This document shows positions 1-64,000 of a stretch of 64,000 nt of DNA, piece by piece. Every line of letters begins with the position of its first letter. Position 1 is the stretch's first letter. The stretch is from positions 1-64,000 of the forward strand of contig CAIWMU010000142.1 of NCBI GenBank assembly GCA_903913865.1. Direction: 5' to 3'. The position numbers and the translations under genes were made by a program. The notes beneath the pieces were generated by a model that had not been told where the DNA came from, made no database searches, and saw only the letters and a list, made by a program, of their open reading frames with translations. Source of the DNA: an uncultured Verrucomicrobia subdivision 3 bacterium (lineage in GTDB: Bacteria; Verrucomicrobiota; Verrucomicrobiia; Limisphaerales; UBA8199).

Positions 1-209
1 GCTCGCTGCGCTCGCCTTCGCTCCGCCTCACCCCGGAGGGGTAAGGACGGAGGGAAGAAAGACAAATTACAGAAAGCATCTTACACCGGCGAACGGAGGG
101 GGGGCATCAGGTCAAAAATGGTCAGGACGTTCGAATCGTTCGAATCGTAGGCTCACAGTTTTATGTTGAACCGTGTCAGGTTGTCACCCACGAATCTACA
201 AAATAGACT

Positions 210-1724
210 ATGAATAGCATGTTTGCTGGTATCACAGAGCTCGGGACCGTCGCGGTGGCTGTTTTTGGCATTGTAACAGTCGTCATCGTTTTGATGGCGG
301 TCTGGGCCAGCCGTTACACGAAGGTGGGGCCGAATCAGGTGCTGATCGTTTCCGGTCGCAAACACACCTTTGCGGATCTGGATGGGACGGTTCAGTCCAG
401 AGGGTTTCGGGTCGTCAAAGGTGGTGGCACGTTCGTCATTCCGGTCATTGAGAAAGTGGATGTTCTGTCCCTGGAATTGTTGACCATTGATGTGAACACC
501 CCGGAGGTTTACACCAGCAAGGGAGTTCCGGTACGGGTCGATGGGGTGGCACAGATCAAGGTCAAGGGGGACGATGTATCCATAGCGACCTCCGCAGAAC
601 AATTCCTGAGCAAGGGCACCGAGGAGATCAAAAACATCGCGATGCAGACTCTCGAGGGCCATCTCAGGGCGATCCTTGGGACGATGACCGTGGAGGACAT
701 CTACCAGAACAGGGATGCATTCGCAGCGAAGGTTCAGGAGGTTGCGGCCGGGGATATGGCCAACATGGGGTTGGGGATCGTGAGTTTCACGATCCGTGAC
801 ATCCGTGACAATCAGGGATATTTGGAAGCTCTTGGCAAACCCCGTATTGCCCAGGTCAAACGGGATGCTCAGATTGCCCAGGCCGAGGCGGACCGGGATG
901 CCATGATTCGTTCAGCACAGGCAACGCAGGCGGGACAGGAAGCGAAGTTCGTGGCTGATTCAAAAATTGCTGAGGCACAGCGTGATTATCAGATGAACGT
1001 CGCCGTTTACCAGGCGAGCGTGAACCAGCGGAAGGCCGAGGCGGATCTCGCCTATGACCTGCAGAAATTCAAGACCGGCCAGTTGGTGAAAGCCGAGGAG
1101 GTTCAGGTCAACATCATCGAAAAGCAGAAGCAAATTGAGCTGCAACAGCAGGAAATCCTCCGGCGCCAGAAGGAACTGGAAGCCAATGTTCAAAAGCCGG
1201 CGGATGCCGAGCGCTATCGCGTTGAAACCCTGGCAAATGCCCGAAAGTTCCAGCTGGAGGCGGAAGCCTCTGGCGCGGCCGCCGCTTCGAAGGCAACTGG
1301 TTTTGCAAACGCGGATGTAACAAAGGCCACCGGCATCGCTGAAGCGGAAGCTCAGAAAGCCAAGGGCTTGGCGGAGGCAACAATTATTGAGGCACAGGGA
1401 AAAGCAACTGCCGAAGCCATGCGCATGAAGGCCCAATCCTTCAAGGAATACAACGAGGCGGCAGTGGTGGAAATGATCATTCGTGTCCTTCCGGAGGTCG
1501 CAGGCAAGATCAGCGAGCCTCTTTCGAAGATGGAGAAGATGATCATCATCAATTCCGGATCCGGGCCCGGGGGTGGCGCCAGCAAATTGACCGGGGATGT
1601 GGCTCAGATTCTGTCACAACTGCCGCCGGTCGTTGAGGGGCTCACTGGCATCAAGCTCTCCAGCCTTCTGGAAAAGTTGCCTGGATTCAAGTCGGGTGCG
1701 GATGGTGGGACTCCTAAAACTTAG
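210..1724 (+). CDS. Flotillin-like SPFH-domain membrane protein
   Basis: 504 aa; N-terminal TM followed by SPFH-type region (VGPNQVLIVSGRKHT...GGGTFVIPVIEKVDVLSLELLTIDV) and long Ala/Glu/Lys/Gln-rich coiled coil typical of flotillins. Confidence 0.92.
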   Translation: MNSMFAGITELGTVAVAVFGIVTVVIVLMAVWASRYTKVGPNQVLIVSGRKHTFADLDGTVQSRGFRVVKGGGTFVIPVIEKVDVLSLELLTIDVNTPEVYTSKGVPVRVDGVAQIKVKGDDVSIATSAEQFLSKGTEEIKNIAMQTLEGHLRAILGTMTVEDIYQNRDAFAAKVQEVAAGDMANMGLGIVSFTIRDIRDNQGYLEALGKPRIAQVKRDAQIAQAEADRDAMIRSAQATQAGQEAKFVADSKIAEAQRDYQMNVAVYQASVNQRKAEADLAYDLQKFKTGQLVKAEEVQVNIIEKQKQIELQQQEILRRQKELEANVQKPADAERYRVETLANARKFQLEAEASGAAAASKATGFANADVTKATGIAEAEAQKAKGLAEATIIEAQGKATAEAMRMKAQSFKEYNEAAVVEMIIRVLPEVAGKISEPLSKMEKMIIINSGSGPGGGASKLTGDVAQILSQLPPVVEGLTGIKLSSLLEKLPGFKSGADGGTPKT

Positions 1725-1776
1725 CTTGGAGATAAACTCAGAGGTTGCTCTTTGGCCTTGGAGTTGATCGGTCATT

Positions 1777-2649
1777 ATGCGCCTTTTCGAAGCCATCATA
1801 GCTGCAAACCACCGGGCTTTGGCCGGCGATACGACTGCTGGATTGCATCCGTCTGAATTTGCTGATGAACTCCCCATCATCGCCCTGACATGCATAGATG
1901 TCCGCTTGAATGCTCTTCTTCCGGCTGTGTTGGGAATTCCAGAAGGGGACTTCATCTGGCTCAGAAATGCGGGGAATATCATCACAAGCCCTCTGAGCAG
2001 CACGATGCGTTCGTTGGCTTTGGCTTGCGCCATCAAGGGAGGGAAGGAGATTGCCATCATCGGGCATTCCGATTGTCAGGTAGGGAAGACCGGCACCATG
2101 GAGTTGCTGGATCGATTCCATTCGTTAGGGATTGAGCGGCATTCCCTCCCTGAGAATCTTTCCGAGTTCTTTGGCAACTTCGGCAGTGATCGCCAAAATG
2201 TGATCCGTTCGACTGACATCGCCAGAAACAGCCCTTTGATCAGCCCGAAAATGGCGGTGCATGGATTGCTTGTGGATGTCTCTACGGGGAAGTTGGAATG
2301 GCTCGTGAATGGCTATGAGACCCCTACGGCAGCTGCAGTCAGGTCGCACGAGGTGGGGCACTCCGGCGGACAGACCATCGGAGTCTCAAAATCCATGGCC
2401 GATTTTCAAATCGGAGAAATGAAGTTTCCTCAGGCGAAGATCGGCGAGTCCAATTTGGGGGCGGGTGCATGGCTTGCGGAAAAGCTGCACACTGCCGAGA
2501 TTCACACTCCGGGCCCGGGCGCAGGCTCGGAGCATCCTCCCGTGCTGAACAAGCCGCCACATCCCGGACCCGTGGCACACCACCCCGCGACGGCAGTGAG
2601 GGTTTTGCCACCCCAATTGGGCGCCCGCATCCGACCGAAGGGGAAGTAG
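1777..2649 (+). CDS. Beta-class carbonic anhydrase-like protein with Pro/His-rich C-terminal tail
   Basis: 290 aa; zinc-ligand motifs CIDVR (CxDxR) and GHSDC (HxxC); tail HTPGPGAGSEHPPVLNKPPHPGPVAHHP. Confidence 0.82.
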   Translation: MRLFEAIIAANHRALAGDTTAGLHPSEFADELPIIALTCIDVRLNALLPAVLGIPEGDFIWLRNAGNIITSPLSSTMRSLALACAIKGGKEIAIIGHSDCQVGKTGTMELLDRFHSLGIERHSLPENLSEFFGNFGSDRQNVIRSTDIARNSPLISPKMAVHGLLVDVSTGKLEWLVNGYETPTAAAVRSHEVGHSGGQTIGVSKSMADFQIGEMKFPQAKIGESNLGAGAWLAEKLHTAEIHTPGPGAGSEHPPVLNKPPHPGPVAHHPATAVRVLPPQLGARIRPKGK

Positions 2650-2716
2650 GTGTTCAGGGATTGCTCCGGGGGGGCCTCCAACGATTGGCTTGTGATCTTC
2701 CCGGCATTCGTGAAGG

Positions 2717-3769
2717 ATGAAAGCGCGTGATCGTCCGATGATCGGACACCATGCGTGCTCGTTCATGAAGTTACAGAAACCCAATCATTTAGGTCCCGGG
2801 GATACAATCGGCATAGTTGCTCCTTCCAGTGCCCCTCCGGATCCCAAAGCTATTGATCGTTCGGTTGCCACTTTGGAGGCGCTGGGCTTCAAGGTTCGTT
2901 TGGCCCGGAATGTTCGAAAGCGCCATGGATTCCTGGCGGGATCAGACCGGGAGCGGGCTGCCGATTTGATGCAGATGTTCCAGGATCGAAAAGTTCAGGC
3001 CATTCTATGCGTGCGCGGTGGATACGGATCTGGCAGGTTGCTGGGCTTGCTGGATTATCAGGCCATAACCGAAAACCCGAAAATATTTGTCGGCTACAGC
3101 GACATTACCGCGCTTCATTGCGCGCTTTTGGTGAAATCGGGGTTGGTCACTTTCCATGGTCCCATGTTGAACTCGGATCTCAATAAGGAGGATGTCCCGC
3201 CCTTCACCACGGAGAGTTTGCTCCGCACATTAATGAGGCCCTTTCCCTCAGGCAGCATCATGCAGGGGTTGGATTCGGGGGGGCTGCAGACAGGTGGTCG
3301 GAAGCGTGGCCGGAAGGTGGAGAAGATTGCACCCATCAGCTTTCGGAAAGGGAAGGCATCCGGCCCCCTGATCGGAGGGAATATCACTTTGTTGTGCACG
3401 CTGCTTGGCACCCCATACTTGCCCAGTTTGAAAGGATCAATCTTGTTCTTCGAGGATCTGGATGAATTACCCTACCGATTCGACCGAATGCTCACCCATT
3501 TGCTGAATGCCGGGGTGCTTGATCAAGTTGCCGGGGTTGCTGTGGGTATCAACAAGAACTGCGAGGAAGTCAAGAAGCCGGGTAGCGTGGAATATCGGCA
3601 GACTCTCGACGACGTTATCAGGGAGCGGTTGGTTCCGCTCGGTGTGCCGGTAGTTTCAGGTCTTCCATTTGGACATATCCCTCTCAATGCCACCCTTCCG
3701 ATAGGGGTGAATGCCACTCTGGATGCCAACCGTGGCGATCTCGTCATCACCGAATCCGCAGTTCTCTGA
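2717..3769 (+). CDS. LD-carboxypeptidase (muramoyltetrapeptide carboxypeptidase, peptidase S66 family)
   Basis: 350 aa; GDTIGIVAPSS, CVRGGYGSGRLL, GYSDITALH and GHIPLNATLPIG are S66 signatures; start may be internal (ATG 2765). Confidence 0.9.
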   Translation: MKARDRPMIGHHACSFMKLQKPNHLGPGDTIGIVAPSSAPPDPKAIDRSVATLEALGFKVRLARNVRKRHGFLAGSDRERAADLMQMFQDRKVQAILCVRGGYGSGRLLGLLDYQAITENPKIFVGYSDITALHCALLVKSGLVTFHGPMLNSDLNKEDVPPFTTESLLRTLMRPFPSGSIMQGLDSGGLQTGGRKRGRKVEKIAPISFRKGKASGPLIGGNITLLCTLLGTPYLPSLKGSILFFEDLDELPYRFDRMLTHLLNAGVLDQVAGVAVGINKNCEEVKKPGSVEYRQTLDDVIRERLVPLGVPVVSGLPFGHIPLNATLPIGVNATLDANRGDLVITESAVL

Positions 3770-3785
3770 TCGGGGGCTGCGGATC

Positions 3786-5273
3786 TTAAGTTCGGCCGGC
3801 TTCATCGACCCTGATATATTTTCGCAGCGCGAACAAGCCCACGGGTGCGACCGTGGTCGTAAGAGCAATGATCAACCAGAGCATCTGAGAGTTGCGCGGA
3901 CCCTGCTCAGGGCAAAACCAGGCGAGCATCCAGCCGGAGGTGCCTGCCACAAGAAGTTTGGCCCCGAAAAAAGGAAGATAGGACATGGACATGTAGGAGG
4001 CCTCCTGTCCCTTTGGGGCAATTGAGGCTGCGTATTCATAAAGGCGGGGTGAATAAACGGCTTCCCCGATGGAGAGGACCGTCACGAAGAGGAAGATCAT
4101 GACGTAGTAGGGATGGACTGTTCCAGTGAGACCAAGATATCCATGCCCAAGCCACTGGCCGAAAACACCGTCCGCGATGGGTGTAAACCAGGCCAGTGGT
4201 AGTGCCATGATGAACACAGAGGCGGCCGCCACCGCGCTCCCGATCGAAACCATACGGTAGGCTGAGATGCGCTGGCTGAATAATCCCACGAACGGAACCA
4301 GTAAAATGATCAGCATCGAATTGATGTTCCACAACTTCCCAATCGGAGCACCCGCCCCCAGTTCACGGATGCCGAATTTGGGGTAGGTGTAGTACATCTG
4401 GATGAAGATCAGCCTCACAAAGGCCGCGAGCGCCAGAAAGGCCAGAAACTTGTAGAAGCCCGGCTGTGCCCAGAGCCCGCGAAAGATCCTGATCGTATCA
4501 CGGATGGCATCCCTGCAGGTGTAGCAAAGAGCTCTGGCAAGGTTCTCACCGGGATATTTCGGCTTTTCCGGGTTGATGGTGACCCCCTGATCCGTCGCCT
4601 CCACGCCGTCGCGCAGTCCAAAGTATATCAAGGGAAGCAGCACGATTTCGACAATCAGACTGACGAGAAACAGGGTGCGGTAGGTAGTCAACTGAACTCC
4701 CAGCCCCGGGACAGTGAACAAGCCGTGAGGCTCCCCAACTGTTTGCCTGACATAGTCGAAGATAAATCCTGCTATAAAAAACCCCACGTTCATCACAGCA
4801 TAAAAAATGGCGAATGCGATGGATCTTTGTGCCGTGGTAGAGTATCGGCGAACGGCCGCCACCAGCACAGGGGTTCCAAGCGCCTCCCCTGCGGCCAGCA
4901 GAAAAAGCCCGCCAGCGAGCACAAGCCACTTGGCGGTGCAAAACGTCAAAATGGCCCGGGAAACGACACAAATCCAAGCCCCCAGCAGAAACGCTTTTCG
5001 CAGTCCAATGGCATCCGTCAGGGAACCCACGAGCACGGTGAAAAGGGTCATTAACGCCGACCATCCGAAAACCAGATAGCCCGCGTGCACATCATCATAA
5101 CCCAGATCGTAGGAAAGCCAGAGAACCAGGGTAGAGTTGGCTATGCTATAGGCTAGAATGCCGATGAGTTTGACCGCGAAAGTGACCCAAAGCTCACGCA
5201 CCGCGCCGCAGAGCACGGTAAGACGACTCACCCAACCCGCTTGGGGATGATCACTGTCTGCCATTGTCCCCAC
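3786..5273 (-). CDS. MFS-type transporter
   Basis: 495 aa, about 12 hydrophobic segments, MFS-like loop GSLTDAIGLRKAFLLGA. Confidence 0.82.
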   Translation of the reverse strand: MGTMADSDHPQAGWVSRLTVLCGAVRELWVTFAVKLIGILAYSIANSTLVLWLSYDLGYDDVHAGYLVFGWSALMTLFTVLVGSLTDAIGLRKAFLLGAWICVVSRAILTFCTAKWLVLAGGLFLLAAGEALGTPVLVAAVRRYSTTAQRSIAFAIFYAVMNVGFFIAGFIFDYVRQTVGEPHGLFTVPGLGVQLTTYRTLFLVSLIVEIVLLPLIYFGLRDGVEATDQGVTINPEKPKYPGENLARALCYTCRDAIRDTIRIFRGLWAQPGFYKFLAFLALAAFVRLIFIQMYYTYPKFGIRELGAGAPIGKLWNINSMLIILLVPFVGLFSQRISAYRMVSIGSAVAAASVFIMALPLAWFTPIADGVFGQWLGHGYLGLTGTVHPYYVMIFLFVTVLSIGEAVYSPRLYEYAASIAPKGQEASYMSMSYLPFFGAKLLVAGTSGWMLAWFCPEQGPRNSQMLWLIIALTTTVAPVGLFALRKYIRVDEAGRT

Positions 5274-5415
5274 TAAACCCTATTGCGACTCCCACGTAAA
5301 GTCCGCATCAGTGCTTCAGCTACACTTTGTTGTGGGACGGGGCTCGATCCAATCGATGCCTCGGGCTTTCTCGCTGGTCAGCGGACCAAGAGTTGCTTTT
5401 GAAGGTGCGCCAATC

Positions 5416-5538
5416 TCAAAGGATGCAGGTGACTGCTGCTGCCATGATCGCAAGCAGACAGGCGGCGTAGAGAATCACAACCACCATGTCTTCCGTGAAG
5501 GAATCTGCAAGTTCTTTGCTCAACCAGGTTGCATTCAT
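5416..5538 (-). CDS. Putative 40-aa single-TM small membrane protein (absent from supplied ORF track)
   Basis: MNATWLSKELADSFTEDMVVVILYAACLLAIMAAAVTCIL*; minus strand reads TAGGAGACTTGT-ATG (AGGAG, 6-nt spacer); lies between clpB and the MFS gene on the same strand. Confidence 0.6.
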   Translation of the reverse strand: MNATWLSKELADSFTEDMVVVILYAACLLAIMAAAVTCIL

Positions 5539-5622
5539 ACAAGTCTCCTATGGTAAGTTACCACTTCAACCCGAGGGCGCAAGTAGTTACATGCAACTTT
5601 GCAGATTTATAAATAAGTAATG

Positions 5623-8244
5623 TTAAGCTTGATTATCCTGTGGCAACTTGCTGAACTTGATTTCCCCATGTTTCCCAAGGGCGGTGATCTTGTCACCCGG
5701 TCCGAAGTCGCCCTGAAGCAACTGTGTTGCAAGGGGGTCGAGCAACAGATCCTGAATGGCCCGTTTGAGAGGGCGGGCGCCGAATTGGGGATCAAAGCCA
5801 TCCTTTGCAATAATCTGTCGGGCGGCAGCGTCTGTTTCGAGGGTGATTTGCTGGGCAGCCAGACGATGATCCAGCTGTTTCAGCTGGATATCAACAATCT
5901 TTGAGATGTGCTTTTCGCTCAGGCTTTGGAAGATGATCGTGTCATCAATGCGGTTCAGGAATTCGGGACGGAAATGGGCCCTGAGTTCCGCCCGCACCAG
6001 TCTTTCCATATCCCTGATGTCATTTGTTCCAGTCTTCTGGTCCTCGTAGAAACCTTGAATGATGGGTGAACCGATGTTGCTGGTTAGAATGATGATCGTG
6101 TTCTTGAAATCAACCGTCCGACCCTGACCGTCTGTGAGTCGTCCATCATCCAGCACCTGAAGGAGCACGTTGAACACATCATGGTGCGCCTTCTCGATTT
6201 CATCGAACAGGACCACAGTATAGGGATGTCTGCGGACGGCCTCACTGAGTTGACCGCCCTCATCGTAGCCCACATAACCTGGAGGGGCACCAATGAGGCG
6301 GGACACGGAATGCTTCTCCATGTACTCGCTCATGTCGATTCGGACCATGGCATTCTCATCGTCGAACAGGAACTCTGCGAGTGCCCTCGCCGTCTCCGTT
6401 TTTCCGACCCCGGTGGGGCCCAAAAAGATGAATGACCCAACCGGGCGGTTAGGATCCTGAAGTCCTGATCGGGATCGCCGGACCGCGTTGGATACGGCCC
6501 GGATGGCGGCGTCCTGCCCGACTACCCGCAACTCCATTCGATCCTCCATCTTTACCAGTTTTTCCCTCTCACTCTCCAGCATGCGTGTGACAGGGATCCC
6601 TGTCCAGGCCGCCACGACCTGGGCGATCTCCTCTCCCGAAACTTCCTGATGCAGCAATCGTTTGTCCTCAGGTTTTTCACGAAGGCTCAGTTCGGCCGCA
6701 GCCAGCTTCTTTTGCAGATCAGGGATCCGCCCATACTGGAGTTGGGCTGCGAGGTTCAGATCGTTCTGGCGTTGGGCACCTTCCAATTCGGTCTTGGCAT
6801 CCTCCAACTGGCTGTTGATGATGCTTACAGCATTTATGGCGGCCTTTTCGTTCTGCCATCGGGCCTTGAGCCGGCTTGTCTCCTCTTTGAGGTTCGCAAG
6901 ATCCTTCTCCACCTTGTGCAGCCGGTCGATTGAACCAGCATCCTTCTCCTTTCGCAAGGCGCTCTGTTCGATCTCGAGTTGCTGGATTTGTCTGTCCAGT
7001 TGGTCAATTTCAGTGGGCATGGAATCCAGCTCCATTCTCAGGCGGGACCCCGCCTCATCTATCAGATCGATGGCTTTGTCGGGGAGAAACCGGTCGGTGA
7101 TATAACGATGGGACAGGGTGGCGGCAGCCACGAGGGCGGCATCCTGGATACGGACGCCGTGGTGCACTTCATAGCGCTCTTTCAGCCCGCGAAGGATTGC
7201 GATTGTTGCCTCGACGGTGGGCTCGGCAACCGTCACAGGCTGGAACCGCCTCTCCAAAGCCGGGTCTTTCTCGATGTGTTTGCGATATTCATCCAGCGTG
7301 GTGGCCCCTATTGCACGCAGCTCGCCACGTGCCAATTGAGGCTTCATAATATTGGCGGCATCGGTTGCCCCCTCCGCCGCTCCGGCTCCGACCAGTGTGT
7401 GAAGCTCATCGATGAACAGGACGATTTTGCCCTCGCTGGATACAATCTCCTTCAGAAAGGCCTTCAGGCGGTCCTCAAATTCCCCCCTGTATTTTGCTCC
7501 TGCGATCATCGCCCCAAGATCCATCGAGATCAGGCGCTTGTTCTTCAAAGACTCAGGAACATCGCCACTGACCATCCGCCTTGCCAGTCCCTCAGCGATT
7601 GCTGTCTTCCCCACACCCGGCTCACCGATCAGCACCGGATTGTTTTTTGTGCGGCGAGTCAGCACCTGCATCACTCGGCGGATCTCATCATCCCTGCCTA
7701 TCACAGGGTCGATTTTTCCCTGCCGTGCGAGGGCAGTCAGGTCGCGGCCGTATTTCTCAAGGGCTTGAAATTTATCCTCAGGGGTTGGGTCCACCACTCG
7801 CTGGTTCCCCCTCAGATCCGCGAGAGCGCGCAGGACGGCATCCCGCTTCACCCCCGCCTTCTGGAGTATTCGTTTGAGTGAGGAACCACCTGACTCCAGC
7901 AAGCCGAGGAGCAAATGCTCCGTGCTGATATAGTCATCCTTGAGTGCCTTTGCCTCCGATTCCGCTTTTCCCAGCGCATTTCGAAGATCGGCACCAATGA
8001 ACGGTTCCGCCGCAGATCCTTTCACCGTGTTACGGCGGGCGATTTCCCGCTCAAGATCCGATTTCAAGTTTGCGGGTTGGACTCCAACCTTCTCAAGCAG
8101 GTCAGGAATGAGGCTCTCCGTCTGCCCAAGCATGGCGAGGAGCATGTGCTCGCCGTCAACCTCCTGATGGGAGTGGGACTGGGCGATACCCTGAGCTGCC
8201 TGTAGTGCTTCCTGAGATTTTATTGTCAACCGATCAAATTGCAT
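5623..8244 (-). CDS. clpB: ATP-dependent chaperone ClpB
   Basis: 873 aa; ClpN repeats, two Walker A motifs ([16 protein letters not shown]), ClpB middle coiled coil, [17 protein letters not shown]. Confidence 0.98.
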
Positions 8245-8515
8245 AAGATACTGATAGTGCCAAATTGACTCCAGTCAAGGGACAGAGTGGGAGTGGCAGG
8301 CTCAGCTTATTCGGATGCAGCCACCCCGATTACACATCTCAATCACGATCGCTTCAAAGGTCGCCCCGGCTTGCGATCTGCGGCGATCCTCCTGATTGCA
8401 GTGCGGGGATTTCGCGAACTCGTTGGTAGCTGGGATGCGCTCTAACCGGCCGGCTCCTGGATTTTCGAAAGGGGATTCAAGCTGAGCGATTAACTATTTC
8501 CCGTGACCTGCCGAT

Positions 8516-8848
8516 ATGGAGATGATGTTTCGATGCTGGACGGTCGTCATGTGTGTCTCGCTCCTCCTTGGATGTGGCGGGAAGCAGGCCCGTATGGAGA
8601 CGCCCGAAGATCCTGCTGGGCATCATCGTGAGCAGATCGCTGTTGCGCGTAGATTGCTCGAACAGCGGGAGAACTGGGCTGACAGGGCTGAGTGGGAGGT
8701 GCTGAAATCCGGGGATGGTTGGCAGGTTATTGCCTGGCGGGTTGAACACCCTGAGCGGAAGGGGCCCGACCGTTATCTGCCTTGGGGCTACTCTGTGATT
8801 GAGATCGATAGCAGGATGGTGACGGTGGGGTATCGTCGGAAGGGGTGA
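8516..8848 (+). CDS. Small putative lipoprotein
   Basis: 110 aa; signal sequence with lipobox LLLGC. Confidence 0.6.
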   Translation: MEMMFRCWTVVMCVSLLLGCGGKQARMETPEDPAGHHREQIAVARRLLEQRENWADRAEWEVLKSGDGWQVIAWRVEHPERKGPDRYLPWGYSVIEIDSRMVTVGYRRKG

Positions 8849-8973
8849 CATGGTTGGGGCGCGATCAAATCGCTCCTGGACCAGAAAATGGGCGGAGATC
8901 GGCACCATGGATTGGGCTCCTTGCCAGAGGATTTTTGCCTTGCCTCCATCTGAATCCCCAACGATGTTCCCAC

Positions 8974-9546
8974 ATGCTTTTGTTCCGAGAGAAAGTGCCT
9001 CAAGACTGGTTGCCCAGAGTTCTGGGAAACCTTCCCTCCGTTCTGGTTGACCATGCTCATCTCGAGCGGAAGGCTGCGACAAGCGCCTTGAATCTCGAAA
9101 AGTACCACGATCTTTTTCAGAGGGTCGATGAGCTGAATGCCATCGCAATCGAGGAACTTCAGCACTTCCAGCTGGTTCTTGAGTTATTGAAGCGCCGGAA
9201 TATCCCGTTCAGTCAGGCATACCCCAGCGCCTGGATTCGGGGTTTGATGAAATCGGTGCGCAGCGGCGCCCGTCATCAGGTTATCGATCATTTGATCTGC
9301 TGCAGCTTGATTGAAGGGCGTAGTTGCGAGAAGTTCCAGGTGCTGGCGGAGGCATTGACGCAGGTGGATCCTGAATTGGCAACGTTTTATGGGAGTCTGG
9401 TCGAGTCCGAGGGGAATCACTACGCGAGCTATTTGATCATGGCGCGGCATATCGATGAAGCAGAGACTTCCCGCAGGCTGGAATATTATCTGGAACTGGA
9501 GGCGAAACTCATCCTGCTTCCCAACCCAATCGCGATGCTTCACTAA
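8974..9546 (+). CDS. miaE: tRNA hydroxylase MiaE-like diiron protein
   Basis: Track ORF begins at 8845; MiaE-like sequence begins at M of MLLFREKVPQDWL (ATG 8974). Contains DHAHLERKAA, EELQH and ESEGNHY diiron-type motifs. Confidence 0.78.
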   Translation: MLLFREKVPQDWLPRVLGNLPSVLVDHAHLERKAATSALNLEKYHDLFQRVDELNAIAIEELQHFQLVLELLKRRNIPFSQAYPSAWIRGLMKSVRSGARHQVIDHLICCSLIEGRSCEKFQVLAEALTQVDPELATFYGSLVESEGNHYASYLIMARHIDEAETSRRLEYYLELEAKLILLPNPIAMLH

Positions 9547-9726
9547 GTGGGCCCTTGATGGAAAGCCCTTATTGGGTGGTGGGAGGCGATGTGATGCCCT
9601 TTACCTGATGAAGCCTTGCAGGCTGCAATCCGTTCCGTTTTACCTGCGTGAACCCCGTTTAAAACCCAAGGACGTCCGTCCCTTTTTCTCTTTCCATGGA
9701 ACGGAGGGGCCTTAATCTGGGGTGGC

Positions 9727-11238
9727 ATGAACATCCTGCGGATTTTTTTGATGGCTGCGGTGGCTTTTTTGGTCGGCTCAAAAGCGATCGGGGCCTCCCA
9801 GCCGAACATTCTCTACATCATGACGGATGACCACGCGGCGCATGCCATTAGTGCCTATGGCAGCCGGGTGAATGTCACTCCCGGCATGGATCGTCTGGCG
9901 AAGGAGGGGATGCGCTTTGATCACTGTTATGCGGTCAACTCCATTTGCACCCCCAGCCGTGCGACCATCCTTACCGGGAAGTATAGCCACATCAACGGCA
10001 CCCCTGTCTTTAATCGGTTTGATGGATCGCAACCCACGGTGGCGAAATATCTTCAATCTGCGGGATACCATACGGGCATGATCGGCAAATGGCACCTGGG
10101 TAGTGATCCAACGGGATTCGACTATTGGAGCATACTCCCCGGGCAGGGACTTTATTTTGACCCTGCCTTTATAGATAAGAATGGTCGGAAGGTGATCAAA
10201 GGCTATGCCACCTCCATCATAACCGACCTTGCCATCGACTTCCTCCGGGAGCGCCCCAAGGACAAGCCTTTCTTTCTGATGTGCCATCACAAGGCACCCC
10301 ACCGTCCCTGGGATCCAGAACCCAAATACAGGGAGCAATTCGCTTCAAAGAAGATTCCAGAGCCGGCCACGCTTCGGGATGACTATGCAACCCGCTCGGA
10401 TGCCATCAAGGAGTGCAATCAAAAGGTTTTCACGGATATGAACAGGCGTGATTTGAAGTTGGAGCCACCTGCGGAACTGAAGGGGGCGTCCCGCGCAGAA
10501 TGGCTTTCCGCCAAGCCTACCGAGGTGGAGACAGTTATAGACGGGAAACCGGTCAAACTGACAGGCGCCGCGCTTGATTCCTGGAAATACCAGCGTTACA
10601 TGCAGGATTACCTTGCCTGCGTGCAATCCGTGGATGACAGCGTCGGGCGTCTCCTTGACTTTCTCGATGTGGAACACCTCGCCACAAACACAATTGTGAT
10701 CTATACGAGCGATCAGGGTTTCTTTCTTGGGGACCACGGCCTCTATGACAAGCGGTTCATGTATGAGCCATCCATCCAGATGCCTTTCATTGTGCGTTGG
10801 CCGGGGCATATCAAGGCGGGATCTGTGCAGTCCTCCCTTGCGATCAACGTGGACTTTGCCCCCACATTCATGGATGTGGCAGGTTTGAAGGTTCCCACGG
10901 ACATGCAGGGGGCATCCTTGTTGCCTTTGTTCCGGGGCAAAAAGCCTTCAAGTTGGCGCACCGGCTTTTACTACCGCTACTACCATGACCCGGGCGACCA
11001 TAACACCCGCGCCCACTACGGGATCCGGACGGATACCCACAAGCTGATTCATTATTGGAAGAAGAACCAGTGGGAACTGTTCGACCTGACTCACGATCCC
11101 GACGAGATGCACAACATATATGCCGACCCTGCTCAGAAGCGAACTGTGGAGGAGTTGAAGAAGCAACTATTTCGTCTCAAGAAGGAGTTGAAGGAACAGG
11201 ATCAATTCGCGGAGCAGCAACCTCCCCCCGGGGTGTGA
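9727..11238 (+). CDS. Sulfatase (arylsulfatase-like, secreted)
   Basis: 503 aa; signal peptide, NILYIMTDDHAAHA, formylglycine motif CTPSRATILTGK, SDQGFFLGDHGLYDKRFMYE. Confidence 0.96.
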   Translation: MNILRIFLMAAVAFLVGSKAIGASQPNILYIMTDDHAAHAISAYGSRVNVTPGMDRLAKEGMRFDHCYAVNSICTPSRATILTGKYSHINGTPVFNRFDGSQPTVAKYLQSAGYHTGMIGKWHLGSDPTGFDYWSILPGQGLYFDPAFIDKNGRKVIKGYATSIITDLAIDFLRERPKDKPFFLMCHHKAPHRPWDPEPKYREQFASKKIPEPATLRDDYATRSDAIKECNQKVFTDMNRRDLKLEPPAELKGASRAEWLSAKPTEVETVIDGKPVKLTGAALDSWKYQRYMQDYLACVQSVDDSVGRLLDFLDVEHLATNTIVIYTSDQGFFLGDHGLYDKRFMYEPSIQMPFIVRWPGHIKAGSVQSSLAINVDFAPTFMDVAGLKVPTDMQGASLLPLFRGKKPSSWRTGFYYRYYHDPGDHNTRAHYGIRTDTHKLIHYWKKNQWELFDLTHDPDEMHNIYADPAQKRTVEELKKQLFRLKKELKEQDQFAEQQPPPGV

Positions 11239-11778
11239 TCACCCTTCTTTAAGAGAGTCTGGCTTGGGGTTTTGGACGGGGCCGGAAATCTCAGTCGCCG
11301 GCGGCACGGCGCGTCTGCCGCCAGGGCGCCATATGATGATACCGGTGAGGATCATCTGAACTGAGTTTTCCAGGATCTTCCGGCAGATCCACACCTCTCC
11401 TGCGCCACAGCCGCAGTTGAACCTGACAGCACAAAAGGGAATGTGAAGCTGGGTTGAAAGCCCCCTGGCATGAGCCACCACGACGAGGGTGAACGGAATG
11501 AGCATGGCCAGGCACACAAGAGCTGTTCCTCTCAACGCAATCCCCGTGAGCAGCAGCAGACCACAAAGGGCCTCGAGCCAGGGCAGGGTGGCTGCTATGC
11601 CATTGAGCAGGATGTAGTTATGCGTCAGCTCATACTGTCTGAGGAGCTTCAGGAAGGTGACAGGGTCCAGAGCCTTTGAGATCCCCATCCACAGAAAATG
11701 GGCACCCAGAGCCCACTGCAACAGCAGCAGGAGCCAGTTTACTGACCGCCAACGGCAGGGTGGGGAGGAATTGTTCAT
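11239..11778 (-). CDS. MauE/DoxX-like membrane protein
   Basis: 179 aa; WALGAHFLWMGISKALDP, TM segments, CGCG motif near C terminus; 4-nt overlap with upstream gene. Confidence 0.72.
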   Translation of the reverse strand: MNNSSPPCRWRSVNWLLLLLQWALGAHFLWMGISKALDPVTFLKLLRQYELTHNYILLNGIAATLPWLEALCGLLLLTGIALRGTALVCLAMLIPFTLVVVAHARGLSTQLHIPFCAVRFNCGCGAGEVWICRKILENSVQMILTGIIIWRPGGRRAVPPATEISGPVQNPKPDSLKEG

Positions 11779-12383
11779 GGTCCGGGATTGGCAGCACCGT
11801 CACTCGATCCGGTTGCCACCGGCCATTCACGTTGCCGCCATTCAACGATTCCCCCACCGAACACGAAGATCTTCTCCGCGGCCACTCCTGCGTCCCTCAG
11901 CATCAAGGCTGAAAACTCACTGTCCTCGCATTCCCCGCCATTGCAGTAAACGATGATCCGTTGAGCCACCGTGCATGCGGGCAGGACGATCGGCAGATAC
12001 TTTTCCGGATGGTAATAGTCCAACTGGAGAGATCCGGGAATGTGTCCACCAGCGTAGGCCTCATCGCCACGGGCATCGATAAAGATCACAAGGCCCTGCA
12101 GGCGGAGCGGGTCATCGAAGGCAGCCTTGGCAGCCAGCGCATCCGCAATCTGGAGCCCCTTGGCTAAAAGTCGATCCCGGACTCCATTTGTCCCATCTGG
12201 GTGACTGGGTTGTAAGGATGGTTGATTTCTGCCACCCCCAGCCCCCTTCGTGGGTTCGGAGGATTCGGGAAAGTAGTTTCGAGAAAGGGAGAGTCCTCTG
12301 GGGGAGATGGCGTTCGCCCCCAAGGCTAGTGTCAATCCAACCAAAGCCACCAAGAATCCTTCAATGAGAATGGGCTTGATCAT
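11775..12383 (-). CDS. Rhodanese-domain protein
   Basis: 202 aa; VIFIDARGDEAYAGGHIPGSLQL and IIVYCNGGECEDS active-site loop. Confidence 0.85.
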   Translation of the reverse strand: MIKPILIEGFLVALVGLTLALGANAISPRGLSLSRNYFPESSEPTKGAGGGRNQPSLQPSHPDGTNGVRDRLLAKGLQIADALAAKAAFDDPLRLQGLVIFIDARGDEAYAGGHIPGSLQLDYYHPEKYLPIVLPACTVAQRIIVYCNGGECEDSEFSALMLRDAGVAAEKIFVFGGGIVEWRQREWPVATGSSDGAANPGP

Positions 12384-12413
12384 TGGCTGGGGGGGATTCC
12401 CCGTCTGTCCGCC

Positions 12414-13544
12414 CTAATGGGGTAGGGGAGGCGTAGGAACAGGAATCGAGTTGGTCTTTGGAGAACTTGCCGCCGGGGCTACCCTCGCTGGTGCAGGGAT
12501 TCCGACAGGTGTGGCTCTCGGGATCTGGGTGATGGGGATCCTGATGGACGGTGCTTGAGGGTGGGTAGTCTTGAGGGTTAGTTCCGCAGGTATATGGGCC
12601 GGAAGTTCGAAGCCCTTTGGAAACGGGACTGAGATACTGAAGGTTTTGCCCGGAACGGTCTGGTGAAGCTGAGGTGTGATGTTGGAAATGCTGATCGAAA
12701 GATCAGAGACCTGGATCAGCGAGGAGCTGTTATTCTGGATTGTAATGGTGGGGGTTGTATCTCCTCCCAACGGAGCCGGCGGTAGTACGATTTGGGGCGG
12801 CATGACCATCACAGCGGGCTGCACGTTTGCCCATGCAGTAACCGTCAGCAGCGGCATGTTGGTAGAGGATGTTTTTGCGGTAATCTGGCCTTGAAAATTG
12901 CCGGATGTCAGAGGTGGAACCGCAGAAATGACAAACTGATATTCCTTTCCGGGTATGTTGGTATGGAGGGTGGCCGTCAGTTTGGGATTGTTGCTTTCGG
13001 GGGGGAAAACTGTCAGGGGCTCATCAGTGTTGTTGATGACACGGACGATGGATGAATTCGCTGGTCCGTCCGAGGGTATGTTGAGGATGGCAAACTGAGG
13101 GTTGATGTCGATGGGCCTCCAGATGGTGCCGTTGATCTGGAGCATCACTGCGGGTTGGATGGGGTCGCTGCTGGTAACGGTCACGGTTTTGTGAACCTGA
13201 CCGTTAAAGTTGGCGCTGTTGAATTGGACTGGAATGATGCCGGTCTTGCCTGGCTCCACCTGGCGTGTCCAGTCTCCAGCGGCGGTACACCCGCAGGAAG
13301 GTTGGACATTGCTAAGGTTGAGGATCCCACTGCCGATGTTGGTGAAGTAAAAGGTGTGCTTCACCAGATCGCCCATCTTCACTTTTCCGAAGTCAAAGAT
13401 GGGCGCTTCAAAGGCAATTTTTGCTGCGGGAGCAGAAGCCGTAATAGGGACACTGGCTGGAAGAGCTTGCGACAAAGCGAAATTCGCAAAGAAGATCGCC
13501 ATCCCAAAGCCGCCCCAAATTTTTGCGGAATCTAGGTTTTTCAT
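12414..13544 (-). CDS. DUF1573 domain-containing exported protein
   Basis: 376 aa; FDFGKVKMGDLVKHTFYFTNIGSGILNLSNVQPSCGCTA is a DUF1573 signature. Confidence 0.9.
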   Translation of the reverse strand: MKNLDSAKIWGGFGMAIFFANFALSQALPASVPITASAPAAKIAFEAPIFDFGKVKMGDLVKHTFYFTNIGSGILNLSNVQPSCGCTAAGDWTRQVEPGKTGIIPVQFNSANFNGQVHKTVTVTSSDPIQPAVMLQINGTIWRPIDINPQFAILNIPSDGPANSSIVRVINNTDEPLTVFPPESNNPKLTATLHTNIPGKEYQFVISAVPPLTSGNFQGQITAKTSSTNMPLLTVTAWANVQPAVMVMPPQIVLPPAPLGGDTTPTITIQNNSSSLIQVSDLSISISNITPQLHQTVPGKTFSISVPFPKGFELPAHIPAELTLKTTHPQAPSIRIPITQIPRATPVGIPAPARVAPAASSPKTNSIPVPTPPLPH

Positions 13545-13603
13545 AGTTATGTCGAAGCGATAATATCAGGATTCCAACAAAACACAAAAGCCATCTGCGT
13601 GCC

Positions 13604-14896
13604 TCAGCCAAGTTGGAGCTGCAATTGCGCCGCCAGACGTTCCAAGGCAGCATCGGTTGCCGGGAGACTCTCAAGAAGCCTCTGGGAGCGGTCTTTTATC
13701 CACAGGTCGGTCTTTGGTCCTGATTTGAGACCGCCAGTGAGACCAAGCAACTGTTGCCAACGAGCCAGATTTGCCTGGTTAAATTCCTGAAGGCGACTGC
13801 TCAACCCTGAAGCAGATGGGTTTTGGGCGAAGGCGGCTGAAATGGCCTGAGCCTCACTGAAACCGGCGTTCATGCTTTGCACTCCAACAGGACCGGTTTG
13901 GTGCGCGGCATCCCCGGCGAGCCAGCAACGGTCGATCCCGAAAGTTTTGACGCAAAAGTGCTCGAAAACGACCTCGGAACACCATGAGATGCCCTTGATG
14001 GGGAGATTGAACCAAGGTGCGCGCTTGCGAGCCAACTCCTGGACAAATGCCCTGATCTTCTGATCGGTAGCCTCGTCCGAGAGCCGGATGGCCTTGCGCT
14101 CCTTGCCGGGAAATTCCGCCACCTCCGAGTGGAGCAGCTGGAATGTCCACCGACACTTGTTCCCAGGAAGCGGCCAGAGAACACTTGTGCTTTCGGGCGC
14201 CATCACGACCCGAACTTCATCGTAGTCGTGATCATCTGTCAAAAATTCATAAGCGGCGAACGCCTGTCGACCGGGAGCCCTGACCGGTTCGATGTGAAGT
14301 TGCTGGCGAACCAGAGAATTGTGTCCATCGGCGCCGATTACGAGTTTGGATCGCAAACTGAACCTGGCTTTTACAACCGTCTCCCAGTGTGGGATCGTGT
14401 AGCCCATCGATGTGCCGGTCAGTTCCTCAATTGTTGAAATGACGGAATCATCACCGGGTTGGAGATCCGTCAGGCGGTGGTTCCACAGGACGGGCCTTCC
14501 CGTCTGTGTCACAAGGGCGCTTTCCAGAACCTGTTCGAAGGCATCCTGGGGAACAAGCAACATGTAGGGGAACTCCGAACCTGGTTCAGCAAAATTAAGT
14601 TCTGCCCTTCGAAGATCCTGTTCGTAGAATGCAACTTTTGAGACCTTTCGACCCACGGCTATTACAGCCTCCAGCAACCCGAGCTGTTGGAGGTATTTCA
14701 AGCTCCTGGTATGCAAGGCACAGGCGTAGCTCCTCACGGTGGGTCCCATCTCACGGTCAACGACTGTGGCCTTTACGCCCGCCTGGGCGAGAAAGAGCCC
14801 TGCCATTAAGCCCACTGGGCCAGCACCCACAACCAGCACATCCGTTTCTTTAGCCTTCATACGATCGTCGAATTTCAATAAGTTGTTACGTGACAA
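13604..14896 (-). CDS. FAD-dependent aromatic-hydroxylase-type monooxygenase
   Basis: GxGxxG region VLVVGAGPVGLMAGLFLAQAG, DG motif VIGADGHNSLVR, GD motif CWLAGDAAHQTGPVG; likely start ATG 14860. Confidence 0.92.
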   Translation of the reverse strand: MSRNNLLKFDDRMKAKETDVLVVGAGPVGLMAGLFLAQAGVKATVVDREMGPTVRSYACALHTRSLKYLQQLGLLEAVIAVGRKVSKVAFYEQDLRRAELNFAEPGSEFPYMLLVPQDAFEQVLESALVTQTGRPVLWNHRLTDLQPGDDSVISTIEELTGTSMGYTIPHWETVVKARFSLRSKLVIGADGHNSLVRQQLHIEPVRAPGRQAFAAYEFLTDDHDYDEVRVVMAPESTSVLWPLPGNKCRWTFQLLHSEVAEFPGKERKAIRLSDEATDQKIRAFVQELARKRAPWFNLPIKGISWCSEVVFEHFCVKTFGIDRCWLAGDAAHQTGPVGVQSMNAGFSEAQAISAAFAQNPSASGLSSRLQEFNQANLARWQQLLGLTGGLKSGPKTDLWIKDRSQRLLESLPATDAALERLAAQLQLQLG

Positions 14897-14937
14897 ATAT
14901 AAGCCATCGGTGGCTGATTGTCATCGTAGAAGTTGCA

Positions 14938-15795
14938 TCAGAAATTGCCGATTCGGGGTGTTTTTTTCCCAAGGCAGCGGTTGCCAAGCATCACCCCAAT
15001 CAGGGCCAGACCGAGAGTGCAGACAACTGCCGCACCGATTGGCAGATCCACACGGGTGGTAACCAGAATGCTCATCACGCTTGCGGTTGTGGCAATGCCC
15101 CATCCCAGAAGAAACCGTGCCATGAACGACCTTGCCAGATAGAGGGAACAGACTGCAGGAATCACCAAATAGGAGAAGACCAGCAGGACTCCGGCAATGT
15201 GCACAAAACTCGTCACCACGAGACCGAAAAGCAGGTAGAAAAAGAAATCCCAAAGTCGCAGGTTGAGCCCCGAGGCAGCGGCGGCGGCGGGGTTTGCAGA
15301 GATGGCCAAAAATTGCTTCCGGAATTTATAGTGGATGCAGCCGATGATGAGAAACAGGATGAAGCAGCGGATCACCTCCATGTGTGGAACGACCAGCAAC
15401 TCGCCGACGAGGGACCGCTGCAATTCGTGGCTCTCCCCGGGACTTTTACTCAGGATGAGGATTGCCGCGGCAGCGGTGACGACGTAAACAATTCCAATGA
15501 GGGCCTCCTGAGGGGCCTTCTGCTCAGCAGTCCGGGTGAATGTCAAAACAACCGAACCCAGACATGTGAAAGCGAGGGAAAAAGCGTAACTTTGCCAATC
15601 ATGCACATCGTAACCGGCCAGCAAAGAGAGGCAGGTTCCGAATGCCGCGGTCTGGGCGAGGGCGAGATCCACAAATATCACCCCACGCTGAACAATATGC
15701 AGTCCAAGGTAGACAAGGAGCCAAGGTAAAATCAGGCTGGCGATCATCGGCCATAGCAGCAAACTCAATACTTCCGCATTCGTGAGGTCGGTCAT
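14938..15795 (-). CDS. Metal ABC transporter permease (ABC-3 / ZnuB-like family)
   Basis: 285 aa; multi-TM; GVIFVDLALAQTAAFGT and LLVFSYLVIPAVCSLYLA are family-typical. Confidence 0.9.
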   Translation of the reverse strand: MTDLTNAEVLSLLLWPMIASLILPWLLVYLGLHIVQRGVIFVDLALAQTAAFGTCLSLLAGYDVHDWQSYAFSLAFTCLGSVVLTFTRTAEQKAPQEALIGIVYVVTAAAAILILSKSPGESHELQRSLVGELLVVPHMEVIRCFILFLIIGCIHYKFRKQFLAISANPAAAAASGLNLRLWDFFFYLLFGLVVTSFVHIAGVLLVFSYLVIPAVCSLYLARSFMARFLLGWGIATTASVMSILVTTRVDLPIGAAVVCTLGLALIGVMLGNRCLGKKTPRIGNF

Positions 15796-15797
15796 AA

Positions 15798-16721
15798 CTA
15801 TTTTACAAGGGCGGCTGCGATTGCCTGGACGTTTTTGTCCATTAGCTTCAGATAATCGTTCTCGGTTCCCTTGATACCGCCGGGAAATTGGGCCACATCA
15901 ACGACCACCGCACCCGATCGGGCGGCCACCGTCTCGGCGGTTCTGCGGTCAAGATAGGGATCGACGATGATTACTTTGACACCAGATGCCTTCATCCGTG
16001 AGATCACCCCGGCAAGATGCGGTGGGGTGGGGGGCACGCCCGGCTTTGGTTCCAAAAAGATGTCAATTTTGAACCCGAAGTGCCCCGCAAAATAGAGCCA
16101 TGAATTGTGGTAGGCAGCCAATTCCCGGCCTTTCAGTGGTTGCATGAGCTTTGCCCACTCAGCCAGTTTTGTATCTAAATCGGTTGTGAATTTCTTCAAA
16201 TTTGCCTGATATGCCACAACGTTTTTTGGATCGAGAGCTTCGAAAGACTCTCCGATCTGTTTGGCGACCCGTCTGGCATTTTCGGGGTCCACCAAATAGT
16301 GGGGGTTTCCGGCAGCGTGGATATCCCCCTTGGAACGATCCAGACTTGTTGGGATTTCAAGGAGGCGGACCGACTGGCTGCAAGAGATCCGTCCGGGAGC
16401 GCCTGATGCGATGCGGGTGTTGCGACAACGGTCCAGAAGTGAGGGGAGCCAACCCGATTCCAGTTCAGCACCTCCTTCAATCAATGCGTCGGCCCGGCTG
16501 AGTTTCAGGATCAAGCTGGGTTTGGCCTCCACGAAGTGCGGGTCCTCCTGAGGCTTTGCCAGGCTGAATACCTCGACATGCTCCCCTCCGATTGCCATTG
16601 CGATGGCGGCAAGATCGGGCAGGGACGCGACCACATTCAACCTGGCAAAAGCCGGGAATGCTGAAAGAAGCGCGAGAACGGTGAGAATAGTTTTCACTTG
16701 AAACGATGTATTTTGGTTCAT
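15798..16721 (-). CDS. Metal ABC transporter substrate-binding protein (ZnuA-like, cluster A-I)
   Basis: 307 aa; signal peptide; VVASLPDLAAIAMAIGGEHVEV, EDPHFVE, AYHNSW, VIIVDPYLDRRTAE. Confidence 0.9.
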   Translation of the reverse strand: MNQNTSFQVKTILTVLALLSAFPAFARLNVVASLPDLAAIAMAIGGEHVEVFSLAKPQEDPHFVEAKPSLILKLSRADALIEGGAELESGWLPSLLDRCRNTRIASGAPGRISCSQSVRLLEIPTSLDRSKGDIHAAGNPHYLVDPENARRVAKQIGESFEALDPKNVVAYQANLKKFTTDLDTKLAEWAKLMQPLKGRELAAYHNSWLYFAGHFGFKIDIFLEPKPGVPPTPPHLAGVISRMKASGVKVIIVDPYLDRRTAETVAARSGAVVVDVAQFPGGIKGTENDYLKLMDKNVQAIAAALVK

Positions 16722-16736
16722 TGGTTTGTCCCGGGT

Positions 16737-18173
16737 TCAAAACTGGTGCGAACCATGGGCTCCGAGGAGGAATTCCACCTGCAACCATACCGAGTGATCT
16801 GTTCCAAACGATGCGCCGTCATCCCTGTTGTATTGGAGCCGGATTTTTGAAAACTCGCTTGGGTAGAATGTCAGGGAAGGGGAGATCCTGTGACGCTCGC
16901 CTCGAAACAGATCTGTGGCATCAAGCAGTCCTGTGTTTCCGGCGGTATATTCTCCACGCAGGGCTGCAACCCACCGTTCCCTGAATCCCCAAAGCACCTG
17001 GGAATAGAAACCCCAGTCCCGCAGGCTCTCGGCGGGCAAACCGCTTATGCCATCCCCGCCCGCACCAAACCGTTGATATAGGCCCTCGCTCTGCCATGCT
17101 ACAAAGGGGAATCCTTGCCGTGCTGTTGCAGATTTCCATTTCCAATACAGGTCGACCCCATAGATTTCGCTTCGCGAATCCGGCGACGTGAGGTTAGGTC
17201 CGAAGGCGGCCGACGTGCCCAGCAGGAGAGTCTGTTGGTCCGTGATGTCGAATGATGTGGCCAGACGCGGAACGTAGAGAAGGTCTCCGGCGCCGCTCAA
17301 AGCTCGATCCTGGGTGGTTCGACCGTGCATGGTTCCATCCTCTCCACCATTACGGAAGCTATAGGCTGTCCCGCCGGAACCATCAAACACCCCCAGAATG
17401 GCTTCCGAGTAGAATGGGGTGGGTAACAGCCATGAGATCTGAGCACCCGGATTTCTCAATCCTTCGGGCCCTAAGGTACGGGCCAGAATGATGGGGGAAT
17501 CCACAAAGGACCATTGGTGAGGGTGCTGCGCGTTTTGCCTGCCGAATGCTGCGAGAAATTGACCCGCCCTGACCTGCAAATTCCCCGGAAGTGAAGAGGT
17601 TTGGAGATACGCCTCCTCCAGTTCAACTTGTGTCTCGTTGTTTCCATCCAGCTTGAAGAGCAGATTGGCGAAGCCTTTGAAATAGGGGTCCACCGCACCA
17701 TCGAGCGCAACCTCTGCATTTGGCAAAGTGAATCCGCGCTGGATTGGATCGTGATCACCCAACTGCAAATAGCGACTTGGATCTGACGCGGTGGACCACC
17801 CGCCATCCACAATCGCATCGAAACTGATATTCATGTAGCTGGATCCCGAGCGGGCCACACTTATTGGCTTTGCCGGTGACCACTTTGAATCGGTTGGTGA
17901 TACGACCACCGACACCGGAGGAGGAGATGTTGTTGCGGATTGCCCTTTGGATGACAACTCCGCAACCTTCCGGCTCAGGGCCTCCAATTGCTCCTGATGC
18001 TCCTGACGGGCTTTCTCAAAGTCCACCTGCAACTGGTGGATTGCTGCTTTTAGCTTCTCAACTTCTGGCTCCGCCTGCGCCATCGAGTGCGCGGAGGAGC
18101 AAACCAATCCAACAACCAACACTGCTGAAAAATTCATCTTCATAATCCTGAAATATCTTACTAAGAACGCCAT
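16737..18173 (-). CDS. Outer-membrane porin-like protein with N-terminal coiled coil
   Basis: 478 aa; signal peptide, coiled coil, then beta-barrel-like alternation ending in ...VWLQVEFLLGAHGSHQF (C-terminal Phe); upstream of metal SBP/permease. Confidence 0.75.
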   Translation of the reverse strand: MAFLVRYFRIMKMNFSAVLVVGLVCSSAHSMAQAEPEVEKLKAAIHQLQVDFEKARQEHQEQLEALSRKVAELSSKGQSATTSPPPVSVVVSPTDSKWSPAKPISVARSGSSYMNISFDAIVDGGWSTASDPSRYLQLGDHDPIQRGFTLPNAEVALDGAVDPYFKGFANLLFKLDGNNETQVELEEAYLQTSSLPGNLQVRAGQFLAAFGRQNAQHPHQWSFVDSPIILARTLGPEGLRNPGAQISWLLPTPFYSEAILGVFDGSGGTAYSFRNGGEDGTMHGRTTQDRALSGAGDLLYVPRLATSFDITDQQTLLLGTSAAFGPNLTSPDSRSEIYGVDLYWKWKSATARQGFPFVAWQSEGLYQRFGAGGDGISGLPAESLRDWGFYSQVLWGFRERWVAALRGEYTAGNTGLLDATDLFRGERHRISPSLTFYPSEFSKIRLQYNRDDGASFGTDHSVWLQVEFLLGAHGSHQF

Positions 18174-18235
18174 GAGCGCTCTTTTCTGGTTAAGGGACCA
18201 CTACCGACGAAACCGAATCTAACTGGGGATGAATA

Positions 18236-18556
18236 TCAGGCAGGAGGGGGACCACGCACCGGTTGTTGGCGGTTTGGTCTATGGGGAAAGGTAAAGGCTG
18301 GGCGAAGGAACTCAACTGGCCATGCTGCGTGGAGACTCGTGAGGATCAATGTTATCCCGCCAAAAAGAACAGCTGTGGAGAGGGTGCAGGCGAGACAAGT
18401 GTGTTCATCCCCGTGGGACGAGGTGCCATGCAACGCGGAGTGCAGGGAATGGCTTGACGAAACCAGAATCGCAGCAAGTAGCAGAAAACTCAGGGCAAGC
18501 CCCAAGGCGGACCTCCCCAGCTCGGCCAAACACTGTGATTGTTTGCTGCAGCGCAC
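18236..18556 (-). CDS. Small His/Cys-containing membrane protein, first gene of the metal locus
   Basis: 106 aa; TM segments flanking SSHSLHSALHGTSSHGDEHTCLAC; same strand, 62 nt upstream of porin. Confidence 0.6.
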   Translation of the reverse strand: MRCSKQSQCLAELGRSALGLALSFLLLAAILVSSSHSLHSALHGTSSHGDEHTCLACTLSTAVLFGGITLILTSLHAAWPVEFLRPAFTFPHRPNRQQPVRGPPPA

Positions 18557-18699
18557 TATTTAGTAGACTACCATATCTCTCCACTTTAGGCAAGACCAAG
18601 GCTGCCCGAATTGACGAGCAGACACCGTCCAGATCAACTTCCTGATTTCATGAAAGTTCCCAATTTCAGGCCATTGATGCTTGAACGTTGTCCTGAGTT

Positions 18700-21069
18700 T
18701 TGACCAAGATGGATCCACACATGAAGATTCGCACTTTGCGGTTGCCATTTTTGGTTGTAGCGTGGGGCATCATCTCAATTCCCCTTGCTGCCACAGAATT
18801 CCATGTTGCCACAAAGGGGAGCGATTCCAATCGGGGGACACGACGATCCCCACTCCGCACGATCCAAAGGGGGGCTGAGCTTGCGCAACCCGGGGATGTG
18901 ATCACCGTTCATGAAGGTATTTATCGGGAGCGTGTGAATCCTCCACGCGGCGGAAAGTCGGAGAGGATGCCCATCGTTTACCGGGCAGCACCGGGTGAAC
19001 AGGTCCAGATCAAAGGTTCCGAGGTGATCAAAGGCTGGACCAATGTGCAGGGGGATGTGTGGTCGGTTACTCTGCCGAACTCGTTTTTCGGTGCTTTCAA
19101 TCCTTACAAGGACGTCATTCATGGCGACTGGTTCGATCCGAGAGGACGGGTCCATCACACCGGTGCTGTCTACCTTAACGGAGACTGGATGATTGAAGCG
19201 CCAAAGCTGGAGGATGTTTTGTCACCCGTCGGAACACCACTTCCATGGATGAACCAGCCTGCACGGCCATGCCTTCTGAACGTTGCCTGGCTCAAACGGG
19301 GAACGGCAGGCGGGCAGGCAGGTCGAACTCCAGCAACCGGATTTTCCACGCAAAATGGTGTCCAAAACGCTGCCTGCACCGAAGGTGGGGAGTGTATTGG
19401 CTGGATAGAATCAGGCGACTGGGTTCGTTATGATGGTTTCGACTTCGGGGAGGGAACGGAACAACTCGAATTTCGGACGGCTTCAGCTACTGAGGGGGGG
19501 GTAATCGAGGCCAGGCTTGGATCTCCCACCGGAGAGTTGTTGGGCACGTGCGTTGTTGGAAACACCGGAGGATGGCAGGAGTGGTCCTCAGTTTTCGCCA
19601 AAATTAGGAATACTGGCGGCGTCAAGTCGTTGTGCCTTGTGTTCAAGTCCATCAGCGATCAGGGGGGGATGGATCCCGCAGTTCCTATTGTTCCGCTATG
19701 GTTTGCGAAGGCTGAAGAGGCTGGCACCACAATCTGGGCCCAGTTCAAGGGTGTTAACCCGAATGAGCAACTGGTTGAGATAAACGTCCGGCAGACCGTT
19801 TTCTATCCCGGAAAACCCGGGTGCAACTTCATTACGGTGCGCGGTTTTTCTCTCAGCCATGCGGCGACTCCCTGGGCCCCCCCTACAGCTGAACAGATTG
19901 GTTTGATTGGGACTCATTGGAGCAAGGGATGGATCATCGAGAGCAACGCTGTCAGTTATTCTATCTGCTCGGGAATAGCCCTCGGCAAACACGGTGATCA
20001 GTGGGACAACACTTCTGCGAACAGCGCGGAGGGCTATGTCAAGACCATCGAGCGTGGACATGCCCGAGGTTGGAACCGGGAGACGATTGGGCACCATGTG
20101 GTGCGGAACAATCACATTTCGCATTGTGAGCAGGCCGGAGTTGTCGGGAGTCTGGGTGCCGCCTTTTCCACCGTCACGGGGAACACGATCCACGACATCC
20201 ACGTCCGCTGCCTTTTCACAGGGGCTGAAATGGCAGGAATCAAATTCCACGGAGCCATCGATTCGGTGATCACCGGCAATCATATCTATAGAACCTGCCG
20301 GGGGCTCTGGCTCGACTGGATGGCGCAGGGAACCCGTGTGAGTGCGAACGTGTTCCACAATAATGCGGATCAGGATCTGTTCGTTGAGGTGGATCACGGT
20401 CCTTTTGTGGTGGATAACAACCTGTTTCTATCAGGGGTCAGTCTTCTGGATGTTTCGGAGGGGGGAGCCTACGCCCACAATTTGTTCGGAGGGCGTCTGA
20501 TCAGTGCCCCTGAACTGAGCCGCGACACCCCCTACCATCCTGCACATTCCACCACGGTCGCCGGATTGTTGAATGTGAAGGGGGGGGATAACCGGTTTTA
20601 TAATAACATACTGGTGGGGACTGGAGATCTGAAAAAGCCGCCGGTTGAGTCGGCGGTAAAGGATCCGGGTTGGCGGGGCGGTTCCGGATTGTGGGTCTAT
20701 GACTTTCGCGAGGTTCCCTGCCACGTTCGCGGTAATGTTTACTACAGTGGCGCCCTCCCTTACGCGAGAAGTGAGGATTCACCGCTGGTTGTTCCGGGTA
20801 GTTTGGATCTGAAGATCGTCGAGGGGGCAGGGGGGAGATGGAATGTCTTGTTCAGCCCCGGGAAGGAGTTGCAGCGGGCTGAAACGGCGGCGGTCAATAC
20901 CGGGTTACTGGGAAAGGCGAAGGTGCCCGGTCTCGCCTATGAGAATGCCGACAGGTCAACCCTGAAACTGGACAAGGATATCCGGGGTCGGGACCGTGAT
21001 GGAGCAAAACCAACGCCGGGTCCGTTCGAAAACGTCTCCGGGGGTGCGATCAAATTCGAGGTCAGGTAG
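18700..21069 (+). CDS. Secreted right-handed beta-helix protein with CBM6-like insertion
   Basis: 789 aa; FHVATKGSDSNRGTRRSPLRTIQRGAELAQPGDVITVHEGIYRERV; inserted ECIGWIESGDWVRYDGFDFGEGTEQLEFRTAS. Track start is TTG; ATG 18709 or 18721 more likely. Confidence 0.85.
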   Translation: MTKMDPHMKIRTLRLPFLVVAWGIISIPLAATEFHVATKGSDSNRGTRRSPLRTIQRGAELAQPGDVITVHEGIYRERVNPPRGGKSERMPIVYRAAPGEQVQIKGSEVIKGWTNVQGDVWSVTLPNSFFGAFNPYKDVIHGDWFDPRGRVHHTGAVYLNGDWMIEAPKLEDVLSPVGTPLPWMNQPARPCLLNVAWLKRGTAGGQAGRTPATGFSTQNGVQNAACTEGGECIGWIESGDWVRYDGFDFGEGTEQLEFRTASATEGGVIEARLGSPTGELLGTCVVGNTGGWQEWSSVFAKIRNTGGVKSLCLVFKSISDQGGMDPAVPIVPLWFAKAEEAGTTIWAQFKGVNPNEQLVEINVRQTVFYPGKPGCNFITVRGFSLSHAATPWAPPTAEQIGLIGTHWSKGWIIESNAVSYSICSGIALGKHGDQWDNTSANSAEGYVKTIERGHARGWNRETIGHHVVRNNHISHCEQAGVVGSLGAAFSTVTGNTIHDIHVRCLFTGAEMAGIKFHGAIDSVITGNHIYRTCRGLWLDWMAQGTRVSANVFHNNADQDLFVEVDHGPFVVDNNLFLSGVSLLDVSEGGAYAHNLFGGRLISAPELSRDTPYHPAHSTTVAGLLNVKGGDNRFYNNILVGTGDLKKPPVESAVKDPGWRGGSGLWVYDFREVPCHVRGNVYYSGALPYARSEDSPLVVPGSLDLKIVEGAGGRWNVLFSPGKELQRAETAAVNTGLLGKAKVPGLAYENADRSTLKLDKDIRGRDRDGAKPTPGPFENVSGGAIKFEVR

Positions 21070-21237
21070 TTCCGAATCAATCTTGGAAGCAGCATCCACC
21101 CATACCCTGCGCCCCCTCCACGAATGCGGGGCCTACCGCGTTCGATTTGATCCAGAAGGTGTTCGGTCGAGCACGCCGAGTTTGGTGATCGCCGTCAGGT
21201 TCAGTTGTTCCTGTAATTTGACGCTGGTTGCGGGGTT

Positions 21238-22143
21238 GTGGAGGCTGCTGGTGGTGACTATAGTGTTTTTGTGTTGCTGGACGAGTTAGGGGCATCGACC
21301 CTGCGCGTTTCAACGCCGCTGGTCTTTGCGGCGCTTGGAGGGCTTTACAGTGAGCGTGCTGGAGTCGTGAACATTGCTCTGGAAGGCATGATGCTCGTTG
21401 GGGCGTTTGGTGCGGCCGCCACGACACTCTCAACCCATAACCCATGGCTTGGCGGCGCGGTGGGATTGGCATCCGGAATGGCTCTGGCGGCAATTTATGG
21501 GTTGTTCGTCATCCCGTTGCGGGCCAATCAGGTGGTCGCAGGCACGGCGATCAACATACTTGCGATGGGAATCACCCCGTTCCTGTGCAAAATCCTTTAT
21601 CATGTCACAAGCTCCACTCCATCCATTCCGCTCACTGAGCGGTTTCAGTTTTTTCCGGTGCTGGCTGCATGGGTTGCGGTGTTGCTGACCTGGATGATTC
21701 TCCAACGGACTCCGGGTGGGCTGTGGTTGCGCTTTGCCGGGGAAAATCCGCATGCATTGGATGCCGCAGGCATTCCAGTAAACCCCGTGAGGTGGGTTGC
21801 AGTGCTGGCCAGTGGAGCTCTTGCTGGACTCGGTGGTGCGACTCTTTCCATCTTCCTCTCATCCTCCTTTTCAAGGAACATGACAGCGGGACGCGGTTTC
21901 ATGGCTTTGGCTGCCCTGATTTTCGGGAAGTGGCGCCCCTTGCATGCGGCGGGAGCATGCCTGTTGTTTGGCTTTTTTGAGGCAGCCCAAATCAGGTTGC
22001 AGGGGTTTTCATCCCTTGGAGGATGGTCAGTTCCGGCCGAGTTTGTTCAAGTGCTGCCTTACGTTTTCACCGTGCTGATCCTGGCAGGGTTCGCGGGCCA
22101 AACCGGCACTCCAAGAGCCTTGGGAAAACCATTTTCCCGGTAG
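21238..22143 (+). CDS. ABC transporter permease (nucleoside/simple-sugar type, BPD_transp_2-like)
   Basis: 301 aa; GTG start; LGGLYSERAGVVNIALEGMMLVGAFGA and ANQVVAGTAINILAMGITPFL. Confidence 0.88.
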   Translation: MEAAGGDYSVFVLLDELGASTLRVSTPLVFAALGGLYSERAGVVNIALEGMMLVGAFGAAATTLSTHNPWLGGAVGLASGMALAAIYGLFVIPLRANQVVAGTAINILAMGITPFLCKILYHVTSSTPSIPLTERFQFFPVLAAWVAVLLTWMILQRTPGGLWLRFAGENPHALDAAGIPVNPVRWVAVLASGALAGLGGATLSIFLSSSFSRNMTAGRGFMALAALIFGKWRPLHAAGACLLFGFFEAAQIRLQGFSSLGGWSVPAEFVQVLPYVFTVLILAGFAGQTGTPRALGKPFSR

Positions 22144-22175
22144 GGTGTTGGATCGTCCGTAGCTGGCTGGCCCAT

Positions 22176-22215
22176 CGACTCCCCAACCCGATTTATGAGT
22201 CGGGTAGGGAGTTCG
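22176..22215. terminator. Candidate bidirectional terminator hairpin between convergent genes
   Basis: CGACTCCCCAACCCGA-tttatgag-TCGGGTAGGGAGTTCG: ACCCGA/TCGGGT plus ACTCCC/GGGAGT stems. Confidence 0.6.
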
Positions 22216-22286
22216 ATCAGGAAGGGAGTCCGTAAACTCGGGCATCCCTTGAAACACTATGGTTCGACGGGTCTGGGCAAACGCTA

Positions 22287-24080
22287 TCAATAGGTGAGCC
22301 CATACCCGAAGCTGAACTGTGGATCCGTCACCGTTGGCTGTCCAAGTTGAGCGTTTGAGCGGGGCCAGAAGCGGGGGAGCTTCCCGGTTGGGCGGTAGGC
22401 ACCAACAAGCACATCCGCTACCCCCTGACCTTCTGTGCCCGGCAGCCAGGCTGCAAGAAGCGCGTCGCTTTGCTCCAGAACGGAACCCAGAATCAGTGGA
22501 CGCCCCGAAAGCAGAATGGTGACGACTTTTGCGCCTGACGCTTTGGCTTTCTCAACCAGGGCTGCATCCTCGCTTTGAATGGAAAGATCCTTCTTGTCGC
22601 CCTTCATTTCAGCATAAGGTTGTTCCCCGATGACAACGACCACTGTTGAGGCCTGATTCAGCGCCGAACCATCCGGCGAATAGGTCAGATTAACGGAGTT
22701 ACGCAAGGCATTTTTGAGGCCAGCCAGAATCGTGGTGCCGCCCGGAGTGAGGTTTCCGCTCTTGCCCTGCCAGTCGATTGTCCAGCCTCCACATTGCATG
22801 CCGAGGTCATCAGCCCCCTTGCCCACGACGGTCACAGTGCCAGCTTTTGTGGAAAGGGGGAGGGCGTTGCGATCATTTTTAAGGAGGACGGCAGACTGGC
22901 GAACGCAATCGCGGGCCACCTTCCTATGGGCAGGGGACCCAAGCTCGGACATCAAGTTGGGACTGGCGAATGGGTGCTCGAAAACCCCTGACTGAAATTT
23001 TGCCCTCAAAATCCGTCTTACGGCGTCATCGATCCGTTCCTGCGGGATGCGCTTTTCCAACACGAGTTCCCGGGTGAGCGAAATGAACTCCGCATAATTC
23101 TTAGCCTGACCCGGACCATTTGGAATCATCATCATATCGAGCCCGGCATTAATTGAGGATTCGATCTCGGTTTTGTAATCCCCGGGGAGTTGATCGATGG
23201 CAGCCCAATCGCTGATCAGGAAACCCTGAAAGCCAAATTCCTTCTTCAAAATGTCTGTCAGAAGATGCTTGTTTCCATGCATTTTGTCACCGTTCCAGCT
23301 GTTATAGGAGACCATGATGGTGCCTGAGTTGGCTCGGATTGCGGGCAGGTATGGTGCCAGATGAATCTTTCGGAACGTTGCCTCGTCGCAAACTGTATTG
23401 CCCTGGTCGATGCCATTTTCGGTTCCCCCATCGCCAGCAAAGTGCTTTGTGGAGGCGAGGACTCTGAACCCGCCGGGAAGGCGGGTTTGGAAGCCCCTGA
23501 CCGCTGCGGCCCCCAGTTCCCCTGCCAGATCAGGGCACTCGCCGAAGCTCTCATAGCTGCGGCCCCACCTGATGTCTTTGGACACAGCGACGCAGGGGGC
23601 AAATGCCCAATGAATCCCAGTGGCAGCAACCTCCCGGGCGGTAATCTGCGCAGCCCGTTCCACCAGTTTCGGATTTCGGGTGGCCCCGAGCCCGACGTTG
23701 TGGGGGAATACGACCGCCCCTTCGATATTGTTGTGTCCGTGGACGGCATCCACCCCGTAGATCAGGGGAATCTTCAGCCGAGTCTTTAGCGCCTGCATCT
23801 GCACTTCATCGCAGGAGGCCTTCCATGTTGCCGGCTTGTTATCCGCCGGATCAGACCCGCCACCGCTCAACACCGACCCTAGGAAATATTTAGCCACATC
23901 AGCCTTGTCCTTGATGGCTAGAAGGTCAACCTGGGTCATCTGGCCGATTTTCTCGTCCAAGGTCATTTTGGATAGGAGTTGCTCGACCTTTGCCGACGAT
24001 TGTGCTACAAGGTCGGATCCTTGCAGCAGGAAGCATAGTCCTGTGAGGATGACTAAAGATTTGCTGGCGTATCTTTTCAT
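22287..24080 (-). CDS. Glycoside hydrolase family 3 (beta-glucosidase-like), secreted
   Basis: 597 aa; MTLDEKIGQMTQVD, KHFAGDGGTENGIDQGNT, GFLISDWAAIDQLPGDY (nucleophile Asp region), GSPAHRKVARDCVRQSAVLLKND. Confidence 0.96.
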   Translation of the reverse strand: MKRYASKSLVILTGLCFLLQGSDLVAQSSAKVEQLLSKMTLDEKIGQMTQVDLLAIKDKADVAKYFLGSVLSGGGSDPADNKPATWKASCDEVQMQALKTRLKIPLIYGVDAVHGHNNIEGAVVFPHNVGLGATRNPKLVERAAQITAREVAATGIHWAFAPCVAVSKDIRWGRSYESFGECPDLAGELGAAAVRGFQTRLPGGFRVLASTKHFAGDGGTENGIDQGNTVCDEATFRKIHLAPYLPAIRANSGTIMVSYNSWNGDKMHGNKHLLTDILKKEFGFQGFLISDWAAIDQLPGDYKTEIESSINAGLDMMMIPNGPGQAKNYAEFISLTRELVLEKRIPQERIDDAVRRILRAKFQSGVFEHPFASPNLMSELGSPAHRKVARDCVRQSAVLLKNDRNALPLSTKAGTVTVVGKGADDLGMQCGGWTIDWQGKSGNLTPGGTTILAGLKNALRNSVNLTYSPDGSALNQASTVVVVIGEQPYAEMKGDKKDLSIQSEDAALVEKAKASGAKVVTILLSGRPLILGSVLEQSDALLAAWLPGTEGQGVADVLVGAYRPTGKLPRFWPRSNAQLGQPTVTDPQFSFGYGLTY

Positions 24081-24101
24081 TTCGTGGTGCTGTAGTGATT
24101 G

Positions 24102-24151
24102 GTTGACAACGGTTTCGTATTGTAATAGAAAATATTACATCACTTGTCAAC
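24102..24151. promoter_or_regulatory. Divergent promoter region with nested inverted repeats
   Basis: GTTGACAA (24102-24109) ... TTGTCAAC (24144-24151), and TGTAATA-gaaaa-TATTACA (24121-24139); minus strand reads TTGACA-N17-TATTAC upstream of GH3. Confidence 0.65.
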
Positions 24152-24203
24152 TTTCAAACAATTGACGGGCCAATCGATTATCCCGCAGCCTGCGATCATC
24201 TAA

Positions 24204-26993
24204 ATGGATTCAACCCGCTTTTCCCTCCTGATAGTGATCGCGCTGTTTATGGCGCGGGAGCCGGTGTCGGGCAACCCATCTGGCGGAGGGTTTCCATCGG
24301 CCACTTCGGGCGTTTTGTCTTTTCAAGAGGATGGGGTTGGAGCTTGGGGGGGCAGAGGTCCAAGAATAGCAGGTGGAACCGCTTCGGGGTTGTTGGACAC
24401 GGCTACGAATCACATGAAACTGATCCAGACGTTGGATCCGTTTCTGGGCACGGCCGAAGCTGTGCGGCGGCTTACAGCTGAACAGGCAGAGCGAAGGCAG
24501 CCAGTCCGGTTGAGGGGAGTCATCACCTATCTTGATGCGGATCGGTTTTATCGATTTATCGATGACGGCACGGCGGGAATCTACTTTCACACGGAAGGAG
24601 CAGCAGAGCTGGTTCCCTTGGCTGCCGGTCAGTTGGTGGAATTGGAGGGGGTGACAGACAAGGGGGAGTTTGCTCCCGTGATCCAGGCCAGACAGGCGAT
24701 GGTCGTGGGGGAGGGGCCTTTCCCTCCCGCCCATCAGGTGAATTTTGAGCAAATCTCCACGGGCCAATACGACAGCCAGTTTATTGAGGTGGAAGGGGTG
24801 GTTCGTTCGGTGCGGATAGCCGAGCCGGGGGGGAGATTCTCCCTGGTTGTTTCGATCGGAGGCGGCAGATTGGAGGTTTTGGCAAGCGGTCTGCCCCTGC
24901 GTGCGAACGAGATGGTGGATAGTGTTGTGTCACTCCAAGGGGTATGCGTAACCCGATTCAACCGTCAGCGGCAGCTTTTTGATACGGGGGTCCTTGCGCA
25001 GGATGTTCGTATTGTTAAAGCAGCTCCATCGGACCCCTTCGCGATTCCGACCCAGAGCATTTCAAGCCTCTTCCGGTTCACCCCGCAAGGTGTTCACGGC
25101 CACCGGGTGTTGGTGAGGGGCACCGTGACCCTCTGCGATGGCGAAACACTCTACCTTCAGGACGGGGAGGCCGGCCTATATGTGGAAACACTTGATGAGG
25201 GCAGACTCAAGCCGGGAGAAGTTGTTGAAGTTTTGGGGTTTCCCTCTCCGGGTGACTATTCTCCCATGGTCAAGGACGCCCAGTTCCGTCGCGTGGGGAA
25301 GGGGCAACCTGCGATTCCAGCGAGCCCGGTTCCCCTGCCCGAGTTGCTCACTGCTGACGCAGCGCTAAAGGGGGCTCAAGATTGCCGACTCGTGCGGATG
25401 GATGCCGTTGTTGTCGATCGTTCCCGAAATGGCGGTCAGATGTTTCTCGTTCTACAGGCAAACGGGGTCATTTTTCACGCCTATCTGCCCCGGGGCATGG
25501 GTGAGCGTGAATTGGCAAAGGTTGTTAATGACAGCTTTGTTGGCGTCACAGGTGTTTGCCGGATCGAGCCCGGGCGGGACTGGAATGCAGGTGCCGATTG
25601 GCGGGCGAGTTCTTTCCGCCTCATGCTCCGGTCCGGGGCAGATATCCAGGTGATCCGCCCTGCCTCCTTTTGGACGCTGCGGCGGTTGCTGTGGGCCACC
25701 GGCGGCTTGACACTTGTCGTTTTGGCCTCGTTCACGTGGGTCGCTGTGTTGAGGCGGCGGGTCTCCCGCCAGACGGACATCATTCGGCAGAAGCTGGAAA
25801 CCGAGGCGGCGTTGAAAGAGCGCTACCTTGAGCTGTTTGAGAATGCCAATGATGTCGTCTACACACACGATTTGCAGGGTAGACTCACATCGGTGAATCA
25901 AGCCGGAGAGCAGTTGCTGCAACATCGGAGGGAACAGTTACTGGGGAGAAATTTGGTGGACTTGATCGCCCCGGCCCAGCAGCCGGCCGCAGCCGTCTGG
26001 ATCAGGCATCTGGCTAGTGACCGCACCAAGACACCGGGGGCAGGGGATGTTGGAGCCTTGGCCACCAATTCGACCTCAGGGACCGTGGAGTGGGATTTCG
26101 TTTCAGCCTCGGGGCAGTCCATTCGCATGGAGGTGGGAACTCGCCTGATCTGCGTTAAGGGCCGCCCCAACGAAGTCGAGGGAATCGCCCGGGACATCAC
26201 AGAGCGCAAGCACCTTGAAAATGAGCTGCTCGAAGTGAGTAATCGTGAACAGCGCCGCATCGGTCATGACTTGCACGATGGTGTCTGCCAGCAATTGGTC
26301 GGGATCGCATACATGGCTGAAACAATTGGCGAGCGTTTGCAGGAGCAGAATCTTCCAGAAGCATCTGAGCTTGAGCGAATCCGGTCCTTTTTGCAGGCTG
26401 CGGTTGCTCAAACACGGGGGGTTGCCCGAGGTTTGTTTCCGGTCCGTCTGGAGGAGAATGGGCTGATCTCAGCCCTTGAGGAGTGGGCTCTCCATGCCGG
26501 GGAATTGTTCCACATCGATTGCCAATTCTCATGCATCCGCCAGCCCCAGGTGGTTGATCCTGCAACAGCCCTGCACTTGTATTATATCGCCCAGGAGGCC
26601 GTCGGGAATGCTGCGAAGCATGGGCGGGCTTCGGCTGTTGAAGTCTCAATTGACTCCTGCCAATGGAGTCGGAAGGAGCTCGAGGGGGTGCTTTCAGAGG
26701 ACAGTCAGCGGGTGCAGGGGAGTATTTCCGGTCAAAGTAGGGCGGATAACTCGACATCGAAAGACCCGACCCGACTGGAAAACCGGTCCGAAGCCTGGAT
26801 CCTTCGTGTCCGCGATAACGGCACAGGGTTCGATCTTCGTCAGCGCCCGACTACTGGCATGGGCTTAAAGATCATGGACTACCGGGCCCGGGTTATCGGC
26901 GCAACCCTCGAGGTTGCAAGCGAGCCAGGATCCGGGACCGTGGTCACCTGCATCTGGGGAGGCACACTACCTCCTCAGAACGAGAATTTTTAA
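24204..26993 (+). CDS. Sensor histidine kinase (HisKA_3/NarX type) with OB-like repeats and PAS domain
   Basis: 929 aa; four RGxV...FxLxDGxxGIYV-type repeats, TM, PAS (YLELFENANDVVYTHDLQGRLTSVNQAGEQLL), RRIGHDLHDGVCQQLVGIAY, HATPase DNGTGFD. Confidence 0.93.
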   Translation: MDSTRFSLLIVIALFMAREPVSGNPSGGGFPSATSGVLSFQEDGVGAWGGRGPRIAGGTASGLLDTATNHMKLIQTLDPFLGTAEAVRRLTAEQAERRQPVRLRGVITYLDADRFYRFIDDGTAGIYFHTEGAAELVPLAAGQLVELEGVTDKGEFAPVIQARQAMVVGEGPFPPAHQVNFEQISTGQYDSQFIEVEGVVRSVRIAEPGGRFSLVVSIGGGRLEVLASGLPLRANEMVDSVVSLQGVCVTRFNRQRQLFDTGVLAQDVRIVKAAPSDPFAIPTQSISSLFRFTPQGVHGHRVLVRGTVTLCDGETLYLQDGEAGLYVETLDEGRLKPGEVVEVLGFPSPGDYSPMVKDAQFRRVGKGQPAIPASPVPLPELLTADAALKGAQDCRLVRMDAVVVDRSRNGGQMFLVLQANGVIFHAYLPRGMGERELAKVVNDSFVGVTGVCRIEPGRDWNAGADWRASSFRLMLRSGADIQVIRPASFWTLRRLLWATGGLTLVVLASFTWVAVLRRRVSRQTDIIRQKLETEAALKERYLELFENANDVVYTHDLQGRLTSVNQAGEQLLQHRREQLLGRNLVDLIAPAQQPAAAVWIRHLASDRTKTPGAGDVGALATNSTSGTVEWDFVSASGQSIRMEVGTRLICVKGRPNEVEGIARDITERKHLENELLEVSNREQRRIGHDLHDGVCQQLVGIAYMAETIGERLQEQNLPEASELERIRSFLQAAVAQTRGVARGLFPVRLEENGLISALEEWALHAGELFHIDCQFSCIRQPQVVDPATALHLYYIAQEAVGNAAKHGRASAVEVSIDSCQWSRKELEGVLSEDSQRVQGSISGQSRADNSTSKDPTRLENRSEAWILRVRDNGTGFDLRQRPTTGMGLKIMDYRARVIGATLEVASEPGSGTVVTCIWGGTLPPQNENF

Positions 26994-27054
26994 AGATTTT
27001 GAATGCATAATTCACCCTGTTCAACTACAAGAATGCGATGATTGAAGCCGTGAG

Positions 27055-27753
27055 ATGAGCGCCCAGGACCCAGCGAAAAGCCAATTGTTGATAGTTGATG
27101 ACCATCCCCTGTTCCGGGAGGGTCTGAGACAGATGATTGAGCGGGATCCCCTGCTGGCCGTTTGTGGAGAAGCCGCCAACAGCACACAGGCCCTTGAGTT
27201 GATTCCCCAACTCAAGCCGGATCTGGTTCTTGTGGACATCTCCCTTGGAAGCGGCAGTGGTATAGATCTGGTCAAGTCGATCAGGGGTTTCTGGGAGGAT
27301 TTGCCGATTCTCGTCATCTCCATGCACGATGAGTCCCTATACGCCGAGAGAGCTTTGAGGGCCGGGGCCATGGGCTACGTGATGAAGCATGAATCGGGCA
27401 AGGTTGTGCGGACAGCCATCCACAAGGCTTTGCAGGGAGAAGTGACACTCAGCGACCGCATGTCATCGAATTTGATCGCGCGCCTGATGCGTGGTGGCAC
27501 CCAGAAACCGGATTCCCCCCTGGAGATTCTCAGTGACCGTGAGCTTGAAGTGTTCAGGTTGCTGGGGCAGGGGAAGGGGACCCGCCAGATTGCGGCAGAC
27601 CTGAGTGTTACGATTCCGACGGTTCACTCTTTCCGGAACCGCATCAAGGAGAAACTCCAACTCAAATCCTCCACTGAGGTGATGTTGCACGCGATCCAGT
27701 GGTCAGGCACGCAGATGGGACGGGAGGCTGCCGCATCGGATGGCAAATCGTGA
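27055..27753 (+). CDS. Response regulator, NarL/FixJ (LuxR-type HTH) family
   Basis: 232 aa; LLIVDDHPLFREGLRQMI receiver and LSDRELEVFRLLGQGKGTRQIAADLSVTIPTVHSFRNRIKEKL HTH. Confidence 0.96.
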   Translation: MSAQDPAKSQLLIVDDHPLFREGLRQMIERDPLLAVCGEAANSTQALELIPQLKPDLVLVDISLGSGSGIDLVKSIRGFWEDLPILVISMHDESLYAERALRAGAMGYVMKHESGKVVRTAIHKALQGEVTLSDRMSSNLIARLMRGGTQKPDSPLEILSDRELEVFRLLGQGKGTRQIAADLSVTIPTVHSFRNRIKEKLQLKSSTEVMLHAIQWSGTQMGREAAASDGKS

Positions 27754-27787
27754 ATGGTGAGAATTATCAGTCAGGAGAGACCTTTTT

Positions 27788-28756
27788 ATGATGAACAGCA
27801 CAACACGGCGGGAAGCAATCTCAAGGGCAGGAATGCTCGCCCTGGTCGCAGCAACGTCCACGATTGTCCAACCCGGCACAGCGGGTGCCAAGGATCGAGC
27901 CAAGGCGGATTCCCGCCCATTCCGCTACTGTTTGAACATGGCGACGATCCGCGGCCAGAAGTTGGGGATCGTCCGCGAGATTGAGATTGCCGCGAAGGCT
28001 GGCTATCAGGGGATTGAGCCGTGGGTGGACTCGGTTCAGAATTACGTGAAGGAGGGGGGAGTCTTGACGGACCTGAGGAAGCGGCTCGATGACCACGGAG
28101 TGACGGTCGAGGGGGCCATCGGTTTCGCAGAGTGGATTGTGGATGATGAGGATCGCCGGGCCAAAGGCTTGGAACGTCTCAAGCGTGAGATGGACCTTCT
28201 GGCTCAGATTGGCGCCAGGCGCTTCGCTGCGCCTCCTGCGGGGGCGACGGATCTTCCGAAGCTGGATTTTGGGAAGGCCGCAGAGCGCTACCGGGCGTTG
28301 CTTGAGATCGGGGATGGGTTCGGGATTGTTCCAGAATTGGAATTGTGGGGCTTTTCAAAGAATCTGAACCGGATTGGGGAGTGCATCGGCCTTGCTATTG
28401 AGACGGGGCATCCCAAGGCATGCGTTCTTTCGGATGTTTTTCACCTCTACAAAGGAGGCTCTGATTACAAGGTCATGGAGTCAGTTCCGGGGCGGCTTCT
28501 GCCTGTTCTGCATATCAATGACCATCCTGCCGACCCTCCTCGTGACAAGATTGATGACAGCTTCCGGAATTTTCCCGGGGACGGAGTCGCTCCCCTTGTG
28601 GACATGCTCAAAGTTCTGCATGGCACCGGTGGCCAAAAGGTTCTCTCCCTTGAGTTGTTCAATCGCCAGTATTGGGCAGAGGATCCCCTTAAAGTTGCCG
28701 AAACAGGTTTGGCAAAAATTAAATCTGTGGTTGTGAAGGCCGGATTCAAGGCCTGA
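27788..28756 (+). CDS. Sugar phosphate isomerase/epimerase-type TIM barrel with Tat-like leader
   Basis: 322 aa; TTRREAISRAGMLALVAATS leader; VLSDVFHLYKGGSDYKVME, LPVLHINDHPADPPRD; SD AGGAG upstream. Confidence 0.88.
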   Translation: MMNSTTRREAISRAGMLALVAATSTIVQPGTAGAKDRAKADSRPFRYCLNMATIRGQKLGIVREIEIAAKAGYQGIEPWVDSVQNYVKEGGVLTDLRKRLDDHGVTVEGAIGFAEWIVDDEDRRAKGLERLKREMDLLAQIGARRFAAPPAGATDLPKLDFGKAAERYRALLEIGDGFGIVPELELWGFSKNLNRIGECIGLAIETGHPKACVLSDVFHLYKGGSDYKVMESVPGRLLPVLHINDHPADPPRDKIDDSFRNFPGDGVAPLVDMLKVLHGTGGQKVLSLELFNRQYWAEDPLKVAETGLAKIKSVVVKAGFKA

Positions 28757-28778
28757 GATTGGTGTTCTTCCGGAGACG

Positions 28779-28797
28779 GGTGGGGACCGGCCCCACC
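28779..28797. terminator. Hairpin between convergent genes
   Basis: GGTGGGG-accgg-CCCCACC, perfect 7-bp stem. Confidence 0.5.
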
Positions 28798-28832
28798 GCA
28801 TCTGAAACAACGGACCTACGTGGTTGGCGCGA

Positions 28833-30386
28833 TCAAAACTCCACCCGGCGGAGGATGCCGTCATCCTTCAAAACACGGGGTATGCTGGCGTTGCGGGCGC
28901 GCCCCTCAGCCCAGCTACGCAAGCGGTTGATTTGTTCATCCATGGTTTTTGCCAGAGGAACGGTCTGTCCCAGAGCCGTCAGGATATGCTCTGTCGAAAT
29001 CTCCTGCCGGGAGTAGAAGGCATCATAAAGGGCACTGTTGATCGCCTCCTCGATTTCCGCACCGCTGAAATCCTTGCTTGCCTCCGCCAGCGTGGCGGTG
29101 TCAAAAGATTCAGGGTTGCGCCCCCGTTTTTTGAGGTGAATGCGCAGCACTTCGTTCCGCTCAGGAACAGTCGGGAGATCGACGAAGAAAATTTCATCCA
29201 GCCGCCCTTTGCGCAGCAGTTCGGGGGGTAGCTGTGATATGTCGTTGGCGGTGGCGACGACAAAGACCGGTGCGGTTTTTTCCGAAAGCCAGGTGAGGAA
29301 AGTCCCAAAGACGCGCGCCGTTGTCCCGCCATCCGTGGTTCCCGATCCCTGGGATCCGGCAAATGCCTTGTCAATCTCGTCCACCCAAAGAATGGTTGGG
29401 GCGACCGACTCCGCCACAGCGATTGCACGGCGGGTGTTCTCTTCAGAGGATCCAACCAGGCTGCCGAACATACGCCCCATGTCGAAACGGAGCAGGGGCA
29501 ACTGCCATTGGTTTGCAACGGCTTTTGCACACAAACTCTTGCCGCAGCCCTGCACACCCAGAATAAGGATTCCCTTCGGTGCTGGAAGTCCGAACGCCCG
29601 AGCCTCCCCGGAGAAGGCCACAGCCCGCTTGTTCAACCAATCCTTCAATATCGAAAGCCCGCCGACGGTTTCAAAGTTTTGATCAGTGTCATACCACTCC
29701 AGCAGACCGCTCTTGCGGATGATCTGCTGCTTTTCTGCGAAGACCTCCTGAACATTCTGCCCGGTCAGGCGCTCGTCCTTGACGATGATTTTGGCGAAAA
29801 CATTCTCAGCCTCCCCCAGAGTGAGTCCCAAAGCAGCCTGCAAAATTCGCTCGCGCCCGCTCTCGTCCAGATCAATGACCACCTGCTTGAACTGTTTGAC
29901 CTCCTCAATGATCCGGTTGAGCAGGTCGTTCAAGTCGTCCCGGGTTGGGAGTGGAAAAGACAGAACGGTGACCTCCTTCTCCAGTTCGGTTGGGATCTCC
30001 ATGATCGGGGATACCAATATGATGGTCTTAAAGGAGTTTTTCAGATGAAGGCCTATCTCCTTCAGCTTTCGAATCACGGCGAAGTTGTTCCGGGCCAAAA
30101 ATGGGTGGAAGTCCTTGAAAATATATATGGCAGGTTCAACGAGCTCCAACACCTGATCGAGCGCCATGAGAGGATCCTTGGTCGACGCGTTGCGGTTCTT
30201 CTGGGATTGGATGGATGCACCAGCGGGAACAATCCCCGTGCTGTAGCTCCACTCAAATGCCTTCTTCTGCCGCTTCTTCGCGATCTCGACGATCAAGTTC
30301 TGCACCCGCATCTCCTCGCTGGTGACCACATAAATGATCGGGTAGCGGGCGCGGATCAGGGTCTCGATTTCATTCTTAAAGTTCAT
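28833..30386 (-). CDS. AAA+ ATPase, Ycf46-like
   Basis: 517 aa; Walker [16 protein letters not shown], Walker [12 protein letters not shown], degenerate N-terminal AAA-like region as in Ycf46-type proteins. Confidence 0.88.
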
Positions 30387-30391
30387 TGGGG

Positions 30392-30676
30392 TTAGGGCTG
30401 TTGAAACTCGGAAATGCTGGTTGGTGCTGGATGTTTCGAAAAATGGGTCTGGCTGTCCGGTTTGGTGATAGGCTCAGGGCTTTCAATGGCACCGGAGTGC
30501 ACAACCATCAGGATCTGCTTCAGTGACGGGGTTAGGTTGTGTGCCATGATCCGTCCGTCCGGCAGAAGCAGCAGCTCACTTCCGGCTTCAAGCAGGATCG
30601 ATGGGGTGGATGTCTCTTCAGACCTTCGGTCAGGCGCTGCTTGCGGGGGCGGCTGGATCCCTGCTGAGGTATTCAT
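30392..30676 (-). CDS. 94-aa protein of unknown function
   Basis: ATGA overlap with radical SAM gene and 5-nt gap to AAA+ gene; LLLLPDGRIMAHNLTPSLKQILMVVH core. Confidence 0.65.
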   Translation of the reverse strand: MNTSAGIQPPPQAAPDRRSEETSTPSILLEAGSELLLLPDGRIMAHNLTPSLKQILMVVHSGAIESPEPITKPDSQTHFSKHPAPTSISEFQQP

Positions 30677-31557
30677 TGTATCAGATTCAGGGAAAATTCC
30701 CGGGAAATGACCAGAGCCTTCCTTCGCTCATCATCCGAAAGGAGGCGCCCGATTCCGTTGCAGCGCAGAGCCTGCCAGGCAGGCCAATAGGCCAGATTCA
30801 GATTGAGCTCCACATCGGGGATGTTTGTGGCGATCCACCGCGCAATGGGTTGCCAGCAGCAGTCCACGTGACCGGGCAGGAGCAGGTGACGTATGATCAG
30901 GTGTGAGCTTGTTGCAGCCCATGCCAGATTCTCATGGAGGACCGGGAGATAATCCTGTGCCATGGCCACACTGGCTGCACAGGTGTTGTTTCCAAACTTG
31001 TAATCGATAACCCAATCGTCGAACAAGCCGCCCAGCAATTCGCGTGCTTCCAGAGTGTAATAGCCATTGGTTTTAATGGCGAGCCTTGCCGAATCCGGAA
31101 GGGTGGAAACAAGCGAGAGCAGCGCAGGGCAGTGGATCGTGGGCTCACCACCCAGCACCATGATTGAACGCGCCCCCTTTTCAAGCGCTTTGATGGCACA
31201 TCTCACGACGGTAGGAATATCGAGCAACCTGCCAGCCCGTGGATTCCAGCTTGATTCACCCGTGATACAGAATTTGCAGCGAAGGTTGCAACCGCTCAAC
31301 GCGATTGCGAAGGTGGGGGTCAGCTGGAGCTCATCGCCAGACTCCAGTTGCGCCGTGAAATAACTGGTGTCAAGGCCTGCGCCGCATGGCCCACGACCTT
31401 CGGCAAGTCTGTTTGCCCCACAACGCAGGGCGCAGAGTTGGCAGTTGGCCAACGCACTCCTTGCTGCTGAGATGCGGCTTGCGGCCAACTCTCGCCTGGC
31501 GATGCCCCCGCCCCCCGGGCGGAAATCCACCACGGCCTGCCTGACGTGGTCACTCAT
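30673..31557 (-). CDS. Radical SAM protein, PflX-like (COG1313-type)
   Basis: 294 aa; CNLRCKFC (CxxxCxxC), N-terminal CQLCALRCGANRLAEGRGPCGAG, LGGEPTIH. Confidence 0.88.
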   Translation of the reverse strand: MSDHVRQAVVDFRPGGGGIARRELAASRISAARSALANCQLCALRCGANRLAEGRGPCGAGLDTSYFTAQLESGDELQLTPTFAIALSGCNLRCKFCITGESSWNPRAGRLLDIPTVVRCAIKALEKGARSIMVLGGEPTIHCPALLSLVSTLPDSARLAIKTNGYYTLEARELLGGLFDDWVIDYKFGNNTCAASVAMAQDYLPVLHENLAWAATSSHLIIRHLLLPGHVDCCWQPIARWIATNIPDVELNLNLAYWPAWQALRCNGIGRLLSDDERRKALVISREFSLNLIQ

Positions 31558-32207
31558 AGTTCGAGGCGGTTGATCCTATCTGACGTAGAGGTTTCCGAGG
31601 GGCGCCCCCTGAGATACCACTCATGGCAGGAGATGAACATCCAGGCTGCGGGCCAGGCGCAGGCGGTGATCAGTCCATTGACCGGGCTGCAGGAGAAGAT
31701 GGCGGCAACAAGTGAAAGCAGGGAGAAAATGATCCCAGCAGTGCGCACTTTTGTGACGCCTGTGACGATGAGCGTAATATCTTCGTGACCACAGACCTTT
31801 ATCCAGGCAGCCAGCAGAGCAAACGATATTGGAGCGATTCCGAGAATCCCTATTGGATCGTGGGGTTGTAACAGTATTTTAACGACCCCGCTGCCCACGC
31901 CCCCGGCCAGACAGATACCATAAAAAAGCCAACGCGTGGATCTTGCTTCAACCCAAGCCCCCACAACCGCTATTAGAACACTATTCAGAACGAGATCCTG
32001 GATGCCGGCGGGGAACCATGAATGAGTCAGCAATCGCCAGACCTGTCCGCTCCAGAAGTCCCGTCCGGAGAGTGACAGGTAGTCTCCAAGGTCGGTCATC
32101 AGGAAGGACTTCAAGAGGATCGACGTGATGGTCAGCAGGGTCAGGAACGCCAGAAGCCAGCGGCATCCGGTGGGAATCGAATCAAAGAGATGACGCAGGT
32201 TGCGCAT
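31554..32207 (-). CDS. Rhomboid-like membrane protein lacking catalytic residues
   Basis: 217 aa; WRLLTHSWFPAGIQDLVLNSVLIAVVGAWVEARSTRWLFY and GILGIAPISFALL align by eye to rhomboid L1/TM2 and the GxSG region. Confidence 0.68.
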   Translation of the reverse strand: MRNLRHLFDSIPTGCRWLLAFLTLLTITSILLKSFLMTDLGDYLSLSGRDFWSGQVWRLLTHSWFPAGIQDLVLNSVLIAVVGAWVEARSTRWLFYGICLAGGVGSGVVKILLQPHDPIGILGIAPISFALLAAWIKVCGHEDITLIVTGVTKVRTAGIIFSLLSLVAAIFSCSPVNGLITACAWPAAWMFISCHEWYLRGRPSETSTSDRINRLEL

Positions 32208-32213
32208 AGGACT

Positions 32214-32456
32214 TTACTTAAGCAGTCGCTTCCACCAGGGGAGTCGGGGATGCACAACTGCTGCCGCCGCGCACTCCTCCCGCACGGAGTCTGAGAGACG
32301 TTGGGCGAGACCCGGAGGCACAGTTATCCGGGCCGCATCGCTCCGAATCAATTCCTCTGCCGACTCCGCCTCCTCCTGATGATGGGATGTCTGTTCTGAT
32401 ACGGACACCTGTTCTTGGTGCTCCGGGCGGAAGTTCAGCTTGCGTTCACGTTTCAT
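32214..32456 (-). CDS. Small protein following ECF sigma gene, possible minimal anti-sigma-like protein
   Basis: 80 aa; TVPPGLAQRLSDSVREEC...LPWWKRLLK resembles the juxtamembrane end of anti-sigma factors but has no TM. Confidence 0.55.
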   Translation of the reverse strand: MKRERKLNFRPEHQEQVSVSEQTSHHQEEAESAEELIRSDAARITVPPGLAQRLSDSVREECAAAAVVHPRLPWWKRLLK

Positions 32457-32464
32457 AGGAGGAA

Positions 32465-33037
32465 TCAGGCTGTCTGTGCGAATGTGGTGGCGAAAGCTTT
32501 TCGGGCTCGATGGATCTTCCCACGCACGGCATCGAGGGATTGGTCGGTCAAATCTGCGATCTCCTGATAGCTCAATTCATCATCCGCCAAAAGCAGCAAG
32601 ATGAGGCGGTATTCGGTGGGGATCTGATCCAGAGTGGACTGTATTCGCTGGCCGAGTTCCTTGGCCTCCAGAGCGTGGAGTGGCGATTTAGTAGGGGCTG
32701 GTGCTGAATCCCACACTGCTTGATCCGCGTTGGAAAACACATGCCGCTCCTGCCACGCCTGATGCAGATTTCGACAGTGATTGATCGCGATGCGGTAAAG
32801 CCAGGTCTTGACAGAGGCGTCCCCTCGAAACTGCCCCATTTTCCTATAAGCCTTCAGGAATACGTCGTGCGTCGCATCCTCAGCCTTCTGGGGATCTCCA
32901 AGGAGCCTTAAAGCGAGATAGTAGATGGCTTTGCTGTTCTGCTCGTATAGCTCAACAAAGGCGGCCGAGCCTGCCAGATCCAGCCTGGCACGGTCGCATT
33001 CCGGCGATTCCAAAGGTTTGTTCACGAGCAAGTTCAC
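32465..33037 (-). CDS. RNA polymerase ECF-type sigma factor
   Basis: 190 aa; region 2 (YYLALRLLGDPQKAEDATHDVFLKAYRKMGQFRGDASVKTWLYRIAINHCRN) and region 4 (LSYQEIADLTDQSLDAVRGKIHRARKAF); GTG start. Confidence 0.96.
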   Translation of the reverse strand: MNLLVNKPLESPECDRARLDLAGSAAFVELYEQNSKAIYYLALRLLGDPQKAEDATHDVFLKAYRKMGQFRGDASVKTWLYRIAINHCRNLHQAWQERHVFSNADQAVWDSAPAPTKSPLHALEAKELGQRIQSTLDQIPTEYRLILLLLADDELSYQEIADLTDQSLDAVRGKIHRARKAFATTFAQTA

Positions 33038-33154
33038 TGACGATTAGACCGCAAAGACGGAAAAATGTCACGCTGATCGAAGCGGATATCCAAATCGAAA
33101 AACAGCCCTGTTTGGAGGGTTGGTGACCGGGCAGACCGACTGTCTGGGGAGACG

Positions 33155-33991
33155 CTATTTCGCCGGTGTAACGTCGAATTCGATGCGGGTGCGGGAACGG
33201 GTCTTCCTGTTTCGAATCTCCATCTCGGTGAGTTGCCATTGCCCATTCACCTTTTTGAATTCCCTCGGATCAAACTGCTTCAACAATTCGTGGTGATCGT
33301 CATAGGCATCGGCGTGGACGATTCCCCCTGAATCAATGTCAATCCAGGAGACGACACGGGAATAGGCACCAGGCCTTGGATCAGGGTTTGTGCTCTCGAT
33401 CACCCTGCAGGACTGCCCCCGCCGCAGCTCGCTCATCAGGAGACGCTGGTCGGGCCAATGCAGGAATTCGAGGCCCAGATCACCCACCGAAAAATCACTG
33501 CCAGCAAAGGGTAGCGTGGTTTGAACGGGGTCGGACATTTGCACAGGAGGAGAATTGGAATCCTCCCCCTTGCGGAATGCGTATTGGTTGGCGGTCCCCG
33601 CTGCCTGTGAAATCAGGATTGTCGCCGCATTTGACCCTTCGACTCTGTAGATGCTCTGCCACCCGGTGGAGTTCAGCTTGATTTCGTGCACGAAAGGTAC
33701 GCGATGGGTCTGTCCCGCTCCGTTCCTGATGCTGAGGCTGCCCCGTGTTAGAATAGGGTTTGCGGGAACCTGATTTAGAACATTCGAAACCACGAAAGCC
33801 CCTTCGGTGCGAATCCTAGAGGCATCTGGAGATGGATTTCGTTGGATGTCCGCTTTTGGCTGCGAAAGCCCCCAGGGTGCAGTTGATTGAATGCAAAGAA
33901 GAATCAACACCCATCCCATTCGCCTGGCGCGTGCGCTGGCACGGGGGGGGGCTGCAGGATTGGATAGCATAGGGGGTTGGCGTTTCATCAA
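33155..33991 (-). CDS. Exported outer-membrane lipoprotein-sorting-like protein (LolA/LolB superfamily-like)
   Basis: 278 aa; signal segment; C-terminal FDPREFKKVNGQWQLTEMEIRNRKTRSRTRIEFDV. Confidence 0.65.
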   Translation of the reverse strand: MMKRQPPMLSNPAAPPRASARARRMGWVLILLCIQSTAPWGLSQPKADIQRNPSPDASRIRTEGAFVVSNVLNQVPANPILTRGSLSIRNGAGQTHRVPFVHEIKLNSTGWQSIYRVEGSNAATILISQAAGTANQYAFRKGEDSNSPPVQMSDPVQTTLPFAGSDFSVGDLGLEFLHWPDQRLLMSELRRGQSCRVIESTNPDPRPGAYSRVVSWIDIDSGGIVHADAYDDHHELLKQFDPREFKKVNGQWQLTEMEIRNRKTRSRTRIEFDVTPAK

Positions 33992-34067
33992 TTGTGAAGG
34001 TTCAAAGTATCGGTTGGAATCAGTTCTGGACCGGAAATGATGCGATGCCGGAGCCCGGATCGAAAAA

Positions 34068-34274
34068 CTATCCAGGTTTCACTCGAATTTCGGGGCGTTG
34101 GTTCTTACGAGCGCGGAAGGTGATCGAACCTTGGGAGGGGGGGCTGTGAGTTGCAGGGCAGTTGCCACACCGGGGCAGACTGTCCCCCGACCGTCGGCCC
34201 CGCCACCACCGTCTAAGCAGGAAGGCCGCTGACAATGCCACCAACCCCAGGGATGTAACTTGCTGCCAGTCCAC
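34068..34274 (-). CDS. Small membrane protein resembling FeoB-associated Cys-rich proteins
   Basis: 68 aa; N-terminal TM MDWQQVTSLGLVALSAAFLLRRWWRGRR then CGNC. Confidence 0.45.
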   Translation of the reverse strand: MDWQQVTSLGLVALSAAFLLRRWWRGRRSGDSLPRCGNCPATHSPPSQGSITFRARKNQRPEIRVKPG

Positions 34275-34337
34275 ATGAAAACCTTACCGTCAAACTGTGA
34301 TCTTGCAAGAAAATGACAATTCCGGATAATTTGTGGA

Positions 34338-36209
34338 ATGAACAATCGGTTTGCGCAAGTTACGCTCTGCTCTATTTGTTTTGGCATGATCAACCTCGCT
34401 CCGTCCATCTCAGGTGCCGCCACCACACCTGAACGCTCAACCATTGAGGAGAGCGCCAAGTGGGACTTGGGGAAAATGTATGCTTCTGAGGCGGCGTGGG
34501 ATGAGCATTACGCCAAGCTCGATAAATTGATCGCGGACTTTGCCGCCCGGAAGGGGGCCAGTTGTAAATCTGCCGAGGATCTGCTGGAAACCCTCACATT
34601 GCGGGACACCATCAACGTCCAGTTGGAAAAGCTGGGTGCCTATGCCGCCATGAGGAGGGACGAGGACATGCGTCAGGCGGGACCGCAGGCCCTTTATCAG
34701 CGTGCCCAGACTCTCGGCATCAAATATGGTGAATCAGCCTCCTGGCTTCAGCCGGAATTGCTCAAGGTTCCTGAAGCAGATCTCAAGGCGTGGCTAAAGG
34801 AACCGGCCCTGCAGGTTTACAATCATTACTTCGACGACCTGCTCCGAAGCAAGAGCCACATCCTCTCAGCCCGCGAAGAGGAGTTGCTGGCCATGTCTGG
34901 AAAGGCTGCTGAATCTGCGGTGGAAGCTTTTGGCCTGCTGAGCAACACAGAGCTTCGGTGGCGGACCGTGAAGGATCCTGCGGGCAAGGATCTTGAGATC
35001 ACCTCGTCATCCTTCACAATGGCGATGACATCGAAAGACCGGCGCTATCGCAAGGATGCTTTCGACGCCCTTCACAACTCGTTTCTCGATGTGAAGGGCA
35101 CTCTGGCAGCTACTCTCGCGGGGGCTGTTCATCGCGATTGGTTCTATGCCAAAGCCCGTGGATACGAATCCAGCCTGCACGGAGCTCTTGATTCTGAGAA
35201 CCTTCCGCTCGGCGTTTACGACAACCTTGTGAAGGCTGTGAACGACCATGCAGGGTTGCTTCACCGGTATGTCGCACTAAAGAAGAAGTCGCTCAAGCTG
35301 GATGGTGTTCATTTCTACGATCTCTATGTCAATCTGGTGGATGTGCCGGAGAGCACTTACAAGTTCAGTGATGGGCGCGATCTGGTTCTGGATGGGGTCA
35401 AGCCGTTCGGCCCGGATTATGTCGCCGTGATGCAAAAGGCTTTTGATTCCCGGTGGATTGATGTCTATGAGAACAAGGGCAAGCGCAGCGGTGCCTACAA
35501 CATGGGAACCTATCTCTCCGCCCCCTACGTCCTTCTGAACTACAAGGACACCTTCCACGATGTTTCGACACTCGCACACGAATTGGGACATGCGACTCAA
35601 AGCTGGTTTGCCAAGGAGAATCAGCCCCCCGTCTATTCAGGTTATCCGATGTTCACAGCGGAGGTGGCATCCACAGCTGCAGAGATCGTTTTGAAGCAGT
35701 CCATTCTGGACAAAACAAAGGACAGCAAGCAGAGGGCATTCCTGATCAATCAGATGCTCGAAGATATGCGGGGAACCATTTTCCGGCAGACACAGTTTGC
35801 GGAATTCGACCGTCTGGTGCATACCATGGCTGAAAAGGGGGAACCCATCACAGCTGAGGCCCTGATGAAGCAGTATGAGGATAGCTACCGTCGCTATTAT
35901 GGTCCGGACTTCGTGATCGATCCCGAGCTTCCCGTGGAGTGCCTGAGAATCCCCCACTTCTACCGTGGTTACTACGTTTATCGTTACGCGGATAGCTATT
36001 GTGCGGCGGCGGCCATCGCGAAACGGATCCTCAAGCAGGAACCCGGTGCCCGTGAGCAGTGGATGAAGTTCTTGAAGATCGGCAGCAGCATGTACGCGAT
36101 CGACATGCTCAAGGTGGCTGGAGTCGATATGACCACTGCCAAGCCTGTAGAGGATGCCATGGTCCTCTTCGAGCAACTGCTCACAGAGCTGGAGCAGTTG
36201 CTGAAGTGA
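34338..36209 (+). CDS. pepF: Oligoendopeptidase F-like M3 metallopeptidase with signal peptide
   Basis: 623 aa; LAHELGHATQSWF (HExxH) and M3B-type framework. Confidence 0.95.
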   Translation: MNNRFAQVTLCSICFGMINLAPSISGAATTPERSTIEESAKWDLGKMYASEAAWDEHYAKLDKLIADFAARKGASCKSAEDLLETLTLRDTINVQLEKLGAYAAMRRDEDMRQAGPQALYQRAQTLGIKYGESASWLQPELLKVPEADLKAWLKEPALQVYNHYFDDLLRSKSHILSAREEELLAMSGKAAESAVEAFGLLSNTELRWRTVKDPAGKDLEITSSSFTMAMTSKDRRYRKDAFDALHNSFLDVKGTLAATLAGAVHRDWFYAKARGYESSLHGALDSENLPLGVYDNLVKAVNDHAGLLHRYVALKKKSLKLDGVHFYDLYVNLVDVPESTYKFSDGRDLVLDGVKPFGPDYVAVMQKAFDSRWIDVYENKGKRSGAYNMGTYLSAPYVLLNYKDTFHDVSTLAHELGHATQSWFAKENQPPVYSGYPMFTAEVASTAAEIVLKQSILDKTKDSKQRAFLINQMLEDMRGTIFRQTQFAEFDRLVHTMAEKGEPITAEALMKQYEDSYRRYYGPDFVIDPELPVECLRIPHFYRGYYVYRYADSYCAAAAIAKRILKQEPGAREQWMKFLKIGSSMYAIDMLKVAGVDMTTAKPVEDAMVLFEQLLTELEQLLK

Positions 36210-36214
36210 GCCGG

Positions 36215-37267
36215 TCAGGCTCCCTTCGGGGTCAGCTTCAGCTCGGTCTGTCCTTCGGGGGACTTTGAAATGGCAGGGTCGGAGTAACGCCGCACCAGTT
36301 CCTGGGCGGAACCAAGGACCCTGTCCGCCAGCAACTTTGGTTTCACGACTGTGGCATGTCGTCCCCAACTCAGGACCCACTGCTCAACCTCCTCGAGGTT
36401 GTCGAGATGGAAGCTCACCTGCATTTCGCCGCCGGGCAGCTCAGTTACTTTCTGGCTGCCATGCCAGCGGCGGTTGCGAAAGACGTCCGCAGCCCAGTTA
36501 TCCAGCAGGATGACCACCTCGTAATCTCCCTGTCCCTTGAAGATGCCAAAACTCCCCTTCAGGTGATCCTTGATGTTGAACTCGGATGGGCGGGTGAATT
36601 CACCTGAGAGAATCTTGGAATCCCTCATGCGGCCCAAAACGAAGCTTCGGATGGCCCTTCGCCCGAGATCATGGCCGATCACATACCATCGGCTGTTGAC
36701 ACAGACCAGTTGGTAAGGATGGATCTTCCTCAGATCGAAGGAACGGGCCGCCTGCTTGCGATACTTGAACTCAAGGGGGCGGTGATCCTGAACGGCCTTC
36801 AAAACGATGCGAAAATTCTCCTCATCCAGCACCTCCGGGCCGGCAAGCCGGATGTCCATTGCCTCGCCCAGATCGGCGAGATGTAGGGCGCCGTTCTCCC
36901 CCAGATGTTCCGAGAGCTTCTTGAATGCGGTCACAAGCGGCTGGTAGAATGGCGTCCCCTCGTAGTTGGAGATGGCCTTTTGCGCCACCAGAATCGCAAA
37001 CAACTCAGCCTCGCTCACGGCCACCCCTGGAAATTGGGCCACAGGTGAAGTGTAGCAGAAGCCCAGACTTTGGGGATCGTATTCGATGGGGAGTTGGAAC
37101 CGGTCCTTCATGAACTCGATGTCCCGAAGAATGGTCCGGCGGTTCACCTCCAGGTGCCTGCTCAGTTCGGTGCAGTTCGGGTGCTTGCCACCCTTGACCT
37201 GATCATGAATATACATCATCCGCTCATAGGGCGGTCTGGAGTGGAGTTTTTTGCTTAGTGCAGGCAT
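36215..37267 (-). CDS. WYL-domain transcriptional regulator
   Basis: 350 aa; N-terminal HTH (NCTELSRHLEVNRRTILRDIEFMKD), WYL region (IHPYQLVCVNSRWYVIGHDLGR). Confidence 0.93.
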   Translation of the reverse strand: MPALSKKLHSRPPYERMMYIHDQVKGGKHPNCTELSRHLEVNRRTILRDIEFMKDRFQLPIEYDPQSLGFCYTSPVAQFPGVAVSEAELFAILVAQKAISNYEGTPFYQPLVTAFKKLSEHLGENGALHLADLGEAMDIRLAGPEVLDEENFRIVLKAVQDHRPLEFKYRKQAARSFDLRKIHPYQLVCVNSRWYVIGHDLGRRAIRSFVLGRMRDSKILSGEFTRPSEFNIKDHLKGSFGIFKGQGDYEVVILLDNWAADVFRNRRWHGSQKVTELPGGEMQVSFHLDNLEEVEQWVLSWGRHATVVKPKLLADRVLGSAQELVRRYSDPAISKSPEGQTELKLTPKGA

Positions 37268-37701
37268 GAGTCAGCAGGTGATGGGGTTGTGTTGAGAGCG
37301 GGAAATTCCGATGAAGGCAGGCGGGGCAGGGAGGAAGCTCCCCATTCTAAGACATGGGCCATGGCGGACGAAATTCCCTTGGGTGCTTGGTGCGAACCAT
37401 CGCGGCACTTGATCCCGGTTGCAGAACTGGCTTCTGCGAAAGCTGTTTCTTGAATGATCCATCGTGGAAAGCCGACAGGCCAATGAGTTGTTGTCTGTAA
37501 GATACCAACCACTCCCATGTAACAGCAAGGGGTGTTTCAAGTTCCAAATACGGGGGGGGAATTTCCACACCGGCGCCTCGGCTTGAGAGTGGCCCGGGGC
37601 AGGGGCAGGGGGCGTTCTCATAAGTCCCGTCCCGGAGCTGTCTTCCCGTGGCGTTTTCGCACGTTTGTTGCCTTCAGCCTTGCCCATGCCACCCCCCGGA
37701 A

Positions 37702-37707
37702 TATAAT
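37702..37707 (+). promoter_or_regulatory. -10 box of serS (TATAAT), 6 nt before ATG
   Basis: TTGCCC (37680-37685)-N16-TATAAT-gcgccg-ATG(37714). Confidence 0.6.
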
Positions 37708-37713
37708 GCGCCG

Positions 37714-39021
37714 ATGCTCGACATTAAGCTAATTCGTGACCATCCCGATCAGGTGAAAGCGCGCCTGGCATCCAGGGGTGCTGGAGATGAGACGCACATT
37801 GACGAGGTCCTTCGTCTGGACGATATCCGGCGCAAGGCTCTTTCCGAGGTCGAGCAGTTGAAGTCCCAGCGAAACAAGGCATCCAAAGAGATTGGGATGC
37901 TGATGGCCCAAAAGAAGCTTGACGAAGCGGAGGCACGAAAGAAGGAAACCCGGGATCTCGGAGATAGAATTGCTGTGCTGGACAAGGAGGCTCAGGAGGC
38001 TGACGAGGCGAGGGATACTCTGATGTTGAGTCTCCCAAACCTGCCACATCCGTCAGTTCCCCTGGGAACGAGTGCCGCCGACAATCCTGAGGTGCGGGTT
38101 CACGGGGAAAAGCCCCACTTTGATTTCAAACCACTTTCGCACGTTCAGCTTTGCGAAAAGCTTCAACTCGTCGATTTTGCCCGTGGCGCGAAGCTCTCCG
38201 GCAGCGGATTCCTGCTTTACACAGGGTGGGGTGCCCGCCTGGAACGTGCCCTCATCCAGTTCATGCTCGACCTCCACACCCGCGAGCACGGCTACACGGA
38301 GGTTTCCCCTCCCTACATGGTTGGACCGAAGTGTCTTGTCGGGGTGGGGCAGTTTCCGAAATTTGCAGATCAATACTATGCGGTTCAGGAAGGGCTGGAT
38401 AGCTCCACGCTCGGGAAACTTTACCTGATCCCGACGGCGGAAACACCTGTCGCCAACATCCATCGCGAAGAGCTGCTTCCTGAGCGCCAGCTGCCGGTTC
38501 GTTATTGCGCCTACACGCCCTGCTTCAGGGGTGAGGCCGGTGCTGCCGGGCTCGGCACACGGGGCATGATCCGGATCCACCAGTTCGACAAGGTGGAGTT
38601 GATCCAGATCGTGAGGGCTGAGGACGGCTATGGTGAACATGAGAAGATGCTGTCCCACGCGGAGCGTGTGCTGCAGGCGATGGGGTTGCACTATCGAATC
38701 GTGCTGCTCTGCACCGGTGACATGGGATTCGCCAGTGCCAAGACATGGGATATCGAAGTCTGGTCGCCAGGGCAGGGGGAGTATCTTGAGGTTTCGAGTG
38801 TCTCCAACTGTGAGGATTTTCAAGCCCGCCGGATGAACCTCCGATATAAGACGGAGACCGGCGAAAACAAGTTTCCGCATGTGCTCAACGGCAGTGGAAC
38901 CGCTCTGGCCCGACTCTTTGTGGCTCTGGTGGAGAATCATCAGAACGCGGATGGATCCGTGAACATTCCAGTTCCTCTCAGGCCATATCTGGGAGTCGAC
39001 AGGATCGATCCCAGACCATAG
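37714..39021 (+). CDS. serS: Seryl-tRNA synthetase
   Basis: Canonical N terminus MLDIKLIRDHPDQVKARL at ATG 37714 (track start 37648 is upstream extension); class II motifs; TPCFRGEAGAAGLGTRGMIRIHQFDKVE. Confidence 0.98.
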   Translation: MLDIKLIRDHPDQVKARLASRGAGDETHIDEVLRLDDIRRKALSEVEQLKSQRNKASKEIGMLMAQKKLDEAEARKKETRDLGDRIAVLDKEAQEADEARDTLMLSLPNLPHPSVPLGTSAADNPEVRVHGEKPHFDFKPLSHVQLCEKLQLVDFARGAKLSGSGFLLYTGWGARLERALIQFMLDLHTREHGYTEVSPPYMVGPKCLVGVGQFPKFADQYYAVQEGLDSSTLGKLYLIPTAETPVANIHREELLPERQLPVRYCAYTPCFRGEAGAAGLGTRGMIRIHQFDKVELIQIVRAEDGYGEHEKMLSHAERVLQAMGLHYRIVLLCTGDMGFASAKTWDIEVWSPGQGEYLEVSSVSNCEDFQARRMNLRYKTETGENKFPHVLNGSGTALARLFVALVENHQNADGSVNIPVPLRPYLGVDRIDPRP

Positions 39022-39038
39022 AGAAAGCTCAGCACCCG

Positions 39039-40511
39039 ATGAGAGTCCTATTGGCCAGCAGTGAAGTTCATCCGTTTTCCAAAACGGGCGGTTTGGCCGA
39101 TATGGTGGGGGCACTCGGGAAGGCCCTAGGACGAAAAGGGCACCAGGTTGGATTGGTGACTCCCCTCTACGCTGGAATCCGCGAGCGCTTTCCCTTGAAG
39201 CTAAGGGACGACCTTCCGATTGATCTTCCCATCGGGCTTCGCCGTGTTTACGGAAGGATCTGGACGCTCAGCCCTTCGGAGAATCTCACCATCTATTTTG
39301 TGGACCAGCCGGCCTTCTTCGACAGGGCGGATATCTATCAGAGGGATGGAGTCGATTATGCTGATAACGCCGAGAGGTTCACCTTTCTCGCGAAGACCGT
39401 CGCGCATCTGGCAACCCATCTTGACTGGAAGCCTGAAGTCGTTCATTTGCATGACTGGCAGGTGGCGATGGCTCCATTATTTCTCAAGCAGGAGGCACCC
39501 TCCAGCGGATCGAAGGATCTTCCCCCGGTTGTTGTCACGGTCCACAATCTTGCGTATCAGGGACTGTTTCCCGCCCACCAGTTTGCACTCACAAATCTGC
39601 CGTGGGACGCCTTCAATCCCTCCGTGTCGGAGTTTTACGGGCAGGTCAACTTTTTGAAGAGTGGACTTGCGAGTTGCGAACTCATCACCACCGTTAGCCC
39701 CAGGTATTCCCGGGAAATCATGACCGAGGAGTATGGTTGCGGTTTGGATGGACTGCTGCGGCATCGTGCGGACTCCGTATCCGGAATCCTCAATGGAGTC
39801 GACTACGAGGAGTGGCGCACGGAGGGCAACCCGCACCTGAAGCATCCGTATTCATCCGCGGACATGGCAGGCAAAATGCGCGGGAAGCTTGAACTGCAGA
39901 CTGAGTTATTGCTTCCCCGGGATGAATCCATTCCGCTATTCGGCAACATCGGACGCATGGTCGAGCAAAAAGGGGTCGATATCATGCTCCCGGCGTTGGA
40001 GAGCCTGCTTGCTGAGAATTTGCAGGTCGTCATTCTAGGCTCCGGATCCCCGACGTTTCAGCGACGCTTCGTGGATTTGGCGGCGAAGTTCCCGACAAAG
40101 CTGAAGGTCGTCATTGGATACAACCCAGGATTGTCCCACCGGATCGAGGCCGGTTCGGACTTCTTCCTTATGCCATCCCGATTTGAGCCCTGCGGACTAA
40201 ACCAGCTTTACAGCCTCCGCTATGGGACAATTCCAATTGTCCGGCGAACGGGCGGTCTGTGCGACAGCGTCACAGACCTTCAGGAGGATTTTGCGAAAGC
40301 GAATGGGATCAAGTTCACTGACTATTCGAGCACAGCACTTGCACAGGCTGTGCGTAAAGCCTTGAGCATGTTTTTCGAGCCTTCGCTCCTGCAACACTAC
40401 AGATTCAACGCGATGAAGGCTGATTTTTCGTGGGATCGCACGAGTGATGCCTACGTTGAAAAGTATTCCCAGGCAATCAACAAACGCAGGGGCGCGGGAG
40501 TTTCCACATAA
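39039..40511 (+). CDS. glgA: Glycogen synthase (GT5)
   Basis: 490 aa; SSEVHPFSKTGGLADMVGALGKAL, ITTVSPRYSREIMTEEYGCGLDGLL, PSRFEPCGLNQLYSLRYGTIPIVRRTGGL. Confidence 0.97.
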   Translation: MRVLLASSEVHPFSKTGGLADMVGALGKALGRKGHQVGLVTPLYAGIRERFPLKLRDDLPIDLPIGLRRVYGRIWTLSPSENLTIYFVDQPAFFDRADIYQRDGVDYADNAERFTFLAKTVAHLATHLDWKPEVVHLHDWQVAMAPLFLKQEAPSSGSKDLPPVVVTVHNLAYQGLFPAHQFALTNLPWDAFNPSVSEFYGQVNFLKSGLASCELITTVSPRYSREIMTEEYGCGLDGLLRHRADSVSGILNGVDYEEWRTEGNPHLKHPYSSADMAGKMRGKLELQTELLLPRDESIPLFGNIGRMVEQKGVDIMLPALESLLAENLQVVILGSGSPTFQRRFVDLAAKFPTKLKVVIGYNPGLSHRIEAGSDFFLMPSRFEPCGLNQLYSLRYGTIPIVRRTGGLCDSVTDLQEDFAKANGIKFTDYSSTALAQAVRKALSMFFEPSLLQHYRFNAMKADFSWDRTSDAYVEKYSQAINKRRGAGVST

Positions 40512-40666
40512 CGGTTGGTTGGTGGAGAGGGCAATATCACAACAGCTGGTTGGGAGCCGGAATGAAGCGGGTCCTTTCAAATAGGTTTCTCAATTAAATA
40601 TAACATACATTGTGCGCCAAATGGGAGGCTGCTAAATGGGTCCGATTCCTGTTCCTGGACAGACTC

Positions 40667-41620
40667 CTACGTCAGCCACTCCCGCACGATCCTGCAGTCC
40701 CTCTTGATGTTCTTGAGCAATTCGGCTCTGTCACGTGTGCTTCCGCCATGCTCCCAATCGTATTCGATGTGCAAGGAAACGTTTTCGTCGCAATCCAGAC
40801 CCTTGAGAATTCTTAGGAATCCGGTTCCATGGATCTCACCCTCGCCCATGGGAACCCATTGGTTGGGTCGCTTTATGTCCTTTAGATAAACAACCCGCAC
40901 CCAGGGTTGGAGACGCTTGAAGTGTGGGAGCCAACCGTCACCATGAACTGCAACCGCGTGGCCTATATCAAAAGCGACCCCCAGATTTGCAGGCTTGAAC
41001 TCCTTAACGACCTCCCACAGTTGTTGCAGATCCCCGCCAAGGTAGTTCATCTTGCCAGTTGGCGAATGGTTCTGAAGAACTGCCGTCAGGCCAAGGTCTT
41101 GATTGAGTTGCGCCAGATCGCGAAAACGGGCCCGCACTTCGGCCAGTTGCTTTGCAAGGGGCATTTCGGGCGAAGGATTCTGGAATCCAAGCCGATAGTG
41201 CCGGACTCCCAATCTCCGGGCAGTCCGGAGGACTATTTCTGCCGAGGGGGAGTCAACGCCGATGATGCCGGTAACGATCAGCGGCATGTGGACTTTGCGG
41301 AGCGCCAGCGCCTTGGCATATCGTGGCAGGTCTTCCTCCACTCGCTCAGGGAGCACCTCCCCCCCTGCCCTCACTGGACAGTCGATTCCATCCAAACCGG
41401 CCTCAGCGGTCAGGTCCGATGACTGTTCATAGCTGAGTTTCAGCGTCTGGTAAACCTTGCTGAAGACGACAATTTTTCGATGTGGTATCGGTGACGGGGC
41501 CGCAAAGACTGACGGCGAAGTGAGGATTGTGGATGTGCCCAGCAGGGCGGACCGTTTGAGGAACTTGCGGCGGGACCAATGTGCAACGGGTTGGGTTGAA
41601 TCAATCACGGGTTGCCTCAA
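40667..41620 (-). CDS. Sugar phosphate isomerase/epimerase-type TIM barrel with Tat signal
   Basis: 317 aa; SRRKFLKRSALLG leader; NLGVAFDIGHAVAVHG, VVYLKDIKRPN; overlaps 3' end of upstream DUF2961 gene by 20 nt. Confidence 0.9.
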   Translation of the reverse strand: MRQPVIDSTQPVAHWSRRKFLKRSALLGTSTILTSPSVFAAPSPIPHRKIVVFSKVYQTLKLSYEQSSDLTAEAGLDGIDCPVRAGGEVLPERVEEDLPRYAKALALRKVHMPLIVTGIIGVDSPSAEIVLRTARRLGVRHYRLGFQNPSPEMPLAKQLAEVRARFRDLAQLNQDLGLTAVLQNHSPTGKMNYLGGDLQQLWEVVKEFKPANLGVAFDIGHAVAVHGDGWLPHFKRLQPWVRVVYLKDIKRPNQWVPMGEGEIHGTGFLRILKGLDCDENVSLHIEYDWEHGGSTRDRAELLKNIKRDCRIVREWLT

Positions 41621-43616
41621 GTTTGATGTAGTCTATGCCAAACATATATGCTTTTACGGCGGAAGGGTTGCTGCCGATGACTTTGGCGGACAGGACATGC
41701 TGTCCCTGCACCAACTCGTGCACACCGAGATCCACGATCTGGGATGGGACCACGTGTTGATTATAGAGGTCCACCGGTCCGACAGGTGCCTTCGAATCGA
41801 TTGCAAGTTCGAAAATTCCATAATCCCGTGCCTTGGTCAGGCGCGCGAGGATGCGGTATCGGCCTGCCTTTTCGACGGGGATGCCAAGCTCCAGATGGTC
41901 TCCAGGTTTTGCGCCAGTCCACCAGAGTTGTGTGTCGTTGCTCCATTGGTTTTCCCCAAACCCGGTTAGATCCTGTTCCTGGGGTTCGCCTGCGGTCTTG
42001 CCCAGGATTTTCAAGCGCTCTGCTTCGATCACCCCCGGCACCTTGTAGGTCTCGACAGGAGTCCAATAGCCTGCGCGTTGTGCCAGAGGTGTTGGTCCGA
42101 TGGGATCGGTGCCCTCTGCTGAGAGGTAGAAATAGGCCACCGCGGCATAGAGGGTGCCACGACTGTTGGGATAATATTTCTCGATATAACCATCGAAGGA
42201 GGTGTGGAATGGAACGTTGTCTGCGATATGCCAGCGGTTTACGGACACGTGCCCGCGGTTGTTTCCATCGTTGCGTGTCTGGTTGTGGAAAGCATTTTGG
42301 AAGAGTGCTGGGTCGCACCAGGCGTAACCAAAATAATCCTCCGACCCGGTGCCAATTGTCGATGGGAAGGGCTCTCCATCGACGTGGAACTTCTCATCCC
42401 CCTCCCCCCACCATCCGCCCCTGGGGTTCCAGATATGGAGAGCCACTCCGGCGAATCGGCCACTGCCTTTGGCTTTCATGATCGTCCAATCAATTGCCCT
42501 CTCCGGTTCGGCAGTTGGAAGCACATCCCGGTGCCACTTCGCGTGGAACCGGCCCAGTGACGAAGGATTTGCCTTTATCGGGGCAGTGAACACTTCATAT
42601 TCGAGGCTTGCATCTGGAGTGCCTTCGTTGAGAAAGGAAATTTCCGCACTTTTTGCGAAGGGCATGAACCAGTTGCAATACCACCATCCATCAGGATCCA
42701 TCCCCAGAGGAAGCGATCGATAGGGGTTGATCCCGGGAGCACTGCCGAAGAAGTCTCCAACCGGGGACCAGACTGCCGGTTCTGACTCCCCATCCCAGCG
42801 AATCTTGAGAACCAGAGCCCGCAGCGCATTCAAGGCATTCGTGGGATTGGTGATGGACGGTTTGACTCTGATGCAGGTGATGGCAGACGGACCTGTCAGG
42901 GACGCCTGTGACTGGGCATTTCCGGTGCCCAGCTTTCCACGGGCTGCAGCTGGCGCGCCGGGGGCGCGCGATGGACCGCACTCGGATAACCGACGGTTGA
43001 CCCGGGCCAGGGCAGCCAGGTCACTCTCTGCCAACTCCATTTTGAAGGTGGGCACGGTTGTTCCTTCTGGAAAAACCGAGTAAACAAATTGGTAATACAA
43101 TCCCCAGTCCCCGTCCGCGACGATCTTGCATGATTTCTGAAAAGGGATTGGTGTGTAGTTGTTGCACCCGCGAGCCACGGTGTGAACCATGGCTGACTGG
43201 ACAAACGGCTTTGTTCTGCCATCAAAATAGGATGTAAATGGGAGGTCCACTGCGGGCATCGGCTCCCCATCCAGATAAATGCGAACGTGCCCGCTTTTTG
43301 GAGCGGCAGACCATATCCTCCAGATGCACCCCGGCCCCTTCATTTCGGCCAGAACGGACTTCCCCCCCTCCTTTCGAATGATCCCTTCCCCGTCACCGTT
43401 GGCGTCCCACTCCAGATATTTGCCGGATGCAGGGTCGATGCGGGACTTGCGGTCGTAGCTGGACCACTGCATCCCCTGCTCCCCCTTTTGGGGCAGAATG
43501 GCGAGACTTTCCAAATTGGCCAGCCTATCGACCAAGTCCGGGTAGGTGAGGGATTCCGCAAATGCCGATTGAGCGATCCCAATCAGGAGAAGGCTCCCAA
43601 GAATGAAACGGTTCAT
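41601..43616 (-). CDS. DUF2961 domain-containing secreted protein
   Basis: 671 aa; GWWGEGDEKFHVDGEPFPSTIGTGSEDYFGYAWC and GPGCIWRIWSA are DUF2961 signatures. Confidence 0.93.
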   Translation of the reverse strand: MNRFILGSLLLIGIAQSAFAESLTYPDLVDRLANLESLAILPQKGEQGMQWSSYDRKSRIDPASGKYLEWDANGDGEGIIRKEGGKSVLAEMKGPGCIWRIWSAAPKSGHVRIYLDGEPMPAVDLPFTSYFDGRTKPFVQSAMVHTVARGCNNYTPIPFQKSCKIVADGDWGLYYQFVYSVFPEGTTVPTFKMELAESDLAALARVNRRLSECGPSRAPGAPAAARGKLGTGNAQSQASLTGPSAITCIRVKPSITNPTNALNALRALVLKIRWDGESEPAVWSPVGDFFGSAPGINPYRSLPLGMDPDGWWYCNWFMPFAKSAEISFLNEGTPDASLEYEVFTAPIKANPSSLGRFHAKWHRDVLPTAEPERAIDWTIMKAKGSGRFAGVALHIWNPRGGWWGEGDEKFHVDGEPFPSTIGTGSEDYFGYAWCDPALFQNAFHNQTRNDGNNRGHVSVNRWHIADNVPFHTSFDGYIEKYYPNSRGTLYAAVAYFYLSAEGTDPIGPTPLAQRAGYWTPVETYKVPGVIEAERLKILGKTAGEPQEQDLTGFGENQWSNDTQLWWTGAKPGDHLELGIPVEKAGRYRILARLTKARDYGIFELAIDSKAPVGPVDLYNQHVVPSQIVDLGVHELVQGQHVLSAKVIGSNPSAVKAYMFGIDYIKLEATRD

Positions 43617-43644
43617 AGGTTCTTTGGTTTAAGTCCGTTTGGGG

Positions 43645-44619
43645 TCAGGGGAGTTCGCGACCGCCCTGCTCCACTGTTTCCTTATCATACACTTTGGAGC
43701 CGAGGGTGATCTGTTTGGGGACCGTTTCGCCTTTGAGAATCTTGAGGGCAGTATCTATGGCCTCCGCCCCTCCAGTGGGGTATTGGAAGGTCGCGTCAAG
43801 GAATCCCTGCTTCACGTAGGCCACACCCTCGTGCGGGAGTGCGTCCACCCCCACGAAAATCATCTCTTTCTCCCGTCCCGCAGCCTTGGCCGCCAGGTAT
43901 GCGCCATGTGCTCCGGGGTCGTTGTGGGCGTAAACGCAGTCAATTCTCGGAAACCGGGAGAGGGCTGACTCCATCTCTTTTCGGGCTTCCGGTTCAAGCC
44001 ATTTCATGTCGGCCTCAAAAACGACCTTGATGTCAGTTCCAGCGATACCATCATGAAAGCCGTTGCTCCGATCATGACCTGGTGTGCTTGTCATGAGGCC
44101 CTTAAGTTCCACCACATTACCCTTCCCGCCCAGGCGCTTCGCGATCCATTCGCCAGCCGCCTTTCCTATCTTCTTGTTGTCCGCCCCGATGAAGCAGGTG
44201 AATTTGTCCCCCAGCAGGCTGCGGTCGAGCACAATCACTGGAATCTTCGCTTCCATGGCGCGTGCAACTGGTTCAGTGAGTGGTTGGGCTTCCTTCGGGC
44301 TTATGATGATCAGGTCGACCCCCGCACTAACGAACTCCTCAACGTGCGAACGTTGCTTCAATGTGTCGTTCTGGGCGTCTTTGAACACCATCTTTATTTC
44401 GGGATGCTTCTCGGCCGCCGCCTTGATCTGGGCGTTCATTTCCACCCTCCAAGGTTCGCCGAGATTGCACTGGCTCATGCCGATTGTGTAAGTGGTTCTG
44501 GCTGTCTGATGACTTTGTGCTGAACCATCGGACGGGGTTCCGGCCTTGTCACAGCCGCAGAAGGTTAGGCAGATCGAAGCGAGTGCGATGCCTGGAACAA
44601 GACGTAAGATATGGCGCAT
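43645..44619 (-). CDS. Sugar ABC transporter substrate-binding lipoprotein (ribose-binding-like)
   Basis: 324 aa; lipobox LTFCGC; TIGMSQCNLGEPWRVEMNAQIKAAAEKH; GVDLIIISPKEAQPLTEPVARAMEAKIPVIVLDR. Confidence 0.94.
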   Translation of the reverse strand: MRHILRLVPGIALASICLTFCGCDKAGTPSDGSAQSHQTARTTYTIGMSQCNLGEPWRVEMNAQIKAAAEKHPEIKMVFKDAQNDTLKQRSHVEEFVSAGVDLIIISPKEAQPLTEPVARAMEAKIPVIVLDRSLLGDKFTCFIGADNKKIGKAAGEWIAKRLGGKGNVVELKGLMTSTPGHDRSNGFHDGIAGTDIKVVFEADMKWLEPEARKEMESALSRFPRIDCVYAHNDPGAHGAYLAAKAAGREKEMIFVGVDALPHEGVAYVKQGFLDATFQYPTGGAEAIDTALKILKGETVPKQITLGSKVYDKETVEQGGRELP

Positions 44620-44716
44620 GTCCGCATATATAGTTTCAGCGGAAGGTTTTGAAAAGCGTTTTCTGAATTATTGCCGGTCTCGTGAACGGCCCTTTCCTGT
44701 CAGCTATTTCCAACGC

Positions 44717-44745
44717 TTGACCTGATGATGCGCCCCCGCTTTAAT
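44717..44745 (+). promoter_or_regulatory. Sigma70-type promoter upstream of Gfo/Idh/MocA gene
   Basis: TTGACC (44717-44722)-N17-TTTAAT (44740-44745). Confidence 0.55.
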
Positions 44746-44762
44746 TGGCAGGTCTTAAATCT

Positions 44763-46088
44763 ATGAAAACAAACCATCCCCTATCTCGACGACACTTTCT
44801 TGCCACCGCGCTTGCTGCAGGCGCCGCACCATTCATTCTGCCTTCCGGAGTTTGGGCTGCGCAGACCCCTAAAAACTCCATCATCAACCTTGGTTTCGTG
44901 GGGATGGGCACTCAGAACCGGGGACTGATGCGGGGCTTTATTGGACGTCAGGAGGTTCGTGTTCTGGCTGTTTGTGATGTGGATCGGACCCGGCGTGAGG
45001 ACGCAAAGAACACCGTGGACACCTTCTACAAGGAGCATAAGGATTTTTCCGCCCCGGCCCCCTGTGTTGCGTATTCAGACTTCCGTGAGCTGATCGCTCG
45101 AAAGGATCTGGATGGCGTGGTGGTTGCCACCCCTGACCACTGGCACTCAATCATTGCGATTGCCGCCCTCAAGGCAGGGAAAGATGTCTATTGTGAAAAG
45201 CCAATGGCGCACAGCATTGCCGAGGCTCGAGCGATGGTTAAGGCGGTGCGCAAGAATAAGCGGGTCCTGCAGGTCGGGAGTATGCAGAGGTCGTCCAGGG
45301 AGTTCCGGGCGTCGGCCGAACTCATCAGAAACGGATGCCTCGGCAAGCTCACAAAGGTTGAGGTCGCCGTTGGCGGACCCGCCGTCCCGTGCAACCTGCC
45401 GGAGGAACCTCTCGAGCCGGGTTGTGATTGGAACATGTGGCTGGGCCCCGCCCCGCTCCGACCTTACACTTCAACCCTCAGTCCGCGGGGTGTCCACAAG
45501 CATTTCCCCGATTGGCGAAACTACCGGGAATATGGTGGCGGCGGCGTGACTGATTGGGGCGCACACCATTTTGATATTCCGCAGTGGGGAATGGGTTACG
45601 ATGCCAGCGGTCCAATTGAGATTACGCCTCCGGGAACGCCGGGCGCCCAGAGTGGTGTCGTGCTTCTCTATCCAAACGGTGTGGAGGTTCACCATACCGG
45701 CGGTAACGGCATCACTTTCTTCGGGGAGAACGGAAAGCTGTTCGTCAACCGCGGACAGTTCAAACTCTGGATCGATGGAAAGCAGAAGGCCGAGGACATC
45801 AGCTATTGTGAGCCCATCCTGAAGGAGATGCTCCCTGCCAACGCCGTCCGCCTCTATGACAGCCCCCATCATTTGGCCGATTGGCTCGGCTGCATGCGTT
45901 CCCGCAAACTTCCGATTTGTGACGTGGAAGTGGGAGCGCGCACTGTGAGTGTTTGCGAGTTGGTCAACCTCGCTTATTACCACGGTAAAAAGCTCAAGTG
46001 GGATCCATCCAAGGAAGCATTCGTCGGGGGCACTGGCGATCCCGCCTGGCTGCATCCCATTGTTCGGGCCCCTTGGAAGGCTGTCTGA
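44763..46088 (+). CDS. Gfo/Idh/MocA family oxidoreductase with Tat signal
   Basis: SRRHFLATALAAGAAPF leader; NLGFVGMGTQNRGLMRGF; CEKPMAHSIAEARAMV; track start TTG 44745 lies in the -10 box, so ATG 44763 preferred. Confidence 0.95.
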   Translation: MKTNHPLSRRHFLATALAAGAAPFILPSGVWAAQTPKNSIINLGFVGMGTQNRGLMRGFIGRQEVRVLAVCDVDRTRREDAKNTVDTFYKEHKDFSAPAPCVAYSDFRELIARKDLDGVVVATPDHWHSIIAIAALKAGKDVYCEKPMAHSIAEARAMVKAVRKNKRVLQVGSMQRSSREFRASAELIRNGCLGKLTKVEVAVGGPAVPCNLPEEPLEPGCDWNMWLGPAPLRPYTSTLSPRGVHKHFPDWRNYREYGGGGVTDWGAHHFDIPQWGMGYDASGPIEITPPGTPGAQSGVVLLYPNGVEVHHTGGNGITFFGENGKLFVNRGQFKLWIDGKQKAEDISYCEPILKEMLPANAVRLYDSPHHLADWLGCMRSRKLPICDVEVGARTVSVCELVNLAYYHGKKLKWDPSKEAFVGGTGDPAWLHPIVRAPWKAV

Positions 46089-46099
46089 CGTCCCCCCCG

Positions 46100-46125
46100 G
46101 CGGGCATCTCATAGGACTTGCCCGC
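46100..46125 (+). terminator. Hairpin after oxidoreductase gene
   Basis: GCGGGCA-tctcataggact-TGCCCGC, 7-bp perfect stem, no T-tract. Confidence 0.4.
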
Positions 46126-46314
46126 TGATTTCCGGAAACTCCGTTACGGCGGTTCTCGACTGGCCGCCGGGGTCGGTTCAGGGTCAATTTGCTATTCTGC
46201 GAATTGGCCGATACCTGCCACGAGCCTTTCTGGTGCATCAGCTTGCTTCCAAGGTGCGATTAGAACTTGGCTTTCGGTGAAATTTGCGTATAAATTTCCG
46301 CGCTAATTTATTTT

Positions 46315-47532
46315 ATGGCATTGATCGTTCAGAAATTCGGCGGCACATCCGTTGGCAATCCCGAACGGATTAAGAATGTTGCCAAACGGGTGGCCACTTA
46401 CCGGGCCAAAGGTGACAAAGTGGTCGTTGTCGTCTCCGCGATGAGCGGGGTGACGGACAACCTTATCAAGATGGCAAAGGACATAATGCCTCTGCCAAAT
46501 GAGCGCGAAATGGATGTCCTGCTGGCCACCGGAGAGCAGACAACCATCGCTCTGACCGCCATTGCCCTCCATTCCCTGGGGGTTCCGGCCATCTCCCTTA
46601 CGGGAGCGCAAGCCGGCATCGTTACCGATGGGGTTCACACCAAGGCGAAGATCCAGAACATCACCCCAAAGAAGATCCACGATCTCCTCAGCTCCGGGCA
46701 TGTGGTTATTGTTGCCGGATTTCAGGGGCAGACAATCGAAGGGCAAGTCACGACACTCGGGCGCGGGGGGTCTGATCTGACCGCGATAGCTTTGGCAGCG
46801 GCCTTGAAGGCTGATTTGTGCCAGATTTACACGGATGTGGATGGTGTTTACACCGCCGATCCCAGAATTGTGACCGGAGCCCGGAAACTTGATGAAATCT
46901 CCTACGACGAAATGCTGGAGTTGGCCAGCCTTGGCGCCAAGGTCATGCAATCCCGCTCGGTTGAGTTCGCCAAGAAATTCGGTGTTATCTTTGAGGTCAG
47001 ATCCAGTTTAAATGACAACCCAGGAACAATTGTGAAAGAGGAAACTAAAAACATGGAGGGAGTGGTCGTTCGTGGCGTCTCCCTCGACAAGAATCAGGCA
47101 AAAGTCACCCTGGTGGCAGTTCCGGACAAACCCGGCGTTGCTGCTCGCATTTTCAAAGCCATCGGAGACGCCACTGTGAATGTGGACATGATCGTTCAAA
47201 ACATCAGCCACGGCAGCGGCAGTCCGGCCACGGACATTTCGTTTACCGTCGACAAGCCTGATCTGCTGAAGGCCCAAAAGGTGATTGAATCCCTCCGTCA
47301 GGAGATCGGTTTCGGCACTGTCCTCTCCAGCGAGAACATTGGGAAGCTTTCGATCGTTGGAGTTGGGATGAAAAGCCACACCGGGGTTGCTGGAAAGATG
47401 TTTGAGACTCTTGCCCAGGAGGGTGTTAACATCGACATGATTTCGACCAGTGAGATCAAAATCTCTGTCGTTGTTGATCTCACGAAGGGAGAGCAGGCAA
47501 TGAAGTCTGTTCATGCCGCGTTTCTGGGTTAG
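46315..47532 (+). CDS. lysC: Aspartate kinase
   Basis: 405 aa; MALIVQKFGGTSVGNPERIKNVAKRV; two C-terminal ACT domains. Confidence 0.98.
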   Translation: MALIVQKFGGTSVGNPERIKNVAKRVATYRAKGDKVVVVVSAMSGVTDNLIKMAKDIMPLPNEREMDVLLATGEQTTIALTAIALHSLGVPAISLTGAQAGIVTDGVHTKAKIQNITPKKIHDLLSSGHVVIVAGFQGQTIEGQVTTLGRGGSDLTAIALAAALKADLCQIYTDVDGVYTADPRIVTGARKLDEISYDEMLELASLGAKVMQSRSVEFAKKFGVIFEVRSSLNDNPGTIVKEETKNMEGVVVRGVSLDKNQAKVTLVAVPDKPGVAARIFKAIGDATVNVDMIVQNISHGSGSPATDISFTVDKPDLLKAQKVIESLRQEIGFGTVLSSENIGKLSIVGVGMKSHTGVAGKMFETLAQEGVNIDMISTSEIKISVVVDLTKGEQAMKSVHAAFLG

Positions 47533-47731
47533 TTCAGACGAAGAGTGCAAATCCTGATTTGCGGATTGAGCCTGCGCTTTGCCTGTGCTAGGTTCGGCTC
47601 TGTGAATCGGTTGACGAAGCAGGAATTTAAGGTTCTTTGCTTGATATTGTGCTTGTTGATAACGGGCGTGGCCGCAAAATCATGGCGGGTGTGGCATCCC
47701 CGCACCGTCAATCTCTCTTCACATCCATAAA

Positions 47732-48160
47732 ATGCACGAAGTCAGTTTTGATGAGGCGCTTGATCTGGTCAGGGACAAGGATTCCCGCTATGCCCGGGAT
47801 GCCTACCTATTCATACGTGAGGCCCTTGATCATACCCAAAAAGCTGCGGGCAAGGAGAACCGGGGGAGAGTTCGCCAACACGTTTCCGGCCAGGAGTTGC
47901 TCGGCGGGATACGCGACTTCGCACTTTCACAGTTTGGTCCGATGACAGTCACCGTTCTGGAGGAGTGGGGTATTTGCAATTGCCAGGACTTCGGAAACAT
48001 GGTTTTCAACATGGTGGAAATTGGTTTGCTGGCAAAGACTGAAAAAGACAGTTTGGAGGACTTTTCAGAAGGTTATGACTTCCATGATGCCTTCTGCAAA
48101 CCGTATCTGCCAAGTTCCCGGTTGTCCAAGCCGAAGAACGATGTTAAAGCTCGCTCCTGA
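47732..48160 (+). CDS. Minf_1886-like conserved hypothetical protein
   Basis: 142 aa; FDEALDLVRDKDSRYARDAYLFIREALDHTQK...HVSGQELLGGIRDFALSQFGPMTVTVLEEWGI matches recalled pattern of this Planctomycetes/Verrucomicrobia family. Confidence 0.8.
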   Translation: MHEVSFDEALDLVRDKDSRYARDAYLFIREALDHTQKAAGKENRGRVRQHVSGQELLGGIRDFALSQFGPMTVTVLEEWGICNCQDFGNMVFNMVEIGLLAKTEKDSLEDFSEGYDFHDAFCKPYLPSSRLSKPKNDVKARS

Positions 48161-48290
48161 CCGTTCGGTTCCTGATTCCACGATCCCCGGTTTTTCGGTG
48201 TGAATGCTCCAGCCACTCAACGGGCCTCCGAATCGGGTTCCGAAAATCCGATGTGCGTTTCAGTTCCCGTATCCAATAGACATTACTAGC

Positions 48291-50846
48291 ATGATCGATC
48301 CCAACCAGCTCTTAGAACCGGAACTGCCAGCCATTCCGCCGGATGTCAATCTGGTTCGTTTGGACAATGGTCTGACCATCATCATCAAGGAGGACCATAG
48401 TGCCCCCGTCGTCTCGGCTCAAGCATGGTGCATGAGCGGTAGCGTTCACGAGGATAAATGGCTTGGCGCGGGGCTTTCGCATGTGCTGGAGCACATGCTG
48501 TTCAAGGGCACCACCACCCGGCCGGGGTCGCGGATTGATCAGGAGGTTCAGGAAGCGGGCGGCCAGATGAACGCCTACACATCCTTCGATCGAACTGTCT
48601 ACCATATTGATGTCCCCAACACAGGGGCGACTGTCGCCATCGATATTCTATGCGACATCATGCAGCACGCCACACTGCCAGCGGAGGAGATGGAGAAGGA
48701 AAAACAGGTGATCCTCCGGGAGATGGACATGAACGTCGATGATCCTGGCCGCCGGGCGAGCAGACGCCTTTTTGAGGCGGCATACACACGGAGCCCTTAC
48801 AGGTTTACGGTGATCGGTTATCCCGACATCTTCAACGAGTTGAAGGCAGATGACATACGGTCCTACTATGTTGAGAAATACGCGCCAAACAACGTGTTCT
48901 TTGTGGTTGTGGGGGATATATCTGCGGCCACGGTGACTGAGCAGATCAAGACAGCGTATCGCGACACGAAAGCCCGCCCTACCCCGCCGGTCGTTCTGCC
49001 CGAGGAGCCGAGACAAACTGCTCCCAGGGAGGTTGTTGAGGAATCCTCAATCGAACTCGGTCACCTTCATTTCGCCTGGCACATTCCTGATCTCCGACAT
49101 CCCGACATTGCGGCGCTGGACGTTCTATCTGTGCTTCTGGGAACCGGGCGCAGCTCCCGGCTCTACCAGCAGGTCAGGGAGAGGTTGGGAGTCGTCCACT
49201 CGGCGGATTGCTGGATGTATTGCCCGGGCGGAACCGGCCTTTTCGGAATGTCCGCCATCGTGGATGGAGACAAGTTTGAAGCCGCACGAGAGGCCATGCT
49301 GGCCGAGATTGAAAAGTTAAAGGTCGCCCCCGTGCTGGAATCAGAAGTGGCCAAGGCAGTAAAGCAGTTTCTCTCGTCATCCCTTTCCATCCGGAAGACC
49401 ATGCAGGGACAGGCTCAGGCTTTTGGTGGCAGCTGGATTTCCACCAATGACCTGAATTTTTCTGAGCGTTACATGCGTGCCATCAAAACGGTCACGCCGG
49501 AGGACATCCAACGGGTTGCACGCCAGTATCTCACATCAGTGAACCGGACCCTCTACGCACTTTTGCCGACGAACTCCAGGACGGTGTCAGCCTCCGGCCA
49601 GACGTTCGCCTGCAAATCCGAGACAAGGTTGATTACCCTTCAAAACGGTTTGAGGCTTCTGCTGAAGGAGGATCATCGACTCCCATTCGTGGACTTTCGT
49701 GCTGTGTTCAGGGGAGGTGTGCTGGATGAAACCCCATCCAACTGCGGGATCACTCGATTGGCCGGGAAGCTTCTGCTAAAGGGCACAACCTCACGGAGCG
49801 CCGAAGATCTTGCCATTCAGATTGAGTCGATTGGGGGAAGCCTGGACACCTATGGCGGCAACAACAGCTTCGGGGTCACCGCCGAGGTGATGAGTGGCGA
49901 TTTTGCGACCGGGCTGGAGCTTCTTTTTGATGTGATCCTGAACCCGCAGTTTCCAACCGACTCGATTGAGAGGGAGCGTGAGGTGCAACTTGCTTCCATT
50001 AGGGCCCAGCGGGATCACATGCTCCAGTGTGCGTTCAAATCGATGCGACGTGCCATGTTCGGCTCCATCGGCTATGGATTGGACAGCTTGGGATCCGAGG
50101 ATAGCGTCAAGAGTCTGGTTCGCGAAGACCTGGTGAGCTTTCACTCACGGGATGTGCGTCCTGACAACTGCGTGCTGGCCATTTATGGTGATATCGATTC
50201 CTCCCAGGTTGAGCGCCTGGTCGGATCCGCTGTTGCCAATTGGAAAGCACCTGATTCTTTGCCTCGCACCCAGCACGGGAACCCTTCATCACTGAAGTCC
50301 ATCGAACGAGTGTTGGAAAGTCGGGATAAGAAGCAGGCGGTTATCGTGGTCGGTTTTCCCGGGACGACCATGAGCAACCCTGACCGATTCGTCCTCGATA
50401 TGTTGCAGGAAGCCTGTAGTGATCTTGGATCACGTTTGTTTCTCAGGATCCGGGAGGAACTGGGACTTGCATATTACGTGGGGGCGCAAAACTTCGCAGG
50501 CATCACCCCGGGATACTTCGCCTTTTACGTAGGAACATCACCTGAACATGTGGATCGTGTCGAAGCGGAACTGCTTGATGAGGCTGCGAAGTTGCGATCA
50601 GAGGGGCTCACCCAGGCTGAATTGGATCGGTCCAAATTCAAAATCATCGGGAATAACAAAATCGCCAGGCAGGATCTGGGTGGTATGGCCATGACCAACG
50701 CCTTGGACGAACTTTATGGTTTGGGCTTCAACTTGAGCGACGATGCGGATGCCCGATATGAGGCCGTCACTCTGGAGCAGGTCCGGGATGCTGCTCGAAA
50801 ATATCTGACTCCGGAAATCCATGTGGTCACGGTGATCCGTCCATGA
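48291..50846 (+). CDS. M16 metallopeptidase, fused active plus inactive halves
   Basis: GLSHVLEHMLFKGT (HxxEH) in N half; GITRLAGKLLLKGT without zinc ligands in C half; preferred start ATG 48291 over track 48204. Confidence 0.95.
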   Translation: MIDPNQLLEPELPAIPPDVNLVRLDNGLTIIIKEDHSAPVVSAQAWCMSGSVHEDKWLGAGLSHVLEHMLFKGTTTRPGSRIDQEVQEAGGQMNAYTSFDRTVYHIDVPNTGATVAIDILCDIMQHATLPAEEMEKEKQVILREMDMNVDDPGRRASRRLFEAAYTRSPYRFTVIGYPDIFNELKADDIRSYYVEKYAPNNVFFVVVGDISAATVTEQIKTAYRDTKARPTPPVVLPEEPRQTAPREVVEESSIELGHLHFAWHIPDLRHPDIAALDVLSVLLGTGRSSRLYQQVRERLGVVHSADCWMYCPGGTGLFGMSAIVDGDKFEAAREAMLAEIEKLKVAPVLESEVAKAVKQFLSSSLSIRKTMQGQAQAFGGSWISTNDLNFSERYMRAIKTVTPEDIQRVARQYLTSVNRTLYALLPTNSRTVSASGQTFACKSETRLITLQNGLRLLLKEDHRLPFVDFRAVFRGGVLDETPSNCGITRLAGKLLLKGTTSRSAEDLAIQIESIGGSLDTYGGNNSFGVTAEVMSGDFATGLELLFDVILNPQFPTDSIEREREVQLASIRAQRDHMLQCAFKSMRRAMFGSIGYGLDSLGSEDSVKSLVREDLVSFHSRDVRPDNCVLAIYGDIDSSQVERLVGSAVANWKAPDSLPRTQHGNPSSLKSIERVLESRDKKQAVIVVGFPGTTMSNPDRFVLDMLQEACSDLGSRLFLRIREELGLAYYVGAQNFAGITPGYFAFYVGTSPEHVDRVEAELLDEAAKLRSEGLTQAELDRSKFKIIGNNKIARQDLGGMAMTNALDELYGLGFNLSDDADARYEAVTLEQVRDAARKYLTPEIHVVTVIRP

Positions 50847-50967
50847 GCCAACGGTCTCAGAAATCGGAGTTTGTGTAACTTTCGACCGCCACCGTGCGTC
50901 TAACCTGGGGCAGGATTCTGCATTGAGCGGAGTCCCTGAGCAACCGGTTTGTGCGTCGAGGTAATTT

Positions 50968-51495
50968 ATGAGAACGTTTCTTTCAAGAGCAGCCATTCTG
51001 GCCTTGGTTCTGTGCGGTGCCGCAAGTTTCATTTCGGCCGCAATGGCTGCAGAGGAGGATGGCGGGCGTCGTGGGGATCAACTGCAGCGGTTGGAGAGGC
51101 GCATCAATGAACTTGCCCAGCATCAGGAGCAAATCGCCCAGCAGATGGAGCAGATTCAAATGGCGCGGCCCCAGCCGACTCCTCAACCAGGTTTTGGACC
51201 GCAAGGACCAAACCGCGTAGGGGCTCCCAACATGGCAAATCCTGGCGTTCATTCCCTCCAGCCGGGAATGGTCGGTGCCCCCGGAATGGTTAAAGACCGC
51301 AAGGGCCTGCATGATCTCGTCGGCTTGATATTCCTTGGGATGCTCATCTCGAACATCCTGCTCTCTGTTTGGATCTACACCGACATCCGCAAGCGCGGGG
51401 AAGGCTCCGGGATCTTCATTGCTCTGGCTTTGGTGGCTGGAATTCCTGCTGCGATCATTTACTCCCTTGTGCGGATCGCAGACAAAAAGCCGTAG
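50968..51495 (+). CDS. Exported coiled-coil membrane protein, unknown function
   Basis: 175 aa; signal peptide, coiled coil, Pro/Gly-rich linker, two C-terminal TMs. Confidence 0.7.
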   Translation: MRTFLSRAAILALVLCGAASFISAAMAAEEDGGRRGDQLQRLERRINELAQHQEQIAQQMEQIQMARPQPTPQPGFGPQGPNRVGAPNMANPGVHSLQPGMVGAPGMVKDRKGLHDLVGLIFLGMLISNILLSVWIYTDIRKRGEGSGIFIALALVAGIPAAIIYSLVRIADKKP

Positions 51496-51517
51496 TCGGA
51501 TCATAGTCTGATCCGAC
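51495..51517 (+). terminator. Perfect 9-bp hairpin overlapping stop codon
   Basis: GTCGGATCA-tagtc-TGATCCGAC; no T-tract. Confidence 0.5.
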
Positions 51518-51581
51518 GAAGCGACATGTAACTTTGGCCGTTGCTTCTCCCCTGTTTGAGTTCCTGCGGTCTCCTGGATGA

Positions 51582-52958
51582 CTACAGCTTCACGGAGACC
51601 AATTCAATCCCCTCCGCCATCCCCTGATTTCTCGAGTATTTCTTCTCAACAGGGTTGTTCCAATGCTCATGAACCCCAAGGCTTGGAAGTTTTCTGGTTC
51701 CTGAAGCATGGTTGGGATCATAAAAGGTGCCGGATGGAGGATTGTCAGCCTGCGCCGCCTCATGAAGGTAATCATCCACCCCGGACTTTCCTGCGACATC
51801 CGGCCACTCTTCCGCAAGGAAATCAAGCCCCACGGAGTCGATCGCAACGGGATCCTGTGATGCTAAGAGGCTGGAAGACCACCCCCCATTGAAGGGCTGG
51901 GTTCGCATGCGTTGCGGGGCCGGATCTTTTGGATGGATTCCTGAAAACAAGCCATCAACGAGATTGAGCACGGTTTTTCCACCCAAATGAGAGTGACCCA
52001 GCAGGTCCACCAGTGGCCGGTAGATGGCTGTCTCCTTGGAGAAGCAATTGGGATGCATGTCGTAATAGCCCTTCTGAACCGGCCAGCGCACAAGCGATCC
52101 ATAATGGTTCTTGGCGCAAAGGGTCACCCCGCCACCGGTATGGGCTTTCAGGTTGGCGAAATTAATCAGGTAGTCTGCCTCGGCGAAGCAGGAAGGAACG
52201 AAATCCTGGGTCTTGCCTTCCGGACGGCTGCTCCAATAGAGGGGTTCTGTTGATTCCTTTACCTTCTTTCTACCCGGTTTGCCCAGATAGTCTTCATATC
52301 GAACATCCGGGTAGGCAGCATGGAGGATGTCATAGTATTCCTTAACCAGGCACGCGAGGGTGTCGCAGATGGTGATCTCACCCGGGTGGACCCCGGCGGC
52401 AACGAGCTGCCGGATCAGTGCAATCAGCACCTGGGGTCCGGTGTTCATATAGTCATGCCGTCGGGAGAACGTGCAAGTTTCCAGATTGACGTGGCCTTCG
52501 TGATAGATCATTCCCACCCAGTTCGGCTTTATCAAGATCCGCTGCCCCGGCTTGTAGCCAGCATCCCCCCTGCCCCGGGATTGGTTTAGATGGCGAAAGA
52601 GACGGGTCCAAGCCGTCGTGGTGCTGGACTCCCCGGTCAGGTCGCAAACGGCCCTGAGCATCATTGTGTCAACGTGGTCCTGCTTAACGCGGTTTGGTTC
52701 CCACCAGTGGCCATCCCCAACTCCCTTCCAATCTGTGACGTTAGGATCGTGGACCCATACCACCCTGCCCGGGTGGATGCCCCTGCCCTTCCCAAGAGCC
52801 TTCGCGGGCGTCTTATCCTGAGCAGATCCGAGGTTTGGAATGCAGATGGCACACCCTCCCGCGATGGTGAGGGATCGACTGAGGAAGCTTCTGCGACTCA
52901 CCTTGTCAGTTCTCTTGACGGTCCCGGAACCCACTTGACGGACTCGGTTTGCTTTCAT
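51582..52958 (-). CDS. DUF362 domain-containing protein with Tat signal
   Basis: 458 aa; SRRSFLSRSLTIAGG leader; ILIKPNWVG, ADYLINFANLKAHTGGGVTLCAKNHYGSL. Confidence 0.88.
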   Translation of the reverse strand: MKANRVRQVGSGTVKRTDKVSRRSFLSRSLTIAGGCAICIPNLGSAQDKTPAKALGKGRGIHPGRVVWVHDPNVTDWKGVGDGHWWEPNRVKQDHVDTMMLRAVCDLTGESSTTTAWTRLFRHLNQSRGRGDAGYKPGQRILIKPNWVGMIYHEGHVNLETCTFSRRHDYMNTGPQVLIALIRQLVAAGVHPGEITICDTLACLVKEYYDILHAAYPDVRYEDYLGKPGRKKVKESTEPLYWSSRPEGKTQDFVPSCFAEADYLINFANLKAHTGGGVTLCAKNHYGSLVRWPVQKGYYDMHPNCFSKETAIYRPLVDLLGHSHLGGKTVLNLVDGLFSGIHPKDPAPQRMRTQPFNGGWSSSLLASQDPVAIDSVGLDFLAEEWPDVAGKSGVDDYLHEAAQADNPPSGTFYDPNHASGTRKLPSLGVHEHWNNPVEKKYSRNQGMAEGIELVSVKL

Positions 52959-53076
52959 CGTCTGATCTCACCAGAATCGCTCTACAGCATCAAGCGATAA
53001 ACGCGTATCGTTGAGCCCGGAAACGATCAAAATTGGATGGAAGTGGGAAGTGTGACATTTAACGACTGTCCCCAGA

Positions 53077-53115
53077 AAAAGAAAATCTCCCAACCTCAAA
53101 ACGAGGGAGGGAGAA
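53077..53115 (-). terminator. Rho-independent terminator of the ATP synthase operon
   Basis: Minus strand TCTCCCTCCCTCGTTTTGAGGTTGGGAGATTTTCTTTTT: imperfect stem plus T-rich tract. Confidence 0.78.
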
Positions 53116-53202
53116 AGTGTTATTCCAAACAGAAAGCTGCTGAGGTCAATCCGTTAGGAGGGAAATCATGGTTAATGATACCCTATCCCCTGCGGCTCCT
53201 CG

Positions 53203-53610
53203 TTACTTGATCCGGCGACGGACCTTCAACTGTGCCAGAGAGGCGGCCAATGCTGCGCTGACACGGGCGGCTTCGTCATCATCCAACTTTTCAGCAAGGC
53301 GGGCCTCGGCACGGCGGCGGGCTTCCTCCGCCTGGGTTTCATCGATATTCTCGGCCCGCATGGCCATGTCGGTCATGATTGCAACCCGATCACCAGTGAT
53401 CTCGACAAACCCTTCGCCAATAGCCAGAAAATAGTCACGACCATCCTTGCGAACGACGATCTCCCCGGGAACAACTTGAGCCATGAGTGGCACGTGGTTC
53501 GGGTAAATGCCCATCTCCCCTTCAGCTCCGGGAAGTGTGACCATATCGACCTGCTCCGAGTAGGTTCGAGCCTCGGGAGTCACGATTTCCAATTTCAAGG
53601 TTGCAGCCAT
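53203..53610 (-). CDS. atpC: ATP synthase epsilon subunit
   Basis: 135 aa; LKLEIVTPEARTYSEQVDMVTLPGAEGEMGIYPNHVPLM. Confidence 0.97.
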   Translation of the reverse strand: MAATLKLEIVTPEARTYSEQVDMVTLPGAEGEMGIYPNHVPLMAQVVPGEIVVRKDGRDYFLAIGEGFVEITGDRVAIMTDMAMRAENIDETQAEEARRRAEARLAEKLDDDEAARVSAALAASLAQLKVRRRIK

Positions 53611-53669
53611 GTCTTTTCGAGTGGAAGGCCGCCCCCGCGATAAAAATATCAGCGGGGGCGGCAGAAATC

Positions 53670-55133
<1,464 letters not shown>

Positions 55134-56012
55134 TCATCCCAAAGCCATGGCCGCACTGGAGATTTCCAGAAGTTCCTTTGTGATGGCTGCCTGGCGCATC
55201 TTGTTGTATTCCAAGGTAAGATCCTTGATGAGTTGTTGGGCGTTGTCCGTCGCATTCTTCATGGCCACCATGCGGGCGCTTTGCTCACTGGCACGAGACT
55301 CGAGCAGCACCTGATAAACCTGAAAGTTGAGATAGTGGGGAAGCATCGCTTCCATCACCGATTCGAGACTTGGCTCGAAGATGAACTCAGTGCCACTGCG
55401 TGTTAGCTCGTGGCTCATGGCCTCCCCTTTCACATCGGAGGAGACGCCTTTGATTTCGCCGACCGGGAGAAGTGGAATCACCACGGGTTTGAGGTTCAAC
55501 GTCGAAATGAAGTTCGTGAAAAGAACATCCACACGGTCAACCTCCCCGCTCAGGAACAGCTCCCTGGCGAACTTGGAGATGGCACGTGCTTCACTGAACT
55601 GCGGAGTGTCCTTGTAGGTGAACTCGGCCTTGAGCTGCCGCCGGGTGCGGGCGACGAACTGCGCGGCCTTCCTTCCAGCGGTGATGTAAAGTGTTGTGTC
55701 CCTGTCAAACTTGGAGGCCTCACGAAGGATGTTGCTGTTCAAGGCACCGCACAATCCCTTGTCGGAAGTCACAAGAATGACCCCACGGCGCTTCCCCGGC
55801 CGCTGTTCCATCAATGCATGCCTGGACTCACCCGCCACGGCAGCGATCTCGCTCAAGACGTCATTCATCACCTCGGCATAGGGCCTGCCTGCTAGAGCGG
55901 ACTGCTGTGCCTTGCGCATCTTCGACGCCGAGACCATCTGCATGGCCTTGGTGATCTGCGCCGTGTTCTTGACCGACTTGATGCGTCGGCGGATGTCGCG
56001 GGTGCTGGGCAT
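55134..56012 (-). CDS. atpG: ATP synthase gamma subunit
   Basis: 292 aa; STRDIRRRIKSVKNTAQITKAMQMVSASKMRKAQ. Confidence 0.98.
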   Translation of the reverse strand: MPSTRDIRRRIKSVKNTAQITKAMQMVSASKMRKAQQSALAGRPYAEVMNDVLSEIAAVAGESRHALMEQRPGKRRGVILVTSDKGLCGALNSNILREASKFDRDTTLYITAGRKAAQFVARTRRQLKAEFTYKDTPQFSEARAISKFARELFLSGEVDRVDVLFTNFISTLNLKPVVIPLLPVGEIKGVSSDVKGEAMSHELTRSGTEFIFEPSLESVMEAMLPHYLNFQVYQVLLESRASEQSARMVAMKNATDNAQQLIKDLTLEYNKMRQAAITKELLEISSAAMALG

Positions 56013-56015
56013 CGG

Positions 56016-57551
56016 TTACTTGGAGTAGGTTTGTTTGAATTCGACCACGGCTGCTTTGAGTTCCGAGATCAGAGCATCGTTGAGGGCCTTCTCCTGGGCG
56101 ATTTTGGCCATCAGTTGAGTCTTCCGGCTCGAAAGATAGTCCGTCAGCTTGGTCTGGAAGTCTTTGATCTTCTCGACGGCCACATCGTCCATCATCGAGT
56201 TTTGCACAGTCCAAAGGATCGCGACCTGAGCCTCCAACGCAATAGGCCGATATTGGGGCTGCTTGAACACCTCAATGATCCGCTTGCCACGCTCAATCTG
56301 CGCCTGTGTTTTCGCATCGAGATCTGAACCAAACTGGGCGAATGCAGCCAATTCCCGAAACTGTGCAAGGTCACCTTTCAGTCGGCCCGCAACTTGTTTC
56401 ATCGCCTTCACCTGCGCGGCTGATCCGACGCGGGACACCGAGAGACCGACCGAGATCGCAGGACGAACGCCCTGGTAGAAAAGATCGGTTTCCAGATAAA
56501 TCTGGCCATCGGTGATGGAGATGACGTTTGTCGGAATGTAGGCTGATACATCGCCCGCCTGGGTTTCGATGATTGGCAGCGCAGTGAGAGATCCATTCCC
56601 GAACTTCTCGTTGACACGGGCAGCACGTTCCAGAAGGCGGCTATGCAGGTAGAACACATCACCAGGGTATGCCTCACGACCTGAGGGACGCTTCAACACC
56701 AGGGAGACCTGACGATATGCAACAGCGTGCTTGGAAAGATCGTCGTAGATGATCAGGGCATCCATCCCGTTGTCCATGAACCATTCTCCCATCGCCGCTC
56801 CGGCAAAAGGCGCAAGGTATTGGTTGGTGGCGGAATCAGAGGCAGAAGCTGCGAGAACGATGGTATAGGGCATCGCACCAGCCTCTTCGAGAACCGAAAT
56901 AACACGCGCGATGTTGGACTGCTTCTGACCGATCGCCACGTAGATGCAATAAAGCGGACGGTGGGTCTTATCCCCGGAATCCTCGGCAGCCTTGTTAAGG
57001 CGGGCCTGGCTGATAATCGTATCAACGCATATCGTCGTCTTGCCGGTGGAACGATCGCCAATAATGAGCTCGCGCTGGCCACGGCCAATCGGAATCATCG
57101 CATCCACTGCCATGATGCCGGTCTGCACGGGTTGCGTCACCGACTTGCGTTTGATGATGCCGGGTGCGATTTTTTCCACGGGATAGGAAACGTCGGACTT
57201 AACAGCTCCCTTTCCATCCACAGGCAGCCCAAGGGTGTTCACAACTCGGCCAAGCAACCCTTTGCCCACAGGCACCTGCAGAAGCTTGCCTGTCGTGCGA
57301 ACCTCCGAGCCTTCCCTGATTTTCGTATAATCGCCCAGAATAATGGCGCCGACTTCGGTTTCCTCCAAATTCAAAGCCAGCCCAACGATTCCGTTGCCGA
57401 AATCCAACATCTCGTTAAGCATCGCATCGGTCAAACCTTCGATCTTGGCAACGCCGTCCCCAATCTCGCGGACGGTGCCGACGTTCTGCTTTGCCGTGGA
57501 TGTCTTCACCCCGGCTATCTGCGACTCAATTTCCTGAAGTAAGTTGCTCAT
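56016..57551 (-). CDS. atpA: ATP synthase alpha subunit
   Basis: 511 aa; [36 protein letters not shown]. Confidence 0.99.
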
Positions 57552-57587
57552 ATTCGTTCAAATCAAAACTCAAAAATGCGGTATGGT

Positions 57588-57979
57588 TCAAAAGGACTCT
57601 TCGAGTGCCTTCAGCCTTGCCTGGATGCTTCCATCGTAAACGTCACTCCCAACCTTGATGCGCAATCCCCCAATCAACGACTCGTTTTGTAAAAAGGAAA
57701 CATTCAAGGCAGGTCCGTGAGCCTTGGCAAGATTGGCCCTAACCAAGTCCTGCAAATCCTGTCCAAGTGGGACTGCACTTTCAACCACTGCCTTCCGTCT
57801 TTCCAGATCAAGCTTCACCAGACGCTGAAACTGGGTCAGGATGGCGAGTAGCCGCGAGGTTTTACTTCGATCACCTTCTTCACAGTCTCCCTGACGCGAG
57901 ACTCATCCAGCACACTGCCCACGATGCAGGCCCGAAATAAATGCTTTGCTTCCCTTCTGGCTTGTTTGGGGATCTTCAT
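57588..57979 (-). pseudogene. atpH: ATP synthase delta subunit, apparently frameshifted (about 130 aa if restored)
   Basis: Frame A from ATG 57979: MKIPKQARREAKHLFRACIVGSVLDESRVRETVKKVIEVKPRGYSPS* (stop 57836-57838); frame B: LAILTQFQRLVKLDLERRKAVVESAVPLGQDLQ...LIGGLRIKVGSDVYDGSIQARLKALEESF. Frames join at 57848. Confidence 0.85.
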
Positions 57980-58000
57980 TGGGTGTTGCGGAAGTGGTTC

Positions 58001-58534
58001 TTACAGGGCCACCTGACGGGCAGTTTCCTCTGCAATCCGTTTGTGGTCGTCGGGAGTGAGAACCTTTCCAGTTACCGTTGCTGTGGTCTGAACAACCAGC
58101 CTCCCCACCTCGCGCTTCAGTTCAGACAACATTCGGGCGTGATCCGCAGCTGAGGCTTCCCTTGCCTTGGCAATGATCTGTTCGGCTGCGGCGATTGCTT
58201 TCTGAGTTTCCTGTTCCTGGACTCGGGCTGCAGCAGCACGCGCTTCCTCAATCAATTTTACTGCCTGGGCATTGGCCTCAGTCAGCGTTTCGCGCCTCTG
58301 GGCCTCTGCCTGGGCAAGGGCGCTCTTCATTTTCTCAGCATTGGACATGCTTTCGGCGATGATCTGACGCCGCTCCTGAAGCATCTCAACAACGCGCTTG
58401 TAGGCAAAGCGATGGAGCAGAAAGGCGACTATCCCAAAGCTGATTATCTGGGCAATAAAGTGGGGCCAATCAACTCCGAATTCACGGGCGGTATCGCCCA
58501 CGATTCCTGCGGACATGAACATGATGAAATTCAT
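58001..58534 (-). CDS. atpF: ATP synthase b subunit
   Basis: 177 aa; N-terminal TM then long charged helix; operon position. Confidence 0.96.
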   Translation of the reverse strand: MNFIMFMSAGIVGDTAREFGVDWPHFIAQIISFGIVAFLLHRFAYKRVVEMLQERRQIIAESMSNAEKMKSALAQAEAQRRETLTEANAQAVKLIEEARAAAARVQEQETQKAIAAAEQIIAKAREASAADHARMLSELKREVGRLVVQTTATVTGKVLTPDDHKRIAEETARQVAL

Positions 58535-58612
58535 ACTATCAAAATCACTTGTGACACGAGACCGGGATGGGGTTTTTACACCGCCACCCCGGCCAGACGT
58601 GTGCGGACCAGC

Positions 58613-58840
58613 TTATGCCGGCCAGGCCTTCGTCGCCAAAAAGATGGCGAAGAACACGATGCCTTCTGCGAAGGCGATCGCCAGAATCGATTGCACGAGA
58701 ATCTTCGTTGCCGCGCCGGGATTGCGTCCCACCGCTTCAGAAGCCTTTGCACCGATCAGGCCCACGCCGATTGCCGCACCGAGTGCGGCGAGACCGACGT
58801 GAATGTTGCCGGTCATTTCTGCCAATATTGGCATCAACAT
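58613..58840 (-). CDS. atpE: ATP synthase c subunit
   Basis: 75 aa; GLAALGAAIGVGLIGAKASEAVGRNPGAATKI...IAFAEGIVFFAIFL. Confidence 0.98.
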   Translation of the reverse strand: MLMPILAEMTGNIHVGLAALGAAIGVGLIGAKASEAVGRNPGAATKILVQSILAIAFAEGIVFFAIFLATKAWPA

Positions 58841-58950
58841 AGTTATTTTCCTTTCTTGCCTCGTCGATCCCCGCGATTGAACACGGTCAAACCGACGAAA
58901 TTAGTTTTTAGAACCGGGTCACTCCAGAAACCTGGGTTTCCCGAGTCCAG

Positions 58951-59862
58951 TTAGTGATGTGCAGGCCCGTGGTCCTCATCGTGCTGACAAATCAGCATCG
59001 TGAACACTGCAGTGAGCAGCATGAAAACGAGTGCCTGAACAATTCCGACCAAAAGTTCCATGAAGTAAAACGGAATGGGAATAAGGACACGACCGAGCCA
59101 GCTTGGAACGAGGTTCGCCATCGACTCCAGCATGTTTTCACCCGCAAATATATTTCCAAACAACCGGAAGCTCAACGAGACCGGGCGGAATGCTATGGAT
59201 ACCACTTCGAGGACACCTACCGCGAGAAACACAAGAATCATCAACATCTTCAGGAGTCCTGTGGTTTCCCCCTTGGGCGCAAACAGGTGCTTCAAGAACC
59301 CAATCGGACCATTTGCCTGCAGAGCCCAGACAATCCAGCAAACAAAGAAGGTGACAGACATCGACAAGGTCATGTTCAAATCGGCGTTGGCACCACGGAA
59401 CCATGGCTCTGAAACTTGAAATCCATGCTCTCCGGTGTGCCCATAACCCACAGTCCCGATCCCGGGAAGGAGTCCCAGCCAGTTGGACCAAAGAATGAAC
59501 AAAAAGATCGTCGCAAAAAACCAGAAGGTCTTCTTCACCAATTCACTGCCAATCACCCCTTCAAGGAATCCGTAGAGTCCTTCCACAAGCCATTCCAAAA
59601 AGTTCTGAGCACCCGACGGAACAAGGGTCATCTTGCGGGTTGCCACCTGCGCGAAGGTGATCAGCACGAGGGCTACGATCCATGTCACCAACATGGAGTT
59701 GGTGATTGGAAAACCTCCAATGTTCCACAGCTCAACGGCTTTGGCCGTCAGTTCATGGTGTGCGACTGCGGCCCCAGCTTCAGCATGGGCACCCTCAGCA
59801 GCAAAAGTCGTGGCCCCGGCCGAAGCCAGAACCGACGACACTATTAGATTAAACAGACGCAT
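58951..59862 (-). CDS. atpB: ATP synthase a subunit with N-terminal signal-like extension
   Basis: FRLFGNIFAGENML; track start 59883 is TTG, ATG 59862 (MRLFNLIVSS) preferred. Confidence 0.97.
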   Translation of the reverse strand: MRLFNLIVSSVLASAGATTFAAEGAHAEAGAAVAHHELTAKAVELWNIGGFPITNSMLVTWIVALVLITFAQVATRKMTLVPSGAQNFLEWLVEGLYGFLEGVIGSELVKKTFWFFATIFLFILWSNWLGLLPGIGTVGYGHTGEHGFQVSEPWFRGANADLNMTLSMSVTFFVCWIVWALQANGPIGFLKHLFAPKGETTGLLKMLMILVFLAVGVLEVVSIAFRPVSLSFRLFGNIFAGENMLESMANLVPSWLGRVLIPIPFYFMELLVGIVQALVFMLLTAVFTMLICQHDEDHGPAHH

Positions 59863-59941
59863 CGTGCAGATTACTAATACCAAGGCACAGCGGTCACCCC
59901 GGTGTCAACTTTTATTACAGAGCGCCGAAAACTTGCATCAA

Positions 59942-59957
59942 TGTGAAAAGTTTCACA
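59942..59957. promoter_or_regulatory. CRP/FNR-family-like palindrome TGTGA-N6-TCACA
   Basis: TGTGAAAAGTTTCACA upstream of atpB; a minus-strand promoter TTGATG-N18-TAATAA lies adjacent. Confidence 0.5.
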
Positions 59958-60031
59958 AGGCTTTTTTCAAAAAATCTCACAAATCCTCTCCCACACCCTC
60001 CATTTGCCGCCGGAGGGAGGATTGTGCCCAG

Positions 60032-61831
60032 ATGAAACTTGACTTGAGCGCTGTTAGGGAATTTCCTGAGGTTCAAGTTACCATCCAACTCATGCCTCAA
60101 TCCTTTACCCGCTTCCGGTTTGTCAAAATGCTCTTCCGGGCGCTGCCTGTCTCCATGGTTCTGATCTCCCTTGCAGGCCATGCCTCGGTGGTGGCCCTCT
60201 GGAACTTCAACAGTCCTGTTCCCGATGGAAACGAGACCACCGGGACACTCTCCCCGGCCATTGGCGCCGGAGTGGCCGTTGTGTTGGGTGGTGTTACTGG
60301 GACATACACCATCCCGAATGGGTCCTCCGATCCTGATACAGTCGACAACAGCAATTGGCGGATCACCACATGGCCTGCCCAGAGCACCCAGAATAAACAA
60401 AATGGAGTGCGTTTCAATGTTCCAACCGTTGGGTGGAGCAACCTTCGACTTCTTTGGGATCTGCGCAACAGCAACACGGCAAGCAAATACACTCGTCTGC
60501 AGTATACCACCAACGGGATAGACTTCCGCGATCTTCAGCTTGTGACCATGCCCTTTGAGACCTGGAAGAACGGCCAGACTGCCAGCTTCGTTGGGGTGGC
60601 TGGTGTGGAAAACAACCCGAGATTTGCTTTTAGATTTGTAACCGAGTTCGAGTCCACTGCCACTGGCTCCGGTTTAAGCGGCTATGTCACCTGCAACCCC
60701 ACAAACGTCTATGGCAGCGCTGGGACGCTCCGTTTTGACATGGTGACCCTCACCGGGGACCCAACTGTCCAGAGCGTTTCTGTGCTCACCTACAACGTGC
60801 TTGGGCGGGATGTTCCTGACTGGACTACCAACTCGCTTCAGGTGCAGGCGATAGGGCGCCAACTTCGTTACCTAAAGCCGGATGTCATAGGTTTCCAAGA
60901 GATTCCAGAGACGAATTCAAACTACCTCCTGATGACCAACTTTGTCGCGGCCTATCTCCCGGATTACTTTCTGGGCACGGGCCCCCGGACTGATGGCGGG
61001 GAGCGCAGTGTGGTGGCAAGCCGGTTTCCCATCATCCGTTCCCAATCATGGCTGGGTCGGAGCGACATCTCGGCCTTCGGCTATGCCGGTGTTTATACCC
61101 GGGATCTGTTTGAGGCTCAGATCGCAGTTCCGGGCTTTGATCAGCCACTGCATTTTTTTACCACACACCTGAAAGCGCATCCTGATCAGGACAGTGCAAC
61201 CCGGCGTGGCGCTGAGGCCCGGGCGGTGTCCAACTTTTTTACCAGAGTTTTTCTCCCGGCCAATTCCCTGCATCCTTATGTTCTGGTTGGGGATATGAAT
61301 GAGGACATCTACCGGCCGCGCGAATTTGAACTTGATGCGATTAACACGATGGCCAACAAGGCAACGGGGCTTGCTGTGACCTCACCCAGAAACCCGTTTA
61401 CCGGTGATGAGCGAACATGGTCCATCCAGAATCCAAGCCCGACGATCAGGTTTGACTATGTGCTGCCCTGCAGCCTGCTTTATGAAAACATAACCAGCAG
61501 CCAGGTCTTCCGATCTGACAGGGTGACGCCCCTGATTTCCCCCCTGCAAGCGGGTGATAGTGCGGCAGCGAGCGATCATATGCCGGTTACGATGACTTTC
61601 CGAAATCCTTATGAGAGGCCATTTTCCATCACGAGGATTGAGCGCACCAACAATGCCGTGAAGGTCACCTGGGGTTCGGTGCCAGGCGGGCGCTACAGGC
61701 TCGAGGGGGCGTCGAATCTAGTCTCCTGGGCGGCGGTGATGAACAATATCACGGCCAGCGGGAGCGAATACACATGCCAGATAACAAACAGTGACCGCCC
61801 CCGGTTTGTTCGAGTGGCAAAAGACGACTGA
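60032..61831 (+). CDS. Secreted endonuclease/exonuclease/phosphatase-family protein
   Basis: VSVLTYNVLGRDVPDWTTN, DVIGFQEIPE, VLVGDMNED, ASDHMPVTMTF; track start 59633 overlaps atpB; ATG 60032, 60092 or 60128 likely. Confidence 0.85.
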   Translation: MKLDLSAVREFPEVQVTIQLMPQSFTRFRFVKMLFRALPVSMVLISLAGHASVVALWNFNSPVPDGNETTGTLSPAIGAGVAVVLGGVTGTYTIPNGSSDPDTVDNSNWRITTWPAQSTQNKQNGVRFNVPTVGWSNLRLLWDLRNSNTASKYTRLQYTTNGIDFRDLQLVTMPFETWKNGQTASFVGVAGVENNPRFAFRFVTEFESTATGSGLSGYVTCNPTNVYGSAGTLRFDMVTLTGDPTVQSVSVLTYNVLGRDVPDWTTNSLQVQAIGRQLRYLKPDVIGFQEIPETNSNYLLMTNFVAAYLPDYFLGTGPRTDGGERSVVASRFPIIRSQSWLGRSDISAFGYAGVYTRDLFEAQIAVPGFDQPLHFFTTHLKAHPDQDSATRRGAEARAVSNFFTRVFLPANSLHPYVLVGDMNEDIYRPREFELDAINTMANKATGLAVTSPRNPFTGDERTWSIQNPSPTIRFDYVLPCSLLYENITSSQVFRSDRVTPLISPLQAGDSAAASDHMPVTMTFRNPYERPFSITRIERTNNAVKVTWGSVPGGRYRLEGASNLVSWAAVMNNITASGSEYTCQITNSDRPRFVRVAKDD

Positions 61832-61896
61832 CCTTCTTTGAAGTAACGCGGATCGGATTTGGATGGCCAAAACGCTCAGGACTGATGGAGACCGAA

Positions 61897-63408
61897 TTAC
61901 CGGCTCTGCTTGTCTGGAAGTGCTCCCCGCCAGCCAGTCTTCAGCATGCCAGATAGACGCTCCACTGTTTCACGACTCTCAGGCTTGTCGGCGAGATTCA
62001 CATTTTCCATGGGATCGATGCTATGATCGTAAAGCTCGCAGAAGGCCCGGTTGGTTGAAGGCGATGTCCACCGGATGAAGCGAAAACGATCAGTCCGCAT
62101 CGCACGACCAAATACTTTTCCAATCTCCGGAACGTTTTTGGTGTAAACGCTGAATGCAGCCGTCTTCCAAGGCAGTTGTGGATTTTTCACCAATGGGGAG
62201 AGGCTGATCCCCTCAAGCTCCGGGGGGAGTTTGATGTCGCACAAGGTTGCCAGGGTGGGGTAAATATCGACAAATTCAACAAGGGCGTCGGTCGCTCTAC
62301 CAGCGGAAGACTGCCCGGGAACAGAGAGAATTAACGGTGCACGTGTCGCCATCTCCCAGTTGGTGCGTTTGGTCCATGTGCCATGTTCGCCCAACTGGTA
62401 GCCATGGTCCCCCCAAAGAATGACAACTGTATGGGACCGAAGTCCCAAACGGTCCAGTTCCGCCAGAATGAGGCCCACCTGCGCATCAACATAACTGACC
62501 GAAGCAAAATAGCCATGGACCAACTTTTTGGCCGTCTCCCTGGCGATTGGCCCCTTGGTTGGAATCGACATGTAGCGGCGCAACTCTGCTGAGTCATTGC
62601 TTGCGAAGGCCGGTGCTCCATCCGGGAGAAAATCGTTTGTTGCCAATGGGATAGTGGACGGTTGGTAGTAGTCCCAATACTTCTTCGGCACGACAAAAGG
62701 CAGGTGGGGCCTGTGAAACCCTACGGCCAAAAAGAAGGGTTGCTTACCCATTTCCTTTAGTGCTGCAACCGCGTGTCTGGCGATCTGACCATCAATCAGC
62801 TTTTCGTCCGGAACGTTAGGGTCACCAAAGGGAAGTTCGCCCGAGTGATCTGGTGTGTCTGGATCGACCTCATCAGCCTTGCCATCGCTGGGCCCACCTG
62901 CTTTGCGGTTTGCTTTGGAAGCATTACCCCCGCTGGTGGCTGACCTGGTGCCAGACTTGTCATCCCGCGCGGTATGCCAGGGAGGAACACTCCAGGATTC
63001 CGCGTCATCATGGTTCCCATTTCCGACATGGAAGATCTTTCCGAAGCTGCGGGTTTCGTAACCGGTCTGCTTGAATAGCTGTGGCAGGGTCGTGACGTCG
63101 GGGTTCTTGTCCCTTACGAACGCCTCAAGAGTGTAAACCTTGAGAGTCTCAGGTCGCCGTCCAGTCAAGAGTGAGGATCTGGAAGGATTGCAGAGTGCGA
63201 ACTGGCAGTAGGCACGGTTGAACCGGATGCCCTGACCGGCCAGACGGTCAATGTTTGGGGATTTGACAACACTGTTTCCATAGCAACCCAACTCGGGTCG
63301 CAGATCATCCACCGCGATGAAAAGGACGTTCAACCGATTGGATTCAGCCCCGGAGGACTGGGCTACCCAGTTGATGATCAGGGCGACCAAGAGTGTTGCT
63401 ATTCGCAT
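61897..63408 (-). CDS. Sulfatase (iduronate-2-sulfatase-like), secreted
   Basis: 503 aa; VLFIAVDDLRPELGCYGN, CNPSRSSLLTGRRP, WGDHGYQLGEHGTWTKRTNWE. Confidence 0.96.
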   Translation of the reverse strand: MRIATLLVALIINWVAQSSGAESNRLNVLFIAVDDLRPELGCYGNSVVKSPNIDRLAGQGIRFNRAYCQFALCNPSRSSLLTGRRPETLKVYTLEAFVRDKNPDVTTLPQLFKQTGYETRSFGKIFHVGNGNHDDAESWSVPPWHTARDDKSGTRSATSGGNASKANRKAGGPSDGKADEVDPDTPDHSGELPFGDPNVPDEKLIDGQIARHAVAALKEMGKQPFFLAVGFHRPHLPFVVPKKYWDYYQPSTIPLATNDFLPDGAPAFASNDSAELRRYMSIPTKGPIARETAKKLVHGYFASVSYVDAQVGLILAELDRLGLRSHTVVILWGDHGYQLGEHGTWTKRTNWEMATRAPLILSVPGQSSAGRATDALVEFVDIYPTLATLCDIKLPPELEGISLSPLVKNPQLPWKTAAFSVYTKNVPEIGKVFGRAMRTDRFRFIRWTSPSTNRAFCELYDHSIDPMENVNLADKPESRETVERLSGMLKTGWRGALPDKQSR

Positions 63409-63435
63409 AATCTAACAAGAGCCAGGGCTGTCGAA

Positions 63436-64000
63436 TTACCGAAGTGCCTTCGAACTTCGTGCCGTATCCTGTGAGAGATCCCAAACATCAAGCCACTTGG
63501 CTCGTTTGACATAGGTGGCATGGCCATCGCAGAAATTCATATTTGCCCCGTCCTTGCCATGGTTATCCTCCTGATCGGGAAAGTTGCTGTTATTGGCTTT
63601 GGCGAACACTACCGGTTCGGTGCTGCCCCTGTCGGCATCAACCATCAAAAAGACCAAAGCGGGAGAAACTTTCTGCCCCAAAAACTGGGGTGAATTCTGA
63701 ATCGAATAGCTGAGAATCGCCTGCTCCGTTTTTTTGGGAGAGGTGATCCCGCTTCCTGTGAACAAGCCAAAAACCTCGTAGCTAAGCCCATTGGCTCCCT
63801 GGGGATTATATGGAGCAAGAATGACGAGATCCTCAAGCACCTGCTCGGTTGATCCCGGTTTTGAGGCCCACTTGTCGGGACGCACAGTGTTCCGGGTGCT
63901 GGGACACGTAAAAACCTTCGTTGCGGAGAGATACTGCGGAAACAGAAAACTCAGATCGTCATCACCCGGCGACCGGTCTGAACCTGCAGGAATGCTGGCG
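63436..64000 (-). CDS. DUF1559-type pseudopilin-like protein, 5' part truncated by window edge
   Basis: NHGKDGANMNFCDGHATYVKR resembles the H-x(9)-DG motif; frame stays open upstream of the track start 63885 (...LSFLFPQYLSATKVFTCPSTRNTVRPDKW) to base 64000. Confidence 0.75.
   Translation of the reverse strand, partial: ASIPAGSDRSPGDDDLSFLFPQYLSATKVFTCPSTRNTVRPDKWASKPGSTEQVLEDLVILAPYNPQGANGLSYEVFGLFTGSGITSPKKTEQAILSYSIQNSPQFLGQKVSPALVFLMVDADRGSTEPVVFAKANNSNFPDQEDNHGKDGANMNFCDGHATYVKRAKWLDVWDLSQDTARSSKALR

Follow-up and report, generated by a model that had tools for sequence, protein, structure and literature searches.

A compact verrucomicrobial operon may be one half of a larger system, so far undescribed, that joins a Ycf46-type AAA+ ATPase to a radical SAM enzyme

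Six genes are packed together on the minus strand (28833-33037) of a 64-kb stretch of DNA, hereafter the window, with intergenic gaps of 8, 6 and 5 nt and two ATGA overlaps (31554-31557 and 30673-30676). Do they make up a system of their own and, if so, what does its radical SAM (rSAM) enzyme act on? An ORF check found the layout, gaps and overlaps given by the sequence-only reading of this DNA to be exact throughout (Table 1), and Pfam matches agree with the identities it gave to the sigma factor, the rhomboid-like protein, the rSAM enzyme and the AAA+ ATPase. The 80-aa protein and the 94-aa protein (p94) have no Pfam match; as homologues fill the same slots in dozens of genomes, both ORFs are real genes.

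Table 1. Genes and sequence features of the operon, in window coordinates.
Feature	Position	Strand	Evidence
Candidate ECF promoter GCGTGACA-N16-GTCTAATC	33042..33073	-	Candidate site at 86/92 sigma loci
ECF sigma factor, 190 aa, GTG start	32465..33037	-	Pfam Sigma70_r2 4e-16, r4_2 2e-12; conserved gene 1 of the cassette
~80-aa protein	32214..32456	-	Adjoins sigma at rSAM-positive or rSAM-negative loci
Rhomboid-like membrane protein without catalytic Ser/His, 217 aa	31554..32207	-	Pfam Rhomboid 1.6e-9
Rhomboid-like C-terminal tail R-I-N-R-L-E-L	31557..31577	-	Motif in 26/26 homologues
PflX-like radical SAM enzyme, 294 aa	30673..31557	-	Pfam Radical_SAM 4.8e-10
N-terminal cysteine motif C39-x2-C42-x3-C46-x11-C58	31384..31443	-	Invariant in alignment A4
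CxxxCxxC (C90, C94, C97), SAM-binding 4Fe-4S cluster	31267..31290	-	Invariant in alignment A4
p94, 94 aa	30392..30676	-	Homologues between rSAM and AAA+ in rSAM-positive operons
p94 conserved core SELLxLPDGRIxxHNLTPxxxxxL	30503..30583	-	Alignment of homologues
Ycf46-like AAA+ ATPase, 517 aa	28833..30386	-	Pfam AAA 3.3e-28; PDB profile search
Walker A GVQGCGKS	29535..29558	-	Gly, Lys and Ser invariant in alignment A3
AAA+ C-terminal tail R-R-V-E-F	28836..28850	-	Motif in 51/56 rSAM-positive AAA+ proteins

The rSAM gene is found in 61 of 320 species genomes of one verrucomicrobial order, usually in the order sigma, ~80-aa protein, pseudo-rhomboid (where present), rSAM, p94 and AAA+. Many families of this order share the arrangement, which also turns up in another order of the same class (L338) and is thus far beyond chance; the synteny and the co-occurrence of the rSAM, 94-aa and AAA+ genes, on which the proposal of a system hung, are clearly found in other genomes. 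Generic PflX genes in G057, G069 and G107 were set aside, as they are not members of this operon type. The composition of the loci is layered. The commoner cassette holds the sigma, 80-aa and Ycf46-like AAA+ genes alone. Into it a module of rSAM and p94, with or without the rhomboid, is inserted, and this module co-occurs with genes for DUF1257 (Ycf35), DUF2997 and an S26-like protein, mostly immediately downstream of it; TPR and PilT-family genes come next. In the source genome the DUF1257, DUF2997, S26-like, TPR and PilT-family genes lie on contig C250, separate from the operon. The gene we call DUF1257-long is present in 26 of 31 rSAM-positive genomes versus 1 of 165 others, and DUF2997 at 42 rSAM-positive loci versus none of the rSAM-negative sigma cassettes; DUF1257 was not found in certain tailed or rSAM-positive genomes (G017, G066, G094, G025 and G108). 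Clusters at the phylum level read rSAM-[rhomboid]-AAA+-DUF1257-DUF2997-S26-like-TPR-PilT, the deeper ones keeping the core without sigma and p94. Paralogous Ycf46 clusters likewise pair DUF1257 with DUF2997, often together with an NrdG-like rSAM, and have conserved basic tails of their own. The six genes therefore stand as the single conserved compact unit that had been proposed, but the DUF1257, DUF2997, S26-like, TPR and PilT genes also belong to the system. The rhomboid gene is an optional part, with 26 homologues in the 61 rSAM-positive genomes, and the sigma and 80-aa genes can stand as a pair apart from the rSAM module. These comparisons of gene content suggest that the operon is half of a larger undescribed system, in which a Ycf46-type remodelling machine would work with an rSAM enzyme and a relative of ycf35.

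Control of the operon appears to be local. The sigma factor has both sigma2 and sigma4 domains and a candidate cognate promoter before its own operon, as expected of an ECF sigma factor with an autoregulated operon. A promoter candidate lies upstream of the sigma gene at 86 of 92 loci, with a spacer of 16 at 71 of these 86. Across the 6.27-Mb genome the promoter of the operon itself, an exact match, is the only site at two or fewer mismatches; in relatives the promoter mostly occurs once per genome, and the reversed control gave 0. A promoter that is exact, conserved and unique in the genome, standing before the gene of the sigma factor, supports the role of regulator first suggested for it, and the operon seems to switch itself on through a sigma factor private to it. 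Between the end of the -10 block and the GTG start there are 4 nt, and the transcript is probably leaderless. A wider sigma regulon was considered and rejected: off-operon matches to the promoter occur in 5 of 50 genomes, about the level of chance except in G240. In G240 a TPR gene is preceded by a second copy of the promoter and the first sigma codons. The 80-aa protein has the consensus EE[ML]LRxDA..VPP..A.RL..S....WW[KR]R[LF], and its position makes it a possible soluble anti-sigma-like partner.

The rSAM protein belongs to the radical SAM superfamily, with CxxxCxxC and GGEP invariant and PF04055 above cut-off. Its closest solved relative is PFL activase (E 2e-6); no NCBIfam model for glycyl-radical-enzyme activases (PFL-AE, NrdG) and no SPASM/maturase model reaches its cut-off. 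In the AAA+ protein the AAA+ domain (PF00004, residues 273-403) is C-terminal to a long N-terminal region, and a PDB profile search gives Cdc48/p97 as the nearest solved relatives. We take this protein to be Ycf46-like, the name given by the sequence-only reading, the libraries used carrying no Ycf46 model; the Cdc48-like domain layout and the DUF1257/DUF2997 linkage of the protein and its paralogues fit a Ycf46-type assignment. Weak matches of the AAA+ domain to IetA models and of the rSAM protein to prokaryotic viperin could point to an anti-phage defence operon, but what the IetA, TRIP13 and viperin matches cover is just the generic core of an AAA or rSAM protein, no PADLOC system fits this gene set with its ECF autoregulation, and the genes conserved alongside encode TPR and PilT proteins rather than defence functions. 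A defence function is most improbable.

The first proposal had the rSAM enzyme act on p94. In the core of p94 the Gly is invariant and the Asp, Thr and Leu are almost so, between variable flanks, and the core looks like a β-hairpin followed by a helix. Neither PF11211/DUF2997 nor any other Pfam family matches among 33 members of p94. An hhalign comparison with DUF2997 gave a probability of 28.5% over 15 columns (controls ≤0.3%). We did not adopt p94 as a DUF2997 protein, the match being to a 15-column hairpin alone; genuine DUF2997 shares clusters with p94, so that any kinship between the two can only be distant. By eye p94 also suggested an RRE of the PqqD type, an idea that was dropped, as no Pfam or PDB profile supports it. 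The deeper clusters L339-L342 keep rSAM, AAA+, DUF1257 and DUF2997, and p94 was not found in them, which argues against p94 as the main substrate of the rSAM enzyme. The core reaction is probably not the modification of p94, which is better described as a lineage-specific add-on. The same absence weighs on a RiPP-like pathway, akin to the first proposal, in which p94 would be a precursor peptide modified by the rSAM enzyme, with the remaining genes for export or regulation. A short protein with a conserved core, encoded next to the rSAM gene with ATGA coupling, would suit such a pathway. We nonetheless find it improbable, given that p94 is conserved centrally and not as leader plus variable core, that the operon is without peptidase or exporter, and that no RRE or precursor family matches and no SPASM-type rSAM model reaches cut-off.

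The rhomboid-like protein of the window has GIAP where the GxSG serine is expected and no His, and so lacks the marks of an active protease. The His is missing in 26/26 homologues and the catalytic Ser in 25/26; one homologue at the phylum level (L340) is catalytically intact. The description of the protein as inactive therefore holds for almost all homologues. A rhomboid without catalytic residues, an AAA+ protein nearest to Cdc48/p97 and adjoining genes of membrane systems (S26-like and PilT) recall extraction by Derlin and p97, whereby the pseudo-rhomboid would hand membrane proteins to the Cdc48-like ring, with rSAM and p94 as accessories. This is quite unlikely, as more than half of the rSAM-positive operons are without a rhomboid, the L340 homologue is intact, and the rhomboid ends in a copy of the AAA+ tail, which does not look like an AAA+ binding site.

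This shared tail mostly accompanies the rSAM enzyme. The end motif R-[RK]-[MVIL]-E-[LFM] is present in 51 of 56 rSAM-positive versus 2 of 48 rSAM-negative AAA+ proteins. All 26 rhomboids end in R-x-x-[RK]-[LI]-E-[LMI], and a similar end is seen in 0 of 798 neighbouring proteins. On the tree of AAA+ proteins the association involves 13 changes, of which supported branches carry at least 8, and the pairs test of tail against rSAM gave a median p of 0.03, with none in the opposite direction. A relic tail persists behind a stop in L229, a genome without rSAM, and L231 has a truncated rSAM and a retained tail. Five rSAM-positive genomes are without the AAA+ tail, and four of these keep the rhomboid tail. 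AAA+ proteins at the phylum level end in SKIEL, SKLEM, RKIELE and RRKLEFT. A scan of the source-genome DNA for R-[RK]-[MVIL]-E-[LF] before a stop gave 2 further matches, both in tiny ORFs (32 and 39 aa). The tail is less convincing as a strict marker of rSAM alone in view of tailed Ycf46 paralogues and of G057 and G286, where a tailed AAA+ protein occurs in a genome without a dedicated rSAM. The tail could itself be the substrate: the enzyme would modify R-R-[MV]-E-[LF] at the C-termini of the AAA+ protein and the pseudo-rhomboid, and the modified tail would control the ring. Two unrelated proteins of one operon end in the same, strictly C-terminal motif, and the tail tracks rSAM through many gains and losses and decays once rSAM is lost. 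However, a conserved basic C-terminus (LRKLAA) is also seen in Ycf46 paralogues that have no rSAM beside them, two tailed AAA+ proteins come from genomes without a dedicated rSAM, and the tail is variable except for the Glu and one basic residue. We regard the tail as a doubtful substrate, and covalent modification of the extreme C-termini of the Cdc48-like AAA+ protein and the pseudo-rhomboid through one shared motif as slightly more doubtful still. If true, this would be an AAA+ machine controlled by a radical SAM enzyme, and Ycf46/Ycf35 would gain a function.

The reading that we prefer, and to which we give about an even chance, is an autoregulated remodelling complex of Ycf46, Ycf35 and DUF2997 with an rSAM maturation enzyme, joined by a shared docking tail. 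The sigma factor would read the promoter before its own gene, so that the system would switch on as a unit from a transcript that has no leader. Until a signal frees it, the sigma factor would be restrained by the 80-aa protein. The tails of the AAA+ protein and the pseudo-rhomboid may both dock on one partner (rSAM, DUF1257 or DUF2997); docking on a shared partner would account for the same end peptide in the ring and the pseudo-rhomboid, and would let the latter place the complex at the inner membrane. Tail, rSAM, p94, DUF1257 and DUF2997 co-vary, and their distribution does not favour one docking partner over the others. The rSAM enzyme, a relative of glycyl-radical-enzyme activases, may modify DUF2997, DUF1257 or the tail. 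The AAA+ ring would load or remodel the modified protein, possibly, to judge from gene order, on the co-encoded PilT-type motor.

Comparison with known systems places the operon among several that it resembles in part. PFL activase and enzymes of PflX/NrdG type have the CxxxCxxC core in common with the operon's rSAM, which differs by the additional invariant C193, C233 and C234 and the N-terminal four, and no glycyl-radical enzyme was noticed in the clusters. Derlins are rhomboid pseudoproteases; like them, the operon's rhomboid matches the family without the catalytic dyad, here encoded beside a Cdc48-like AAA+ ATPase, but it is optional and bears a copy of the AAA+ tail. To the PilT/PilU ATPases of type 4a pili the link is the neighbour c0, which matches TIGR01420 above the curated cut-off (1.2e-110) but lies outside the window. 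Ycf46 of cyanobacteria and red-algal plastids is presumably an AAA+ protein of the same type as the operon's, and in plastids ycf35 stands alongside. The parts of the plastid study that bear on these genes place ycf35 and ycf46 among the few plastid genes lost in the same marine/freshwater pattern and report no radical SAM partner for Ycf46 (PMC5940233). In Synechocystis the duf2997-ycf35(DUF1257)-fed7 operon encodes DUF1257 and DUF2997 with an iron-sulphur protein, and both families recur in the rSAM-positive clusters; as described, its partner is a ferredoxin and not a radical SAM enzyme, and it has no AAA+, sigma, pseudo-rhomboid or p94 (PMC4284462). In the open-access literature we found no paper joining DUF1257/DUF2997 to radical SAM or AAA+ proteins, and no established function for Ycf46, Ycf35 (DUF1257) or DUF2997, which are widespread orphan families; Ycf46 and Ycf35 are the two retained in plastid genomes. 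The clusters described here link these families with one particular radical SAM enzyme, and with a pseudo-rhomboid, a PilT-type ATPase and an S26-like protein. The operon illustrates a self-contained module grafted in and out; its one promoter, one tail and one enzyme are concrete handles for probing these machines, and the job of the plastid genes could become testable in bacteria.

The six open reading frames that the sequence-only reading had placed at 28833-33037 were confirmed on the minus strand, with their coordinates, gaps and ATGA overlaps. They belong to a conserved system whose core is a Ycf46 machine and a radical SAM enzyme; the observation holds up, and is stronger than that reading put it. 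No prior description of this system was found in the open-access literature. Pfam domains identify the ECF sigma, rhomboid, radical SAM and AAA+ proteins, and the Pfam search gave no match for the 80-aa and 94-aa proteins. The radical SAM protein has as invariants CxxxCxxC, an N-terminal four-cysteine motif, C193, C233 and C234; PFL activase is its best solved relative, and Cdc48/p97 is the nearest to the AAA+ protein among solved structures. The assembly spans 6.27 Mb and is 95% complete. The closest named relative of the radical SAM gene (49% identity) lies in a Verrucomicrobiales MAG, within six genes identical in kind and order to those of the window. The TIM barrel gene flanking the operon occupies the slot of DUF1257 genes in other genomes.

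The radical SAM gene (E <= 1e-25) occurs in 61 of 320 species genomes from the order, and a close AAA+ homologue (E <= 1e-195) in 120. The order sigma, 80-aa protein, optional rhomboid, radical SAM, 94-aa protein, AAA+ is conserved nearly throughout the loci from these genomes, with the rhomboid in 26 of the loci that hold the enzyme; a single genome from a different order in the class has the arrangement minus the rhomboid. Genomes without the enzyme carry a commoner cassette, sigma–80 aa–AAA+, in which the last two genes are directly adjacent, so the [rhomboid]–radical SAM–94-aa module is a separable insert. Its presence changed at least 13 times on the AAA+ tree (8 changes forced by supported branches), gain and loss being indistinguishable there. 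Some operons have an extra gene between the radical SAM and 94-aa genes.

Most loci with the enzyme continue 3' of the AAA+ gene, on the same strand, with a ~100-aa protein, DUF1257 (PF06868, 5.7e-7), DUF2997 (PF11211, 5.6e-14), an S26-like protein whose match to Peptidase_S26 is weak, along with a TPR protein and an ATPase of the PilT family. Across 196 relatives, the long form of DUF1257 occurs in 26 of 31 genomes with the enzyme versus 1 of 165 others; DUF2997 is present in 42 loci with the enzyme and in none of the sigma cassettes lacking it. Some of those cassettes, too, have TPR and PilT genes behind them. In the window's genome the DUF1257-to-PilT genes lie on contig C250 and the operon on C142; the system is thus split in two. 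Judged by its sequence, the S26-like protein on C250 may be another pseudoprotease of this system.

Coordinates of features in the window and in compared loci
Feature	Location	Position	Remarks
LolA-like lipoprotein-sorting protein gene	window	33155-33991	upstream flank, same strand as operon
Xylose-isomerase-like TIM barrel gene	window	27788-28756	downstream flank, convergent
DUF1257–DUF2997–S26-like–TPR–PilT	L322 (G000:C250)		window's genome
S26-like membrane protein	L322 (G000:C250)	7843-8721	usual signal-peptidase Ser and Lys boxes absent by eye
Rhomboid with intact GASG and His	L340 (G610)	1163-1873	beside radical SAM and AAA+
Extra ~310-330-aa gene	L234	6438-7430	
Extra ~310-330-aa gene	L237	6359-7348	
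Extra ~310-330-aa gene	L238	6269-7207	
Duplicated sigma promoter and first sigma codons	L235 (G240)	10803-10833	1.5 kb upstream, before TM-TPR gene (c4 family)
Ycf46 paralogue cluster	L211 (G000:C261)	4174-9082	window's genome

Four distant genomes of the phylum (L339-L342) cluster radical SAM, AAA+, DUF1257 and DUF2997 without the sigma gene, and include the S26-like, TPR and PilT genes wherever the contig is long enough. A pattern search, which a diverged copy could escape, found no ORF like the 94-aa protein in these clusters, and the central hypothesis of the sequence-only reading, that the enzyme acts on this protein, is not supported. Because of this gene content, radical SAM–AAA+–DUF1257–DUF2997 looks like the core, and the sigma factor, 80-aa and 94-aa proteins look like lineage-specific additions. 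Two of the four have a rhomboid; the one that is catalytically intact, beside radical SAM and AAA+, suggests that the pseudo-rhomboid descended from an active protease within this system.

In operons with the enzyme, 51 of 56 AAA+ proteins carry R-[RK]-[MVIL]-E-[LFM], or something close to it, at the C-terminus, behind a linker that varies; only 2 of 48 from cassettes without the enzyme do so. All 26 rhomboid-like proteins have R-x-x-[RK]-[LI]-E-[LMI] at the C-terminus, and an end of this kind occurs in none of 798 other neighbouring ORFs. In L339-L342 the AAA+ ends are SKIEL, SKLEM, RKIELE or RRKLEFT. With relatedness counted, the association of AAA+ tail and enzyme is good but not overwhelming, as 6 of 8 tree-based independent pairs agree and none opposes (median p 0.03, range 0.016-0.125). 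One locus that lost the enzyme (L229) keeps a relic DRMEL behind the AAA+ stop codon, and L231, with a truncated enzyme, still has the tail. L114 has lost the tail and retained the radical SAM and 94-aa genes; four genomes of one genus have lost the AAA+ tail and kept that of the rhomboid. Two exceptions, G057 (with DUF1257) and G286, have the tail without a dedicated enzyme.

A promoter, GCGTGACA-N16-GTCTAATC, precedes sigma genes in the order; its -10 element stands a few bases before the start codon, which implies leaderless transcripts. In the window's genome the operon promoter is the sole site at <= 2 mismatches; at 3 mismatches the 28 sites are close to the 21 of a backwards control. 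Almost all matches across 50 genomes fall at the operon. These matches suggest a sigma factor that serves its own operon only; the operon's products would then be the response. One locus carries a duplicated promoter (table). A near-identical interspersed repeat of ~32 bp, GCGTGACAAACCGGCGGGTCGGGTGTCTGTTT, resembles the -35 half of this promoter and occurs on many contigs of the window's genome (C11, C36, C55, C79, C93, C172, C181, C194, C196, C213, C226).

Within the same order, most Ycf46 paralogues (AAA+ roughly 37-49% identical) share a cluster with DUF1257 and DUF2997, and in one subtype an NrdG-like radical SAM gene adjoins the AAA+ gene. One such paralogue in the window's genome is grouped with DUF1257, DUF2997 and a divergent NrdG-like radical SAM gene; an Hsp70-like gene comes next. 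The paralogues end in basic sequences of their own, which are conserved (EEQFVRLQ, LRKLAA); the tails probably serve as docking motifs, each specific to a partner. A mechanism joining a shared docking tail, protein modification and remodelling would be about as likely to hold as to fail. In Synechocystis one operon comprises duf2997, ycf35 and the ferredoxin gene fed7 (PMC4284462), and in red-algal plastids the losses of ycf35 and ycf46 have one habitat pattern in common (PMC5940233). Because of the paralogue clusters, this operon and the plastid losses, Ycf46/Ycf35/DUF2997 with an Fe-S protein is a general theme. The Fe-S partner is a ferredoxin in Synechocystis, whereas in the window's system it is a radical SAM enzyme.

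Follow-up and report, generated by a model that had tools for sequence, protein, structure and literature searches.

The window is a stretch of 64,000 nucleotides from the draft assembly of a bacterium of Verrucomicrobia subdivision 3 (Limisphaerales-type) that has not been cultured. In it, a single-base frameshift splits atpH, which encodes the delta subunit of the F1 ATP synthase. The gene itself is an ordinary short AtpH; its break most likely does not reflect biology. Our best verdict on the cause ranks an isolated sequence or assembly error first and a recent real mutation second.

The split gene and its surroundings

The atpH gene is flanked by atpF (58534-58001) and atpA (57551-56016) on the minus strand, the operon place expected for the F1 delta subunit (Table 1). 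Translation of frame A from the ATG at 57979 gives MKIPKQARREAKHLFRACIVGSVLDESRVRETVKKVIEVKPRGY-SPS, ending with ...KPRGY-SPS-stop. Conservation extends over codons 1-44 of this frame; the last three codons, 45-47 (SPS), lie outside the conserved frame. Frame B, reached by a -1 shift at 57848/57847, reads LAILTQFQRLVK... (also given as LAILTQFQRLVKLDLERRK...) and its stop ends at 57588. The junction was placed by codon-level comparison with 11 relatives, and the frame change in tblastn falls exactly on it. The two frames share an overlap of 64 bases (57902-57839), throughout which the -1 frame is open. Read piecewise, with no base added, the protein has 130 residues. An F1 delta subunit should be encoded by an uninterrupted frame; that of the window is interrupted by the TGA at 57838-57836 and by the frame change at 57848/57847. 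Beyond this single break, no second stop or shift was found in atpH. An earlier note on this DNA had described atpH as split by a one-nucleotide shift, with frame A ending in KPRGY-SPS-stop, and its coordinates, frames and base arithmetic are all correct. It had also placed the missing base between 57847 and 57848, with a protein of about 130 residues restored, and this agrees with the gap-free fit to intact 130-residue relatives. The seven other subunits (B, E, F, A, G, D, C), which it had called complete, all have uninterrupted frames.

Table 1. Positions of the ATP synthase genes and of the parts of atpH in the window.
Feature	Positions	Strand	Description
atpB (subunit a)	58951..59883	-	intact
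atpE (subunit c)	58613..58840	-	intact
atpF (subunit b)	58001..58534	-	intact
atpH frame A	57836..57979	-	ATG at 57979, 47 codons, TGA stop at 57838-57836
atpH junction	57847..57848	-	a base is missing compared with relatives; conserved reading goes on in the -1 frame
atpH frame B	57588..57848	-	codons 45-130 and stop; rest of helix 3 and whole C-terminal OSCP domain
Mechanical ORF within frame B	57588..57818	-	76 aa, GTG start; not thought to be a genuine gene start
atpA (alpha)	56016..57551	-	intact
atpG (gamma)	55134..56012	-	intact
atpD (beta)	53670..55076	-	intact
atpC (epsilon)	53203..53610	-	intact

The assembly comprises 6.27 Mb in 267 contigs and is 95% complete; the contig carrying the window has 106,760 bases. 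A search of the genome with PF00213 found a single copy of the delta gene (64.8 bits). An intact second delta gene was looked for elsewhere in the 95%-complete assembly, and none was found. Only one pair of F1 alpha and beta genes is present. The other close match to PF00006, a protein of 458 residues, appears to be an ATPase of the FliI/SctN type, as identified by reading its sequence rather than by a family scan. Three matches to haem-copper oxidases were found in the genome, and a working ATP synthase is therefore expected. Because the delta gene and the F1 alpha/beta pair are the only ones and haem-copper oxidases are present, loss of delta should be costly.

AtpH among relatives and selection on its two halves

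Frame B alone matches the Pfam OSCP family (PF00213) with an E-value of 5.9e-18 and a score of 66 bits (cut-off 22.3), over profile positions 85-171. The piecewise protein aligns with AtpH of a congener (G001) at 66% identity (7e-58) and without gaps over 130 residues, with 68% identity for residues 1-44 and 65% for the frame B part. In the same comparison, AtpH from six more relatives likewise aligned gap-free with the piecewise protein. A chance open reading frame is ruled out by the Pfam match of frame B and by these gap-free piecewise alignments.

The earlier note had proposed a comparison with AtpH of close relatives, and all eleven named relatives turn out to be unbroken. Indeed, according to the genome records, the congener and ten more (11/11) carry an intact atpH of 130 codons that aligns with the window without gaps. 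The nearest of the eleven are draft genomes of Verrucomicrobia subdivision 3 and Limisphaerales; the genomes of the relatives are metagenome-assembled. In a search of 13 family genomes and of 58 relatives, only the window genome has its main delta match in an open frame shorter than 129 residues (104 residues), and the other PF00213 matches among the relatives lie in open frames of at least 129 residues. Six of the 58 relatives, mostly with incomplete genomes, have no delta match. Two fairly complete genomes of the same order (G014 and G019) have F1/V-type ATPase alpha/beta-like genes and no delta match at an E-value of 0.01; they possibly have a different type of ATPase. A sequence titled Akkermansia muciniphila (CAMBHS010000001.1) has an AtpH that groups with that of the draft genome of Verrucomicrobia bacterium Pedos-1123, and its label may be wrong.

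Both parts of the gene bear similar marks of constraint. Comparison with the congener gives a dN of 0.244 for the part ahead of the break and of 0.256 for the part after it; dS is 1.7 and 3.9, respectively, which are rough values only, since they are saturated. Differences at third codon positions are two to four times as frequent as those at first and second ones in both parts. All 24 columns invariant across 17 relatives are preserved in the window AtpH, and 3 of 50 near-invariant columns deviate, which is ordinary among the relatives. The signs of a decayed pseudogene, relaxed selection or additional lesions, were sought in atpH and not found. These substitution patterns suggest that both halves are under ordinary purifying selection and that the frame has been selected as one protein until now on the evolutionary scale. 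Given this selection, the lesion either does not exist in the living population, arose very recently or is bypassed.

AtpH is 66% identical to that of the congener, vs. 81-96% for the other ATP synthase subunits. The window and congener proteins are about equally distant from those of other genera. One lineage may have exchanged its atpH, or the gene may have diverged fast. The idea that AtpH evolves faster because it is decaying was considered and rejected: the short shared stem explains the low identity to the congener, conserved columns are kept, and the root-to-tip length of the window AtpH is about as expected from a tree of the other subunits.

A short form of the delta subunit

The delta subunits of the class to which the window belongs have about 130 residues, and their Pfam OSCP match misses the first ~48 positions of the profile, often beginning only at position 80. 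In other classes of the phylum, delta open frames have at least 179 residues and the profile is matched from position 1. Judging from these matches, an AtpH devoid of about 48 N-terminal residues appears widespread in the class, and for this class the remark of the earlier note that delta is short in Verrucomicrobia is borne out. The window shares with the short-form delta/OSCP proteins (PF00213) of class Verrucomicrobiae the operon place, the 130-residue frame and the conserved C-terminal domain; it differs from the intact short-form genes in lacking one base after codon 44.

In a structure modelled from intact relatives (pTM 0.58, mean pLDDT 80), three N-terminal helices (residues 5-18, 26-39 and 44-61) precede an alpha/beta C-terminal domain. 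In Escherichia coli, delta has six N-terminal helices, vs. three in the modelled short form. The break, at residues 44/45, coincides with the beginning of helix 3 and corresponds to a site close to residue 90 in delta of E. coli (chain 5t4o_L). According to the model, the 47-residue product would consist of two helices with no stalk-binding domain. From what is generally known of delta, it would be non-functional.

Origin and meaning of the break

Frameshifts elsewhere in the assembly were sought with coding-potential models in about 600 kb. Two coding models gave 12, then 93, same-strand frame switches, mostly ordinary overlaps between neighbouring genes (ATGA etc.). When the 32 switches having no start at the junction were inspected by eye, one resembled a single gene in several frames. 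This gene (L083, positions 12111-13129 of another contig of the same genome, C11) runs through three successive frames and is IS630-type transposase-like by eye; it looks like a decayed or frameshifted insertion element. Besides it, no clear broken gene was found in the ~600 kb. Planted one-base deletions were detected as unexplained switches in 37% (110-170 residues) to 77% (more than 600 residues) of genes; at this detection rate, a high error rate is therefore excluded and a few errors per Mb are still possible. An assembly riddled with frameshifts is thus rejected, as only the transposase-like gene was left of the 93 switches. A second, looser detector was dropped after giving hundreds of false matches from shadow frames. 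A homology screen for other breaks covered about 13 kb of the sample and had power for atpH only.

The break is probably an isolated sequence or assembly error, and we infer that living cells do carry the base. The draft assembly or the underlying reads would then contain a one-base error inside an ordinary functional short AtpH; in living cells, atpH would be one continuous frame of 130 codons, like that of the relatives, and delta would connect the F1 head with the b stalk as usual. The intact homologues, the equal constraint on both halves, the sole delta gene and the draft state of the assembly in 267 contigs support an error, which is the more likely reading because the gene is a core gene with a single lesion and no decay. 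Low-coverage short-read assemblies contain spurious frameshifts; where coverage is 10-fold or lower, they amount to about one or more spurious pseudogenes per Mb (PMC11017572). The window resembles such draft pseudogenes in having an isolated frameshift in a conserved gene that is intact in relatives and shows no decay; that study covered no metagenome-assembled genomes, and in the window the error is a probable one (Cooley and Wright, 2024, PMC11017572). Against an error count the infrequency of errors in the ~600 kb and the break site itself, which lies in no homopolymer: where the window has C, relatives that use the same codons have just CC. The break could instead be a real and very recent frameshift, having reached fixation or a high frequency in the strain that was sampled, that cuts delta to 47 residues and two helices, although we regard this as unlikely. 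F1Fo would then be uncoupled or unassembled, and either the bacterium would depend on substrate-level phosphorylation or the variant would soon be lost again. This fits with the presence of the break in an assembly that is not rife with frameshifts and with a divergence from the congener exceeding that of the other subunits. However, the intact gene of the congener shows extra divergence as well, the root-to-tip length is unremarkable, the remaining operon is intact, and relaxed selection is not seen, dN being equal on both sides and the invariant columns intact.

Two other readings would keep delta functional despite the break. Programmed -1 ribosomal frameshifting is found, for example, in dnaX and in transposases of the IS3 family. 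The window likewise needs a -1 change and its frames overlap. Full-length delta would be made if ribosomes or RNA polymerase slipped back one base between 57902 and 57839, where the -1 frame is open, and the conservation of both halves is consistent with such recoding. We nevertheless consider it improbable: unlike in the known cases, there is no slippery heptamer, no stimulatory structure and no conservation of the break. The overlap (codons 26-48) contains no X XXY YYZ heptamer, in line with the earlier note, RNA folding is average (z -0.21; 80 of 200 shuffles fold as well), and, as the break occurs in one genome only, relatives share no conserved signal. Full re-pairing of the tRNA is available only at the A-AAA run (GTA AAA CCT) and would yield KTSRLLAIL instead of KPRGYLAIL, altering the near-invariant K-PRGY stretch (PRGY to TSRL). 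Full-length delta through a non-canonical -1 slip confined to a single lineage, for example by P-site slippage on A-AAA at codons 39-40, is very improbable, and no paper on frameshifting in a bacterial delta gene turned up in a literature search. Of the three causes that the earlier note had listed, error and recent mutation remain, and recoding is disfavoured by the missing heptamer, the average folding and the intact relatives. Finally, delta might be assembled from two pieces, an N-terminal one of 47 residues and a C-terminal one of 76 residues starting at GTG 57818, as each has a start and a stop. This is the least credible reading of all, since the GTG lies inside the modelled helix 3 (44-61) and has no clear ribosome-binding site, conserved residues 45-54 would be lost, and no relative has a split gene.

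As it stands, the finding is mainly a caution: a lone interrupted core gene in a draft assembled from a metagenome needs a read check before a biological reading. If the break were real, it would amount to a natural loss of the link between F1 and stator in an organism that has respiratory oxidases, or else to a so far unknown recoding site within a core gene. As for the short form of delta, how the F1 head is held is a worthwhile structural question.
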